From NCBI GenBank assembly GCA_024280155.1, contig JAJRQQ010000106.1:1-64000 (forward strand): a DNA stretch of 64,000 nt, read 5' to 3'. Numbering within the stretch: position 1 is the stretch's first letter; the number at the start of each line of letters is the position of its first letter. Below the pieces are notes generated by a model. It saw nothing but the letters and a program-made list of their open reading frames with translations, did no database searches and was not told the origin of the DNA. The position numbers and the translations under genes are program-made. This document shows positions 1 through 64,000 of this stretch, piece by piece. This DNA is from Bacteroidota bacterium. GTDB lineage: Bacteria > Bacteroidota > Bacteroidia > Flavobacteriales_D > Crocinitomicaceae.

Positions 1-1
1 C

Positions 2-2326
2 AGTCTTTGCGCTATAGCCGGTCAACCCTGTGTGAAATTAAGATTTTATGGAAGACCTTATTATGGTGAACCAAACTATCCTGATTATTATAAATTTGCC
101 TTCGATAACATTGAAATTAGAGATGGACCTGATGTGGGCGTCATTGCATACATTGATCCTGTAAATTCAGGTTGTTTATATAGCGGAACTCAAAATGTAA
201 CCGTTGAAGTATATAACTTTGGGTGTAATGTAATTTCTAATGTACCGGTAACCTCTAACGTTTCTGGTGTTTTAAACACAACCTTAACAGGAACAGTTCC
301 TGGTCCAATCCCAGCAGGGGGGTCTGTAAATTATACTTTCCCTACAACAATTGACATGACACCAATTGGGACATATAATTTCACTTCATTCTCTAATTTA
401 TCTGGAGATAATGTAAACTTTAATGATACCAACTACCTAACAATTGATGTCAATCAAATAACAATAAATACATTCCCATATTTTGAAGATTTCAATTCTG
501 GACCTGGTTATTGGATTCCAAGTGGCTCTAATCCACCATTGAATGGAGGAAGGAATTTTATTTTAAACCCTCTTCCATACCTCAATGGACCTCAAGGACA
601 TGGAGATTCTTGGTATGTGGAAACAACAACATCAAATAATGGAACTTATATTTGGGTGGAAAGTCCTGTTTTTGATTTTACAAGTATTACAAATCCTAAA
701 ATGTTATTTGACATTAAACATTCATTACACATTTCTGATTTCTTTAATGTTCAATATACCATTGACGGTGGAAACACTTGGACAAAACTTGGAACAGCGG
801 CTGACCCATATTGGTATAACCAAACCAACGATTGGAAAAATAGTCATTCAAACCCAGTAGATGAATGGACAACTGTAGAAATTCCCTTATGTAATTTAAT
901 TGGACAAAATTGTGTGAAATTTAGAATTTACGGAAGACCTTATTATGGAAATCCATCTTATCCTGATTATTACAAATTTGCCTTTGATAATTTCCATATC
1001 ACTGCTACGCCTATTGATGCAGAGATTCTCTACACAGCAGGTTGTTTTGGAAGTGAATATGCTTTAGATGTAACCGTATTTAATAATGACCTACTCTGTT
1101 TAACTTCTCCAGACATTAACTCTATTGATATTAGCTATACAATTGACGGTGGTGCTACGATTACACAAAACTTTTCCGGGTTAAGTATCCCTTTTGGGCA
1201 AAGTGGCACTGTAACTATTCCAAATATCACCATTCCAACAAGTAGTAGCACCGTAGTTGTTTGGGGAAGTAACCCTAACGGACTCACTGATCAAATCTGG
1301 GAAAATGATACATTGATAGTTAACACATCAAATTGGCCAAACTGTAATGACTATTGTTCAAATGCAATTGGAGTAGGAATTGGTTCTACGACGATTAGTC
1401 AAACCTCAAACGCAACGGTTAATCCAGGAATAGACCCTCCTTTTCCTTGTGGTAATCCAACACTTGAAAACACTGTTTGGTATTATTTCACTACCGATTC
1501 TGTTGGTGGAAATGTAACGGTTTCATTCTTAAACACAGTTTGTAGTCCTTCTAGTAATGGAATACAAGTCTCTATCAATGAAATTAACGGAGCGCCTTGT
1601 GACACTGCGAATTATACAAATGTCTATTGTGCAAATAACGGAAATATCAATGATATCGTTTGGGGACCTGTTTTACTTCCTCCAAACACAGCTTATTACA
1701 TCACAATTGATGGTTATGCAGTAAATGACTGTGTGTTTGATTTAGATATTCAGGGAGCGATTATTCCATTACCAATTGAATTGTTTGAATTCAACGGAAA
1801 TTGTTCAGGTAATGCTGTGACTATAAATTGGTCAACTGCAACAGAAAACAATAATGATTATTTTGAGTTACAACGTTCTGAAAATGGACAAGACTATACA
1901 ACCATTGCAAATATTGATGGGGCAGGTTCCTCCATTGATGTTCAAACATATTCCTTTAGAGATGACCTTCCAATCAATGGTGTTGGTTATTACAGATTAA
2001 AACAGGTGGACTTTAATGGGGATTATACTTTTACAGAGGTAGTCGCTGTTGATTGTGAAAATGATGTAGAAAATGTAGAATTGTTTCCAAATCCATCTGA
2101 GGGTAATTCTTACTTAAACATTCAACGTCAAAAGAGTAAAAATGCTACAATTCAAATTTTTAACATGGATGGAAAAATAATCTTTGAAGAAAGAATTGTA
2201 TTATCAAAAGAACTGACAACGTATGCTTTAAATCAAAAAGGAATTGAAGCTGGAATTTATACTGTTGTTATTCAATTGGATGAAGAAAAATTCATCAAAA
2301 AATGGATGATTGTTAGTAAATTATAA
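2..2326 (+). CDS. T9SS type A sorting domain protein with repeated domains; 5' end truncated by the window
   Basis: Frame is open to the left edge: codons before the called GTG read SLCAIAGQPCVKLRFYGRPYYG, matching the internal repeat PLCNLIGQNCVKFRIYGRPYYG. C-terminus ...ELFPNPSEGNSYLNI...GIYTVVIQLDEEKFIKKWMIVSKL is typical of T9SS sorting domains. Confidence 0.85.
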   Translation, partial: SLCAIAGQPCVKLRFYGRPYYGEPNYPDYYKFAFDNIEIRDGPDVGVIAYIDPVNSGCLYSGTQNVTVEVYNFGCNVISNVPVTSNVSGVLNTTLTGTVPGPIPAGGSVNYTFPTTIDMTPIGTYNFTSFSNLSGDNVNFNDTNYLTIDVNQITINTFPYFEDFNSGPGYWIPSGSNPPLNGGRNFILNPLPYLNGPQGHGDSWYVETTTSNNGTYIWVESPVFDFTSITNPKMLFDIKHSLHISDFFNVQYTIDGGNTWTKLGTAADPYWYNQTNDWKNSHSNPVDEWTTVEIPLCNLIGQNCVKFRIYGRPYYGNPSYPDYYKFAFDNFHITATPIDAEILYTAGCFGSEYALDVTVFNNDLLCLTSPDINSIDISYTIDGGATITQNFSGLSIPFGQSGTVTIPNITIPTSSSTVVVWGSNPNGLTDQIWENDTLIVNTSNWPNCNDYCSNAIGVGIGSTTISQTSNATVNPGIDPPFPCGNPTLENTVWYYFTTDSVGGNVTVSFLNTVCSPSSNGIQVSINEINGAPCDTANYTNVYCANNGNINDIVWGPVLLPPNTAYYITIDGYAVNDCVFDLDIQGAIIPLPIELFEFNGNCSGNAVTINWSTATENNNDYFELQRSENGQDYTTIANIDGAGSSIDVQTYSFRDDLPINGVGYYRLKQVDFNGDYTFTEVVAVDCENDVENVELFPNPSEGNSYLNIQRQKSKNATIQIFNMDGKIIFEERIVLSKELTTYALNQKGIEAGIYTVVIQLDEEKFIKKWMIVSKL

Positions 2327-2352
2327 ATTGAAAAGAAGGGTTAGGAGATTAC

Positions 2353-2451
2353 TTAATCCTTCTTTCTCATTTTAAATGCCAACCAAATCGCTCCGACTAA
2401 AAGATGCAGCATTACAATTCCAAAAATAATATACGGCCATTTGTTTCCCAT
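2353..2451 (-). CDS. 32-aa single-pass membrane small protein MGNKWPYIIFGIVMLHLLVGAIWLAFKMRKKD (not in ORF track)
   Basis: Intact ATG-to-TAA ORF on the minus strand in an otherwise empty intergenic space; one hydrophobic helix and a basic tail. Confidence 0.5.
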   Translation of the reverse strand: MGNKWPYIIFGIVMLHLLVGAIWLAFKMRKKD

Positions 2452-2532
2452 TTTTCTTTTTTTGAGGTGCTTTTGTAAAGATATTAATTCTCTTTCAATT
2501 AAACTTTATATCTTGTACCCGATATTTAACCT

Positions 2533-4245
2533 ATGAGAAAAATCGAGCCCAAAAAAGAATACGATGTCGTCATTATTGGCGGTGGAATTAGTGGATTAAC
2601 TTCTGCGGCATTGTTTCGTCGTGCAGGATTAACGTGTTGTTTGTTAGAAATGGACAATCGTCCTGGGGGTTATTTAGCCGGTTTTCGGAGAAAGGATTTT
2701 CGTTTTGATTCTGCCATACATTGGTTAAATTACTGTGGTGAAGACGGATTGGTGACGAAAATTTTCAAAATTATTGGAAACGATTACCCAAAGTGTGAGC
2801 AACAACACAATATTCGCCGATTTGTCAGTGATGAGTACGATTACATGGTCACCGACCAACCCGATGAACTCAAAAAACAATGGATAGCAGAATTTCCTGA
2901 AGATGCAAAAGGAATAAATAAATTCTTTCGTGATGCAAAAAGAATTGCAAAATCATTTGAGAATTATTCGAATTTAAGTCGAACAATGAAAACCATGAGT
3001 TGGTATGAAATCCCTTTTCATGGCATAAAAATGTTGCGATTTGCAATTCCTTTTATTCCCCATTTAAAATATGCTGGCAATGAAGGGTTGGAAAAAGGGC
3101 TTTCAAAATATTTCTCCAATAAAAAATTACACCGTGTTTTTAGTTCAGAACCTGATTTACTCTCTTGTTTAATCCCAATTTCTTGGGCATACTCAAAGAA
3201 TTTTCAATTGCCTCCAAAAGGTGGTTCTCAAAGTTTCCCAGAGTGGTTATTGCATTCTATAGAAGAAATGAAAGGCGATGCATTTTTTAAATCAAAGGTA
3301 ACAGAGGTTCTTGTTGAAAACAATGAAGCAAAAGGCGTTCGTTTCGATCATCGTGATAAACAATTTGAAATTAAAAGTAAATATGTTATCGCTGCTTGTG
3401 ATGCAGAAACATTGTTTGAAAAAATGCTTCCTAAGAATGCAATTCCACAAGAAATAATAACTAAAATACAAGATGCTCCAATGTATTCTTCAGCAATGAC
3501 AGTTGCATTAGGATTAGACTGCCCAGCAGAGGACCTTGGATTTGGAGAAGAAGTTATTTATTTAGCTGATTCCCACGAAGAAAGAAAAAAGCTAGGAAAA
3601 GGAGACCCACACACGAGTGGAATTCACATTTTAGCTTCAACCGTTAGAGATAAAACGCTTGCCCTACCTGAGCACGGAACAGTAACTATACTTATTCCTG
3701 CTTGGTTGGACGAAAATAACACTTGGGGTTGTGAAATAGATGAAAATGGAAATTATATTCGAGGAGAAGAATACAATAGAATCAAACAAGAATATGCTGA
3801 TATTCTCATCGATCGAGTACAAAATAAATTAACGCCAAATTTAAGAGATCACATTATTTATTGCGACATTGCTACACCAATAACACATTTACGTTATACC
3901 GGAAATAAAAATGGAACAATGATGGGGCATAAACCAGGGAAAGAAAACTATAAATCAGGTGTTGCATCTTATTCTACACCTGTGAAGAATTTATTACTGA
4001 GTGGACATTGGGCAGATCTTGGTGGTGGAGTTCCGGTTGCAGTGAAATCTTCCATCAATACAACTTTGATGGTGTTGAAAAAAGAGAACAAAAAAGCTTT
4101 TCGTCTTTTTGCAAAATTTATGGATGGAAAAATAGATGTTGATACTATTAATTCTTCAACAGATTTAACCCCATATTCAAACAATTGGGAAATTGAACCC
4201 ACTCCAGCTGAAAAGAAAATGAAACGTCGAGAACAGGAGGATTAA
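2533..4245 (+). CDS. Phytoene desaturase/carotenoid isomerase-like NAD(P)/FAD-dependent oxidoreductase
   Basis: N-terminal dinucleotide-binding motif VVIIGGGISGLTSAALFRRAG; CrtI/CrtISO-like length and C-terminal LLLSGHWADLGGGVPVAVKSS. Confidence 0.8.
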   Translation: MRKIEPKKEYDVVIIGGGISGLTSAALFRRAGLTCCLLEMDNRPGGYLAGFRRKDFRFDSAIHWLNYCGEDGLVTKIFKIIGNDYPKCEQQHNIRRFVSDEYDYMVTDQPDELKKQWIAEFPEDAKGINKFFRDAKRIAKSFENYSNLSRTMKTMSWYEIPFHGIKMLRFAIPFIPHLKYAGNEGLEKGLSKYFSNKKLHRVFSSEPDLLSCLIPISWAYSKNFQLPPKGGSQSFPEWLLHSIEEMKGDAFFKSKVTEVLVENNEAKGVRFDHRDKQFEIKSKYVIAACDAETLFEKMLPKNAIPQEIITKIQDAPMYSSAMTVALGLDCPAEDLGFGEEVIYLADSHEERKKLGKGDPHTSGIHILASTVRDKTLALPEHGTVTILIPAWLDENNTWGCEIDENGNYIRGEEYNRIKQEYADILIDRVQNKLTPNLRDHIIYCDIATPITHLRYTGNKNGTMMGHKPGKENYKSGVASYSTPVKNLLLSGHWADLGGGVPVAVKSSINTTLMVLKKENKKAFRLFAKFMDGKIDVDTINSSTDLTPYSNNWEIEPTPAEKKMKRREQED

Positions 4246-4277
4246 TTGTACCTTTGCAGCATATAATACATACTGAT

Positions 4278-6020
4278 ATGCTACACAAAATTATTTTCTC
4301 CTTATTCATCCTTATTTCTGTATCAAGTTTTTCGCAAACAGATACCATTTCAATCATGTCCTATAACTTATTAAATTTTCCAGATGGAAGTTCAATTTGC
4401 GGTACAAATACTCACGTTCAAAATCGTTTTGACACATTAAGAAAAATCATTGGTTATTCTCAACCTGACATTTTTGTTGCCTGCGAAATTCAAAATCAAA
4501 AAGGAGCAGACAGTATTTTAAATCGGTCGTTGAATGTTTTTGGAACAACTAATTATTCTGCCGCGAATTTTCACAATAACACAAATAGTTCGCAAGGTTT
4601 ACACAATATGTTGTATTATAATTCCGATAAATTAATTCTTCTTTCTCAGGATGTAATTCCGACAAGTGTTCGTGACATTGACCATTATGTTTTATACTGT
4701 AACGACCCTAATTTGGGTAACTTCTTCGATACTACGTTTATTGAGATTTATATGTGCCACTTAAAAGCAGGAAGTTCATCTTCTAGTCAATCTACAAGAA
4801 ATACACAAATAACTTTATTACGCAACTACATCGATACACGCCCTCAAGATAGACATCATTTTGTGTGTGGTGATTTGAATGTATATCGAAGTAATGAAGC
4901 TGGTTATCAAACTTTAACAGCAGGAGGATTAAATCCAATGCAAGATCCCATAAATTCTCCAGGAAACTGGAATAATAATAGTTCTTATGCAAATATTCAC
5001 ACACAATCGACTAGAACTTCTGGTGGTTTAGATTGTGGCGCTTCGGGTGGAACGGATGATCGATTTGATCAAATATTATTCTCCAACAATCTATTTTCAG
5101 GTGTAAATGATTTAAAATACATTTCAGGAAGTTATGATGCTGTAGGAAATGATGGAAATCATTATAATTCTAGTTTGCTTTCTAACCCAACAAATACACA
5201 ATACCCAGACAGTGTGGTGAAAGCATTGTATTATATGTCTGATCACATGCCTGTTTTTCTAAAAACATTGGTTACTTATCCAACAAGCAATGGACTAGCA
5301 TTAAATCCTTCACAAACTCCTGTTTCTTGTTTTGGTGAGAATGATGGATCTGCAACAGTTCAACCAAATGCCGGTCAAGCACCATACACATATTTATGGG
5401 ATGCAAATGCTGGTAATCTAACCACACAAACAGTTACAAATTTAGCTACAGGAATGTACTGTGTCACAGTAACAGACAATCTTGGAGAAGTAGATAATGT
5501 GTGTGTTTACGTTCCTTCACCTTCTGAAATTCAAACCACACCTTTTTTAACCGCTGAAACAGATAATTGCAACGGTTCAGCGGCTGTTCTCGTTTCAGGT
5601 GGACAATCTCCTTATTCTTATAGTTGGAATGACCCAATGAATCAAACTACTGCGAATGCAACAGGTCTATGTTCGGGTAATTATACTGTAACGATAACAG
5701 ACAATATCGGATGCACAACAACACAAGATGTAACTATTCAGAACAACACCAGTGGAATTGAAGAATTATCTTTAGCTTCCTTTAATATTTCTCCCAACCC
5801 TTTTCAGAATGAAATAAAAATTACTGTAGAAGAACGTATTGGAGAAGTTCAACTCCAACTGAAAAACGTTCTGGGCAAAGAAATTCTAACATCTATAATC
5901 AATGTTTCAAAAAATGGCCAAGAATTTGTATTGCCACTTGAAAAGTTACCAAAAGGCATTTATTTCATTACATTCATTGTTGAAAATAAGTCTTTTACAA
6001 AAAGAATGATTAAAAATTAA
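4278..6020 (+). CDS. Secreted endonuclease/exonuclease/phosphatase-family protein with SprB-like repeats and T9SS C-terminal domain
   Basis: Signal peptide MLHKIIFSLFILISVSSFSQ; EEP motifs (MSYNLLNFP, VCGDLNVY, SDHMPV); repeats CFGENDGSATVQPNAGQAPYTYLWD; C-term NPFQNEIKITVEE...KRMIKN. ATG 4278 preferred over TTG 4254; TACCTTTG (-7 like) at 4249-4256. Confidence 0.8.
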   Translation: MLHKIIFSLFILISVSSFSQTDTISIMSYNLLNFPDGSSICGTNTHVQNRFDTLRKIIGYSQPDIFVACEIQNQKGADSILNRSLNVFGTTNYSAANFHNNTNSSQGLHNMLYYNSDKLILLSQDVIPTSVRDIDHYVLYCNDPNLGNFFDTTFIEIYMCHLKAGSSSSSQSTRNTQITLLRNYIDTRPQDRHHFVCGDLNVYRSNEAGYQTLTAGGLNPMQDPINSPGNWNNNSSYANIHTQSTRTSGGLDCGASGGTDDRFDQILFSNNLFSGVNDLKYISGSYDAVGNDGNHYNSSLLSNPTNTQYPDSVVKALYYMSDHMPVFLKTLVTYPTSNGLALNPSQTPVSCFGENDGSATVQPNAGQAPYTYLWDANAGNLTTQTVTNLATGMYCVTVTDNLGEVDNVCVYVPSPSEIQTTPFLTAETDNCNGSAAVLVSGGQSPYSYSWNDPMNQTTANATGLCSGNYTVTITDNIGCTTTQDVTIQNNTSGIEELSLASFNISPNPFQNEIKITVEERIGEVQLQLKNVLGKEILTSIINVSKNGQEFVLPLEKLPKGIYFITFIVENKSFTKRMIKN

Positions 6021-6025
6021 AATCA

Positions 6026-7240
6026 ATGAAAAAAACTCTACTATTCATCATAATATCTTTTATTGTTTCATTTTCTTGGGGGCAAAACATCGATGACAAT
6101 CGAATTTCATTTTCATTTACCCAATATCCTTTAATCAATATTGAAGAAGATTTCCGCACGTATGAAATTCGAGTTGAACATGGTTATGAGCAATCCAATC
6201 AAGACAGTTTAACACTTTTAGAAGCGAAGAAAGAACAATATGCTCGAACTTATACTGAGTATAAACAAAGGAGAGATCAAATTGAGATTGCTTATTTAAA
6301 AAGATTAGCAGAATGGCAAAAAAGAGAAAATGCTAACTCAACAACCCAAACCCCTCCACCAAATCCTAAACCAAAACCACCCGTTTACCCTACACCACCG
6401 GATTATTCAAGTATATTAAACCCTATATTGAGTTCTTCTTTTACGGATGCAAGCACAAATCAAGTCATCAACATTGAAGGTTTTAAAAAAGGATTAGGCG
6501 GTTCAATTCTTACCGTTGATATACAAGCCATTCGAAATATTCGAATTACGATGAAAAAGAGTGGTTCTGGTGCAAAAACAAAATATAAATATACGTGTGA
6601 ATACCAACTACCGATTGTGGTACGATTTGAAACCCCAACAAATGGTGTTGTACTAGAAGAAACTGTTCTTCAAAATACTCAAAGCTATCAAATGAAAAAA
6701 TATAAAAGCCAATATGAGTTTGATGTTTATTGGTTACAGAATAAAGAACAGTTTTACAGAGAACTTGAAGCTTATGCAAGAAGAAGAGCATTAAATGAAG
6801 TAAATACCTTTCTCAATGACCAATTAGGTTATGTTGTTAAAACTCGTTCTACTGAAATATACGCTGTAAAACGATTTAAAGGATACGATTATTCTGACTT
6901 CAATCATGCACATGCAACAACAGTTACAGCTCTTCAAAAAGTGGGTAATGATATGGAACATGAATCTGCAATAGATGATTTAGAAAAAGCATTGAAAGAA
7001 TGGCAAGCTATTCTGTATGAAAGCACCCCTTCTGATAAAAAAGCACGCGTAAATAAAAAAGTTACGGCAGTTGTTCGATGCAACATAGCTGAAATTTTAT
7101 TTTGGTTGAACCGTTTTGAAGAGGTTAGAACAGAAGTCAACCTTGCTGAAAACTCTGGAGTAATGAAAGCTAAAAATCACGCAAGAGCTGTTAAAAACTT
7201 CTATGAAGACCAAGAAAGAAGGTGGTACGTCTTTCATTAA
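6026..7240 (+). CDS. Hypothetical secreted protein with Pro-rich linker
   Basis: Signal peptide MKKTLLFIIISFIVSFSWGQ; TTQTPPPNPKPKPPVYPTPP linker; no family recognised. Confidence 0.6.
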   Translation: MKKTLLFIIISFIVSFSWGQNIDDNRISFSFTQYPLINIEEDFRTYEIRVEHGYEQSNQDSLTLLEAKKEQYARTYTEYKQRRDQIEIAYLKRLAEWQKRENANSTTQTPPPNPKPKPPVYPTPPDYSSILNPILSSSFTDASTNQVINIEGFKKGLGGSILTVDIQAIRNIRITMKKSGSGAKTKYKYTCEYQLPIVVRFETPTNGVVLEETVLQNTQSYQMKKYKSQYEFDVYWLQNKEQFYRELEAYARRRALNEVNTFLNDQLGYVVKTRSTEIYAVKRFKGYDYSDFNHAHATTVTALQKVGNDMEHESAIDDLEKALKEWQAILYESTPSDKKARVNKKVTAVVRCNIAEILFWLNRFEEVRTEVNLAENSGVMKAKNHARAVKNFYEDQERRWYVFH

Positions 7241-7311
7241 AAAAAATAATTTTTATTATTCCGAAATAATGTTTTATTTTTGACGTTCAATAAGTTACAA
7301 AACCCATTTAT

Positions 7312-7521
7312 ATGAAACTTTTACTTTCCATTTTTATTGTTCTATTCTCATTCATCTCTTCTGCAGAAACGATGACAGAGCTTTCTCCTCAAAACAATCA
7401 AGAAATTGAAGCTGTTATTTCTTTTGATAAAAGAAAAAAGAAAGCGCGTAAACAACGAAGAATGAACAAGAAAAGAAAAAGAAAGTGTAAACAATTTGGA
7501 AGCAAAAGTTACGCTGGATAA
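7312..7521 (+). CDS. Small secreted, strongly basic protein (69 aa)
   Basis: Signal peptide then DKRKKKARKQRRMNKKRKRKCKQFG; TATTTTTG (-7 like) at 7275-7282. Confidence 0.55.
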   Translation: MKLLLSIFIVLFSFISSAETMTELSPQNNQEIEAVISFDKRKKKARKQRRMNKKRKRKCKQFGSKSYAG

Positions 7522-7542
7522 ATTTCAAAAACTTCTATTAAC

Positions 7543-7844
7543 ATGATTAAATCAACGGTTGTTTCACTTGCATTTATTGCAATCAGTTTCTTTTCTTTTT
7601 CTCAAAAAGAAAGTGAAAACATTTTAAAATATATTCAAGCTTGCGAAACTTGTAATGAAGTTATCATGATTTCTGCAGGATTAGAAAAAAATATACCGGA
7701 GCTTGGTTTGAAAATGTTAAAATTGAAGACGGCTACCTTGTTTTTACAAAAGGGACTTTAGTTCATCGTTGGAATATGGAAAAATTTGTGTTCATCGAAG
7801 AAAACAGTAAATACTTTCGCATCTATTTAGAACAAGCACGTTAA
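7543..7844 (+). pseudogene. Small secreted protein gene with -1 frameshift (or programmed frameshift) at A7 run 7685-7691
   Basis: Frame 0 gives MIKSTVVSLAFIAISFFSFSQKESENILKYIQACETCNEVIMISAGLEKN; after the A7 run the -1 frame gives YTGAWFENVKIEDGYLVFTKGTLVHRWNMEKFVFIEENSKYFRIYLEQAR* ending at 7844. Confidence 0.65.
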
Positions 7845-7904
7845 TCGGGTTATTTCTATTTCATTTCACATTTTCTTGTATCTTTAGTCATTCAAATTTG
7901 AACT

Positions 7905-9266
7905 ATGGCTAAGGTAAAATCTGCTTTTTTTTGTCAAAACTGTGGGCATGAAGCCCCAAAATGGTTAGGAAAATGTCCTTCTTGTAACGAATGGAATACA
8001 TTTGTTGAAGAAATCATTGAAAAACAGGTTCCACAAGTAGTTGCTTTTTCTAAATCGAAAAGTACAGCAACTCCAATGTCATTAAATGATATTAAGCCTC
8101 AAGAACACAATCGTATTCAACTCAATGATGCTGAAATTAACCGTGTTTTAGGCGGAGGGTTAGTCTTAGGTTCACTTGTATTATTCGGTGGAGAACCTGG
8201 TATTGGTAAATCTACTTTACTCTTACAAATGGCCGTTACCATGAAGGGTTTAAAAGTTCTTTACGTTTCTGGGGAAGAAAGCGAGCAACAAATAAAAATG
8301 CGTGCAGAAAGAATTGGCGGTTCGAATGATGAATGTTACATTCTTACCGAAACCAACATTCAAAACATCTTTAAGCAAGCCGAGAAAATACAACCTCAAG
8401 TACTTGTTATTGATTCTATACAAACACTTTTTTCTAATCAAATAGAAAGTTCACCGGGGAGTATTTCTCAAATTAGAGAAACCACAGCTCAATTGCTTCG
8501 TTATGCAAAACAAACGAATGTTCCTGTGTTTCTAATTGGTCACATTACCAAAGAAGGCTCTCTTGCTGGTCCGAAAGTATTGGAACACATGGTGGATGCA
8601 GTTCTGCAATTTGAAGGAGATCGGAATCACGTTTATCGATTACTTCGTTCCATTAAAAATCGTTTTGGTAGTACAAATGAATTGGGAATTTATGAAATGC
8701 TCGGAACAGGTTTACGACAAGTGGAAAATCCTTCTGAAATTCTCATCACAAATGCTGACGCAAGTTTAAGTGGTATTTCTATTGGTGCTACTTTAGAAGG
8801 AATGCGACCGATGTTAATAGAAGTCCAAGCACTTGTTAGCACAGCAGCATACGGAACACCTCAACGTTCTTCTACAGGGTTTGATAGTAAACGATTGAAT
8901 ATGTTATTGGCGGTGATGGAAAAACGCTGTGGATTTAAACTTGGAGCAAAAGATGTTTTCTTAAACATTGCTGGTGGAATAAAAGTCGATGACCCAGCGA
9001 TTGATTTAGCAGTTGTTGCAGCAGTACTTTCTTCGAATGCGGATATGCCAATTCCTAAAAACATTGCTCTTTCTGCAGAATTAGGACTTTCTGGAGAAGT
9101 GCGTCCGGTAAACCGTATCGATCAACGAATTTACGAAGCAGAAAAACTTGGCTTTGATAAAATCATTCTATCAACATACAACAAAGGAATTCAGCAATCG
9201 GACTATAAAATAGAATTGGTCATGTGTGGGAAAATTACGGAGGTTGTGAAAGCTTTGTTTACTTAA
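7905..9266 (+). CDS. radA: DNA repair protein RadA/Sms
   Basis: Zn finger CQNCGHEAPKWLGKCPSC, Walker A GGEPGIGKSTLL, KNRFGSTNE motif, Lon-like C-terminus. Confidence 0.97.
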   Translation: MAKVKSAFFCQNCGHEAPKWLGKCPSCNEWNTFVEEIIEKQVPQVVAFSKSKSTATPMSLNDIKPQEHNRIQLNDAEINRVLGGGLVLGSLVLFGGEPGIGKSTLLLQMAVTMKGLKVLYVSGEESEQQIKMRAERIGGSNDECYILTETNIQNIFKQAEKIQPQVLVIDSIQTLFSNQIESSPGSISQIRETTAQLLRYAKQTNVPVFLIGHITKEGSLAGPKVLEHMVDAVLQFEGDRNHVYRLLRSIKNRFGSTNELGIYEMLGTGLRQVENPSEILITNADASLSGISIGATLEGMRPMLIEVQALVSTAAYGTPQRSSTGFDSKRLNMLLAVMEKRCGFKLGAKDVFLNIAGGIKVDDPAIDLAVVAAVLSSNADMPIPKNIALSAELGLSGEVRPVNRIDQRIYEAEKLGFDKIILSTYNKGIQQSDYKIELVMCGKITEVVKALFT

Positions 9267-10069
9267 AAAAACAAACTCAACCCCATCAATCCTATCGTTC
9301 CATCAATTAACCCTGCGCAATAAAAATCTCCTCTTTTTTCGTTCATCAGTAAAAGAAGAAACAACTGGATTATTATACTTATTACGAATAAAATATTTAT
9401 TCTTAAAGATGGCTCAATCGAGGTTATAATGAAAAAGAAAACGATGAGTAAGAGCACAGAAAGAATTTTAGCAAACTTTATCCCCATAATTTGAGGGATT
9501 GTTTTTTGGCTTGGAGAATCATATTTAATGTCTCGAATATCGAAAGGAATAGTTACCGCAAGAACGTAACAATAAAAAGCAAAAGTGTATTCCTGTCTAA
9601 AGGATACAATACTTTCATTTAATAAAGGAAATAGGATGAGAACAATCACCCACGATAAGGCAATTAAATGAATTTTTATAAAAGGCAATTCTCGCATGTT
9701 TCTCCCTTTTATCCTCACAACATAAAGAATAGAAATGCACCCTGTTAGAATAAATAAAAAATAGATTGTAGTAATATTTTGATCTAAAAAAAAGAACAAT
9801 CCTGTTGAGAATAAAGAACAAATAAACACAAATGCAATTAAAATTTTGTGATGAATTTTGACCCAGGTGAGCCATTCCGTTTCCTTATTTTCTTTCGCTT
9901 TAAATATTCGTTGTCCGTTATAAACCGCTAAAGTTGAGAAAAAAGAAAACAAACCGTATAGTACCCAATTTTCGATTTCTTGTTGGTAACAAAACCCTGC
10001 TGAAAGAAATCCAGCAGAAAAAGCGACGACTAAATTGGTATAAATAAGATAAGTCAAAAATCGCTTCAT
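9263..10069 (-). CDS. UbiA-like polytopic membrane protein
   Basis: Multiple TM helices; YNGQRIFKAKENKE and DIRDIKYDSPSQKTIPQIMG resemble UbiA-family motifs; stop overlaps the convergent radA stop. Confidence 0.5.
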   Translation of the reverse strand: MKRFLTYLIYTNLVVAFSAGFLSAGFCYQQEIENWVLYGLFSFFSTLAVYNGQRIFKAKENKETEWLTWVKIHHKILIAFVFICSLFSTGLFFFLDQNITTIYFLFILTGCISILYVVRIKGRNMRELPFIKIHLIALSWVIVLILFPLLNESIVSFRQEYTFAFYCYVLAVTIPFDIRDIKYDSPSQKTIPQIMGIKFAKILSVLLLIVFFFIITSIEPSLRINILFVISIIIQLFLLLLMNEKRGDFYCAGLIDGTIGLMGLSLFF

Positions 10070-10080
10070 CTTCTTTGAGT

Positions 10081-11076
10081 TTATATCAGTTGTTTCTCAA
10101 CAGCATTAACTTTTATGTCTAAAATACAATCGCAATCCTGTCCTTTTTTACAATTCTCACAATCTTCCTCATTTACGATAATGTGTACATTTTTCCCCAA
10201 TGCTTTCCATCTTCCTGGGTGAATCGGGCGTTTCGGAGAATACAACCCTACCGTATTCACACCATAATATCCTGCGATGTGCAATGGTCCGGTTGAACAA
10301 GCCACTAAATTCTTCGATTGGCTAATCAAAACCATCAATTGCTCGAGCGTTAGTTTTCCTGTTGTGTCTATGATATTTTTATGCGATGGAATATGCCCTC
10401 TAATTTGCGCGCCCTCTGCGTCCGTTCCTGTAAACACCACTGTTTCTCCTTTATTTGCATAGCGGCTAGCCAATTCCATGTATTTCTCCAACGGCCATTC
10501 TTTTGCACTTCCTTGCGATTTTGGATGAAGAATTGTTACCCCTTTTAAATTTTTAAATTCTTTGGGTAATTCTACCGATGGTACTTTAAAATATTTAGTT
10601 GTTTCAATAATTTCTTCTAAAGAAGGTAATTTTTTCAGTCCAAACGGGCGCAATAATTCATGATTCAGCTGAGCTTCATGTAAATTAGATTTTCTTCGCG
10701 TAAAATTTGGACGGTAATTACACGTCAACAAATGATACGAACGATGAGAGGTTCCTACACGTGCTTCTAGTTTTGCTTTTTTTGCAAGAGAAGCGATTTC
10801 TTTATCTGGAAAAACGTGAATAATTGCATCTGCATTAATCGCTCTGAAATTTTCAATTTTTTCTGCTTTTGGAACGTTGATAAAGTCATTCCAATCTACG
10901 TATTCATCCACTAATTCGTACATTTCTACGATAGGACGAGTATATCCTTTTCCTAAAAAAACAATTTTAACCGTTGGAAAAGCATTCTTCAACCAAGCGC
11001 AAATTGGGAGCGTTAAAAGTACGTCGCCGATACTATCCGTTCGACTTATAATAACCGTTTTATTATCTAAATTCAT
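10081..11076 (-). CDS. Glycosyltransferase family 9 (heptosyltransferase-like)
   Basis: ISRTDSIGDVLLTLPICAWLK; ACSTGPLHIAGYYGVNTVGLYSP. Confidence 0.85.
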   Translation of the reverse strand: MNLDNKTVIISRTDSIGDVLLTLPICAWLKNAFPTVKIVFLGKGYTRPIVEMYELVDEYVDWNDFINVPKAEKIENFRAINADAIIHVFPDKEIASLAKKAKLEARVGTSHRSYHLLTCNYRPNFTRRKSNLHEAQLNHELLRPFGLKKLPSLEEIIETTKYFKVPSVELPKEFKNLKGVTILHPKSQGSAKEWPLEKYMELASRYANKGETVVFTGTDAEGAQIRGHIPSHKNIIDTTGKLTLEQLMVLISQSKNLVACSTGPLHIAGYYGVNTVGLYSPKRPIHPGRWKALGKNVHIIVNEEDCENCKKGQDCDCILDIKVNAVEKQLI

Positions 11077-11828
11077 TTTAATTCTTTGTTTAATCTTCTC
11101 AATTCTTTGTATTTAAACACATTTGATTGAGCACTAATTTGGGCAATTTTAAATCCTTGCCATCCATCTAAAAAACCTAATTTTATAATGTACATTCCCA
11201 CAAAACGAGCAAATCCACTTAAATAAGGTTTTAAAATAGATGCTTTCTTGCCTGCTTTGTTCATTTTCTGTGCAGTAAGTGTAGAATATTTGTCTGCACG
11301 TTGACGGTGATCAACGTAATCATAGTAAGAAAAATGATTCAGGTGACCTTCTAATAATTTAATTTCAAGGTTTTGGGGATACGATAATTCTTCGTGAACA
11401 AATTCACCTTCCCATTGACATCCTTTTTTGGGAAATAAACGCAATTTTACATCAGGATACCAGCCAGAATGTTTAATCCATTTTCCACAATAATTTGTCA
11501 AACGATTAACAGTATAGAGTTGTGGGTTTTTCTCTTTTTTTACTTCTAAGATTGATTTCTCAAGCGTTTCATCCAATTCTTCATCTGCATCAATAGAAAG
11601 AATGTAATCGAATTTTGCTAAAGAGTTTAGATAATTTTTACTTGCAGAATATCCTTCCCATTTTCTTTGCACAAAACGTACATCAAATTTTTTGCAAATA
11701 GCTTCGGTTTTGTCATTAGAGAATGAATCCAAGACAATGATTTCATCTGAGACTTTTTGCAAAGAAAGAATACACCTTTCAATATTCCGTTCTTCGTTAA
11801 GTGTTATTATTGTTGAAGAAACCTTCAT
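11073..11828 (-). CDS. Glycosyltransferase family 2 (LPS core type)
   Basis: STIITLNEERNIERCILSL, DYILSIDADEELD, KLRLFPKKGCQWEGEFVHEEL. Confidence 0.85.
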   Translation of the reverse strand: MKVSSTIITLNEERNIERCILSLQKVSDEIIVLDSFSNDKTEAICKKFDVRFVQRKWEGYSASKNYLNSLAKFDYILSIDADEELDETLEKSILEVKKEKNPQLYTVNRLTNYCGKWIKHSGWYPDVKLRLFPKKGCQWEGEFVHEELSYPQNLEIKLLEGHLNHFSYYDYVDHRQRADKYSTLTAQKMNKAGKKASILKPYLSGFARFVGMYIIKLGFLDGWQGFKIAQISAQSNVFKYKELRRLNKELK

Positions 11829-12886
11829 TCTACCAATTTAACACTTCTTAAAACGGCTTCAACTTCACGTATTGCATGTGTCCAAGTTGTGGTTGCAGGT
11901 GCGTCCACATAACCACTAATACAAATCAGTTTCTTTCTCTTTGGATGCACAAAATGAAAAGCCCAAAAAGCTCCACCTGTTCCAAATTTTTGTCTTCCTT
12001 TAAAAACAAACATTCCTCTCATTTCATAACCATCAACATTATAAATACTCGAAATTGTATTCCCTTCTGGGTAAACAATTTCATTGTATTGCGTTCCCAT
12101 ATACATTCCTTCAATCTCTGATGGTGCGTTATAGCGCAACATGGTATCACGTGCTTTTAATAGTGTTTCGAAATCAAACTGCGAAGAATCTTTGTATTCA
12201 TATTGATAAATCATTACGCCTGAAAAAATAGCCCCAACATCTTCACTTACTCCAACAAATTCAATTGGTCGTGAAGCATCAGGAAACGCTACACGGTAAA
12301 AATTAGGGCGTTTTGTAACTAACTTAGAACCCGAAGGAAGTGAAATATCAATTCCAAAATTATTCTGAATTGCTTTATTGGTTACTGTTGGCTTATGTCT
12401 TTTAAAGTTATTCAATAATCTTCTCCAAGAAGCTTCATCAAACTCATCATGCACTTTCCCTAAGCCCTTTCGGCAAGTCTCAATCAATTGATTATAGTCT
12501 TTCCCTGTTACATCAATGACCAATTGTCCTTTTGCCCAAACATCTGTTCTTTTTTCTATTTTACCATATTCTCCGGAATATTTTGGGTCTATATTTAAAA
12601 AAAGTGTATTTCTAAACCTTTTTACACCTTCTGTAAAGTGTTTTGGTGTCCGGTGAGTTAAATTAAATGTTGGAACATCTGGGAAATAAGGCAAAATAAA
12701 TTTTACTAATTGAGAATCGAGGGTTTCTTGTATAGGAGAATCCCAAATTGCCTGGTCACAAACCACTAAAATTTCACCAACTTTACCGGTTACAGACATA
12801 CCTTCTGTGGTTGTTCTACCTGTTTCACATTGTGTAAAAAGAAATGCAAACACAAGGGGAAATATAAAAATGTAAATTGTTTTCAT
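11825..12886 (-). CDS. DUF4837-like lipoprotein
   Basis: Lipobox FLFTQCETG; GKVGEILVVCDQAIWDSPI resembles DUF4837 proteins. Confidence 0.6.
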   Translation of the reverse strand: MKTIYIFIFPLVFAFLFTQCETGRTTTEGMSVTGKVGEILVVCDQAIWDSPIQETLDSQLVKFILPYFPDVPTFNLTHRTPKHFTEGVKRFRNTLFLNIDPKYSGEYGKIEKRTDVWAKGQLVIDVTGKDYNQLIETCRKGLGKVHDEFDEASWRRLLNNFKRHKPTVTNKAIQNNFGIDISLPSGSKLVTKRPNFYRVAFPDASRPIEFVGVSEDVGAIFSGVMIYQYEYKDSSQFDFETLLKARDTMLRYNAPSEIEGMYMGTQYNEIVYPEGNTISSIYNVDGYEMRGMFVFKGRQKFGTGGAFWAFHFVHPKRKKLICISGYVDAPATTTWTHAIREVEAVLRSVKLVE

Positions 12887-12932
12887 TGCGAATTATTTTA
12901 TTGAATCCCGAACTATCAAAAATCAAGCAAAT

Positions 12933-14375
12933 TTATTTCACTCTAATTTTTTGTCCGATACTTAATCGACTAATATTGATTCTTGGATTCAATCTTTTCA
13001 ATTGAGATTGAGATAGTCTGTGGCGTTGGGCAATTTTTCCAAAAGTATCTCCTTTACGAACAGAATAATATTTTTTACCTCCTGTCGGAGTAGGTGTTGT
13101 TCGAGTGGTTGTTGTTGGAACTCCTTTCTTTACTTTTAATCGTTGTCCAACATATATTTTGGTAGAATGTAAACCATTCATTCGTTGAATTGTAGAAACC
13201 GTTGTTTTGTACTTCTTAGCAATCGTACCCAATGTTTCTCCAGATTTCACTTTATGGTATTGAAAACTTTTAGCCGTTGTAGAAGGTTTTGTAGATGTTG
13301 AGTGAGTTGATCGATTACCAACATAATCTTTCGATTCAATTGTAAATAAACTGTCTTGTTTTTCAATCAACAATCCAATTTTAGGCATTGGTAAAGTAAC
13401 ACATTGTGCCTCAATTGTTTTTGGGATATATTGTTTTTTATAAATCGGATTTAAGCGTTCAATTTCTTCCAACTCCATATCTATCACTTGCGCAATTGAA
13501 GAAAAATGTACCCCTTTATTAAAACACATTGTGTCCAATTGAATGTATCGAATTGGTGCTTCCATTGGAATAATATTGTGTTCTGCGTGATACGTTAAAA
13601 GATATGCCGCAGCAATAAAATTAGGTACATATCCTTGTGTTTCTCTCGGCAAGAATGGGCGAACTTCCCAATACGTTAATTTATTTCCAGAACGACGAAT
13701 TGCTTTATTTACATTTCCAGGTCCTGCATTATATGCAGCTAAAGCAAGGTTCCAGTCGCCATAAATATCGTGTAATTTTTTTAAGTAACGACAAGCCGCA
13801 TCAGTTGCCATTTCAGGATCCATTCGCTCATCGATGTAAGAATTCTGTGTCAATCCATACATTCTTCCTGTTGCATACATGAATTGCCACAATCCAAGCG
13901 CTCCAGCTCTCGATTTTACCTGCGGTCTCAATCCACTTTCAATTACAGCTAAATATTTTAATTCTAGCGGCATATTATATTCAGATAATTTTGCTTCAAA
14001 TAAATCAAAATATAATTTCGAACGACCTAAAACTACTCTTGTAAAACCTCTTCTTTTTCGAGCAAAGAATTTAATTACTTTTAAAGTTTGCTCATTGCAG
14101 TCCAAATGAAAAGGGCTCATTTCATTCATTTCTGACAAACGTGCGCAATAAACAGAGTCGGAAAAAACAGGAACAGAATCTTGCTCATAATTTAAAGCAT
14201 CGATAATTGAATCGTAATTTCCTTCTGGAGAATATTCTGCATAGAAATAATCTAAACTTTGCTCAATTGTACTAATAATACGCACACTTTCAAGACTATC
14301 TTGATTCGATAAATCATCTTGTGCTACTGCAAAAAAAGAAGATAAAAAAAGTACTATGAGTCCAACTAATTTCAT
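12933..14375 (-). CDS. Membrane-bound lytic murein transglycosylase D-like with two LysM domains
   Basis: ESGLRPQVKSRAGALGLWQFMYATGRMYGL...AYNAGPGNVNKAI; LysM repeats YHKVKSGETLGTIAKKYKTT and YYSVRKGDTFGKIAQRHRLS. Confidence 0.9.
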   Translation of the reverse strand: MKLVGLIVLFLSSFFAVAQDDLSNQDSLESVRIISTIEQSLDYFYAEYSPEGNYDSIIDALNYEQDSVPVFSDSVYCARLSEMNEMSPFHLDCNEQTLKVIKFFARKRRGFTRVVLGRSKLYFDLFEAKLSEYNMPLELKYLAVIESGLRPQVKSRAGALGLWQFMYATGRMYGLTQNSYIDERMDPEMATDAACRYLKKLHDIYGDWNLALAAYNAGPGNVNKAIRRSGNKLTYWEVRPFLPRETQGYVPNFIAAAYLLTYHAEHNIIPMEAPIRYIQLDTMCFNKGVHFSSIAQVIDMELEEIERLNPIYKKQYIPKTIEAQCVTLPMPKIGLLIEKQDSLFTIESKDYVGNRSTHSTSTKPSTTAKSFQYHKVKSGETLGTIAKKYKTTVSTIQRMNGLHSTKIYVGQRLKVKKGVPTTTTRTTPTPTGGKKYYSVRKGDTFGKIAQRHRLSQSQLKRLNPRINISRLSIGQKIRVK

Positions 14376-14377
14376 TT

Positions 14378-15784
14378 TTATAATTTTTCTAAAATTCTTG
14401 AAAAGTTAAACATTTTCTTTTCTTCAAAGTGGTCTGCCATAACTTGTAAACCAAAAGGAAGTCCGTTACTATGTTTCCCTAAAGGAATTGAAATTGCAGG
14501 ATTTCCCGTTAAATTGGCATGAACCGTATAAATATCTTGCAAATACATTGCAATTGGATCTTTTACGTCGTTTAATTTGAAAGCTGTTGTAGGTGTTGTT
14601 GGCAAAAGAATTAAATCATACTCTTTGAAAATATCATTTGTTTTGTTTTGCAGCACACGACGCACTTTTTGACCTTTGGTGTAGTACGCATCATAATACC
14701 CGTGAGAAAGTACAAAAGTTCCAGCCATAATTCTACGTTTCACTTCTTCACCAAAACCTTCACTTCTCGATTTTTTATATGTTTCTTCAACACCGACAGC
14801 ATTAGGGCTTCTATACCCATAATGCACACCATCAAAACGCGACAAGTTTGAAGAAGCTTCTGCGGTTGTCAACACATAATATGCGGGTACCATATAATCC
14901 AAATAAGGAAAAGAAACGGAGTCAACAGAATGACCTTGTTTTTTTAAATTATCAATTGTTGTTTGAAGTTTTATTTTAATCTCTTCATCCAAACCTTCTG
15001 TATCAAAACTTTCTTGGAGAACAGCTATTTTTAAATTGGATAAATTTTCTTTTTCTGAATAGTTCTCAACAGGTTTTGTTGAAACTGTGCCATCAAATTC
15101 ATCTTCTCCAGCCATAACTTCGAGAAGTAGAGCTGCATCATCAATTGAATTTGTAAACGGCCCTATTTGGTCAAAAGAGGAAGCGTAAGCAATTAAACCA
15201 TAACGACTAATTCGACCGTAAGTTGGTTTAAAACCATAAGTTCCTGTAAAACTAGCAGGTTGACGAATTGAACCTCCCGTATCACTTCCTAAAGAAGCTG
15301 TGCACATTCCTGCAGCAACTGCAGATGCAGAGCCACCCGAAGAACCACCGGGAACATATTCTGAATTGATTGGGTTAAGAACAGGACCATTCGAAGAATT
15401 CTCATTTGAACTACCCATTGCAAATTCATCGCAATTTAAACGACCGATGATAATTGCATCTTCATCAATTAGACGTTGTACAGCCGTTGCTGTATAAATG
15501 GATTCAAAGCCTTCCAGTATTTTCGAAGAAGCAGAAACCTTGTGATTTTTATAGCAAAGATTGTCTTTTAAACCAATGACCATTCCGGCTAGTTTACCAG
15601 CGGTACCATTACTTATTTTTTCATCAACTAATTGAGCTTGTTCTTTTGCCGAAATTTCAAAAACTTCTAAAAAAATATTTAGACCTTTCTGTTTTTCTAT
15701 GGCATTAAGATAACCTTCAAGAATACTCATAACAGTATCCCCTGAAGAAATAGCATTCTTTACTTCAGCAAATGTTCTCAACAT
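14378..15784 (-). CDS. gatA: Aspartyl/glutamyl-tRNA amidotransferase subunit A
   Basis: Amidase signature GGSSGGSASAVAAGMCTASLGSDTGGSIRQPASFTGTYGFKPTYGRISRYGLIAYASSFDQIGP. Confidence 0.95.
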   Translation of the reverse strand: MLRTFAEVKNAISSGDTVMSILEGYLNAIEKQKGLNIFLEVFEISAKEQAQLVDEKISNGTAGKLAGMVIGLKDNLCYKNHKVSASSKILEGFESIYTATAVQRLIDEDAIIIGRLNCDEFAMGSSNENSSNGPVLNPINSEYVPGGSSGGSASAVAAGMCTASLGSDTGGSIRQPASFTGTYGFKPTYGRISRYGLIAYASSFDQIGPFTNSIDDAALLLEVMAGEDEFDGTVSTKPVENYSEKENLSNLKIAVLQESFDTEGLDEEIKIKLQTTIDNLKKQGHSVDSVSFPYLDYMVPAYYVLTTAEASSNLSRFDGVHYGYRSPNAVGVEETYKKSRSEGFGEEVKRRIMAGTFVLSHGYYDAYYTKGQKVRRVLQNKTNDIFKEYDLILLPTTPTTAFKLNDVKDPIAMYLQDIYTVHANLTGNPAISIPLGKHSNGLPFGLQVMADHFEEKKMFNFSRILEKL

Positions 15785-15793
15785 TTATATGTC

Positions 15794-15982
15794 TTATTTT
15801 TTTTCTTCAGAATCCTCTTTCTCTTCTGGTTTAGCAGAAGCATCTTTGAATTCTTTTACTCCCTTACCTAATCCCTTCATTAATTCTGGAATTTTCTTTC
15901 CTCCAAATAAAAGAAGAACAATCACCAAAATTAAGATGATTTGAGGAGCTCCTAACATTCCTGCTTGTGTAATATTTTCCAT
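15794..15982 (-). CDS. tatA: Sec-independent translocase TatA/E
   Basis: [39 protein letters not shown]. Confidence 0.93.
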
Positions 15983-15998
15983 TTTACATCTATTTATT

Positions 15999-16035
15999 CA
16001 ACAAAGTTAAAACAATCTCTCATTTAACTTTGTTG
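15999..16035. repeat. 13-bp perfect inverted repeat CAACAAAGTTAAA-N11-TTTAACTTTGTTG between infB and tatA
   Basis: Read directly; each arm contains a TAACTTTG (TAnnTTTG -7 like) sequence. Confidence 0.8.
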
Positions 16036-16046
16036 CATTAAAGAAC

Positions 16047-18854
16047 TTATTTTAATTTTCTTGCTACTTCTACCTCCTCGAATGCTTCGATAATATCTCC
16101 GGCTTTAACGTCGTTATATTTTTCAAAATTCAGTCCACATTCGTAGTTGTTTTTCACTTCTTTCACATCATCTTTAAATCGTTTCAATGAACCAAGTGTA
16201 CCTGTATGAACAACAATTCCATCTCTAATCAATCGAACATTAGAATTACGTTTAATCAGACCACTCGTTACGAAACAACCTGCAATTGTACCCACTTTCG
16301 TGATATCAAAAGTTTCACGAACCTCAGCAATACCAATGATTTTCTCTTCAATATCTGGAGAAAGCATTCCTTCCATTGCGGCTTTAATTTCATCAATTGC
16401 TTTATAGATAACAGAGTACAAACGAATATCGATTTGTTCTTCTTCTGCCATTCTACGTGCAGCAACAGATGGTCTCACTTGGAAACCAATAATAATTGCT
16501 TCAGATGCAGATGCTAAATTCACATCGGCTTCAGAAATTGCACCAACACCTTTATGAACGATATTTATTTGAATTTCTTCTGTTGAAAGACGTAATAAAG
16601 AATCTGACAATGCTTCGATAGAACCATCCACATCACCTTTCACAATTAAGTTCAACTCTTTAAAGTCACCTATTGCTAAACGACGTCCAATTTCATCCAA
16701 CGTAATATGTTTCGTTGTACGAAGACCTTGTTCTCTGTATAATTGTTCACGTTTAGAAGCGATTGATCTCGCTTCTTTTTCATCTTCCATGACGTGGAAC
16801 TTATCACCCGCCGATGGAGCACCATTGATACCCAATACAGAAACCGGTTTTGATGGTCCAGCAATTTTCACTCTAACTCCATGTTCATCGTGCATTGCTT
16901 TAATTTTACCGGAATTTCTTCCTACTAAAACAACATCTCCAACTCGAAGCGTTCCTGTTTCGATAAGCATATTTGTAACGTAACCTTTCCCTTTATCTAA
17001 AGAAGATTCAATCACAGTACCCATTGCCATTCTATTTGGATTTGCTTTTAAATCAAGCATTTCTGCTTCTAACGCAATTTTCACCAATAAATCGTCAATG
17101 TTTAAATTCTGTTTTGCAGAAATTTCTTGACATTGGTATTTTCCACCCCAATCCTCCACAAGAATATTCATTGTAGAAAGTTGTTCTTTTATTTTATCAG
17201 GATTAGCACCTGGTTTATCAATTTTATTGATTGCAAATACCATTGGCACTTCCGCAGCTTGAGCATGAGCAATTGCCTCTTTTGTTTGAGGCATTACGTC
17301 ATCATCCGCAGCAACAATAATCACTGCAACATCTGTAACCTGAGCACCACGTGCACGCATCGCTGTAAAGGCTTCGTGACCTGGAGTATCTAAGAATGTC
17401 ATTCTATGACCATCTTTTAACACTACACTGTACGCACCGATGTGCTGCGTAATTCCTCCAGCTTCACCTTCCGTTACGTTTGCGTCTCTAATTCTATCCA
17501 ATAAAGATGTTTTACCATGATCGACATGTCCCATTACCGTAATAATTGGTGGTCGAGCAATTAAATCTTCTTCTTTATCTTCAATGACTGGAATTGACTC
17601 CTGTACCTCAGCACTCACAAATTCGATATCGTATCCAAAGTCTTCAGCAATCATTTGGATTGTTTCTGCATCCAAGCGTTGATTAATCGAAACAAATATT
17701 CCCAATGACATACAAGCAGAAATAACATCTGTTGATCCTGTATTCATCATTGTTGCTAATTCAGAAACACTAACAAACTCTGTTAATTTCAGTGTTTTTT
17801 CTTCCAATTCAGCGAATGCTTCCTCTTCCATTCGTTTCTGAGCAACATTCTCCCGTTTATTTCTACGGTTTTTTGAACCTTTCGATTTTCCCCCTTTATT
17901 TGATAAACGAGCAAGTGTATCCTTAATTTCTTTTTGAATATCTTTCTCAGTAATTTCTGGTTTAGGTGTTCTAGGACCACCTTTTTTGAATTTACCTTTA
18001 TTATTGTTGTTTGATCTATTTGGGGTATTTGGTCTATTTGAATTGTTTGGTCTACCTGTTCCGCCTTGATTTTGTTTTTTCGTTACATCAACCTTACGGA
18101 CACGTTTACGTTTGCGTTTTTCTGCATGAGAAATTTTTGGTTTCTCAACAGGCAGAATAATTTTACCTACAACATTAGGTCCTGTTAATTTTTTTGCTGA
18201 GACTCTAATTGTTTCGGGTTCTTTTGTTTCCGGTGTTTCAACTTTCTTAGGCTCAACCACCGGTTTTTGTTTTTCAACTTTCGGCGCTAGTTTAACAGTT
18301 TTTTCAGGTTTAGCAGGAGCTTTCACTTCTGGTTTAAACCCTTTCTTTCCCTTCGGGGATTTTTTCTTATCAGGGCGAGTCTTGGTGTTGATTTTATCCA
18401 AATCAATCTTACCTAAAACATGTGGGCCTTTAGAAGTGTCACCTGCTGATTTTTCAACTTTTTCAATTACGGGTGCTTTTGCCTCAATAATTGCTGGTTT
18501 TTCTTCTTTTACGGGCTCAGAAACTTCTTCTTTTACCTCTTCAACAACTGGCGTTGGTGTTTCGGGAACTGTAATTTCCTCTTTTACCTCTTCTACGACC
18601 TCTTCAGGTTTATCTTTATCACGTAAAGAAATTGTTTCTTTTTTCTCTTTCGGAGCAACCGATTTCTTAGACAACTCTTTTTGACTTTGGTCATCAGCAA
18701 ATTGTACACACAGCAAACCATATTGCTCTGGTGTCAATTTTGTATTCGGTGTTTCAACAACCTCCATCCCTTTTTCTTTAAGAAATTCTACAATAGTAGA
18801 ACTACTTACATTGAATTCGGATGCGGTTTTGCCTAATCTTCTTGGTTTGGCCAT
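16047..18854 (-). CDS. infB: Translation initiation factor IF-2
   Basis: [67 protein letters not shown]. Confidence 0.98.
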
Positions 18855-18935
18855 AAAATTATACGTCCTTTAAATTTAACTTAAGAATGAACTAATTCAA
18901 TTCTTGGTGCCTAATATACTATTTTTGTTGCAATT

Positions 18936-20171
18936 TTACTCAAATTCTGCCTGTAGAATTTTAAACACTTCTTCAATTGTTTCTTCTTCTAAGTCAGTTC
19001 TTTTTACTAAATCTTTAACGCCTATATCTAAAACAGACTTCGCTGTATCACAACCAACAGCTTTTAATTCGTCTAGAATCCATCCGTCAATTTCATCTGC
19101 AAATTCTTCTAAATCAACATCTTCGATGTCAACTTCCCCATCTCTATACACATCCAATTCGTATCCAGTTAGTTTACCACCCAACTTAATGTTATGTCCA
19201 CCTCTACCAATTGCCAATGATACTTGATCTGGTTTTAAATAAACCTTTGCTCTTTTTTCTTCTTCGTCAATGTCGATGCTAACAATTTTAGCAGGAGACA
19301 AAGAACGTTGAATGTACAATTGTGGATTTGTTGTGTAATTAATTACATCAATGTTTTCGTTTCTTAATTCACGAACAATTCCATGAATTCGAGAACCTTT
19401 CATTCCTACACACGCTCCAACTGGATCAACTCTATCATCGTAAGATTCAACCGCTACTTTCGCTCTTTCTCCTGGTTCACGAACAATGTTTTTTATGGTA
19501 ATTAGCCCGTCAAATACCTCCGGTACTTCCAGTTCAAATAAACGTTCTAAAAATTCTGGTGCTGTTCTCGAAAGAATAATCACAGGATTACTGTTTCTCA
19601 TATCAACTTTTGCAACAACTGCTCGAATTGATTCTCCTTTCTTAAAGTAATCTGATGGAATTTGTTCAGATTTCGGAAGTAACAATTCATTTCCTTCATC
19701 ATCAACAATGAGAATTTCTTTTTTCCAAACTTGATAAACTTCACCCGTAACAATGTCTCCAATTTTTTCTTTGTAAACTTTGTATAAATGATCTTTTTCA
19801 AGTTCCATAATTCGTGCAACAAGATTTTGACGAAGAGAAAGTACATTCCTACGTCCAAAATCTGAAAACTTAAATTCTTCCGTTACTTCTTCTCCAATCT
19901 CAAAATCTGGTTCGACTTTAATTGCGTCAGAATAAGCAATTTCCATGTTCTCGTCCTCAACTTCTCCATCATCTACAATTTCTTTATTCAAGAAAATCTG
20001 AACATCACCTTTATCAATATTTACAACGACATCAATGTGCTCATCTGTATTGAATTTTTTCTTTAACATCGCACGGAATACATCTTCCAATACTGATTGC
20101 ATTGTTGTTTTATCAATGCTTTTCAGTTCTTTAAACTCCGAAAACGATTCTATCAAATCTAAACTATCCAT
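18936..20171 (-). CDS. nusA: Transcription termination/antitermination factor NusA
   Basis: DPVGACVGMKGSRIHGIVRELRNENIDVINY; KH domains VSLAIGRGGHNIKLGGKLTGYELDV. Confidence 0.96.
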   Translation of the reverse strand: MDSLDLIESFSEFKELKSIDKTTMQSVLEDVFRAMLKKKFNTDEHIDVVVNIDKGDVQIFLNKEIVDDGEVEDENMEIAYSDAIKVEPDFEIGEEVTEEFKFSDFGRRNVLSLRQNLVARIMELEKDHLYKVYKEKIGDIVTGEVYQVWKKEILIVDDEGNELLLPKSEQIPSDYFKKGESIRAVVAKVDMRNSNPVIILSRTAPEFLERLFELEVPEVFDGLITIKNIVREPGERAKVAVESYDDRVDPVGACVGMKGSRIHGIVRELRNENIDVINYTTNPQLYIQRSLSPAKIVSIDIDEEEKRAKVYLKPDQVSLAIGRGGHNIKLGGKLTGYELDVYRDGEVDIEDVDLEEFADEIDGWILDELKAVGCDTAKSVLDIGVKDLVKRTDLEEETIEEVFKILQAEFE

Positions 20172-20182
20172 ATTTCGACTAC

Positions 20183-20659
20183 TTATTTAAATGAAATAAC
20201 AATTTTTGTTTCTTTTACTTTATCCATCTCAAACACTAGATCTTCCACTATTGTTTCTTTTTTCTTTCTTCCTTCAATTCTTTCTTTACGTGTCGTTTGA
20301 ATGGTGATTTTCTCAGGTGTTGCCTCAATCATTTTTCCTTCCACTTTTCCACCTTCGTGTAATTTCACTTTCACGTCTCTACCAACATTTTTTTTATACT
20401 GAGCATAAACACGTAAGCCTTGATCTAATCCAGCAGAAGAAACATGTAATTCAAAATCTTGTTCTTCTCTATCTAAGTTATGTTCAACATTTCTGGAAAC
20501 AGACATACAGTCTTTAACAGATACTCCGCCAACATGTTTGTCTAATTCTACAGATATTCTATTGGTTGATGAGATGTCTAAACTCACAACAAAAAGACCG
20601 TTATCGAGTTCTTCGATACGTTCATAAATCAATGCTGCTACTACTTTTTTACTAATCAT
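20183..20659 (-). CDS. rimP: Ribosome maturation factor RimP
   Basis: Position upstream of nusA-infB; VSVKDCMSVSRNVEHNLDREEQDFELHVSSAGLDQGL. Confidence 0.93.
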   Translation of the reverse strand: MISKKVVAALIYERIEELDNGLFVVSLDISSTNRISVELDKHVGGVSVKDCMSVSRNVEHNLDREEQDFELHVSSAGLDQGLRVYAQYKKNVGRDVKVKLHEGGKVEGKMIEATPEKITIQTTRKERIEGRKKKETIVEDLVFEMDKVKETKIVISFK

Positions 20660-20671
20660 AAGCTATAAAAA

Positions 20672-20692
20672 GAGGGGACTAACTGTCCCCTC
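20672..20692 (-). terminator. Terminator-like hairpin in the rimP leader (possible attenuator)
   Basis: Minus strand GAGGGGAC-agtta-GTCCCCTC followed by TTTTT, about 12 nt upstream of rimP ATG. Confidence 0.7.
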
Positions 20693-20721
20693 ATTCACGC
20701 GTTTAACCATTAAACACGGTG

Positions 20722-20729
20722 CAAATATA
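20722..20729 (-). promoter_or_regulatory. Bacteroidota-type -7 element TATATTTG for rimP-nusA-infB
   Basis: Plus strand CAAATATA; TTG at 20749-20751 on the minus strand gives a 19-nt spacer. Confidence 0.55.
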
Positions 20730-20812
20730 CGTCTATTTTTCAAAAAAGCAATGTTCTTTGAAATTTCATTCATTTTTTCAATTGAAATGCAGACATTTGT
20801 AAAAAGAAAAAG

Positions 20813-21394
20813 ATGTTAATAGAAGTCGACGATAAAATAATTTCTACGCAGATTTTTGAACGTAAATTTGTCTGTGATTTAAATGCGTGTAAAGGGGCAT
20901 GTTGTATTGAAGGTGACGCTGGTGCCCCCCTCACACTTGATGAAGTGGATATTCTGGAAGAGACTTTTGATCAAATCAAACCTTACATGAGAAAAGAGGG
21001 AGTTGAAATTATTGAAGAGCAAGGTGTTTTTTACATGGACCAAGACAACGAGCCGGTAACTTCGTTAGTAAATAATGCTGAATGTGCTTTTGTTTATTTT
21101 GATGATAAAGGAATTACAAAGTGTGCGGTTGAACAAGCTTATATTGATGGTAAGACAAATTTTAAAAAACCAATCTCTTGCCACCTTTACCCTATTCGTG
21201 TAAAAAAATTCAATGATTTCACTGCTTTGAATTATGATGTTTGGAATATTTGTTCAGATGCATGTACCTTGGGGGAGCAATTAGCCGTTCCTGTTTATCA
21301 ATTTCTAAAAGAACCTATTATCCGTGCTTTTGGAGCACCCTTTTTTAAAGAATTAGAATTGGTTTCTGAGGAAGTGTTAAAAAACAAAATCTAG
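20813..21394 (+). CDS. DUF3109-like Cys-rich protein
   Basis: FVCDLNACKGACCIEGDAGAPLT...CAVEQAYIDGKTNFKKPISCHLYPIRV. Confidence 0.8.
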   Translation: MLIEVDDKIISTQIFERKFVCDLNACKGACCIEGDAGAPLTLDEVDILEETFDQIKPYMRKEGVEIIEEQGVFYMDQDNEPVTSLVNNAECAFVYFDDKGITKCAVEQAYIDGKTNFKKPISCHLYPIRVKKFNDFTALNYDVWNICSDACTLGEQLAVPVYQFLKEPIIRAFGAPFFKELELVSEEVLKNKI

Positions 21395-21976
21395 CTACCC
21401 ATGAACGGTTTCTTCTTTCCCGTAATTAAGAATCACTTTTGCTTCAAAATCTAACCATTCTGCCCAACGTTTATCTACATCTATTTCAGGAGCAACGTTT
21501 TTAGCGTGTTTTAAAAACATCGTGTAATGTCCTGCTTCAGAAATCATTAATTCATGATAAAATTTAGCCAGTTCTTCGTCATCAACATTGTCTGCGAGGA
21601 CTTTAAATCGCTCACAACTTCTCGCTTCAATCATTGCAGAAAAAAGAAGTCTATCCACCAAAGAAAATTTACGACCTCGCCCCTTGACCATGAATTTTGC
21701 CAATTCATTCACGTAACTGTCTTTTCTTTCACGTCCTAAAATAAAACCGCGCTCTTTGATAATGTTATGCACCATTTCAAAGTGTTCCAATTCTTCTTTT
21801 GCAAGCGCTAGCATATCTGTCACCAATTCTTCATTCTCAGAATTGTGTACAACAATAGAAATGGCATTTGTTGCTGCCTTTTGTTCGCACCAAGCATGGT
21901 CGGTTAGAATTTCTGAGATGTTTGATTCTACTAATTTCACCCATCTAGGGTCGGTAGGAAGTTTTAATCCAAGCAT
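21395..21976 (-). CDS. miaE: tRNA-(ms2io6A)-hydroxylase
   Basis: DHAWCEQKAATNAIS...ELEHFEMVHNIIKERG...SEAGHYTMFLKHA. Confidence 0.85.
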   Translation of the reverse strand: MLGLKLPTDPRWVKLVESNISEILTDHAWCEQKAATNAISIVVHNSENEELVTDMLALAKEELEHFEMVHNIIKERGFILGRERKDSYVNELAKFMVKGRGRKFSLVDRLLFSAMIEARSCERFKVLADNVDDEELAKFYHELMISEAGHYTMFLKHAKNVAPEIDVDKRWAEWLDFEAKVILNYGKEETVHG

Positions 21977-21994
21977 TGTTTTCGAGTTTTATGA

Positions 21995-22002
21995 CAAAGG
22001 TA
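21995..22002 (-). promoter_or_regulatory. -7 element TACCTTTG for miaE
   Basis: Plus strand CAAAGGTA, 19 bp upstream of the miaE start. Confidence 0.5.
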
Positions 22003-22006
22003 CAAA

Positions 22007-22055
22007 AAAAGAAACCCCTGTATCTCGACAAGCTCGATAACCAGGGGTTTCTTTT
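22007..22055 (-). terminator. Intrinsic terminator downstream of nrdA
   Basis: AAAAGAAACCCCTG...CAGGGGTTTCTTTT 14-bp stem with an inner TATCTCGA/TCGATA stem. Confidence 0.85.
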
Positions 22056-22069
22056 AAGATAGTAAAATT

Positions 22070-24430
22070 TTATCCTGAACACATTTCACAGTCATCCCCA
22101 TTGTCGATAGAGCATTGTGCTGCTTCTTCGGCTTCAACCAATGATTTTGCTGTTGGTTCTTGTATCGCAGATTTATCAATTGTAAACTTAATTGCATCGG
22201 TTGCAGCTTTTGTTCTCAAGTAATACATTCCTGTTTTTAATCCTTTTTCCCAACCATAAAAATGCATTGAAGTTAATTTAGCAAAGTTTGCATTTTGCAT
22301 AAAGATATTCAATGATTGTGATTGGCAAATGTATGCTCCACGGTCAGCAGCTTGTTCAATGATTGCTTTTTGAGAAATTTCCCAAGCTGTTTTGTATAAG
22401 TCTTTAATTCTTTGTGGAATTACATTGATGTCTTGAATAGACCCATTGTCTGCCATAATTTGTTGGCGAACCTCATGGTTCCATAAATTTTCTTTCACCA
22501 AATCTTTCAATAAATGTTTGTTCACAATGATGAATTCTCCCGAAAGAACTCTTCTTGTATAAACATTTCATGTATACGGTTCAAAACACTCATTATTACC
22601 TAAAATTTGAGCAGTAGAAGCTGTTGGCATAGGCGCTAACAATAAAGAGTTACGAACACCATGTTCTTTCACTTCTTCTTTCAACACATCCCATTCCCAA
22701 CGACTGGTTGGTGTAACACCCCACATATCAAACTGAAAAACACCTTTAGAAACTGGGGATCCTTCAATCGATTCGTAAGGTCCTTCCACTTTCGCTAAGT
22801 CTTTAGACGCAGTCATTGAAGCGTAGTACATCGTTTCGAAAATCTCTCTATTCAATGCTTTTGCTTCTTCCGATTCAAAAGGCATTCCTAAAAGGATGAA
22901 TGTATCTGCTAAACCTTGAACACCTAATCCAATTGGACGATGACGCATATTTGAGTTTCGAGCTTCTTCTACAGGGTAATAGTTTCCGTCGATGATTCTA
23001 TTCAAATTCAATGTTGCTTGATACGTTACTTCGAACAATTTATCGTGGTCAAATGTTTTTTCTGCTGTAATGTATTTTGGCAAAGCTAAAGAAGCTAGGT
23101 TACACACGGCAATCTCATCTGGAGCAGTATATTCAATAATTTCTGTACACAAGTTAGATGATTTGATTACACCTAAATTTTGTTGGTTAGATTTAGCATT
23201 TGCCGCATCTTTATACATCATATATGGAGTTCCTGTTTCAATTTGAGATTCAAGAATTTTAAACCATAAATCTTGTGCTTTAATTGTTTTACGGCCTTTT
23301 CCTTCATTCTCATACTTTGTATACAAAGCTTCAAACTCTGCACTATGCGTGTCAGAAAGCCCTGGACATTCATGTGGGCACATTAATGTCCAACTTCCAT
23401 TTTCTTTCACACGTTTCATAAATAAATCTGGTATCCAAAGTGCGTAGAATAAATCTCTTGCTCTATTTTCTTCTTTCCCGTGATTTTTCTTTAATTCTAA
23501 GAAATCAAAAACATCCGCATGCCAAGGTTCTATATACATTGCGAAAGAACCTTTACGTTTTCCTCCACCTTGATCTACGTAACGAGCAGTGTCATTAAAA
23601 ACACGTAACATTGGTACAATACCGTTTGATTGACCATTTGTTCCTTTAATGTAAGAACCTTTTGCACGAATATCATGAAGGGCAAGTCCAATACCACCTG
23701 CAGATTGAGAGATTCGGGCACATGATTTCAACGTGTCATAAATTCCTTCAATGCTATCTTCTTTCATTGTTAAAAGAAAACACGAAGACATTTGTGGTTT
23801 AGGTGTTCCAGAATTAAATAAAGTTGGTGTAGCGTGTGTAAACCACCCTTCAGACATTAAATTATATGTTTTTATCGCAGAATCAACATCATTCTTGTGA
23901 ATTCCTAAAGAAACACGCATTAACATTTGCTGTGGACGTTCAGCAATAATGTTATTTAATTTTAATAAGTAAGAACGAGTTAATGTTTTGAAACCAAAGT
24001 AATCGTATCTAAAATCTCTATCGTATATGATGCTTGAATCAATTTTTTCTTTGTTGTCTTGAATAATTTGATACACTTCTTCTGATAAAAGAGCGGCATT
24101 TTCCCCTGTTTTAGGGTCAATGTAGTTGTATAAATCTGACATTACATCAGAAAACGTTTTTTTCGTTTCTTTATGTAAGTTAGATACAGCAATTCTTGAA
24201 GCAAGTAAAGCATAATCTGGGTGGTCAATTGTTTTTGCAGCTGCAACTTCTGCTGCTAGATTATCTAACTGAGTAGTTGTTACACCGTCAAATAACCCTT
24301 CTATTACTTTCATTGCAACAGATTCTGGTGAGACTAATGGGTCTAATCCGTAACACATCTTCACGATGCGTGCTGTAATTTTATCAAATTTTACTGCTTC
24401 TTTTCTTCCGTCTCTTTTCTCTACGTACAT
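22070..24430 (-). pseudogene. nrdA: Ribonucleoside-diphosphate reductase alpha subunit interrupted by in-frame TGA at 22568-22570
   Basis: ATP cone [18 protein letters not shown]; ...[48 protein letters not shown]... continues in the same frame to CEMCSG*; total 787 codons. Confidence 0.93.
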
Positions 24431-24464
24431 GTTTTTTGGTTTCTTTTATTGTGGTTTAGTTTCT

Positions 24465-25433
24465 TTAAAAATCTTCGTCCATTGTAAACGTGGTGTTACC
24501 ATCGTTGTTTAGAACACCTGCTTTTTGGTATTCACCTACTCTTTTTTCAAAGAAGTTTGTTTTTCCTTGCAGGTTGATCATATCCATAAAATCAAATGGA
24601 TTTGTTGCGTTATATACTTTCGGATTACCTAATTCTGTTAACAATCGATCGGCAACAAATTCGATGTATTGTGACATTAAATCTGCATTCATTCCGATCA
24701 AACGAACCGGTAATGATTCTAAAATAAATTCTTTTTCAATATCAACTGCAACAGTAATTATTTCTTGCACTTTTTCTTTCGACAGTTTATTCACCAAGTG
24801 ATTATTGTAAAGAAGAACTGCAAATTCCATATGCATTCCTTCATCACGAGAAATTAATTCATTTGAGAATGTTAAACCAGGCATTAATCCTCTTTTTTTC
24901 AACCAGAATATTGAACAAAAAGAACCAGAAAAGAAAATTCCTTCAACCGCTGCAAAGGCAACCAAACGTTCTGCAAAATTTCCATTGTCAATCCAGTTTA
25001 AAGCCCAGTCTGCTTTTTTCTTTACGGGTGGGAATGTTTCTAACGCATTAAATAAATAGTCTTTCCTTTTATCGTCTTTGATGTAAGTGTCAATCAATAA
25101 AGAATACGTTTCAGAATGAATGTTTTCCATCATAATTTGGAATCCATAGAAAAACTTAGCTTCGGTATATTGTACTTCTTTTATAAAGTTTTCTGCTAAA
25201 TTCTCATTTACAATTCCGTCAGACGCTGCGAAAAATGCAAGGATATGCTCAATAAAAAATCGCTCATTATCGTTTAATTTTTCTGTCCAATCATAAACAT
25301 CTTGAGAAAGGTCTAATTCTTCGGCTGTCCAAATAGAAGCTTCTTGCGTTTTGTATGCTTTCCAAATGTCATCGTGTTGAATTGGGAACAGTACAAATCT
25401 GTTTTTATTTGGTTTTAATATTGGTTCTTCCAT
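24465..25433 (-). CDS. nrdB: Ribonucleoside-diphosphate reductase beta subunit
   Basis: [24 protein letters not shown]...[26 protein letters not shown]...[17 protein letters not shown]. Confidence 0.96.
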
Positions 25434-25946
25434 ATCTAATTGTTTTTAGCCTAAAATATATTATTTACAACTCGTTGTTGCTTTTTTAATCTTTCTGTAA
25501 AGGTTTTGTTTCCTCAGTATTGAAAATCGGGTGCAGTTTAATGCGTTTGATTCACCCTTTAGAGGCATACAAAAATTGTCAAAAATCTATCAATTTACAA
25601 ATGAAGAAATCCACAATTTGTACAGGTTGTTAACATTCCTGAATTCAAACCCTTTAAGACTCGGTAGTTAAGAGTTTATTAACAATGAGAATAAAGATAT
25701 TCACAGTTGTTTCATGTGTGTTTATCGATAAAATCACCTTATTTATCTTAAACACTACTGTTCAATGATTTAAATTTGGTTCTATAAAATTAACGTAGTT
25801 TAAGGGGGAAGTCAAGAAGAAAATTTTATTGTTTTTAACAGTGAATTGTGCATAGAAATTGGCATGATTTTTAGCAGGAGATAATTTCTTTTTAGAAGAA
25901 TTCCTTACTTCTTTTTTATGTATCTTAGTCGACTATAAATAAACAC

Positions 25947-26636
25947 ATGCGAATTCTTGATGATATTCTTCATTTAATCTACCCAAATTGTTGCATTGGT
26001 TGTGAAAGGGAATTAGCAAAGTCAGAAGATTACCTCTGTTCGATTTGTTCTTTAGAAATTTCCCCAACAAATTTTCATTTATACACCGAACCCACAGAAA
26101 TGGATAAGTTGTTTTGGGGCAGAAAGGAGGTTCACCAAACCTATGCTCATTTATTTTTCGAAAAAGAAAAAGCATCTCAAAGTATTTTGTTTTCCATTAA
26201 ATACAAAAGTAGTCCAGATTTAGCGGTTTATTTTGGTGAAAAAATAGGACATGTGCTTCAATCTATTCCCAAATTTAAACAGGTCGATGCTATACTTCCT
26301 GTGCCCCTACACCCTAAACAACTATTTATTCGAGGTTACAATCAAAGTTTAGCATTAGCTGAAGGTTTACACCAATCTTTTTCCGCTCCAGTGAATGAAA
26401 AAGCAATAATTCGTTCGGTGCATTCTGAATCTCAAACCAAGAAAACACGTTTTCAGCGCTGGGATAATGTTGGAACAATTTTTAAAGTCAATAAATCCAT
26501 TGAAAAATATAAACATGTTTTGATTATTGACGATGTGATTACTACGGGTTCAACTGTGGAGGCAATGATGAATGCTTTACACGAAGTAAACCCCAATTTA
26601 TTAATAAGTGTCGTAACTTTAGCGATTGCAAAATAA
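25947..26636 (+). CDS. ComF family phosphoribosyltransferase
   Basis: CIGCERELAKSEDYLCSIC zinc motif; PRT motif VLIIDDVITTGSTVEA. Confidence 0.9.
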   Translation: MRILDDILHLIYPNCCIGCERELAKSEDYLCSICSLEISPTNFHLYTEPTEMDKLFWGRKEVHQTYAHLFFEKEKASQSILFSIKYKSSPDLAVYFGEKIGHVLQSIPKFKQVDAILPVPLHPKQLFIRGYNQSLALAEGLHQSFSAPVNEKAIIRSVHSESQTKKTRFQRWDNVGTIFKVNKSIEKYKHVLIIDDVITTGSTVEAMMNALHEVNPNLLISVVTLAIAK

Positions 26637-26641
26637 AGAAA

Positions 26642-27688
26642 ATGAGTAAAAAAAAATCAGTATTAGTTGTTGGCGCGGGATTGTCAGGAATTTGCATCAG
26701 TTTGCAATTACAAGAAAACAATTGTTCTGTTACTTTGGTTGACAATGGTGTGAATTTTAGCTCGCGAGTTGCTGTAGGAATGATTAATCCTTTGGTTTTT
26801 CGTAGAATGACAAAAAGTTGGCGAGTAGATGATTTTCTCCCATATTTAAAAACCTTCTACAGTACAATAGAAAAACAAACGGACAGTCACTTTTTCTTTC
26901 CTGTACCCATTCGGCGGTTATTTTCCAGTGAACAAGAACGTGACTTTTGGTTAAAGAAAGAGAAACGAGAAGATTTTCAACCCTATATGAATAAAGTTTC
27001 TTCAGAAGATTACGCTTACGACCAAGGAAAAAACCCTTTTGGTTCTGGGCGGGTTAATGAAACATTCTTCCTTGACACCGAATTGTTTTACAAAAAAACA
27101 ATTACATATATTGAACACAAAGGGATTATTCTCCGAGAGGAATTTGATTTCAACTCACTAAAAGATAATAATTATAACGGGGTTAAATACGATGAAATCA
27201 TTTTTTGCCAAGGTTATTTAAATAAGGATAATTCTTACTTCAATTACTTACCGATTGACCCCACCAAAGGACAGGTTATTACCATAAAATCTAAATCTTT
27301 GCCAGAAGATGTATCTCTTAACCGAAAATGTTTCATTCTACCAAAAGGCGAGCAAAAATTTAAAGTAGGTTCAACTTACGAATGGCATAATACAACAACA
27401 CATATTACAGAAGAATCAAAATTGCACATTCTTGAAAACTTATCTTACATCATTGATGAGAAGGTAGAAGTCATTGAGCAAATTGCAGGGGTTCGACCGA
27501 CGGTAAAAGATAGACGTCCTGTAATCGGTACACATCCAGAGTATAAAAATTACCACATTTTTAATGGTTTAGGAGCGAAAGGATACATGCTTGCCCCTTT
27601 ATTATCGAAAGAATTTGTTGACTATTTGATATTTGGTAAAGAATTAGATAAAGAAATTGATATTCGAAGGTTTAATAAAAGTGAATAA
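26642..27688 (+). CDS. FAD-dependent oxidoreductase (DAO family)
   Basis: SVLVVGAGLSGICISLQLQENNCSVTLVD; GVRPTVKDRRPVIGTHPEYKN. Confidence 0.8.
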   Translation: MSKKKSVLVVGAGLSGICISLQLQENNCSVTLVDNGVNFSSRVAVGMINPLVFRRMTKSWRVDDFLPYLKTFYSTIEKQTDSHFFFPVPIRRLFSSEQERDFWLKKEKREDFQPYMNKVSSEDYAYDQGKNPFGSGRVNETFFLDTELFYKKTITYIEHKGIILREEFDFNSLKDNNYNGVKYDEIIFCQGYLNKDNSYFNYLPIDPTKGQVITIKSKSLPEDVSLNRKCFILPKGEQKFKVGSTYEWHNTTTHITEESKLHILENLSYIIDEKVEVIEQIAGVRPTVKDRRPVIGTHPEYKNYHIFNGLGAKGYMLAPLLSKEFVDYLIFGKELDKEIDIRRFNKSE

Positions 27689-27719
27689 AAAAATAAATTG
27701 TTCTACTCAGAATAAACAC

Positions 27720-27727
27720 TAACTTTG
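27720..27727 (+). promoter_or_regulatory. -7 element TAACTTTG for the bacilliredoxin gene
   Basis: TTG at 27698-27700, 19-nt spacer, TAACTTTG. Confidence 0.6.
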
Positions 27728-27762
27728 TTCAAAAATTAATTTTAATTAAAAAAAATAAAAAT

Positions 27763-28176
27763 ATGTATCCACCAGAACTCGTTCAACCAATGAAAGAAGA
27801 TTTGTTAGAAGTTGGTTTTAACCAATTGACAACAGCAGATGAAGTTGATGAAATCATTGAAAACAGCGGAGAAAGTTTATTGTTGGTTGTAAATTCTGTT
27901 TGCGGTTGTGCTGCAGGAAATATGCGTCCAGGAGTAAAAATTTCTTTAACTAACGACAAAGTTCCTGAAACTTTAGGGACTGTTTTCGCTGGAGTAGATG
28001 CTGATGCAACTGCACAAGCACGTAACTATTTCTTACCTTATCCTCCATCATCACCATCAATTGGATTATTTAAAGATGGTAAATTGGTTCATTTCTTAGA
28101 AAGACACCACATTGAAGGTGCGACAGCAGAAATGATTGCTGAAAATTTAGCAGAAGCTTACAATCAATACTTCTAA
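27763..28176 (+). CDS. BrxA/BrxB family bacilliredoxin
   Basis: MYPPELVQPMKEDLLEVGFNQLTTADEVDE...NSVCGCAAGNMRPGV. Confidence 0.92.
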   Translation: MYPPELVQPMKEDLLEVGFNQLTTADEVDEIIENSGESLLLVVNSVCGCAAGNMRPGVKISLTNDKVPETLGTVFAGVDADATAQARNYFLPYPPSSPSIGLFKDGKLVHFLERHHIEGATAEMIAENLAEAYNQYF

Positions 28177-28185
28177 ACTCATTTT

Positions 28186-28218
28186 AATCCTGGTTTGAAA
28201 AAATCAGGATTTTTTTTA
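28186..28218 (+). terminator. Intrinsic terminator
   Basis: AATCCTG ... CAGGATT followed by a T run. Confidence 0.8.
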
Positions 28219-28228
28219 TCCAATTCTT

Positions 28229-28633
28229 ATGTATAAGCTTATTTTCCTATCCTTCTTCTTTTTATCCTCTTGTGGTATTCATAAATTAAGTAAAGAAAAC
28301 GTGTACACAGAAGTTGCTCCAGAAGATTTTCAAACCTTGGCACAAGACACGAATAATATTCTCATTGATGTTCGAACGATTTCAGAATATCAAGAATCAC
28401 ACATCAAAGGAGCTATAAACATTAGTTATTTCGGTGGTCATTTTGAAGAGAAATTAGCTGTCATGCATTTAGACACTTCTAAAACCGTTTTAATTTATTG
28501 TGAAACTCAACACAGAAGTTTATTTGTTGCAAAAAAGATTTATCACCTTGGTTTTCATAAAATTGTTGATTTAGACAAAGGAATGATGAATTGGCGGAAG
28601 AATGATTTTCCGTACATTGAGCAAAAACAATAA
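28229..28633 (+). CDS. Rhodanese-like domain lipoprotein
   Basis: Lipobox FLSSCG; NILIDVRTISEYQESHIKGAINI...VLIYCETQHRS. Confidence 0.85.
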   Translation: MYKLIFLSFFFLSSCGIHKLSKENVYTEVAPEDFQTLAQDTNNILIDVRTISEYQESHIKGAINISYFGGHFEEKLAVMHLDTSKTVLIYCETQHRSLFVAKKIYHLGFHKIVDLDKGMMNWRKNDFPYIEQKQ

Positions 28634-28634
28634 T

Positions 28635-29246
28635 ATGTCTTTTTACCAAAAATTATTTGCTTCAAAGTACGATTCGTTTATGACGGATTTAGAAAAAGAA
28701 TTTCATCCTCTTCGGCAAGAGTTAATTAGCCACTTAGAAGGGAAAATCCTTGACGTTGGCTCTGGAACAGGTGTGAATTTTGAGCATTTCAATGAAAATT
28801 CTGAGGTTATTGCCGTGGAACCTTCGCCATATATGTTAGAAAAAGCGTTGAAAAAACTTCCGAAAAAAGCGAACATTACTACCTATAATTTAAGTGTAAC
28901 TGACCCTAAACTAGATGATGTTATTAAAGAAAACTCACTGGATTACATCGTTTCAACTTTAGTTTTATGTACCATTCCAGACAACGAATTGGCGTTAAAA
29001 AAATTCTTTCAATGGTTGAAACCGACAGGTAAATTAATTATCATTGAACATATCCATGCAGGAGAAAAACCAAGAAGAATTTTACAAAACATCATTAACC
29101 CTGTGTGGAAAGTCATCGGGGACGGTTGTCATCTTAATAGGGATACGGACTTATTAATAAAAGAAGCAGGGTTTATCGTAGAAGAAGAGGGTTACTTTAA
29201 ACGTAGTTTACGGTTTTATCAAGGCATATTTTTTGTTAAAAAATAA
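28635..29246 (+). CDS. Class I SAM-dependent methyltransferase
   Basis: GKILDVGSGTGVNFEHF; ATG 28635 preferred over the upstream ATG 28602. Confidence 0.85.
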   Translation: MSFYQKLFASKYDSFMTDLEKEFHPLRQELISHLEGKILDVGSGTGVNFEHFNENSEVIAVEPSPYMLEKALKKLPKKANITTYNLSVTDPKLDDVIKENSLDYIVSTLVLCTIPDNELALKKFFQWLKPTGKLIIIEHIHAGEKPRRILQNIINPVWKVIGDGCHLNRDTDLLIKEAGFIVEEEGYFKRSLRFYQGIFFVKK

Positions 29247-29252
29247 TTTCCT

Positions 29253-29260
29253 TACTTTTG
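29253..29260 (+). promoter_or_regulatory. -7 element TACTTTTG
   Basis: TTTG at 29232-29235, 17-nt spacer, TACTTTTG; matches TTTG-N17-23-TAnnTTTG. Confidence 0.6.
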
Positions 29261-29282
29261 TTTAGAACTATTCTAAATAAAG

Positions 29283-29414
29283 GTGTTGGAAGAAGTTAAA
29301 AATAAATCATTTTTCTTTGAAAAAAATACAGCTACCATTTGTTGTAAAAAGGAGAAATGCTGTAAGAAATACAAGAAAAAAGGTCGTTTTTGTAAGAAAT
29401 GTCCTAAGATTTAG
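29283..29414 (+). CDS. Small Cys/Lys-rich protein (43 aa), GTG or TTG start; not in ORF track
   Basis: VLEEVKNKSFFFEKNTATICCKKEKCCKKYKKKGRFCKKCPKI*; in-frame TAA just upstream; good promoter upstream. Confidence 0.6.
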   Translation: MLEEVKNKSFFFEKNTATICCKKEKCCKKYKKKGRFCKKCPKI

Positions 29415-30216
29415 TCTTTTTATCTGTTTTTAGTTTAAAAACAATTCCTGCACCAACATTTAAAGATTGACTCATATTTCTTCCTGAGAGCGTATAACTA
29501 CCATTTATAAAAACACCCAATTTTTCATTGATTGAGTAATAAACTACTCCACCAACTCGCTGATATGAAGTGACGAGTTCTCTAAAAGAATCAAATGAAA
29601 CAGTTCCTTGATAATCTTTGTCACCAAAACCATTTTGAAAATCGTACCAGATGTCATAATAAAATTTACTCCCAGCGAAACCAACCTTAAATGATGCGTT
29701 AAACGAAGAAGGAGCAGGTTGCAATACATAATTGTAATGTGTTTGTCCTTGAATGAATAAACCTTTACCCCATTTGAATTGAGTCACTAAAATCGGTTGA
29801 AACTGTACAGCCCTTTGTCCAATTGCTTGACCGGATTGAGTTTCATACTTCCAAGTAGGAACAGAAACTCCCACAGCAGGAAAAACAGACCATTGACTTT
29901 TCTTGAACCATTTATCAATTAGTTTAAATTTTCCATAAACAGCCACATCCTGTGGTTTGAAATTGATTAAAGGCAAAGAAAGAATAAGATTCCAACGTTT
30001 ACTTAAACCATAATTCCCATACATAGAAACAATCGACTGATTCCTTGCGTAATCGATTAAGTTAGTACCGGCAAAATATTTTGGTGCGTAACTATAACTT
30101 CCTGTTACAGCAACGTCTAGTTCTTTCTTCGGCTTAAAAAAACCATCAACAGGACCTTGTGCGAATGAAAAAGAAAAAGAAAATAGAGTAAATAAAGTAA
30201 TATATAGGTAGTTCAT
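29404..30216 (-). CDS. Outer-membrane beta-barrel-like protein
   Basis: Signal peptide plus alternating amphipathic strands; ends SLNVGAGIVFKLKTDKKTKS. Confidence 0.6.
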   Translation of the reverse strand: MNYLYITLFTLFSFSFSFAQGPVDGFFKPKKELDVAVTGSYSYAPKYFAGTNLIDYARNQSIVSMYGNYGLSKRWNLILSLPLINFKPQDVAVYGKFKLIDKWFKKSQWSVFPAVGVSVPTWKYETQSGQAIGQRAVQFQPILVTQFKWGKGLFIQGQTHYNYVLQPAPSSFNASFKVGFAGSKFYYDIWYDFQNGFGDKDYQGTVSFDSFRELVTSYQRVGGVVYYSINEKLGVFINGSYTLSGRNMSQSLNVGAGIVFKLKTDKKTKS

Positions 30217-30241
30217 GGATAGCTAACGATAGAATGTATGT

Positions 30242-30778
30242 TTATTTTTCAATCAAAGAAATTAATTTTGAATCAGTTGGTAACACTTTTGATTTAAAAT
30301 GTGCCAACCATTTTCCATTTTCATCGACTAGAAATTTATTAAAATTCCAACCAACTCGGCTATTTTTAACCCCATTGTACTTCTTTTTACGCAGCCACAA
30401 ATAAATTGGAGAAATGTTTTTCCCTTTGACGTTTATTTTGGATGCCATTAAAAAAGTCACACCGTAATTTTTCTTACAAAACGATTTTATTTCTCCCTCC
30501 GAACCTTTTTCTTGCATTAAGAATTGGTTGCAAGGAAAACCGATAATGACTAAATTCTCTTTATATTTCTCATGTAATTCTTGCAATTGCTCATATTGTT
30601 TCGTGTAAACGCATTGTGAAGCAACATTTACAAAAAGAATTTTCTTTCCCTTAAATTGACTTAATGATACCGAGTCGCCATTAATATCAATGAAAGAATA
30701 ATCGTAAATATTATCAGATTGAGCATGTATTGAAGTGGCCATAAAAAAGATGAAAATAAGGTGTAAATAATTTTTCAT
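30242..30778 (-). CDS. Glutathione peroxidase family protein
   Basis: VNVASQCVYTKQYEQLQELHEKYKENLVIIGFPCNQF; signal peptide from ATG 30778. Confidence 0.88.
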   Translation of the reverse strand: MKNYLHLIFIFFMATSIHAQSDNIYDYSFIDINGDSVSLSQFKGKKILFVNVASQCVYTKQYEQLQELHEKYKENLVIIGFPCNQFLMQEKGSEGEIKSFCKKNYGVTFLMASKINVKGKNISPIYLWLRKKKYNGVKNSRVGWNFNKFLVDENGKWLAHFKSKVLPTDSKLISLIEK

Positions 30779-30862
30779 AACACTAATATACACGAAAGAA
30801 TCAGGACATTTGCATAAGAACTTCAAAAAAATTACTTTTACTACTTAATTCAATTCAAAAAT

Positions 30863-32731
30863 GTGATGAAAATTAAAAAACTAATTCTTTACACTTTCTC
30901 CACTCTTTTTCTTTTGATTGTAATCACATTTACTTTAGGATATTTCTTCCTAGATGACATTGTTGATTCTCGATTGAAAAGATTAATCTCGAAAAAATTC
31001 GGTACATTTTATACCTTATCATACGACTCATTAGAAAAAGACATCAGTTTTTCATCAATTACTTTTATTGTAAATAAAGCAAAATTTAGCTCTGACACAC
31101 TAGATACTGAGGGAATGGAGAAATTTCCATCATTTTTCTTCGAAACCGAACAGTTGAAGGTTGAAAAAATAAGTACCTGGAATGTTTTAATAGGGTCTTC
31201 TTTAGATTTGGGAAATGTTTTATTAGAAAAACCCAAACTTACACTTTACACACATCAGAAAACAAAAAGTACTGACGTTAAAAACAAACGAGGAAAATCA
31301 ATTTTATCATCTGCTTCTATCGATCGATTTTTATTAGAAAATGGAGAGATTGAATTTATTGACTTTGCCACAAAAGAGAAAACTTTTGAAAGCTCATCTA
31401 TTCTCGTTGACGTAAATGATATTAAATTAGATTTAACGAACTTAGATAATTACCGAAAGTTTTTGTCCTTTGAGTCTTTCTCCGTTCAATCAGACTCACC
31501 AAAATTTCAACCTCTAGAAGGAATTTACAACTATGAAATGGGTCGTATGAATATCAATAGTAAAGAAAATCTACTTTCATTCAAAGACATTAAAATTGAC
31601 ACAAAAAAATCACTAAAAGAAGCGAGTGAATCTGTTGTTAACCACAAAGAAGTTCTAAATACAACCATTGCAACACTTGACATCACAGATGTTGATTTGA
31701 AGAAAATAATTTTTGAAAACAAAATAGAGATCGGAAAAATAGACATTGAGGATTCTTATCTCCACATTTTTAAGAACAACACTAAACGTTTGGAAGCAGG
31801 GTTTCATAAAAAAGTGTTGAATGAGATGATTCGTTCCATCAACATTCCAATCAAAATTGATACCATCCAGATTTTTAATTTGGATTATGATTTTGAACTC
31901 CTAAACCCAGCGCATAGTCAACCTTCAACGATGAACATTAAAGTTCATGATGGATATATTGCTAATTTCACCAATGATTTGAACGGTCAAGATACCACAC
32001 AGATATTCATCGAGGGAAAATTCATGAATAGTGGTGATATGTGGCTAACTGTTAATTTAGTTCCTTCAGACTCTGTTAATAATTATCAACAATTTGCTGG
32101 AGCAATTAAAAACATGCCATTCAATGTTTTAAATCCTTTGATTAAACAATTCTTTAATGCAAAAATAGCATCCGGTTATATCAACGAAGTGTCTTTTCAC
32201 GGTATTGCTAACACAAACTCCACTTATGGATCGGTTGTTTTTAAATACCACGATTTAAAAATGGCCCTTTACAAGAAAAAAGGAGACCACAAACGTTTTG
32301 GGGTTTTATCAAGTGTAGCTAATTTATCCACACATAAAAACAACCCAGACAAACACGGTAAATTGGTTGGTGCAAAATTCCATTATCAACGAAAACCATG
32401 GCAAGGTTCAGTTGGGTTATGGTTAGGTGGGGTTATCAATGGAATGTTTAATGTTGCTGTTAAGGAAATTCCAAAAGAAATTATAGAGGATGGGCAAGAA
32501 TTTAAAAAAACCAAAAAAATTCACATTTTTAATCACAACAAAGATCCGGACAAAAATAAAGATAAGAAAAAACGAAAAAAACATCCTCTTTTTCACCTAA
32601 AAGATCGGGAAAAGAAAAACCACGATGGATTACATCTTTTTCATAAAAAAAACAAAGAAGATAACGGCGAAGACAATCCTCCTAAAGAAAAGAAGAAGTT
32701 ATTTCACCACAATAAGAAAAAAGAAAACTAG
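30863..32731 (+). CDS. AsmA-like large protein with a Lys/His-rich C-terminal tail
   Basis: N-terminal TM, long beta-rich repeats; tail KDPDKNKDKKKRKKHPLFHLKDREKKNHDGLHLFHKKNKEDNGEDNPPKEKKKLFHHNKKKEN. Confidence 0.5.
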   Translation: MMKIKKLILYTFSTLFLLIVITFTLGYFFLDDIVDSRLKRLISKKFGTFYTLSYDSLEKDISFSSITFIVNKAKFSSDTLDTEGMEKFPSFFFETEQLKVEKISTWNVLIGSSLDLGNVLLEKPKLTLYTHQKTKSTDVKNKRGKSILSSASIDRFLLENGEIEFIDFATKEKTFESSSILVDVNDIKLDLTNLDNYRKFLSFESFSVQSDSPKFQPLEGIYNYEMGRMNINSKENLLSFKDIKIDTKKSLKEASESVVNHKEVLNTTIATLDITDVDLKKIIFENKIEIGKIDIEDSYLHIFKNNTKRLEAGFHKKVLNEMIRSINIPIKIDTIQIFNLDYDFELLNPAHSQPSTMNIKVHDGYIANFTNDLNGQDTTQIFIEGKFMNSGDMWLTVNLVPSDSVNNYQQFAGAIKNMPFNVLNPLIKQFFNAKIASGYINEVSFHGIANTNSTYGSVVFKYHDLKMALYKKKGDHKRFGVLSSVANLSTHKNNPDKHGKLVGAKFHYQRKPWQGSVGLWLGGVINGMFNVAVKEIPKEIIEDGQEFKKTKKIHIFNHNKDPDKNKDKKKRKKHPLFHLKDREKKNHDGLHLFHKKNKEDNGEDNPPKEKKKLFHHNKKKEN

Positions 32732-32734
32732 ATT

Positions 32735-33553
32735 ATGAAAAAATTATTCAGCTTATTATTTATTTTATTTATAGGAAATTCTTTTTCTCAAACAGAATCT
32801 TCTTCAACTAGACCTCTCCCAAAAGTTGATCGAATAATTATGACCAACGGTGAAATTAGAGAAGGAAAAATAACCGCAATAAGTGAATCAAATATTGATT
32901 TTACTTTTATTGGAGAATCACTAGTGTATCACATTCCCACAAAAAATATTGGTAAAATTGAATTTTCAAGCGGTCGTATTCAGCAGTTTAACACCATAAA
33001 AGCAGGTAAAAAGTCGGATAACTCTATGGTTAATCATGCGAATAAAGTAGCTATTCTTCCTTTTATTTATGTAAAGGACGGTACGCAAAGAAAAAACGAC
33101 ATCATGGAGCAAAATGCCCAGAAAGAAATGTACCGCGTTTTGGTTGATCACGCTGGACCAATGGTTATTCAAGACCCTATGAATACCGTTTCTTTACTTC
33201 GTAAGGCAAATATCACTGATGCAAATATTAATACTTTTTCTATTCCTGAGCTGGCGAACATTCTTGGGGTAGAGTATCTTATTTTTAGCGTTTTGACAGT
33301 AAACCGAAAAGGAACAACTTCTTATAGTACAGGGTATGGTTCTACACATTATGGCAATAGAAACGCGTATGGTTACCACACCTCTTCAACAAGTACTCAG
33401 ACAGACTATCAAACAACTGTAGATGTAAATATTTACAACGACCACGGGGAAAATATTTTCACAAAAAGCAAAACTTCTTTCTTTGCTTCCGAGGATGCTT
33501 ATCCATACACGATTATGTATTTGGTAAAACGAATGCCATTTTATACGAAATAA
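32735..33553 (+). CDS. Hypothetical secreted protein, possibly CsgG-like domain
   Basis: Signal peptide; VAILPFIYVKDGTQR...ILGVEYLIFSVLTV. Confidence 0.5.
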   Translation: MKKLFSLLFILFIGNSFSQTESSSTRPLPKVDRIIMTNGEIREGKITAISESNIDFTFIGESLVYHIPTKNIGKIEFSSGRIQQFNTIKAGKKSDNSMVNHANKVAILPFIYVKDGTQRKNDIMEQNAQKEMYRVLVDHAGPMVIQDPMNTVSLLRKANITDANINTFSIPELANILGVEYLIFSVLTVNRKGTTSYSTGYGSTHYGNRNAYGYHTSSTSTQTDYQTTVDVNIYNDHGENIFTKSKTSFFASEDAYPYTIMYLVKRMPFYTK

Positions 33554-33554
33554 A

Positions 33555-33582
33555 AAAGGGAAAACATTTCTGCTTTCCCTTT
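33555..33582. terminator. Bidirectional terminator between convergent genes
   Basis: AAAGGGAAA ... TTTCCCTTT. Confidence 0.65.
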
Positions 33583-33601
33583 CGTAATTCTTTATTGTAA
33601 A

Positions 33602-34243
33602 TTATAACTTAATTCTAATTCCTAAGTTGGTGTAAAATGCACTTGCTTTTGCTCCATCACCAGTCGCATGAACAGGAGTTAAACCAATTTGGTAACCTAC
33701 ATCAACAAACATGAACCATAAATCAATCCCCATACCAATATCTGTATTTAAAATGATATTTGTATAATCATCTTTTGTAATCTCTCCAATAGCTCCAGAG
33801 TTTGTTCCGTGTTTCACACCAATTACATGATGTCCATCTAAACCACCAAAAATACGAACATTGAAAAAATCTTCCTTTTCAGGGTCAATAAATCTAAAAC
33901 CAAATTTTAATGGTATAGAAATCACCTGAACTGTTGTTTCATCCGTAAACACATTCGCTGCATCAATCGTACTTTTGTTGACAACCTTAGTAGATAAGTT
34001 TGTGTATTGAAAGCCTGGTTGAACGTAAGCTCTTCCACCAAAAGTAATTGAACCACCTGCTTGGTAACCAGCTCTACCAGAAACAGTTGTTCTATGAACT
34101 ATTCCATTAATAATTGATGTTGAATTATCTGTTGATAATTGTAAAATATTCACACCACCATAAGCACGAATATCAAGATTTTGCGCTGTAGTTGTTCCTG
34201 CAAAAAGAGCAACCATTGCTAACGAAGTAAAAATTCTTTTCAT
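33602..34243 (-). CDS. Outer-membrane beta-barrel (PorT-like) protein
   Basis: Signal peptide MKRIFTSLAMVALFAGTTTAQ; GYQAGGSITFGGRAYVQPGFQYTN. Confidence 0.7.
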   Translation of the reverse strand: MKRIFTSLAMVALFAGTTTAQNLDIRAYGGVNILQLSTDNSTSIINGIVHRTTVSGRAGYQAGGSITFGGRAYVQPGFQYTNLSTKVVNKSTIDAANVFTDETTVQVISIPLKFGFRFIDPEKEDFFNVRIFGGLDGHHVIGVKHGTNSGAIGEITKDDYTNIILNTDIGMGIDLWFMFVDVGYQIGLTPVHATGDGAKASAFYTNLGIRIKL

Positions 34244-34288
34244 AATTTTTGTTTTTTTTACAACTGTTACGTCCTTTTTTAAAAAAGG

Positions 34289-35659
34289 TTACTTTCCAAT
34301 ACAAAATTTACTAAAAATGTTTCCCAGTAAATCATCTGTTGATATATCACCTGTAATCGTTCCTAATTCATACATTGCTTGTCGGATATCCATCGCTATA
34401 AAATCTGCGGTGATACCTGTTTCAAGTCCGTGTTTTGTTTTTTCTAATGCAGAAATTGTCTTAATCAGTGCATCGTAATGTCTGGCGTTTGAAACAATTA
34501 CATCATCAGAATTCAGTTGATCTGCATCAATTGTTTTTAGAAGTCTTTCCTTTAAATCATCTAAACTATCCTTGTGTTTTGCCGAAATATAAACCATTTC
34601 CAACCCACTATCTTTGAGTACTTTTAAACTCTTTTCATCCAATAAATCTGTTTTATTTGCTACAATTATTTGCGAAATATCACTCGGGAATTGTTCTAAA
34701 TCTTTCTTAATCTCATCCAAAGTTAGTTTTGATGCATCGAATAAATAAAGGTAAACCGCAGATTCATCCACTTGCTTCAACGCTCTTTCAACACCAAGTT
34801 TTTCAATATAATCTTCTGTTTCTCTCAAACCAGCAGTATCTACAAATCGAAAATCAATTCCTTCAATGATGATTCTTTCTTCAATTGTATCTCTTGTTGT
34901 TCCTGCAATATCCGAAACAATGGCTCTTTCTTCATTTAATAAAGCATTCAATAAAGTCGATTTTCCTGCATTCGGTTGACCAACAATCGCCACTGGAACA
35001 CCGTTTTTTATAGCATTACCCAACTCAAATGACTTCGCTAATTTTCGAATGTACTCTAAAACATTATTCACCAAATCATTCAATTCAGTTCGGTCTGCAA
35101 ACTCAACATCTTCCTCTGCAAAATCCAATTCTAACTCAACTAATGATGCAAAATGAATCAATTTTTCTCTTAAATCTTTCAGTTCAGAACTAAATCCACC
35201 CCTCATTTGTTTCATCGCAATATGATGCGCACTATTCGATTGAGAGGCAATTAAGTCTGCTACAGCTTCAGCTTGAGAAAGATCCATTTTACCATTCAAG
35301 AAAGCACGTTGTGTAAACTCTCCTGGATTTGCTAAACGACAACCATTCTCTAACAATAGTGTTAAAACTTTTTGAAGAATATATGATGAACCATGGCAAG
35401 AAATTTCGACACTTTCTTCCCCTGTAAAACTTTTTCCTTGTTCAAAAACATTGACAAGAACCTCATCAATTAATTCTCCTTCATTCTTTATCGTTCCAAA
35501 GTGAGCAGTATGCGTTTTAGCAGACAAGAGATTCTTTGAAAAAATTTTAGACGTGATATTGAAAGAATTGCTTCCCGAAAGACGTATCATTCCAATCGCA
35601 CCCACTCCATTTGGCGTTGCAAGAGCACAAATTGTATCGTTTATTGTTAAATTATTCAT
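34289..35659 (-). CDS. mnmE: tRNA modification GTPase MnmE
   Basis: DTICALATPNGVGAIGMIRLSG; GQPNAGKSTLLNALLNEERAIVSDIAGTTRD; C-term LLGNIFSKFCIGK. Confidence 0.98.
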   Translation of the reverse strand: MNNLTINDTICALATPNGVGAIGMIRLSGSNSFNITSKIFSKNLLSAKTHTAHFGTIKNEGELIDEVLVNVFEQGKSFTGEESVEISCHGSSYILQKVLTLLLENGCRLANPGEFTQRAFLNGKMDLSQAEAVADLIASQSNSAHHIAMKQMRGGFSSELKDLREKLIHFASLVELELDFAEEDVEFADRTELNDLVNNVLEYIRKLAKSFELGNAIKNGVPVAIVGQPNAGKSTLLNALLNEERAIVSDIAGTTRDTIEERIIIEGIDFRFVDTAGLRETEDYIEKLGVERALKQVDESAVYLYLFDASKLTLDEIKKDLEQFPSDISQIIVANKTDLLDEKSLKVLKDSGLEMVYISAKHKDSLDDLKERLLKTIDADQLNSDDVIVSNARHYDALIKTISALEKTKHGLETGITADFIAMDIRQAMYELGTITGDISTDDLLGNIFSKFCIGK

Positions 35660-36567
35660 TAAATGTCTGGTTCAATTATAATAGAATCTGATTTTAGTTT
35701 TCGAGCATACTCTCTACCTTGTTTCCACCATAATTGCATTTTCTCTTGATTGAAGATCAAGGAATTTTCGGTGAGTTTACGAGGTGTGTGGAATATGTTA
35801 ATCTTTATTTTGTTCTTTTTACTGTTCAATTTAGACAGCTCAAACCGACTATTTATTGATTGGTCCAAAAGAAAATCAAACACATTAAACAATAAATCAA
35901 TCACGTTTCTTGATCTTTTTCGGTTTATACGGGGTTCAACGGGGCTAAGAACAATTACATCGATTTCTGTTGCACCAGCATCAATCGCAGCCTGAATAGG
36001 AATATTGTAACTAAACCCACCGTCTCCATACTCCATATCATCTTTTACGACAAGACTCATAAAAGGTAAAAAATTTGCAGATGCCCAAATCCAATCACAA
36101 AAATCTTCGTATGAAAAGTCATTAATGGATTTAAATTCACCTATATTTTTAGTAATATTTGATACGGATACAATAACATTTTTACCCTGCTTTTTGACTG
36201 CATTAAAATCTTCTTCTGTGAAGAATTTTTGTACCGTTTTACGAAGTTCTAATGTGCTTCCAAAAGTTTTATTTCCCCTTAAAAATGAACGAAAGATGTT
36301 AATGTGATTCATTTTAACTTTCACAACACCTTTTTGAACCTTTATTTTATATGGATTGATTGTAAATATATCTTTATCCGTAATGGAAGTATAAACCTCT
36401 TTCGCCCTAACAACATTATCAGAGGCCAACATCGGAATAAGTAAACTTCCCGTTGATGCTCCCGTAAAAACATCGTATTCAATACCTAAATCTTCCATAA
36501 AATATTCTGCCATACCACCAGCAAAAGCACCTTTGCTTCCTCCACCTGATATAACTAATCCTCTCAT
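35659..36567 (-). CDS. Patatin-like phospholipase
   Basis: LVISGGGSKGAFAGGM; GASTGS; DGGFSYNIPIQAAIDAGA. Confidence 0.88.
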   Translation of the reverse strand: MRGLVISGGGSKGAFAGGMAEYFMEDLGIEYDVFTGASTGSLLIPMLASDNVVRAKEVYTSITDKDIFTINPYKIKVQKGVVKVKMNHINIFRSFLRGNKTFGSTLELRKTVQKFFTEEDFNAVKKQGKNVIVSVSNITKNIGEFKSINDFSYEDFCDWIWASANFLPFMSLVVKDDMEYGDGGFSYNIPIQAAIDAGATEIDVIVLSPVEPRINRKRSRNVIDLLFNVFDFLLDQSINSRFELSKLNSKKNKIKINIFHTPRKLTENSLIFNQEKMQLWWKQGREYARKLKSDSIIIEPDI

Positions 36568-36625
36568 TTTATGTTTTTATTTTAAAGTTAGCCCTTCTAT
36601 TCTCCATTGTCAAAAAACAAGGCGA

Positions 36626-37096
36626 CTATTTTCTTTTATTTTCAAAGAATGATTGAATTAACTTTCCACATTCTTCACCTAATACTCCGGAAACAATATT
36701 TGTTTTGGGGTGATAAACCCCATTATGTTTACTCGCTCCTCTCTTTTCGTCGGTTGCTCCAAAAACTATTTTATCAATCTGAGACCAGTACAAAGCTCCA
36801 CCACACATTGTACAAGGTTCTAGTGTGACATAAAGTGTACATTTTTTTAAATATTTTCCACCTAAAAAATCCGCAGCAGCAGTAATTGCCTGCATTTCTG
36901 CATGTGCTGTTACGTCATTAAGTTTCTCTGTTAAATTATGAGATTTTGCAATTATCTGATTATTTGAAACAACAACTGCTCCCACAGGTACTTCGCCCAT
37001 TTCGTATGCTTTCTTGGCTTCTTCCAAGGCTTGTTTCATAAAATATTCGTCATTAAACGGCTGAATCATGTACTTGTTTTCTGCGAAGATACTCAT
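36626..37096 (-). CDS. tadA: tRNA-specific adenosine deaminase (nucleoside deaminase)
   Basis: VTAHAEMQAI...LYVTLEPCTMCGGALYWSQIDKIVFGA. Confidence 0.9.
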   Translation of the reverse strand: MSIFAENKYMIQPFNDEYFMKQALEEAKKAYEMGEVPVGAVVVSNNQIIAKSHNLTEKLNDVTAHAEMQAITAAADFLGGKYLKKCTLYVTLEPCTMCGGALYWSQIDKIVFGATDEKRGASKHNGVYHPKTNIVSGVLGEECGKLIQSFFENKRK

Positions 37097-37150
37097 TTTT
37101 ACTCTCTCAAAGAATCATCTATAAATGCGAAAAATAATTACCTTTACTTT

Positions 37151-38047
37151 GTGAAAAATGAAATTAAAAATCTCAAGAACGGTAGTAAAGTTCGTATCGT
37201 TGCTCCTGCCAAAACGATTAATGAATCTGCCGTGCTTTTTGCTAAACAGAAACTAGAAGAAAGGGGATACGTTGTGGAAATTAGCGAACATTGTTTGGGA
37301 AAATACAACTTCTTTTCTGGTACAGTTCAAGAAAGATTAATCGATTTTCGAAATGCTTTAGACGACCCTTCTGTTGATGCAATCCTTTGTGCTAGAGGAG
37401 GATATGGTTGTGTTCAAATTCTCGACTTAGTTCAATGGGCTTCATTTTTAAGAAAACCTAAATGGATAATTGGTTACAGTGATATCACATATATGCATTC
37501 TCGTGTCCATGTTCTAAACCAAAAAAGCATCCACGGTACAGTTCCGTTAAATTTTGAAGACAACACTCCCGAGGCGATTGATTCTATGTTTAATGTACTT
37601 GAAGGTAAATCAAACACTTATTCTTTTCCAAGTTCACCCCATAACCAATTAGGAAAAGTAAATGGAGAAGTTGTTGGAGGAAATTTATCTATTCTCTATA
37701 GTTTACTCGGAACAGATGATAATATTGACTACACCGATAAAATTCTCTTTTTTGAAGATTTAGCCGAACCTCTTTACAGTGTCGATAGAATGATGTTCGC
37801 TTTTAAAAAAGCAGGAGTATTTGATAAAATTAAAGGACTTATTGTTGGGGGAATGACAAACTTAAAAGACTCTGAACCACCATACGGTTCTTCTTATCAA
37901 GAAATTATTAAATCTCATTTTCTTTACAACAGTATTCCCATTTGTTTTGACTTTCCTGCTGGTCATTTTGAAGACAATAGAAGTATCATCTTAGGTGAAA
38001 AAGCAGAAATTAACATCACAAAAGAGCAAGTAACATTTATCCAGTAA
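37151..38047 (+). CDS. LD-carboxypeptidase (peptidase S66)
   Basis: GSKVRIVAPAKTINE; ILCARGGYGCVQILD; GYSDIT. GTG 37151 preferred over TTG 37031. Confidence 0.88.
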   Translation: MKNEIKNLKNGSKVRIVAPAKTINESAVLFAKQKLEERGYVVEISEHCLGKYNFFSGTVQERLIDFRNALDDPSVDAILCARGGYGCVQILDLVQWASFLRKPKWIIGYSDITYMHSRVHVLNQKSIHGTVPLNFEDNTPEAIDSMFNVLEGKSNTYSFPSSPHNQLGKVNGEVVGGNLSILYSLLGTDDNIDYTDKILFFEDLAEPLYSVDRMMFAFKKAGVFDKIKGLIVGGMTNLKDSEPPYGSSYQEIIKSHFLYNSIPICFDFPAGHFEDNRSIILGEKAEINITKEQVTFIQ

Positions 38048-38123
38048 ATTACTCGTTATCTAGACTCATTCAAAACAAGAGAAAAAATACATCTTTTGGT
38101 CGATTATTATTCATTAGAAGTAT

Positions 38124-38131
38124 TACATTTG
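38124..38131 (+). promoter_or_regulatory. -7 element TACATTTG for sdhCAB
   Basis: TAnnTTTG match 30 bp upstream of the sdhC ATG. Confidence 0.5.
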
Positions 38132-38160
38132 TGCTATACACAAAACTAATTTTTAAAACG

Positions 38161-38820
38161 ATGAGCGGATTATTATCTTCTTCAATTGCACGAAAGTTTG
38201 CCATGGCGCTTTCTGCCCTCTTTTTAGTCTTCTTTTTATTAATGCACGTCAGCATTAACATACTGTCACTTTTCAGTGAAGACGCTTTCAATACAGCTTC
38301 TCATTTCATGGGAACAAATCCATTGATTCAATTTGTAATGCAACCCATTTTAATAATTGGTGTTGTTTTTCATTTTGCGCTTGGCTTAATCTTAGAAATA
38401 AAGAACAGAAAGGCACAAGGAGTGAAATATGCACAGAACAATGGTGCTGCAAACTCTACTTGGATGAGTCGTAACATGATCTATTCTGGTGCTGTTATTC
38501 TTTTGTTAATCGCTGTTCACTTTGTTGATTTTTGGTTTCCAGAATTGAACTATAAATACGTTCAAGGTTTACCGGAAGACCCAAACAGATATTACCACGA
38601 ATTGGTTGAGCATTTTCAAAACCCAGCAAGAGTAGGTATTTACGCGTTGGCTTTCATTTTCTTAGCTTTGCATTTATTACACGGTTTTCAATCAGCATTT
38701 CAATCGATGGGAGCAAATAACAAATACACAAAAGGACTTAAAAACTTCTTCGCTGGGTATGCCATTGTTGTTCCAGCATTATTTATCATCATCGTATTAT
38801 TTCATTTCTTAAATCACTAA
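38161..38820 (+). CDS. sdhC: Succinate dehydrogenase cytochrome b subunit
   Basis: MSGLLSSSIARKFAMALSALFLVFFLLMH; upstream of sdhA/sdhB. Confidence 0.92.
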   Translation: MSGLLSSSIARKFAMALSALFLVFFLLMHVSINILSLFSEDAFNTASHFMGTNPLIQFVMQPILIIGVVFHFALGLILEIKNRKAQGVKYAQNNGAANSTWMSRNMIYSGAVILLLIAVHFVDFWFPELNYKYVQGLPEDPNRYYHELVEHFQNPARVGIYALAFIFLALHLLHGFQSAFQSMGANNKYTKGLKNFFAGYAIVVPALFIIIVLFHFLNH

Positions 38821-38826
38821 GACATC

Positions 38827-40842
38827 ATGGCTACATTAGATTCTAAAGTTCCAAAAGGTCCAATTAAAGATAAATGGACAACTTATAAAGATAAAATTAA
38901 CTTAGTTAACCCTGCGAATAAACGTAACATCGACATTATTGTTGTTGGAACAGGATTGGCAGGAGGTTCTGCTTGTGCTACATTAGCTGAGCAAGGATAC
39001 AACGTAAAAGCATTTGCTTACCAAGATTCTCCACGTAGAGCGCACTCTATTGCGGCACAAGGAGGTATCAATGCTGCAAAAAACTATCAAGGAGACGGTG
39101 ATTCAAACTACCGCTTATTCTATGATACAGTTAAAGGTGGTGATTACCGTTCACGTGAGGCTAACGTTTATCGTTTAGCTGAAGTTTCAGGAAATATCAT
39201 CGACCAATGTGTTGCTCAAGGCGTTCCTTTTGCTCGTGATTATGGTGGGTTACTAGACAACCGCTCTTTTGGTGGTGTTTTGGTTTCTAGAACATTCTAC
39301 GCAAAAGGACAAACAGGACAACAGTTATTGTTAGGTGCTTATTCTGCAATGAACAGACAGATTGCTCGTGGTAAAATTACCATGTACAATCGCCACGAAA
39401 TGTTAGACGTTGTAAAAGTTGATGGAAAAGCAAGAGGAATTATTGCACGTGATTTAATTACAGGTAAAATTGAACGTCATTCTGCTCACGCTGTTGTTAT
39501 TGCAACAGGTGGTTATGGAAATGTTTATTTCCTTTCAACAAACGCGATGGGTTCTAATGCTACTGCAGCATGGAAAATACATAAAAAGGGTGCTTTCTTT
39601 GCTAATCCTTGTTTTACTCAAATTCATCCAACTTGTATTCCAAGAAGTGGTGATTACCAATCAAAATTAACATTGATGTCAGAATCATTGCGTAATGACG
39701 GTCGTATTTGGGTACCAAAAAACATGGATGACGTGATGGCTATTCGAGAAGGTCGTAAAAAACCAACAGAATTAACAGAGGATGAAAGAGATTATTACTT
39801 AGAAAGAAGATATCCTGCATTTGGAAACTTAGTTCCTCGTGATGTTGCTTCGAGAGCGGCAAAAGAACGTTGTGATGCTGGATATGGTATTAACGCAACT
39901 GGTGAAGCTGTTTATTTAGATTTTAAAGCTGCAATTAACCGTTACGGTACTGAACAAGCATTGTTACATGGAGATACAAATCCATCTGCTGCTAAAATAA
40001 TTGAATTAGGTGAACAAGTTATCGAAGCAAAATACGGTAATCTTTTTCAAATGTATGAGAAAATCGTTGATGAAAATCCGTACAAAACACCGATGATGAT
40101 TTACCCTGTAACGCACTACACAATGGGTGGAGTTTGGGTAGATTACAACTTAATGACAACCGTTGATGGTTTATATTGTATTGGTGAAGCAAACTTCTCT
40201 GATCACGGAGCAAATAGATTGGGTGCTTCTGCATTGATGCAAGGTTTAGCCGATGGTTACTTCGTACTGCCTTATACAATTGGTGATTATTTAGCCAATG
40301 AAATTCGTACAGGTGAAATTCCAACAGATACCAAAGAATTTGATGCAGTAGAAAAAGAAGTTCAAGATAGAATTGATTTCTTTATCAATAATAAAGGAAC
40401 TAAATCTGTCGATCATTTCCATAAACGACTTGGAAAAGTAATGTGGGACAAAGTTGGAATGGCTCGAAATGAAAAACATTTGAAAGAGGCAATTGCTGAA
40501 ATTAAAGAAATTAGAGCAGAATTCTGGAAAGATGTTAAAGTTCCTGGAAATGCTAATGAAATGAATACTGAACTTGAAAAAGCTGGAAGAGTTGCCGATT
40601 TCTTAGAGTTAGGTGAATTATTTGCTTTAGACGCATTGAATAGAAATGAATCTTGTGGTGGTCACTTTAGAGAAGAGTCTGTTGAATTAGACGGACCACA
40701 AAAAGGAGAAGCTTTACGTAACGACACAGATTATAAATATGTTGCTGCTTGGGAATTTAAAGGAGAACCAAGTGAAGCAGTGTTACACAAAGAAGAATTA
40801 GAATTTAACGATATTGAATTGAAAACTCGTTCATACAAATAA
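38827..40842 (+). CDS. sdhA: Succinate dehydrogenase/fumarate reductase flavoprotein
   Basis: [24 protein letters not shown]...[24 protein letters not shown]. Confidence 0.97.
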
Positions 40843-40849
40843 GAAAAAA

Positions 40850-41590
40850 ATGGATTTAACACTAAAAATTTGGAGACAAAAAGACTCGAATTCTAAGGGT
40901 CAAATGGTAGACTATAAAGTGACTGAAATTTCAGAGCACATGTCTTTCTTAGAAATGATGGACGTTTTGAATGAGCAATTAGTGAATTCTGGGGATGAAC
41001 CTGTTGCATTTGATCACGATTGTCGTGAAGGAATCTGTGGAATGTGCTCTATGTATATTAACGGAGAAGCGCATGGGCCTGATAGAGGAATTACAACTTG
41101 TCAATTGCACATGAGAATGTTTAAAGACGGTGACACAATTACAATAGAACCGTTTAGAGCATCTGCATTCCCGGTAATTAAAGATTTGGTTGTTGACAGA
41201 GAGTCATTTGAACGTATTCAGCACGCGGGTGGTTTTATTTCTGTTAATACGTCAGGAAATACACAAGATGCAAACGCATTGCCTATTTCTAAAATAGCCG
41301 CTGACGAAGCGATGGATGCTGCTGCTTGTATCGGTTGTGGTGCTTGTGTAGCTTCTTGTAAAAACTCTTCGGCTATGTTGTTTGTTGGTGCAAAAGTTTC
41401 TCAATACGCATTATTGCCTCAAGGACAAATTGAAGCGAAAGAACGTGTTTTAAACATGGTCGCTCAAATGGACAAAGAAGGTTTTGGTAACTGTACAAAT
41501 ACTGGAGCTTGTGAAGTTGAATGTCCAAAAGGAATTTCTTTGGAAAATATTGCACGAATGAATAGAGAATACTTGAAAGCATCTATATAA
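40850..41590 (+). CDS. sdhB: Succinate dehydrogenase iron-sulfur subunit
   Basis: [49 protein letters not shown]. Confidence 0.97.
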
Positions 41591-41611
41591 ATTTTTGTAA
41601 AATTATTACTT

Positions 41612-41646
41612 AAAAAAGACCTGTTCATTCAGGTCTTTTTTTTTTT
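41612..41646 (+). terminator. Intrinsic terminator after sdhCAB
   Basis: AAAAAAGACCTG-ttcatt-CAGGTCTTTTTT followed by more T. Confidence 0.9.
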
Positions 41647-41703
41647 AGTTTTTAGTTTCGAAAAAAAATTGTATTTTTACATAAACATTTTAAAATTTAA
41701 TCT

Positions 41704-43446
41704 ATGAAAAAATTATTACTTTCTTTAGTTGTAGTAGCAACTGGTTTCTGGGCGAACTCACAAGTTATTTGTGCAGGTGTATCCCCAGCTAACATTGTTG
41801 GAAACTACGTATTTGAATGGGCAGATCCAGCCGGTGGAGATTGGGCAACCCCTGATTTTTTAACTTCTGGCGTATCTGTACAAGCTGAGTTAATGATTGC
41901 AGATGATGGAACAGCTGGAACAAACCCACAAGGTAATCCTATATCCGCAGAGGCTTGTAGCCCTTTAATTAATGATTTAACAGGTAAAATTGCTATTATT
42001 TACAGAAACACATGTGAATTTGGTACAAAAGCATTGAACGCACAAAATGCAGGTGCTGTAGGTGTGATTATTGTCAACCGAGACAACGAAGCTGTTGGAA
42101 TGGGTGGAGGTGCTGATGGAACATCTGTTACTATTCCTGTAGTTATGATATCTAGTTTAGATGGAGCTACTTTGGTTGCTGAAATGGCAAATGGACCGGT
42201 TGTAATGTTACTTGGTAACAAAGTTGGTGTTTACACAAACGATATTGGTTCTTCTGCTTCAGATATATTAATTGCGCCTTATGCTGGAGCACATTCAACA
42301 ATGTTTGACGGTTTTGATTTAGCAATGCAAATGTATAACTGGGGTTCAGGAACACAAGCTGCCATCACTGTTAATGCAACAATTACTGACGGTTCAGCTG
42401 CTACAGTTTATAATGAAACTGTTAATGTTCCTTCTATGAACACAGGTGATACTACTTACATTGTTACAGGTAATCCAGTTGCTTTTCCTCGATTTACGTT
42501 AGCTTCATATCCTCCAGGGGAATATACTTTAACGTACACTTTAGATATGGGAGTTACTGATGAGTCTGATTTTGATAATGTATTTACAAGTAAATTTACT
42601 GTAAATCCAGATATCATCTCTTTGGCAAACCTTGATGCAAGTACAAACTTGCCAAACAGTACTTCTTATCCTAAAAACTCAACAACTGAATACCAAACTT
42701 GTATGTTCTACGTTGATTCTAATGCAAGTCAAGTTGGTGTGTTAGGTGTTTACTTTACTCCTTACTCTGAGGATACTGTTGCTACTCCATTAGCTGGCGA
42801 AGAAATCAATATTAACTTCTACGAGTGGAATGATACATGGACAGATTTAACTGACCCTAATTTCCCTGCGAACAACGATTGGTTCCAAAACTTAAATTTA
42901 TTGCAATTCATGCAATATTACCCTGCATCAAACGCAGAAAATGGTACATCAGTTTACGCTCCATTAACGAATCCTATTCGTTTGGTAGATAATCAACGTT
43001 ATTTAGTTTGTGTTCAAACATTAAACCCAGAAATTGCTTTTGGTTATGATAATTTAACTTATGACGGTAACCAAGGAATTACTGCAATGCCAATTTCTCC
43101 AGTATTTATTGATGACACATGGTATACTGGTGGTTGGACTGGAGCATCTGCTGTTTCAATCGGTTTAAAAGCATCTCCTGACGCATCTGTTGGAACAATT
43201 GCTTCTATTGATGGTAAAGCATATCCTAACCCTGCAGTTGATGTTGTTACAATTGATGTAGAAGCTAATGGTTCTGCAGTATTAACAATAACTGATATTT
43301 CTGGAAAAGTGGTATTATCTCAAAATGTTGCATTAACAAATGGAACTTCTGATGTTAATATTTCTTCTTTAGAAGCTGGAATTTATGTATTCAACGTTTC
43401 TTTTGAAAACGGAACTTCTTCTCAATTCAATGTTGTGAAGAGATAA
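41704..43446 (+). CDS. PA-domain protein with T9SS type A sorting domain
   Basis: PA-like GKIAIIYRNTCEFGTKALNAQNAGAVGVIIVNRDN; C-term GKAYPNPAVDVVTIDVEANGSAVLTITDISGKVV...FNVVKR. Confidence 0.8.
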   Translation: MKKLLLSLVVVATGFWANSQVICAGVSPANIVGNYVFEWADPAGGDWATPDFLTSGVSVQAELMIADDGTAGTNPQGNPISAEACSPLINDLTGKIAIIYRNTCEFGTKALNAQNAGAVGVIIVNRDNEAVGMGGGADGTSVTIPVVMISSLDGATLVAEMANGPVVMLLGNKVGVYTNDIGSSASDILIAPYAGAHSTMFDGFDLAMQMYNWGSGTQAAITVNATITDGSAATVYNETVNVPSMNTGDTTYIVTGNPVAFPRFTLASYPPGEYTLTYTLDMGVTDESDFDNVFTSKFTVNPDIISLANLDASTNLPNSTSYPKNSTTEYQTCMFYVDSNASQVGVLGVYFTPYSEDTVATPLAGEEININFYEWNDTWTDLTDPNFPANNDWFQNLNLLQFMQYYPASNAENGTSVYAPLTNPIRLVDNQRYLVCVQTLNPEIAFGYDNLTYDGNQGITAMPISPVFIDDTWYTGGWTGASAVSIGLKASPDASVGTIASIDGKAYPNPAVDVVTIDVEANGSAVLTITDISGKVVLSQNVALTNGTSDVNISSLEAGIYVFNVSFENGTSSQFNVVKR

Positions 43447-43460
43447 TTTATATTGAAAAT

Positions 43461-43493
43461 AAAAAAGGGGAGTCTAACGACTCCCCTTTTTTT
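43461..43493. terminator. Bidirectional intrinsic terminator
   Basis: A-run GGGGAGTC-taac-GACTCCCC T-run between convergent genes. Confidence 0.9.
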
Positions 43494-43509
43494 ATGTAAA
43501 TAATTTTTG

Positions 43510-44295
43510 TTAAAAGTTTAACGACAACCCAAAAGTTAAAGGATATACCTCAGATGTTTTTCCGGTATCAAACAAAGGTAATAAGCTATAGTTAGCAAAA
43601 ACCCCAAAATCACCATAGCCTAGACGAACTGCTGCATCTAATTTAAAAGGGTTCAAAGAATATGTTCCTTTGTCTTTATTCGTAAATTTATTTCCATTGA
43701 TTTCACCCTTACGTTTTGTTTTAGAAGTTAAACGAAGTCCACCAACAACGCCTGCAGCCAAATAAAAGCTTTTATCTGCATCCGCGTTTGTATTAAATTC
43801 TAATAACAATGGAACTGTAAGGTACGCAGCTTTTAGCTTGTTCTTTGTAAAGTTGTTTACGGTATCCATATAAGCATATAAAGAATCGGGTGAATCAACT
43901 AATACATAGTTGTTTTTGAAAGCAACAGAGGTAAAGTTAAACCCTAAACCAGTCGTTATTCCAAAATAATGTTTAGCTACTTGAAACTTATATTCAGCAA
44001 TATTTAAGTTCCAAACAGTAGACTTAGCTGCATCATTTTCCCAATGTGGGTCATTTGGGAAGTCCGTTTGAAAACTAGAATTCATCAACATAGAAACACC
44101 GAAATCAACTCCTGCCCAATGTGCTTCACTTTTATACTTTTTTGGTTTGCAACTTAATGTATCATCACCCAATTCAATGATAATGATTTCTTTGTTTTTA
44201 AGATTAATACGAGTTGTGTCAGAATTTTCTTCCTCTTGAGCGAAAGTTGGTAAGCAGAATAAGCTTAGCAATCCTATTGTAATTATTTTTTTCAT
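43510..44295 (-). CDS. Outer-membrane beta-barrel (PorT-like) protein
   Basis: Signal peptide; beta-barrel pattern; C-term TSEVYPLTFGLSLNF. Confidence 0.65.
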   Translation of the reverse strand: MKKIITIGLLSLFCLPTFAQEEENSDTTRINLKNKEIIIIELGDDTLSCKPKKYKSEAHWAGVDFGVSMLMNSSFQTDFPNDPHWENDAAKSTVWNLNIAEYKFQVAKHYFGITTGLGFNFTSVAFKNNYVLVDSPDSLYAYMDTVNNFTKNKLKAAYLTVPLLLEFNTNADADKSFYLAAGVVGGLRLTSKTKRKGEINGNKFTNKDKGTYSLNPFKLDAAVRLGYGDFGVFANYSLLPLFDTGKTSEVYPLTFGLSLNF

Positions 44296-44296
44296 A

Positions 44297-44330
44297 TTGA
44301 TTGTTTTTAAGTTAGACTATAAACAATCAA
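44297..44330 (-). repeat. 10-bp perfect inverted repeat TTGATTGTTT-N14-AAACAATCAA in the leader
   Basis: Read directly; ends 1 nt before the start codon at 44295. Confidence 0.75.
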
Positions 44331-44361
44331 AATAGTTACAGAAGAAATGTAAAAAAAGAAT

Positions 44362-44727
44362 TTACTCCCAATTATTCAGATATTCATCGAGATCTCTACG
44401 GTCTTTTTTGGTAGGCTTTCCTGTTCCGTGATCACGGTAAACACGCTGATTGGATTGATAAACTTTAAACTTTTCAAGTTCTTCAACAGGTGTAATATCA
44501 ATAAGATAATCAGCAACCAATTTAGCACCAATTCTTCTGTCTAACAACTGAATAACTCGATAAGTAAACACAGAAGTATGTTTCACGATGTTAATTTCAT
44601 CTCCTAACTTAACTTCTTTTGACGGCTTTGTTGTTGAACCATTCAAACGAATTTTTCCTTTTGAGATTAGTGTACTCGCTATGGAACGCGTTTTTGCCAA
44701 ACGAACACTCCAAACAAATTTATCCAT
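44362..44727 (-). CDS. RNA-binding S4 domain protein (Hsp15-like)
   Basis: MDKFVWSVRLAKTRSIASTLISKGKIRLNGSTTKPSKEVKLGDEI. Confidence 0.85.
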   Translation of the reverse strand: MDKFVWSVRLAKTRSIASTLISKGKIRLNGSTTKPSKEVKLGDEINIVKHTSVFTYRVIQLLDRRIGAKLVADYLIDITPVEELEKFKVYQSNQRVYRDHGTGKPTKKDRRDLDEYLNNWE

Positions 44728-44728
44728 T

Positions 44729-45073
44729 CTACAAGGTTTCACGTACTTTTTTTGTTAATGATTTTACCACTAATTCATACGAATGATCAATTAATTCTAG
44801 TATTTTTTCATCAGAAATATCTGTATTTAAATAAACAGAATTCCAATGCTTTTTACTCATATGATAACCCGGCTTTATTCCATTAAATTCCTCTCTTAAT
44901 TGAACTGAACGTTCAGGGTCGCATTTAAGGTTAATAAAATTAAACGAGTCTAAATCTGTTAAAGTAAACATCTTATTTCCAACTTTAAACACAAGTGTTG
45001 TAGGTGAAAAAGGGAGCGATTCCTCGACTCCCTTTTTATTTAAACAATAAATTCTAAACTCTTCTATATTCAT
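44729..45073 (-). CDS. MmcQ/YjbR family protein
   Basis: FSPTTLVFKVGNKMFTLTDLD...FNGIKPGYHMSKKHWNSV; ATG 45073 preferred. Confidence 0.85.
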   Translation of the reverse strand: MNIEEFRIYCLNKKGVEESLPFSPTTLVFKVGNKMFTLTDLDSFNFINLKCDPERSVQLREEFNGIKPGYHMSKKHWNSVYLNTDISDEKILELIDHSYELVVKSLTKKVRETL

Positions 45074-45074
45074 T

Positions 45075-46181
45075 TTAATGAATCTCAGGAGCATCTTCAT
45101 TATGACCTAAAGCATACAGCATTTTTGCATGGTTAGAAACCGCGTTTCTAAATGTTGGATAAGTATAATATGGTAAATTATACTCAAAAGCTGTATCTCT
45201 TACGATGTTAGCAATATTAGAATAATGAATATGACAGATGTTTGGAAACAAATGATGTTCTATTTGAAAATTCAAACCTCCAACATACCAAGAAAGAAAT
45301 TTCTTATCTTGTCCAAAATCAGCCGTGTTAATCATTTGGTTTGCTGCCCAATCCAAATCAATACTTCCATCTTCTTGTACTTCAGAATACTGAGCAGTTG
45401 GAACAACGTGTGCCGCTTGAAAAACCATTGAAAGAATTAACCCTGCAATATAATGCATTAAAGCAAAAGAAAGAACAGTTCCCCACCAAGGTAAAGGACT
45501 TAACCATAAAGGTAAAGCTAATGTAACGGCTAAATAACCAATCTTACCAATAATTAAACTTGTTAAAAATCCTTTTTCAGAAACATCTTGCGTACTTAAA
45601 AGACCTTTTTTCTTATAACGGTAAAATTGCGTAAAATCTTTTGTAGTTGCCCACATTAATGTCATCATACCGTATAAAAACCAAGCATAAAGATGTTGGT
45701 ATTTATGAGCTTTCAATAATTCTTGACCAGGAGAAAAACGCATTAAATCTCCTATATCAATGTCCTCATCCATTCCTACAACATTTGTGTAAGTATGATG
45801 TAAAACATTATGTTGTATTCTCCAATTCACATCAGAACCACCTACAATTAAAATAACTTTACCTACAAACTTGTTTACCCATTTACTTTTTGAATAAGAT
45901 CCGTGGTTTGCATCATGCATCACAGACATTCCTGTTCCTGCCATTCCAACTCCCATAATTGCCCACATTAAAACAATTAACCAAGGGTTTTCTAAATATG
46001 TTAAAATTAAAATAAAAGGTACCAAATACATTGCAAGCATAATGATTGTCTTGAAATACATTTTAGAATTACCAAATTTTGAAATCTTATTGTCTTTAAA
46101 GTAAGAATTCACTCGCTTTCTTAAAACTTTATAGAACTCTTCTTCACCTGTTTTAGTGAATTTAACGTCATCTAATATCAT
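45075..46181 (-). CDS. Fatty acid desaturase (acyl-CoA desaturase)
   Basis: His boxes HDANHGS, HNVLHHTYTN, QIEHHLFP. Confidence 0.9.
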   Translation of the reverse strand: MILDDVKFTKTGEEEFYKVLRKRVNSYFKDNKISKFGNSKMYFKTIIMLAMYLVPFILILTYLENPWLIVLMWAIMGVGMAGTGMSVMHDANHGSYSKSKWVNKFVGKVILIVGGSDVNWRIQHNVLHHTYTNVVGMDEDIDIGDLMRFSPGQELLKAHKYQHLYAWFLYGMMTLMWATTKDFTQFYRYKKKGLLSTQDVSEKGFLTSLIIGKIGYLAVTLALPLWLSPLPWWGTVLSFALMHYIAGLILSMVFQAAHVVPTAQYSEVQEDGSIDLDWAANQMINTADFGQDKKFLSWYVGGLNFQIEHHLFPNICHIHYSNIANIVRDTAFEYNLPYYTYPTFRNAVSNHAKMLYALGHNEDAPEIH

Positions 46182-46339
46182 AGTTTGTTTTGTTAATATC
46201 CTGCAAAGATAAACCTATTCTAAGGATAACATCATGATATTTATCACGTTTTTAACATATTCCATAATTCTTATAATTTTTTAACAGTTTAAAAACGGGG
46301 AATTATCGTTAATTTTACATCAATTATTTTCAATTTGAT

Positions 46340-48271
46340 ATGGAAGAATATAAAATCACTGAGAACTATTGTTCATCATATTTTAAACGTAAACGTTTTA
46401 AAACACACGTTGTTTATTTGTCTGAATTAGGGTTGGGTGGAGAAAATCCAATTAGAATTCAATCAATGACAACAACTGACACGATGAACACATTGGCTTC
46501 TGTTGAGGAAAGTATTCGTATGATTGATGCAGGTTGTGAAATTGTCCGTTTAACTGCACCAAGTAAAAAAGAAGCACACAATCTTCTTTCCATTAAAAAT
46601 GAATTATTGAAAAGGGGGTACTCAACACCTTTAGTTGCAGATATTCATTTTACTCCTAACGCTGCTGAAGTTGCCGCAACTATCGTAGAAAAAGTTCGTG
46701 TTAATCCGGGTAATTATGCAGATAAAAAGAAGTTTGAAGAACATACCTATACAGACAAAAGTTACGAAAATGAACTCAATCGTATTGAAGAAAAATTCAC
46801 ACCGTTGGTCTTACTTTGCAAACAAAATAATGTTGCAATGCGCATTGGCACAAATCACGGTTCTCTTTCTGACCGAATTTTAAGTCGGTATGGTGATACC
46901 CCTGAAGGAATGGTGGAGTCTGCCATGGAATTCTTGAGAATTTGCATTAAAAATGACTATCATTCAATTGTTTTATCGATGAAAGCGAGTAACACCCTTA
47001 TTATGGTGGAGGCCTATCGCCTTTTGGTCGCAAAAATGAAAGAATATGGTATGAATTACCCTCTTCATCTTGGGGTGACAGAAGCTGGTGATGGGGAAGA
47101 CGGTAGAATAAAGTCTGCTGTTGGAATTGGAGCATTATTGGAAGATGGAATTGGTGACACTATTCGCATTTCTTTAACTGAAAAACCAGAAGCAGAAATT
47201 CCAGTTGCACAAAAGTTGTTGACGAAATTTGATGACAAATATTGCAATGAATACGAGATAAAAGACAAAACAATTGCAATTAACTACGATCCTTTTCATT
47301 ACGAAAGAAGAGATACTCGAGAAATATTAAATATCGGTGACCATCATTTACCTGTTGTTTTTGCAGACCTCAGTCAAATTGAAATTATAAAACCTTCCCA
47401 CTTGTTCGGGTTTGGGTACACCTATTCAAAAGAGCTTGATAAATGGTCTATTTCAGATTCTGCAGCAGACTATTTATTCATCGGCGATCAACAAGTTAAT
47501 TTTGAACTTCCAGGAACTCTTCGATTGGTTTGTAATTATGAAAAATGGAACCGTTTTCATAAAAATGATGATAAATATGTCCCTATAATTACAAAAAATG
47601 AAATAACCCTTTTTAAAAGTGAAGATATTTTCTTTATACAACACTCTGCTGAAGACGTTGATCTTGCTTATTTAAAAAATTACCATAATGCGATAATTAT
47701 TTTAAATAGCAGTTATTCAAACACAACACAATTATATCGTTATTTTTCTGCTGAACTTGGAATTCGGTCATTAAAAAACCCAATCATTCTTTGCAATCAA
47801 CCAATCACAGAAGATGCAGAAACTTTCCAATTGTGGTCCTCTTCCAATTTAGGGTCATTATTTATCGATGGATTTGGAGATGGAATTTGGTTCAAAGGAG
47901 ATTTTCCTCGTCAACTCATCAATTCAACATCCTTTGGAATTCTGCAAGCAACACGCCGAAGAATTTCAAAAACAGAGTACATTAGTTGTCCATCTTGTGG
48001 TCGAACTCTTTTTGACTTACAAGAAACAACTGCCAAAATTAGGGAAAAAACAGCTCATTTGAAAGGCTTAAAAATTGGAATAATGGGCTGCATTGTAAAT
48101 GGTCCTGGAGAAATGGCAGATGCCGATTATGGATATGTTGGTACGGGAATAGGCAAAATTCATTTATATAAAGAAAAAACAGTCGTTCGTAAAAATGTTC
48201 CAGAAAAAGATGCTGTTGACGCTTTGATTGAGTTAATCAAAGAAAATGGTGATTGGATAGATAAAAAATAG
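46340..48271 (+). CDS. ispG: 4-hydroxy-3-methylbut-2-enyl diphosphate synthase, long form
   Basis: NPIRIQSMTTTDTMNTLASVEE; CPSCGRTLFDLQ; KIGIMGCIVNGPGEMADADYGYVG; 643 aa, as in the plant/Bacteroidota-type enzyme with an inserted domain. Confidence 0.95.
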   Translation: MEEYKITENYCSSYFKRKRFKTHVVYLSELGLGGENPIRIQSMTTTDTMNTLASVEESIRMIDAGCEIVRLTAPSKKEAHNLLSIKNELLKRGYSTPLVADIHFTPNAAEVAATIVEKVRVNPGNYADKKKFEEHTYTDKSYENELNRIEEKFTPLVLLCKQNNVAMRIGTNHGSLSDRILSRYGDTPEGMVESAMEFLRICIKNDYHSIVLSMKASNTLIMVEAYRLLVAKMKEYGMNYPLHLGVTEAGDGEDGRIKSAVGIGALLEDGIGDTIRISLTEKPEAEIPVAQKLLTKFDDKYCNEYEIKDKTIAINYDPFHYERRDTREILNIGDHHLPVVFADLSQIEIIKPSHLFGFGYTYSKELDKWSISDSAADYLFIGDQQVNFELPGTLRLVCNYEKWNRFHKNDDKYVPIITKNEITLFKSEDIFFIQHSAEDVDLAYLKNYHNAIIILNSSYSNTTQLYRYFSAELGIRSLKNPIILCNQPITEDAETFQLWSSSNLGSLFIDGFGDGIWFKGDFPRQLINSTSFGILQATRRRISKTEYISCPSCGRTLFDLQETTAKIREKTAHLKGLKIGIMGCIVNGPGEMADADYGYVGTGIGKIHLYKEKTVVRKNVPEKDAVDALIELIKENGDWIDKK

Positions 48272-48406
48272 CAACATCAGGTGATATTATTTAATAAAAA
48301 CAATTAGTTTGTTGAAAATCAATTACTTACATAGTTTTAAATTTCTTTAACGCAGACAACACAACTCTACTGTATGTTATGGTTTAGACCTTTTACAGAG
48401 AGAAGT

Positions 48407-48436
48407 GCTTTTAAAATGAATTTAAAGGCCTTTTTT
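48407..48436 (+). terminator. Intrinsic terminator downstream of ispG
   Basis: GCTTTTAAA-atgaa-TTTAAAGGC-CTTTTTT. Confidence 0.65.
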
Positions 48437-48480
48437 GAGCTCTAATTGATTTGTTTTTGGAAAATGAATTCGGAATTTGG

Positions 48481-50352
48481 TTATCTTCCTAAATAAACCA
48501 AAAGAACAGAAACATCACTCGGAGAAATTCCACTGATTCTAGAAGCTTGTCCAATCGTTACTGGTTGTAAATTATGAAGTTTTTCTTTTGCCTCAGTACT
48601 CAGGCTTAACAGAGTTGAATAATCAACTCCACTTGGAATTTTTACATCTTCCAATCGGTTCATTTTCTTTGCAACATCTTCTTCACGATTAATATACCCT
48701 TCATATTTTAATTGAATTTCAACTTGATCAATAATACCTTCGTGTTTTGAATTCAATTCTTTTGAGAGCTCTTTTGACTTCACACTCATTGATAGAACAT
48801 CTTCTATCGTTACGTTTGGTCGAGTAATCAAAGAGTTTAATTTTACTTGCTGTTTAATTTTTGAACTTTCTCTTTTCTCTAAAATAGGATTAGCAACGTC
48901 AGGTGTAACTCCTTCTTTTTGTAGAGAACGAATCAATTGTTTCGTTCCCTCAGCTTTTATTTCCATTTTCTTCAACGCTAAATCATCCGTTAATCCGATC
49001 GCATGACCAATTGGAGTTAAACGTAAATCTGCATTATCTTGTCGTAATAAAATTCTATACTCTGCACGACTCGTAAACATTCTATACGGTTCTTTTGTTC
49101 CTTTCGTGATCAAGTCATCTATTAAAACACCAATGTATGCCTCGCTACGAGATAGAATTAAAGGTTCTTGTTCTTTGCATTTTCTACTTGCATTAATACC
49201 TGCCATCAAACCTTGACAAGCGGCTTCTTCGTACCCTGTTGTTCCATTAATTTGTCCAGCAAAATATAAGTTCTCAATTTTTTTAGTTTCTAGCGTGTGT
49301 TTCAATTGAGTAGGAGGGAAGAAGTCATATTCAATTGCGTACCCAGGTCGAAACATTTTAGCTTTTTCAAAACCAGGTATCGCGCGCATCGCTTTCATTT
49401 GAATTTCTTCTGGTAAAGAAGTACTAAAACCATTCACATAAATCTCAACCGTATTCCAACCTTCTGGTTCTACAAATATTTGGTGTCTGTCTCTATCAGC
49501 AAAGCGATTTATTTTATCTTCTATACTTGGACAATATCTTGGTCCTGTACTTTTAATTGCACCATTAAACATTGGGGAACGGTCAAACCCTTCCTTCAAT
49601 AATTCATGCGTCTCAGTATTGGTATAAGTAATATGACAAGCATGTTGTTTTGCTAATGGTTTGGTATCTGTATAACTAAACTTAGAAGGATTTATATCTC
49701 CCTCTTGTTTTTCCATTTTAGAATAATCCAACGAACGACCGTCAACACGAGGTGGTGTTCCGGTTTTCATTCTCCCTGTTTCAAAACCTAGTTCACGAAG
49801 GTTCTCTGTAATTCCAGTAGCCGACCTTTCACCAGCTCGGCCTCCTCCAAACTGTTTTTCACCAATATGAATCAATCCATTTAGAAATGTTCCATTGGTT
49901 AAGATAACTGATTTTGATTTTATTTCAACACCAATTGCGGTTTTGACACCAACAATTTTATCGCCTTCCACCAATAAGCCATCACACATGTCTTGCCAAA
50001 AATCAACATTAGGATTCCGCTCCAACATCAACCTCCACTCTGCAGCAAACATCATTCGATCATTCTGAGTTCTTGGAGACCACATCGCAGGTCCTTTAGA
50101 GCGATTTAACATTCTAAACTGTATAGCGCTTAAGTCACTGATAATTCCAGAACCACCACCAAGCGCATCTATTTCACGCACAATTTGCCCTTTTGCACCC
50201 CCCCCCATAGCAGGATTGCAACTCATTTGAGCAATGGTGTTCATATTCATTGTAATCAACAAAACAGAACTCCCTAGTTTTCCAGCAGCATTTGCAGCCT
50301 CACAACCAGCATGGCCAGCACCGACCACAATAACATCATATTCTCTTAGCAT
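48481..50352 (-). CDS. mnmG: tRNA uridine-5-carboxymethylaminomethyl modification enzyme MnmG/GidA
   Basis: DVIVVGAGHAGCEAANAAGKLG; CNPAMGGGAKGQIVREIDALGG; long GidA-type C-terminus. Confidence 0.97.
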   Translation of the reverse strand: MLREYDVIVVGAGHAGCEAANAAGKLGSSVLLITMNMNTIAQMSCNPAMGGGAKGQIVREIDALGGGSGIISDLSAIQFRMLNRSKGPAMWSPRTQNDRMMFAAEWRLMLERNPNVDFWQDMCDGLLVEGDKIVGVKTAIGVEIKSKSVILTNGTFLNGLIHIGEKQFGGGRAGERSATGITENLRELGFETGRMKTGTPPRVDGRSLDYSKMEKQEGDINPSKFSYTDTKPLAKQHACHITYTNTETHELLKEGFDRSPMFNGAIKSTGPRYCPSIEDKINRFADRDRHQIFVEPEGWNTVEIYVNGFSTSLPEEIQMKAMRAIPGFEKAKMFRPGYAIEYDFFPPTQLKHTLETKKIENLYFAGQINGTTGYEEAACQGLMAGINASRKCKEQEPLILSRSEAYIGVLIDDLITKGTKEPYRMFTSRAEYRILLRQDNADLRLTPIGHAIGLTDDLALKKMEIKAEGTKQLIRSLQKEGVTPDVANPILEKRESSKIKQQVKLNSLITRPNVTIEDVLSMSVKSKELSKELNSKHEGIIDQVEIQLKYEGYINREEDVAKKMNRLEDVKIPSGVDYSTLLSLSTEAKEKLHNLQPVTIGQASRISGISPSDVSVLLVYLGR

Positions 50353-50359
50353 ATTCTAA

Positions 50360-50375
50360 TGTTTCACGTGGAACA
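50360..50375 (-). promoter_or_regulatory. parS centromere site TGTTCCACGTGAAACA (intergenic)
   Basis: Plus strand TGTTTCACGTGGAACA; exact match to parS consensus TGTTNCACGTGAAACA. Confidence 0.95.
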
Positions 50376-50395
50376 AAGGTAAGAAGAAAGAAACT

Positions 50396-50821
50396 TTAAT
50401 CGATTGTTTCACGTGGAACAATTGATAAATATTTATCTTCTAATTGTCGCATTAATTTAGACTCGGATTCAGATTTATCACCATATCCGATAAGGTGAAG
50501 TAGTCCATGTACAACTACACGATTTAATTCTTCTGTAACAATTGTTTTATGTGTTTTTGAATTATCTACAACACGATCGTAGGATATAAACAAATCCCCT
50601 GTTATATCATCTCCCTCATAATCAAAAGTAATGATATCCGTATAGAAGTCGTGATTTAAATAGTCTTGATTTATTTTCAGAAGGTATTTATCAGAAGAAA
50701 AAACAAGGGTTAAATCACCTAAGCTAACCTTTTCTAATTCACAAACCTGTGTTAACCATTTGGCATAAAAATCAATTGATAAAGACATCGGTTTCATGTC
50801 TTCATAAAAAATATCGACCAT
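50396..50821 (-). CDS. ybeY: Endoribonuclease/rRNA maturation factor YbeY
   Basis: HGLLHLIGYGDKSESE zinc motif; DYLNHDFYTDIITFDY. Confidence 0.93.
   Translation of the reverse strand: MVDIFYEDMKPMSLSIDFYAKWLTQVCELEKVSLGDLTLVFSSDKYLLKINQDYLNHDFYTDIITFDYEGDDITGDLFISYDRVVDNSKTHKTIVTEELNRVVVHGLLHLIGYGDKSESESKLMRQLEDKYLSIVPRETID
50405..50420 (-). promoter_or_regulatory. parS centromere site TGTTCCACGTGAAACA (within ybeY 3' coding end)
   Basis: Second exact copy 45 bp away, read in ybeY as (I)VPRET(ID*). Confidence 0.95.
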
Positions 50822-50822
50822 T

Positions 50823-51236
50823 TTATTTACTAAAATAAATATTTACGTTGCGTCCATTGTCTAAAAACTCAACTTCTTCTGCAAGTGAGCGCATAAGAAA
50901 AATTCCACGTCCATTTTCTTTTTCTATATTTTCAGGAGCAGTAGGGTCGGCAATAGCGGTATGATCAAAGCCAAGTCCATTATCTTTAACAGAAAAACAA
51001 AAATCAGTTTCTTTATCGCCAACAAAAAGATCAACATTTAGGTTAGGATCAGAGTTGTTACCATGTAATATTGCATTATTAACAGCTTCAGTAACGGCAA
51101 TTAACACGTTTCCATAATAATCCTCTTTAACATTTAAGCGATTACAAATATTATCTATCAAGGACTCCACATGGTGTACATGTTGAAAATCTGATGGGAT
51201 AGATAAACTATCAATTTGAACAAAACCTTCTTTCAT
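50823..51236 (-). CDS. RsbW-like anti-sigma regulatory factor/ATP-binding protein
   Basis: VTEAVNNAILHGN; VKDNGLGFD; NGRGIFLMRSLAEEVEF (GHKL motifs). Confidence 0.88.
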   Translation of the reverse strand: MKEGFVQIDSLSIPSDFQHVHHVESLIDNICNRLNVKEDYYGNVLIAVTEAVNNAILHGNNSDPNLNVDLFVGDKETDFCFSVKDNGLGFDHTAIADPTAPENIEKENGRGIFLMRSLAEEVEFLDNGRNVNIYFSK

Positions 51237-51241
51237 AAAAT

Positions 51242-54200
51242 CTATAATACCCTGTTAAAATACTGGTTCGCTTTATCCTTATAATACTTTCTATAAGAAG
51301 GATCGATCGATTTCAACAATTCAATTTGTTTTAATTTTTTCTTATTGTACTCTAAAAATTGAATTTGGTTACTATTATTTTCATTATTTCCTGATTTAGA
51401 TTCTCTTTTCTAATCTAAACCACGTTCATTGATCGCTTTTTCACTTTCTAAAAGGCGAGTAAGGATGCGTTGTTGACGCTCAACCATTTGAGAACCAGTA
51501 CGTTTGTTAATTAAATCTTTTTCTTGTTGCTCAAGCTCTTTAATTAATGGGTTTAATTGATTGCCTGAACCTTTACCGTCTTTATTTAACTCATTCCGCA
51601 ATTCTTCAAGACGTTTACGTATCATGGATTGCTGAGCAGCCATTTTTGAAATTTGTTTATTGCCCATCCCTAATTGTCCTTGACCTTGACCTGGTTTTGC
51701 TCCCTGTCCTTTGCCTTCTTTATCTCCAGGTTTTTTTCCTCCTTTATTTGGACCTTTTTTCATGGCGTCCAATTGTTCTTTTAACATTTTTTTCATGTCC
51801 TGAGTAGATGGTTTACCAGCACCGGGTTTCGGTTTTCCTTTACCACCAGGTTTAGAACAATTCCCAGAACCCTCTTTCATGTTTTTCATTTGTGCTTGCA
51901 TTTGCTGTAGACTTTCGTCTAGCATTAATGCAAGATTGTTAAAAGATGTCATAACATATTGTTGATGTATTTGAAGTTCTTTACGTCTTCGTTCATCAAT
52001 GTCTTCGATGATAATTTTTTGGTTCGTTTGTATTTTATTCAGTTCTTCATCTATGAAAGAAGCAATCATTGGTTGCCTTTGAGCTAAAGCATATAAACTG
52101 TCACGAACAACTTTAGTGTCATCAATAATGCTCCTTTGATTTCTTGTTTCTCTTCTGTATGCTGGATCTGTTTCTTGAAGACGGTACAATTGGTTCATGT
52201 TATTCTCTTGCGAGAAACTAAGGTTCAAAAGATTCTCTAAAATACTACGAAGAAGTTCAATGTCTTCACCTTGTTGCTCCTGATTAGATTGTTGTTGTTG
52301 ACGGTCTAATTCAGCAGCCATTTCCTCCATCTTTTCAGCAGCTCCTTTTTGATTCTCAGAAGCTTTTTGACCTTTATTTTTTTCCAATTTTTCTATAGAG
52401 TCATTAAGTTCTTCATCAATTTCTTTTTGTTTTTCTTCTTGCTTATCGATATCAAGTGGTTGATTTAAATCCTTGTTTAAACTATCTAAATCATTCATAT
52501 CTTTTTTAATGTCCTCGAATTTCTTATTAATTTCGTCTTGTTTTTTTACATCTTCAGGAGAAATATTTTTCTTATTCTCCGTTTTATTTTTCAATTCTTT
52601 TTGCTCTTTTGCTAATTCTTTTAATTAATTTTCAATCTCATCAATCTTTTCGTTCACCTGGAGTTTCTTAAGCATTTCCATGGTTCTATCCAATTGTTTT
52701 TTCATATCTTCCGAAGACATTTCCAATTCATCGAATTTCTCATCCATTTTATCCTTATTCTGCTCTTGCATCAATTTTTCTAATTCATCAAGAAGATCTT
52801 TTAACTCATCGTCCATTAATTCTTCCAACAGATTATTTATTAACTCCTGTTGTTCTAAAATCTCCTTATCCAATTCCGATAATTGATGTTTTTCCTCTAT
52901 ACTTTGTTGCATATTCTCTTGCATCTTTTGGAGGTTCTCAATGAGATTCTTTTGTTCTTCTTTTAACTGGTTAACTTGTTGTTGTTTTTGCCAAGAAGAC
53001 TCCTTAGAATCCATCGCCTCTTTTCTTAGACGATCTAAATCTTTTTTAAATTTTTCAGCTTGTTTCATTAATGCAAACATATCTTCACGCGTTTCTGAAC
53101 GATTTTCTTCACGTATTTCATTCAGGTCATTTAAAGATGGTAAATGATAAGAGAACATTCTGCTCTTCGTCTTCTTTGATCCATTGACTCCATCATTATC
53201 AAAAACCAAGAAATAATAGGAAATTTTATCCTTGAGTTGAAGTTGTTCTTTTCTAAAATCGACAGCAAAATCAAAAGAAGATTCTGTACCAGAAAGCGAA
53301 CCAACATTTATTTTTTTTGTGCGAATATCTCCTTTTTCAGAAGTGATGGAATAAACAAAGAGTAAAGAAGTCAACCCATAATCATCACTTGTTTTACCCG
53401 TAAAAAACCGTACACCATTTTTTAAAGTATCTTTTTCTTCAATTACTTGAATGTGCGGGAACTCATCTTTGATTACATCAATATTAAAGAAATTAGAATC
53501 GACTTTTGAAGTAGTTGAATTATGCAAAGAAATTAACCCTTGTGCATTATCTATAAGTACGGTTGAAAATGAAAAACCTGTTGTATTGAATGACTTCACA
53601 TTTTTATTCAATTGAAAATCAACACGTTTAGTGTTTTTTGTAGAAATGTTCCATGTAATTTCACTTCCTTCATAAACCGTTAAATCACTTGCATTATCTA
53701 TCGTTTCACTTTCAAGTCCAAGATAAGCTGGATAATTAAGTTTGGCTTGTATACGAGTAATTGAAGCTTTAGAAAGTACATGAACAGAAAAATTTTGACT
53801 TTCAAAATTGTTGGCTTCAAAATGGAAAATTAACTCTTTTCTAACTTGCACTATTGAACCTTTAAAAGTGTTTTTAGTAACTTTAGTAAGAATAAATCTA
53901 CCACGTTCTGATTCTATAAAAACTTTCTTAGGTAAATCATCTCCTAATAATTCTAAAGTAAAATTATAATTATCTCCTTCTTCAATTTCTGGTGTGAGTG
54001 AAATTAAATTAAAGGTAAAAGGTGGTGGAATTTTAAATTCAGTCGAAAAATTAACAACGCGTTCTGTTCCTTGAGTGATAACGCCGGGTTTGAAAATGCC
54101 GAGTGCAATGAGAAATAAAAAGATAGGCAGTAACCAAGAAAAGTATTTCTTATTATTCTCTTTTATATTAATCGAATCAGCAAAAGGTATGCTACCCATC

Positions 54201-54613
54201 GAAGAACTTCTTTGTTGTACACTAGCATTCAATAATTCATAATCTGCAGAATTTTCATCCATTTGATCACTCAACTGAAGTGTATTTAACAGTCTATCTG
54301 AAATGTTTGGAAAATACTTTCCAATAATATTTGAAGCCTGATAACGATTGATTCTTTCTCCAAAAGAGTTTAAACGTAATACTGGAATGAGAATGTATTT
54401 GTAAAAAACGATACCGTTCCCAAGTAGGAAACTGAAGAATAAAACAGCTCGTACATACGAATTAAAACGACCAAGAAATTCTAAAGAAATCACCAAAAGA
54501 AAGGAAAAAAGAAAAATACCTAGAAACAGCAAAAGTCCTTTTACAATTTGGTTTTTGTAAAATTTTCGAATAAACGAATCAATTTGAGACAATAAAAGGT
54601 CGTACGAACTCAT
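51242..54613 (-). pseudogene. DUF4175-like coiled-coil protein interrupted by in-frame TAA (52625-52627) and TAG (51410-51412)
   Basis: One continuous frame of 1124 codons: ...NEKIDEIEN*LKELAKEQKELKNKTENKKN... and ...SEKAINERGLD*KRESKSGNNENNSNQIQFLEYNKKKLKQIELLKSIDPSYRKYYKDKANQYFNRVL*. Confidence 0.8.
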
Positions 54614-54749
54614 AGAACCTACTAAATTATAGAAATTTGTATGATAAGGAGTATAAAAAAGGTTAAATATCGAAAAAGTGGTTTAAAATGAATGATCCTA
54701 TTCAGTTGAACTTTATTCAATCAAAATTTAGAATTGCATCTAGTTTACT

Positions 54750-54757
54750 TATCTTTG
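54750..54757 (+). promoter_or_regulatory. -7 element TATCTTTG for gltX
   Basis: TAnnTTTG match 21 bp upstream of ATG 54778. Confidence 0.45.
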
Positions 54758-54777
54758 CACCAATTAAAACGAAATTT

Positions 54778-56301
54778 ATGTCTCAAAAACCTGTTCGCGT
54801 TAGATTTGCGCCGTCACCAACCGGACCACTTCACATGGGTGGAGTTAGAACTGCCTTGTATAATTATTTATTTGCCAAAAAACACAACGGAACATTTGTT
54901 ATTCGAATAGAAGATACAGATCAGACACGTTTTGTAGAAGGTGCTCAAGATTATATCATGGATGCAATGAAATGGTGCAAAATGATGCCAACAGAAGGTC
55001 CGGGGTTAGGGGGAGATTTTGGTCCTTACGTTCAGTCTGAAAGAAAAGAAATGTACCGACCTTATGCAGAACAATTGATTGAGAATGGAAAAGGTTATTA
55101 CGCTTTTGATACTGCTGAAGATTTAACGGCTGTTCGTGAACAAGCAAAGCAAATGGGAATGCCAAATTGGCAATACAACAGTGTGACGCGTGGTTCAATG
55201 AAGAATTCTATTTCATTGCCACAAGATGAAGTACAACGAAGGTTAGAAGCAGGGGATCCTTATGTGATTCGTATGAAAATGCCTCGAAATGAAGACATAC
55301 GCTTAGAAGATGAAATTAGAGGATGGGTTGTCGTGAACACCAATAATTTAGATGATAAAGTTCTTTTCAAGTCTGACGGAATGCCAACATATCATTTAGC
55401 AAATATTGTAGATGATCATTTAATGGAAATCAGTCACGTTATTCGTGGTGAGGAGTGGTTACCGTCTGCGCCTTTACATGTGATGTTATATGAAGCTTTT
55501 GGGTGGGAAGCTCCAAAATTTGCTCATTTACCGTTGTTATTAAAACCTGATGGAAATGGTAAATTATCAAAAAGAGATGGAGATCGATTAGGTTTTCCTG
55601 TATTTCCAACCAACTGGACGACAGCTGAAGGCGATGTATTTTCTGGATATAGAGAGAATGGATATTTTTCAGGTGCATTTGTAAATATGTTAGCGTTTTT
55701 AGGGTGGAACCCTGGGACAACTCAAGAAATTTTTCCAATGGACGAATTGGTAGAAGCGTTTACATTGGATAGAGTTTCTAAATCCGGTGCAAAATTTGAC
55801 CCAGATAAAACAAAATGGTTCCAACAACAATATTTAAGAGCAGAAAATAATACAGTATTAGCTGAAATATTACAAAAAGAAATTGAGGGTGATTATCCGA
55901 TAGAAAGATTGGCTGAAGTTTGTCGTTTGATGAAAGAAAGAGCCACTTTCGTAAAAGACATCTGGACAGAAGGTTCATTTTTACTTGAACGTCCAACAGA
56001 ATACGATGCTAAAACAACACGTAAAAAATGGAAGGGTGAAGCAGAGAATTACATCACAGAATTTAAAACAATTCTCAGTGAAACAGAAGATTATTCTGCA
56101 GAAAACATTGAAAAAGTATTTAAAGATTACTTAGCATCAAAAGAAATTGGTATAGGACAGGTTTTGCCACAATTTCGATTGGTTTTAACAGGAAAAGGAA
56201 TGGGTCCAAGTATGTTTGAAATTACTTCATTCTTAGGAAAAGAAGAAACAATTGCTCGAATTGAAATTGGTGTAGAGGCATTGAGAAAGAACGAAGAATG
56301 A
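54778..56301 (+). CDS. gltX: Glutamyl-tRNA synthetase
   Basis: VRVRFAPSPTGPLHMGGVRTALYNYLFAKKHNGTFVIRIEDTDQTR; KLSKRDGDR. Confidence 0.97.
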   Translation: MSQKPVRVRFAPSPTGPLHMGGVRTALYNYLFAKKHNGTFVIRIEDTDQTRFVEGAQDYIMDAMKWCKMMPTEGPGLGGDFGPYVQSERKEMYRPYAEQLIENGKGYYAFDTAEDLTAVREQAKQMGMPNWQYNSVTRGSMKNSISLPQDEVQRRLEAGDPYVIRMKMPRNEDIRLEDEIRGWVVVNTNNLDDKVLFKSDGMPTYHLANIVDDHLMEISHVIRGEEWLPSAPLHVMLYEAFGWEAPKFAHLPLLLKPDGNGKLSKRDGDRLGFPVFPTNWTTAEGDVFSGYRENGYFSGAFVNMLAFLGWNPGTTQEIFPMDELVEAFTLDRVSKSGAKFDPDKTKWFQQQYLRAENNTVLAEILQKEIEGDYPIERLAEVCRLMKERATFVKDIWTEGSFLLERPTEYDAKTTRKKWKGEAENYITEFKTILSETEDYSAENIEKVFKDYLASKEIGIGQVLPQFRLVLTGKGMGPSMFEITSFLGKEETIARIEIGVEALRKNEE

Positions 56302-56651
56302 TACATACAATTGAAGTCAACGGAATAAAACTCTATGCTTTCCACGGTTGTATGCCAGAGGAAGGTCGGATTGGTGGTCACTACATCGTAGATGTACGCA
56401 TGACGACCGATTTCTCTTCTGCAGCTGCATCTGATGAGTTGGATGAAACCATTGATTACGTTGTAGTGAATAAGATTGTCAAAGAAGAAATGGCAATTCG
56501 ATCGAAATTAATAGAACACGTTGGGCAAAGAATTGTGGAACGAATACGGAAAGAAGTTAGTAATATTGATACTTTACGTTTAAAAGTGACCAAATTATCC
56601 CCACCAATTAATGGTGATGTAAATAATGTCGCAATAATTATTGAAGACTAA
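56298..56651 (+). CDS. folB: Dihydroneopterin aldolase
   Basis: IEVNGIKLYAFHGCMPEEGRIGGHYIVDV; ATGA overlap with gltX. Confidence 0.92.
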   Translation: MIHTIEVNGIKLYAFHGCMPEEGRIGGHYIVDVRMTTDFSSAAASDELDETIDYVVVNKIVKEEMAIRSKLIEHVGQRIVERIRKEVSNIDTLRLKVTKLSPPINGDVNNVAIIIED

Positions 56652-56689
56652 TTCATTTTTTAGTACATTTGCATACCGAAATTAAAAAC

Positions 56690-56760
56690 GGTCTCTTGGC
56701 CGAGTGGCTAGGCAGTGGTCTGCAAAACCATCTACGGCGGTTCGAATCCGCCAGAGACCT
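56690..56760 (+). tRNA. tRNA-Cys (anticodon GCA)
   Basis: GGTCTCT/AGAGACC acceptor, discriminator T, anticodon loop CTGCAAA, T-arm GGCGGTTCGAATCCGCC; TACATTTG promoter element at 56664-56671. Confidence 0.97.
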
Positions 56761-56765
56761 CAAAG

Positions 56766-56795
56766 AAATCCTTACTCGTAGAGTAGGGATTTTTT
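56766..56795 (+). terminator. Terminator of tRNA-Cys
   Basis: AAATCCTTACTC-gta-GAGTAGGGATTT-TTT. Confidence 0.8.
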
Positions 56796-56841
56796 GTTTA
56801 GAACAACTCAAGCTCGCTTGAAAGTTGGGAAGGAAAAAAGA
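56772..56841 (+). repeat. Imperfect direct repeat copy A flanking the accessory segment
   Basis: TTACTCGTAGAGTAGGGATTTTTTGTTTAGAACAACTCAAGCTCGCTTGAAAGTTGGGA; partner at 58962-59033. Confidence 0.75.
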
Positions 56842-56887
56842 TGCGTTTAGTGATTAAAAATTTATTTTTATATTTGATATGGAATGT

Positions 56888-56925
56888 TAATATATGTCAC
56901 AATGGACACATATTACACCGTTAGC
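56888..56925 (+). repeat. attC-like palindrome ending in GTTAGC, upstream of cassette gene 1
   Basis: TAATATATGTC-acaatg-GACACATATTA-cacc-GTTAGC. Confidence 0.55.
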
Positions 56926-56941
56926 ATTAATTAATCACCCT

Positions 56942-57658
56942 ATGAAATCAAGAACTATTATCGTTAATTTAATAATAAGTGTTATATCAATTTCTAATGT
57001 TCTCTATAGTCAAAGTTCAGAAATAAAAATATTTGATTCAACTAGAACATACATATATAACGCAACATTTATAGATAAGAATAGCGATACTTTAACTCAA
57101 GAAAAAATAATTTTACAACCATTAGGAATACCTTGGGAATATCAAAAGACTCAAACTAAATATATAGTAACTTATTATCCAACAGATTCTGTTGTTAATA
57201 ATATGAGAAGTCCTAAATCAAAAAAGAAGAAAAAATGGGAAGGAATAAGAATTGCAAGAAAAGTAACTAGTGGAGCAATTGAAGATAGTTTAACAATTTG
57301 GTTGCATCCTTTTCGTTCAAATCAATATATGTATACAGAAGTTTGTGCTTTTCCTTATATTAAATTAGATAAATTAAATATAGGTGAAAAATGGAATGGA
57401 GGGACATTATTTATATTAACAGGATGGGGAAAGTTTAAAGGTAAATTAAGTCAAACTTATCTAGTTGAAAAACAAATAGATTATGAATTTAAAAATATAC
57501 TACTAACAGATTGTTGGCTAATTGTTGGTACTGGAAATCATAATAAACTCGGTGAAAGTTCTGTTAGATACGTATATCATAAAGAATATGGGTTTTTAGA
57601 ATTTGAATATGATTTTTTTGATGGTACTCATATTACCTTCAAGCTTATAAAGATTTAA
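56942..57658 (+). CDS. Hypothetical secreted protein (cassette gene 1)
   Basis: Signal peptide MKSRTIIVNLIISVISISNVLYSQ from ATG 56942; no family recognised. Confidence 0.6.
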   Translation: MKSRTIIVNLIISVISISNVLYSQSSEIKIFDSTRTYIYNATFIDKNSDTLTQEKIILQPLGIPWEYQKTQTKYIVTYYPTDSVVNNMRSPKSKKKKKWEGIRIARKVTSGAIEDSLTIWLHPFRSNQYMYTEVCAFPYIKLDKLNIGEKWNGGTLFILTGWGKFKGKLSQTYLVEKQIDYEFKNILLTDCWLIVGTGNHNKLGESSVRYVYHKEYGFLEFEYDFFDGTHITFKLIKI

Positions 57659-57693
57659 GCTAACTATTTGTATTGTCCGAAAATAAAAAAAAT

Positions 57694-57725
57694 GCTAACA
57701 AACTCTATATTTAATACGGAGTTAG
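57694..57725 (+). repeat. Imperfect palindrome GCTAAC-AAACTC...GAGTTAG
   Basis: Read directly from the intergenic region. Confidence 0.45.
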
Positions 57726-57811
57726 TACTTAATTGAAAATTTAGAGTTCCATAGAAAGCCCGCCAAAACTTAAATTTGGTGTTTTAAAAAGAATAATTTA
57801 AAAACAAAATA

Positions 57812-57886
57812 TTAACTTTAGGCTATGTGCGGAATTGAGAGTTTTGCTCTTTGTAAATCCGTACTAAACATAGTGTAAACGTTAGC
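57812..57886 (+). repeat. Large imperfect palindrome (attC-like) ending in GTTAGC, upstream of fic
   Basis: TTAAC..TTTA..CTATGT..CGGAATT..GAGAG..CTCTT..AATCCG..ACATAG..TAAAC-GTTAGC. Confidence 0.55.
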
Positions 57887-57932
57887 TTCATAAAAAAACA
57901 CGGAAAACTTATCTCATTTCAATAAAAAGAAT

Positions 57933-57962
57933 TATTTTTGATAGTATCAAACGATAGTATCA
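57933..57962 (+). promoter_or_regulatory. fic promoter/operator: TATTTTTG overlapped by tandem palindromes TGATAGTATCA and CGATAGTATCA
   Basis: Two 11-mers at 57939-57949 and 57952-57962, 13-bp period, abutting the ATG at 57963. Confidence 0.65.
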
Positions 57963-58916
57963 ATGAAGCCACCATACGAAATCACATCCAAAATATTAAG
58001 GTTTGTAACTCAAATTTCTGAAAAAATAGGAGAAATCAATGCTAATTTATTAGACAAACCTTCACCAACATTAAGGAAACAAAATAGAATTAAAACAATC
58101 CATAATTCTCTAAAAATAGAAGGAAATACACTTACAGAGGAACAAATAACCGCAATTCTTGAAAATAAAAGAGTAATTGGTCCAGAAAGAGATATAAAAG
58201 AAGTTATAAATACCATTGAAGTTTATAACAATATTAAAAATTTTAAATATCACAATGAAAAAGATTTTCTAAAAGCACATAAAACAATAATGAATGGGTT
58301 AATTGAAAACCCTGGAAAATACAGAAAACAAAGTGTTGGCATTGTAAAAGGAACAAAAGTAGAACACATCGCACCTCCACACGAAAATGTTCCAAATTTA
58401 ATGAACGATTTGTTTACGTATCTAAAAGACAAAAATGAATTAAGTCTTATAAAAAGTTGTGTTTTTCATTATGAAATGGAATTTATACATCCTTTTTTAG
58501 ACGGAAATGGACGAATGGGACGTTTATGGCAAACTTTAATACTGAAAGCAGAATACCCTGTATTTGAATATATTCCTTTAGAAACATTAATTAGTAAATC
58601 ACAAAAAGAATATTATGAAGCATTATCAGAAAGTGATAATAAAGGAAAATCAACAATCTTTATCGAGTATATGTTAGAAATTATTAATAATTCTCTTGAA
58701 CATATTCTAAAATTTGGAAATCGAAAATTAAATCAAACAGATAGAATAAATTATTTTAAGGAATTAGATAATAAAGAATTTACACGAAAAGATTATATGA
58801 ATATTTTTAAAGAAATATCTACAGCAACCGCAAGTAGAGATTTAATTAAAGGCATTGAATTGGAAATATTTGTTAAAATTGGAGAAAAGAATAAAACAAA
58901 ATATAGCCTAAAATAA
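57963..58916 (+). CDS. Fic family protein (class II, N-terminal inhibitory motif)
   Basis: HPFLDGNGRMGR catalytic motif; inhibitory helix SLKIEG matching [ST]xxxE[GN]. Confidence 0.95.
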   Translation: MKPPYEITSKILRFVTQISEKIGEINANLLDKPSPTLRKQNRIKTIHNSLKIEGNTLTEEQITAILENKRVIGPERDIKEVINTIEVYNNIKNFKYHNEKDFLKAHKTIMNGLIENPGKYRKQSVGIVKGTKVEHIAPPHENVPNLMNDLFTYLKDKNELSLIKSCVFHYEMEFIHPFLDGNGRMGRLWQTLILKAEYPVFEYIPLETLISKSQKEYYEALSESDNKGKSTIFIEYMLEIINNSLEHILKFGNRKLNQTDRINYFKELDNKEFTRKDYMNIFKEISTATASRDLIKGIELEIFVKIGEKNKTKYSLK

Positions 58917-58961
58917 ACTATTAGAATTAAAGAATAGCAAGAGAAAGGAATATAAAAATAT

Positions 58962-59033
58962 TTACTCGAAAGAGTAGGGGTTTTTATTTTAGAACAACTC
59001 AAGTTTACTTAAAAGTTGGGGTAAAGCAAAAAG
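58962..59033 (+). repeat. Imperfect direct repeat copy B
   Basis: TTACTCGAAAGAGTAGGGGTTTTTATTTTAGAACAACTCAAGTTTACTTAAAAGTTGGGG. Confidence 0.75.
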
Positions 59034-59262
59034 ACCTTAGCAAGATAGTGCAAAGATTTGTTTGAAAGAAAACATAGCCGCCTTTCGGATCAACTACGTT
59101 TCTTATCCTAAACGTTAACCCAACAACAATACTTGAGAAGAATAAAGTATGCTAAGAACAAACTTCCTTAAACGAAACAACTGACAACAATCATATTTCT
59201 TTTCCTATCAAAAATAGTATATTTGTTTTACTGATTTTATCAGCTGATTTAATTCTATTCGA

Positions 59263-60924
59263 ATGAAAAAAAATTATGATGTTGTCATCTTTGGTGGTGG
59301 TCTTGCTGGACTTACACTTAGTCTTCAATTAAAAAAAGAAAACGAAAATATTTCTATTCTTGTTCTTGAAAAAAGAGAGGGAGATGCGCTAGATGCTGCT
59401 CATAAAGTGGGGGAATCTACCGTAGAATTAGGAACGCATTATTTGAGAGAAGTCCTTGATTTAAAAGATTATTTAGAGGAAAAACAGTTGCCAAAACATG
59501 GTTTACGCTTCTTTTTTTCCCCAGAACATAAAAACGATATAGATAAAAGGGTAGAATTAGGTCCTCGGGAATTATTACCGGTGCCAAGTCACCAAATTGA
59601 TCGAGGAACATTTGAAAATGACCTCATCGGTATTGTGAGAGCGAAGGGTGTTGAGGTTGAATTGGGTGCAAAAGTTACTGCAACAGAACCGACAGAAAAT
59701 GGGCATTCTACTATATATTCTAAAGATAAAGAAGAAATAAATCTTTCCTCTAAATGGATTGTTGACGCAACCGGCCGTAATAGTTTCCTGAAACGAAAAT
59801 TAAAATTAAAACAAGACCTTGACCATGGAATTAGCTCTGCTTGGTTTAGAATTAAAGGGGAAATTGATGTAGATGATTGGTCGGAGAATAAAGACTGGTC
59901 AAGTTATGTGAAACCTGGTTTGCGTCGATTGAGTACTGTGCATTTCATGGATAAAGGATATTGGATTTGGTTCATTCCTCTTGCAACCGGCAATACAAGT
60001 GTTGGAATAGTCGCTGACCCCGCTATCCATCCGTTTGACACCTACAATAAACTCGATAAAGCATTTGAATGGTTTAAAAAGAATGAACCAATCGTTTATA
60101 AAAACCTCATCGATAAAAAAGAGGATATTCTTGACTTTAAAGTATTAAAGCATTTTGCACATTCTTGTGAGAAATTATATTCTACAGAAAGATGGGCAAT
60201 TACCGGAGAATCTGGTTTGTTTCTAGATCCTTTCTATTCTCCAGGTACAGATTTTATAGCTCTCAATAACGCGTTTGTTGGCGATTTAATTCTGCGTGAT
60301 TTAAAAGGGGAAGATATCGATTTACGCATCAATGTTTTTGAAAGAACGCACTACGCTTGGTTTGAAAACTGGATTCCAATTTATCAAAATAAATATAAGT
60401 TGTGGGGTAAAACGCAAACCATGGTGTGGAAGATTTTTTGGGATTGGGCAATCTATTGGTCGGTACACACTTTATTATTCACCAACCACGGTTATACCAA
60501 TATTATGGTTTTACGAAACCTGTTTGCGAAAGACAATTGTGCCGGTGAAAAATTTGGTCAATTGAATCAGCAAATGCAAAAATTATTGTTGGAATGGGGA
60601 GAATTTGATGATGAAGCTTTTGAAAACAACTACATCGATCCTTTCGATATTCCATTCTTGCAAGATTTTCACCGAGGAATAGATGAACAACATTCTCCAA
60701 GAGAATTAGTGAAGAAAGTAGAGGATAATGTGAAAATTCTCGAACACATCGCTGTAGAAATGTTTAAATTGATGAGTCGTAAAGTTTATGGAACGTCGAT
60801 GAACTTAAAAGTTGACCCATACATAATGACTTTATCGAAAAAGCTAAATGAGAATGAAAATGGTCTTGCAACAGATGAAGGAATTAAAAATGACGTTGCT
60901 GTAATGTGGTTTTACAAAGGTTGA
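59263..60924 (+). CDS. FAD-dependent halogenase-like (tryptophan halogenase superfamily) oxidoreductase
   Basis: VVIFGGGLAGLTLSLQL; VGEST; WxWxIP signature as WIWFIP; FLDPFYSPGTDFIALNN; promoter TATATTTG at 59218-59225. Confidence 0.8.
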   Translation: MKKNYDVVIFGGGLAGLTLSLQLKKENENISILVLEKREGDALDAAHKVGESTVELGTHYLREVLDLKDYLEEKQLPKHGLRFFFSPEHKNDIDKRVELGPRELLPVPSHQIDRGTFENDLIGIVRAKGVEVELGAKVTATEPTENGHSTIYSKDKEEINLSSKWIVDATGRNSFLKRKLKLKQDLDHGISSAWFRIKGEIDVDDWSENKDWSSYVKPGLRRLSTVHFMDKGYWIWFIPLATGNTSVGIVADPAIHPFDTYNKLDKAFEWFKKNEPIVYKNLIDKKEDILDFKVLKHFAHSCEKLYSTERWAITGESGLFLDPFYSPGTDFIALNNAFVGDLILRDLKGEDIDLRINVFERTHYAWFENWIPIYQNKYKLWGKTQTMVWKIFWDWAIYWSVHTLLFTNHGYTNIMVLRNLFAKDNCAGEKFGQLNQQMQKLLLEWGEFDDEAFENNYIDPFDIPFLQDFHRGIDEQHSPRELVKKVEDNVKILEHIAVEMFKLMSRKVYGTSMNLKVDPYIMTLSKKLNENENGLATDEGIKNDVAVMWFYKG

Positions 60925-60926
60925 AA

Positions 60927-61640
60927 ATGAGTGTTGAAAAGAATACAGCTTCTATAAAATCACTTTTTGAAAAAGGATATTCAATTGATACGTCTTTAAC
61001 TTTTGAAGAAATAGAACTGTTGTATCAAGGAATCAATTCTGTTCATTCTTTTGTATTTATAGAGGGTTTATCGGCTCGTTTTGCACTCCATTCTTTCGAA
61101 AAAAAGAACGATTTAAGCGCTTGGAATGAACTATATCATTATTTTCAATTAAATTTTGCAAAACAATTAAACATTGGGTTCGGTTGGGCTTTTGGAGAAT
61201 TAAATATAAATCCAACCGATTATCTCACTAATTTTTCGGAAGAAAATCAATCTTGGGTGTGGAATGGTTATGGTTATTTTGTTGGCACACTCAAACGAAG
61301 AAGTGTTTTACGTACTTTTTCATTTCCAGATAATATTCCCAATACATATTTACACATCTTTATTCAAGGTTTTGGTCGAAGTCTTTGGTACGGTTATAAA
61401 GGCAATGTTGATAAAATAACTAAAGTAATTTCTAGTTTCAAAGAAGAATGTCAAAATGATTTATGGGTGGGGTTAGGTGTTGCAATTGCTTTTGTTGGTG
61501 GACTTTCTAAACAAGAATGGAGCGTTCTTAAAAGTCATTCTGCAAATAAAGAATTATTAAAAGGGTTTGAATTAGCTTATCCATCATTAAAAGATAAAGA
61601 AACGAAAAAGTTTTTAGAAGAATTCTGTTTACATTCTTAA
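60927..61640 (+). CDS. Possible DUF1702-like protein
   Basis: FIEGLSARFAL...YFVGTLKRRSVLRTF...FIQGFGRSLWYGYKGNVDKI...DLWVGLGVAIAFVGG; starts right after the halogenase-like gene. Confidence 0.5.
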   Translation: MSVEKNTASIKSLFEKGYSIDTSLTFEEIELLYQGINSVHSFVFIEGLSARFALHSFEKKNDLSAWNELYHYFQLNFAKQLNIGFGWAFGELNINPTDYLTNFSEENQSWVWNGYGYFVGTLKRRSVLRTFSFPDNIPNTYLHIFIQGFGRSLWYGYKGNVDKITKVISSFKEECQNDLWVGLGVAIAFVGGLSKQEWSVLKSHSANKELLKGFELAYPSLKDKETKKFLEEFCLHS

Positions 61641-61672
61641 AACAAACAATACCTTCGCAAAAATAAATAACA

Positions 61673-62383
61673 ATGCTCATTGGTGCTGATTACGAAAAAA
61701 TTGAGTTTGAATTTTTAGGACTCGATTTACTCGAACCTAATTCTTTTGTGGGTGATTTTATCATTTTTACTTTCTCATTCATTTTTGCATACAAAGTTTC
61801 TAAAATGCTTCAAACCAATTTTGTGAAAAATTGGAAGTACTTTTTTATCGTTTTTGGAATTGGTTTTCTTTTTGGGGGGTTAGGACATTTAATGTATAAC
61901 TACTGGGGAGTTCCGGGTAAATACATCGGTTGGTTTGCAGGAATGACGTCGGTTTTTTTGATAGAAAAAGCAATGTTACCTTTTCTTTCTAATCCAAAAC
62001 TGGTAAAAACACTGTTGTTATTCAGTAAAATAAAGTTTATTCTTGCGATAATAGCTGAAATTTTGGTTATCTACTACGTAGATTTAGAGCAAGATTATTC
62101 CGTTGCAATGAAAGTTCCTATTATTAATTCTACAATTGGATTGGTATATACATTAGCTATTCTTGGATTTGTTTTTAGTAAAAAAATCACCCCTGGATTT
62201 CGGTTTTTCTTATACAGTGTATTGATTATGTTGCCAAGCTTGGTTTTTCAAAGTCAAAAAATTAGTTTCGCTCCGTGGTTTGATAAGAACGACATCAGTC
62301 ATATCTTTTTATTGGTTGGAGTAATTTTCTATTATTTAGGCGTAAAATCGGTGGCTAATTATCAGAAAGAATTAACGCACTAA
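61673..62383 (+). CDS. Polytopic membrane protein of unknown function
   Basis: About seven hydrophobic segments; no family confidently recognised. Confidence 0.6.
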   Translation: MLIGADYEKIEFEFLGLDLLEPNSFVGDFIIFTFSFIFAYKVSKMLQTNFVKNWKYFFIVFGIGFLFGGLGHLMYNYWGVPGKYIGWFAGMTSVFLIEKAMLPFLSNPKLVKTLLLFSKIKFILAIIAEILVIYYVDLEQDYSVAMKVPIINSTIGLVYTLAILGFVFSKKITPGFRFFLYSVLIMLPSLVFQSQKISFAPWFDKNDISHIFLLVGVIFYYLGVKSVANYQKELTH

Positions 62384-63259
62384 AGTAAGTGATTGGTATT
62401 TTTTCACAGGATTACCGCTTCTATCATTTCCTGTGATAAAATAAATGTATTTACCTGTTGGTACAGGGTTTCCATAAATATCATTTCCATCCCATTTAAA
62501 ATTTAGATCTATGGATTGAAAAATAATGTTTGACTTTTCATTCATAATCACGATTGAGAAATCAATAATTCCATTCGATTCTACAAAAAGAAAATCATTT
62601 TGTCCATCGTTATTTGGTGTAAAAATATCCGGCATTTTCGTAATCGAATATTCTTCTACTAGTTGTTCTTTATCTATATCTATCGAAAAAGTAGTTTGTT
62701 CTTCTATTTTGTTTTCCTTAGATACTTCTTGTAAAGTATAATCAAAAGATTCCTTAGAAGGCTTGTATTCCACTATTGGATCTTCTTCGCGTTCTTTGAG
62801 AATACCTGTCGTTTCACTTTTTGATTCAGTAAAGTTTTCTAATTCTTTTTCTGGTAGAAGAGAAGGTTTAGAAGGTTTATGTTCTTTTGAAAATTGAGTT
62901 TCTTTTTTATTCGACGCTAAATCTTCATTTGAAGCATTTTCAATTTGAATCGATTTTTCTTGTTTTTCGGTTAAAACTGGCTCTTTTTGCTCTAAAATGA
63001 TTGATTTCGTTTCGTTTTTAGTTATTTTTTCACTTTTAACCTCTTTTTCTGACGAGGAATAAATGACAATTGCTGTAGAAATAGCCGCAACAGAAACGAC
63101 AGAGATAATCACCTTTGATAAAACAGAAATACCCGCCGATGCAGAAGTCGTTGCAGCAACTTGTGAAGCAATTCCGTTCCATAATTCTGGATGAACAGTA
63201 GCTTCATGGTTTCCTAATTTCTTAGAAAATAGTTCTTGTATTTGGTCTTTATCTTTCAA
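62372..63259 (-). CDS. Putative anti-sigma factor-like membrane protein with gliding/T9SS type B C-terminal domain
   Basis: N-term IQELFSKKLGNHEATVHPELWNGI, single TM, C-term PDIFTPNNDGQNDFLFV...WDGNDIYGNPVPTGKYIYFI; overlaps the sigma factor gene. Confidence 0.75.
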   Translation of the reverse strand: MKDKDQIQELFSKKLGNHEATVHPELWNGIASQVAATTSASAGISVLSKVIISVVSVAAISTAIVIYSSSEKEVKSEKITKNETKSIILEQKEPVLTEKQEKSIQIENASNEDLASNKKETQFSKEHKPSKPSLLPEKELENFTESKSETTGILKEREEDPIVEYKPSKESFDYTLQEVSKENKIEEQTTFSIDIDKEQLVEEYSITKMPDIFTPNNDGQNDFLFVESNGIIDFSIVIMNEKSNIIFQSIDLNFKWDGNDIYGNPVPTGKYIYFITGNDRSGNPVKKYQSLTLVR

Positions 63260-63791
63260 ATCCTAATTCTTTCAATTGTTGTTGTAAATAAATTTTAGCA
63301 CGAGAATATTGAGATTTTGATGTACTCTCAGAAATAGAAAGTTCTTCAGCGATTTCTTTGTGAGAATATCCTTCAATTGCAAATAAATTAAAAACAGTTT
63401 TATAGCCCACAGGCATTTTTTGTATTAATTTAAGTAGATCTTCTGCGTGAATGTTTTCAAGAATATAACTATTGTGTTCTAATTTAAACTCAACAGCGTC
63501 AACAGTGATATTATTTTGTAATTTTTTTTCTTTTCGAATTTGATCCAAAGAAGTATTCACCATAATTCTACGAATCCAACCTTCTAATGAGCCCCCTTTA
63601 AAAAGGTCAAGTTTAGAAAAAACTTTAATAAAACTTTCTTGCAAAACATCTTCCGCTTGTTCTTTGTTTTTAGCATAACGCATACAAACACTTAACATTT
63701 TCGGTGCAAATTTATCAAACAACGCGCGCTGAGCTTTTGGATCTCCTTTAATACAATATTTTACTAATGATGAATCATCCATTTCTCGCAC
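63249..63791 (-). CDS. ECF-type RNA polymerase sigma-70 factor
   Basis: LSVCMRYAKNKEQAEDVLQESFIKVF; FAIEGYSHKEIAEELSISESTSKSQYSRAK. Confidence 0.93.
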   Translation of the reverse strand: MREMDDSSLVKYCIKGDPKAQRALFDKFAPKMLSVCMRYAKNKEQAEDVLQESFIKVFSKLDLFKGGSLEGWIRRIMVNTSLDQIRKEKKLQNNITVDAVEFKLEHNSYILENIHAEDLLKLIQKMPVGYKTVFNLFAIEGYSHKEIAEELSISESTSKSQYSRAKIYLQQQLKELGFER

Positions 63792-63883
63792 TTAAAACAA
63801 AGACTTATTTTTAATTAAAAAAGTTGCATTCTACTTTATAATTCCTCAAAAAAAGCTATTTTCGTTGAAACGAAAACAAACCA

Positions 63884-64000
63884 ATGAAATTTATTTTCAC
63901 CTTTCTTTTTTTTATTATCACATTTTTTTCTTTTACACAGAACCTTAAAAAAGGTATTTGGCATGCTCAATTAAAATTAAATAATAAAGATGTATTGCCT
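63884..64000 (+). CDS. 5' fragment of a secreted protein, truncated by the right edge
   Basis: ATG then MKFIFTFLFFIITFFSFTQNLKKGIWHAQLKLNNKDVLP; open to the window end; absent from ORF track. Confidence 0.65.
   Translation, partial: MKFIFTFLFFIITFFSFTQNLKKGIWHAQLKLNNKDVLP

Follow-up and report, generated by a model that had tools for sequence, protein, structure and literature searches.

The nrdA gene of this Bacteroidota bacterium, encoding the large subunit of a class I ribonucleotide reductase (RNR), is interrupted by an in-frame TGA codon, and the question is whether this stop belongs to the living organism or only to its assembled sequence. The window analysed here is a stretch of 64,000 nucleotides that forms part of contig C114 in a genome of 2.86 Mb (114 contigs, 88.8% complete, 3.6% contamination), whose closest named records are metagenome-assembled genomes of Fluviicola and Crocinitomicaceae. 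The features at the locus are the following.

22070..24430, minus strand: nrdA, large subunit of class I ribonucleotide reductase, 786 codons, interrupted by a single stop
22568..22570, minus strand: in-frame TGA at a Ser codon conserved among relatives, from translation and alignment
24465..25433, minus strand: nrdB, small subunit of the class I enzyme, 322 aa, intact

Translated on the minus strand, the nrdA frame runs for 620 codons to the TGA at 22570-22568, which the coordinates 22565-22573 given in a preliminary description of this DNA correctly bracket, and continues for 165 codons to a tail ending in ...DDCEMCSG and a natural stop, as that description had stated in calling the frame intact to CEMCSG. 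Both parts match TIGR02506 in a profile search. The gene resembles Crocinitomicaceae class I NrdA (TIGR02506 NrdE_NrdA) in its tail, in its nrdB neighbour and in its full-length identity, which is 94% over 786 residues to the intact sister genes; it differs from those intact genes in its one interior TGA. A comparison with sister genomes, which had been proposed earlier, finds a Ser codon and no TGA in either sister (TCA in G014, TCG in G031). The 112 rows of the wider alignment carry Ser (106), Thr (3), Ala (1) or TGA (2) at this codon, the two TGA rows being the same locus fetched twice and a few genomes possibly being counted double. A sense codon, nearly always Ser, is thus present in 110/110 relative sequences, and the earlier expectation of a conserved Ser is borne out. 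All 30 of the flanking residues compared are identical to the sister (30/30), so only this one codon is affected and the frame has not been misread, and translation and the sister codons together rule out a wrong gene as well. Apart from the TGA, nrdA is fully conserved, and no further decay was seen in either nrdA or nrdB.

A search for nrdA in 99 genomes, including the present one, gave a match in 97, and the only other interior stop is in G007 (G007:C15; L031, L131), a congeneric genome that is 98% complete and has an in-frame TAA where its relatives have Gln; the searches of G007 yielded no further RNR of class I, II or III. A TAA reported as interior in the nrdA of G028 proved to be the natural gene end. 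The NrdA proteins of three relatives lack the C-terminal Cys pair (L023 in G026, L032 in G021 and L130 in G028), with tails such as ...TIVDENNEQ in place of ...DDCEMCSG, and in G021 and G026 this is the only RNR large subunit found. In five genomes of the same order (G075, G081, G087, G092 and G096), the NrdA frame is about 860-890 aa long and the match ends near residue 762, a sign that the C-terminal extension may differ.

The nrdA stop is most probably a consensus error in a draft genome with an unusual density of small errors, a reading that draws on comparison of the sequence with its relatives. The preliminary description, which had listed a sequencing or assembly error among its options, treated the TGA as peculiar to nrdA and overlooked two more stops in the window, at 52627 and 51412, both in one other gene.

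51245..54613, minus strand: DUF4175-like gene, about 1,120 codons, two interior stops
52625..52627, minus strand: in-frame TAA in the DUF4175-like gene, Glu in six relatives
51410..51412, minus strand: in-frame TAG in the DUF4175-like gene, Glu in relatives, Asp in G031

A sample of 730,597 bases, about a quarter of the genome, was scanned for coding frames running across a stop, and the candidates were checked against orthologues in sister genomes. At least eleven interior stops were confirmed, each against orthologues with a sense codon, and this number is a lower bound.

Glu to TAA or TAG: uvrB, uvrA, a quinone oxidoreductase, a CHU_C surface protein and the DUF4175-like gene (twice)
Leu to TGA: TsaB, a carboxyltransferase, an epimerase-like protein and an Omp28-type protein
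Ser to TGA: nrdA

An identical scan of other genomes of the genus, covering about 1.1 Mb and used as a control, yielded about one plausible case. That case, near 5581 in L163 (G021:C3), is a TAG that probably lies inside the gene of a secreted protein. Further candidates (at 34291 in the window, pairs in L123, at 14114 and 14300 in L177, in L199 and in L234) were set aside as natural ends of genes, pairs within operons or frames on the antisense strand; a stop at 13251 in L182 had no match among the relatives searched and is excluded from the count.

Frameshifts are in excess as well, with about five sites in 110 kb of homology-covered sequence as against about three or four in 395 kb of the controls, so that both kinds of lesion are more frequent here than in the relatives. 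Several of the shifts sit at A runs, including one at the start of the gene for release factor RF2.

L121, about 1440-1510 (G000:C41): start of prfB, frame broken after 12 codons

Here the A run is one base short, and eight relatives have a single open frame; the shift may be an error, with a slippage site as the less likely alternative. A junction at 11674 in L220 may represent two overlapping genes and not a frameshift. Given so many interior stops and frameshifts in unrelated genes of one genome, a sequence error is strongly favoured for nrdA.

The base changes behind the stops also have a spectrum unlike that of natural mutation. Ten of the eleven require G>T or T>G, the remaining one (nrdA) requires C>G, and there are no transitions among the eleven. 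On the genome's codon usage and at equal rates, G>T and T>G together account for 34% of the opportunities, and ten or more out of eleven has a P of about 1.5e-4 in a test that was chosen after the data had been seen; the value is still smaller if transitions are favoured, as they are in natural mutation. No C>A stops were found, though some are expected from a strand-symmetric error, and this lack is not significant (6/6, P 0.13). Private amino-acid changes at conserved sites show no clear rise, in what is a weak test at the implied error rate. A study of the Illumina MiSeq platform reports that A and C are read by one laser and G and T by the other, and that A/C swaps and G-to-T changes are common errors (PMC4381044).

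An error-rich consensus is preferred because one cause accounts for all of the lesions, which would then have originated in sequencing or assembly and not in the cell. A wrong base would have entered the assembled sequence at the nrdA Ser codon, and the living organism would probably have the normal Ser codon and make full-length NrdA. The counterpoint is that the nrdA change is the sole event outside the G/T pattern. The picture is otherwise like that of spurious pseudogenes caused by consensus errors in draft (metagenome-assembled) genomes, in that single-base stops and homopolymer shifts are scattered through otherwise conserved genes of one assembly and are absent in the sisters, and it departs from them in its strong G/T skew among the stops. 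A search of the literature on premature stops in such genomes gave no hits for the terms used.

The chief rival is a genuine, recent nonsense mutation in an nrdA that is dispensable in this strain, and its standing comes from the second RNR gene that the preliminary description had raised as an option and that was found on contig C20.

L123:9722-12343 (G000 contig C20): nrdJ, intact class II, adjoining parAB

The NrdJ protein, a B12-dependent class II enzyme of 873 aa, scores above the cut-off for TIGR02504 and has no interior stop. Contig C20 bears core genes, and parA and parB are among its chromosomal genes; the ParA encoded there, a single-copy protein, is nearest to the same two sisters as NrdA; NrdJ therefore very probably belongs to this organism, and a contaminant contig was judged an unlikely source. 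A comparable NrdJ is present in two of the 34 genomes of the genus, the other being G028, and the sister G031 has none genome-wide although its parA neighbourhood is otherwise similar, a distribution that suggests a recent gain. No class III RNR was found in the present genome, and when the window and the nrdJ locus were scanned with Rfam, the only hit was one tRNA, with no cobalamin riboswitch. With NrdJ intact and presumably able to supply deoxynucleotides, a true loss of NrdA could be survivable, and the earlier characterization of nrdA as normally essential is too strong for this genome. This possibility, together with the departure of the nrdA change from the G/T pattern, is what makes a genuine mutation the foremost competitor, yet it is an unlikely one. 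Ten of the eleven confirmed stops lie outside nrdA, so the lesions are not confined to a redundant gene, and genes without a known stand-in, such as tsaB, are struck in the same way, so that the nrdA stop can be explained without redundancy. Nor do nrdA and nrdB show any other decay.

A mutator lineage or decaying genome, in which faulty repair of oxidative damage produces G>T and T>G changes and broken genes accumulate, would place the lesions in the cell. The skew (10/11) resembles the pattern of 8-oxoguanine mutagenesis, and uvrA and uvrB are among the genes struck. Against this, a gene of the MutY family is present and free of interior stops, the broken genes are conserved over the rest of their length, and a cell would have difficulty surviving the lesions in tsaB and prfB, which together make such a lineage improbable. 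A broader version, in which the stops and shifts are real, the cell tolerates pervasive nonsense through leaky termination or a G/T-biased mutator, and NrdJ has replaced NrdAB, is similarly improbable.

Readthrough, suppression or an altered code could in principle yield full-length NrdA from the TGA, and the conserved frame beyond it would be in keeping with this, but the idea is very improbable. No tRNA-Sec was found above the cut-off, the best match being an ordinary tRNA-Ser, in a genome whose 88.8% completeness means that absence is no proof; the same limit applies to the tRNAs found, among which a search of the kind proposed earlier for a UCA anticodon turned up no stop-reading anticodon of any sort. 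Both release factors, RF1 and RF2, have their motifs. Among 49 gene ends listed by hand in the window, TAA (38) is the main terminator and TAG (6) and TGA (4) are minor, with one end misplaced in the list. No stop codon is tied to one amino acid, as TGA falls on Ser and Leu, and TAA and TAG fall on Glu yet also serve as terminators. With no suppressor tRNA found and stops on Glu, Leu and Ser, recoding does not fit, and the preliminary judgement that global TGA recoding is unlikely stands. The base 3' of the nrdA TGA is A, which is not a known leaky context.

A working NrdA split between two proteins is hardly credible: a GTG at 22525, 14 codons past the TGA, could start a second part of 151 aa, but this would lose a conserved 14-residue stretch, and there is no insertion at the locus and no split relative. 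The split RNR genes that have been reported feature inteins, introns, homing endonucleases or separate ORFs (PMC3653736). The nrdA of Aeromonas phage Aeh1, one of the split phage RNR genes, likewise has its reading frame in two parts but is unlike the present gene, where one codon differs and neither an insertion, an intein nor an intervening gene is present.

Taken alone, this locus invites accounts of recoding or of the loss of an essential enzyme, whereas the assembly-wide survey shows its stop to be one of many. Claims of gene loss or recoding should therefore not be drawn from this draft genome without reads, and a count of interior stops set against sister genomes is a cheap and general check to make before a single in-frame stop is interpreted.
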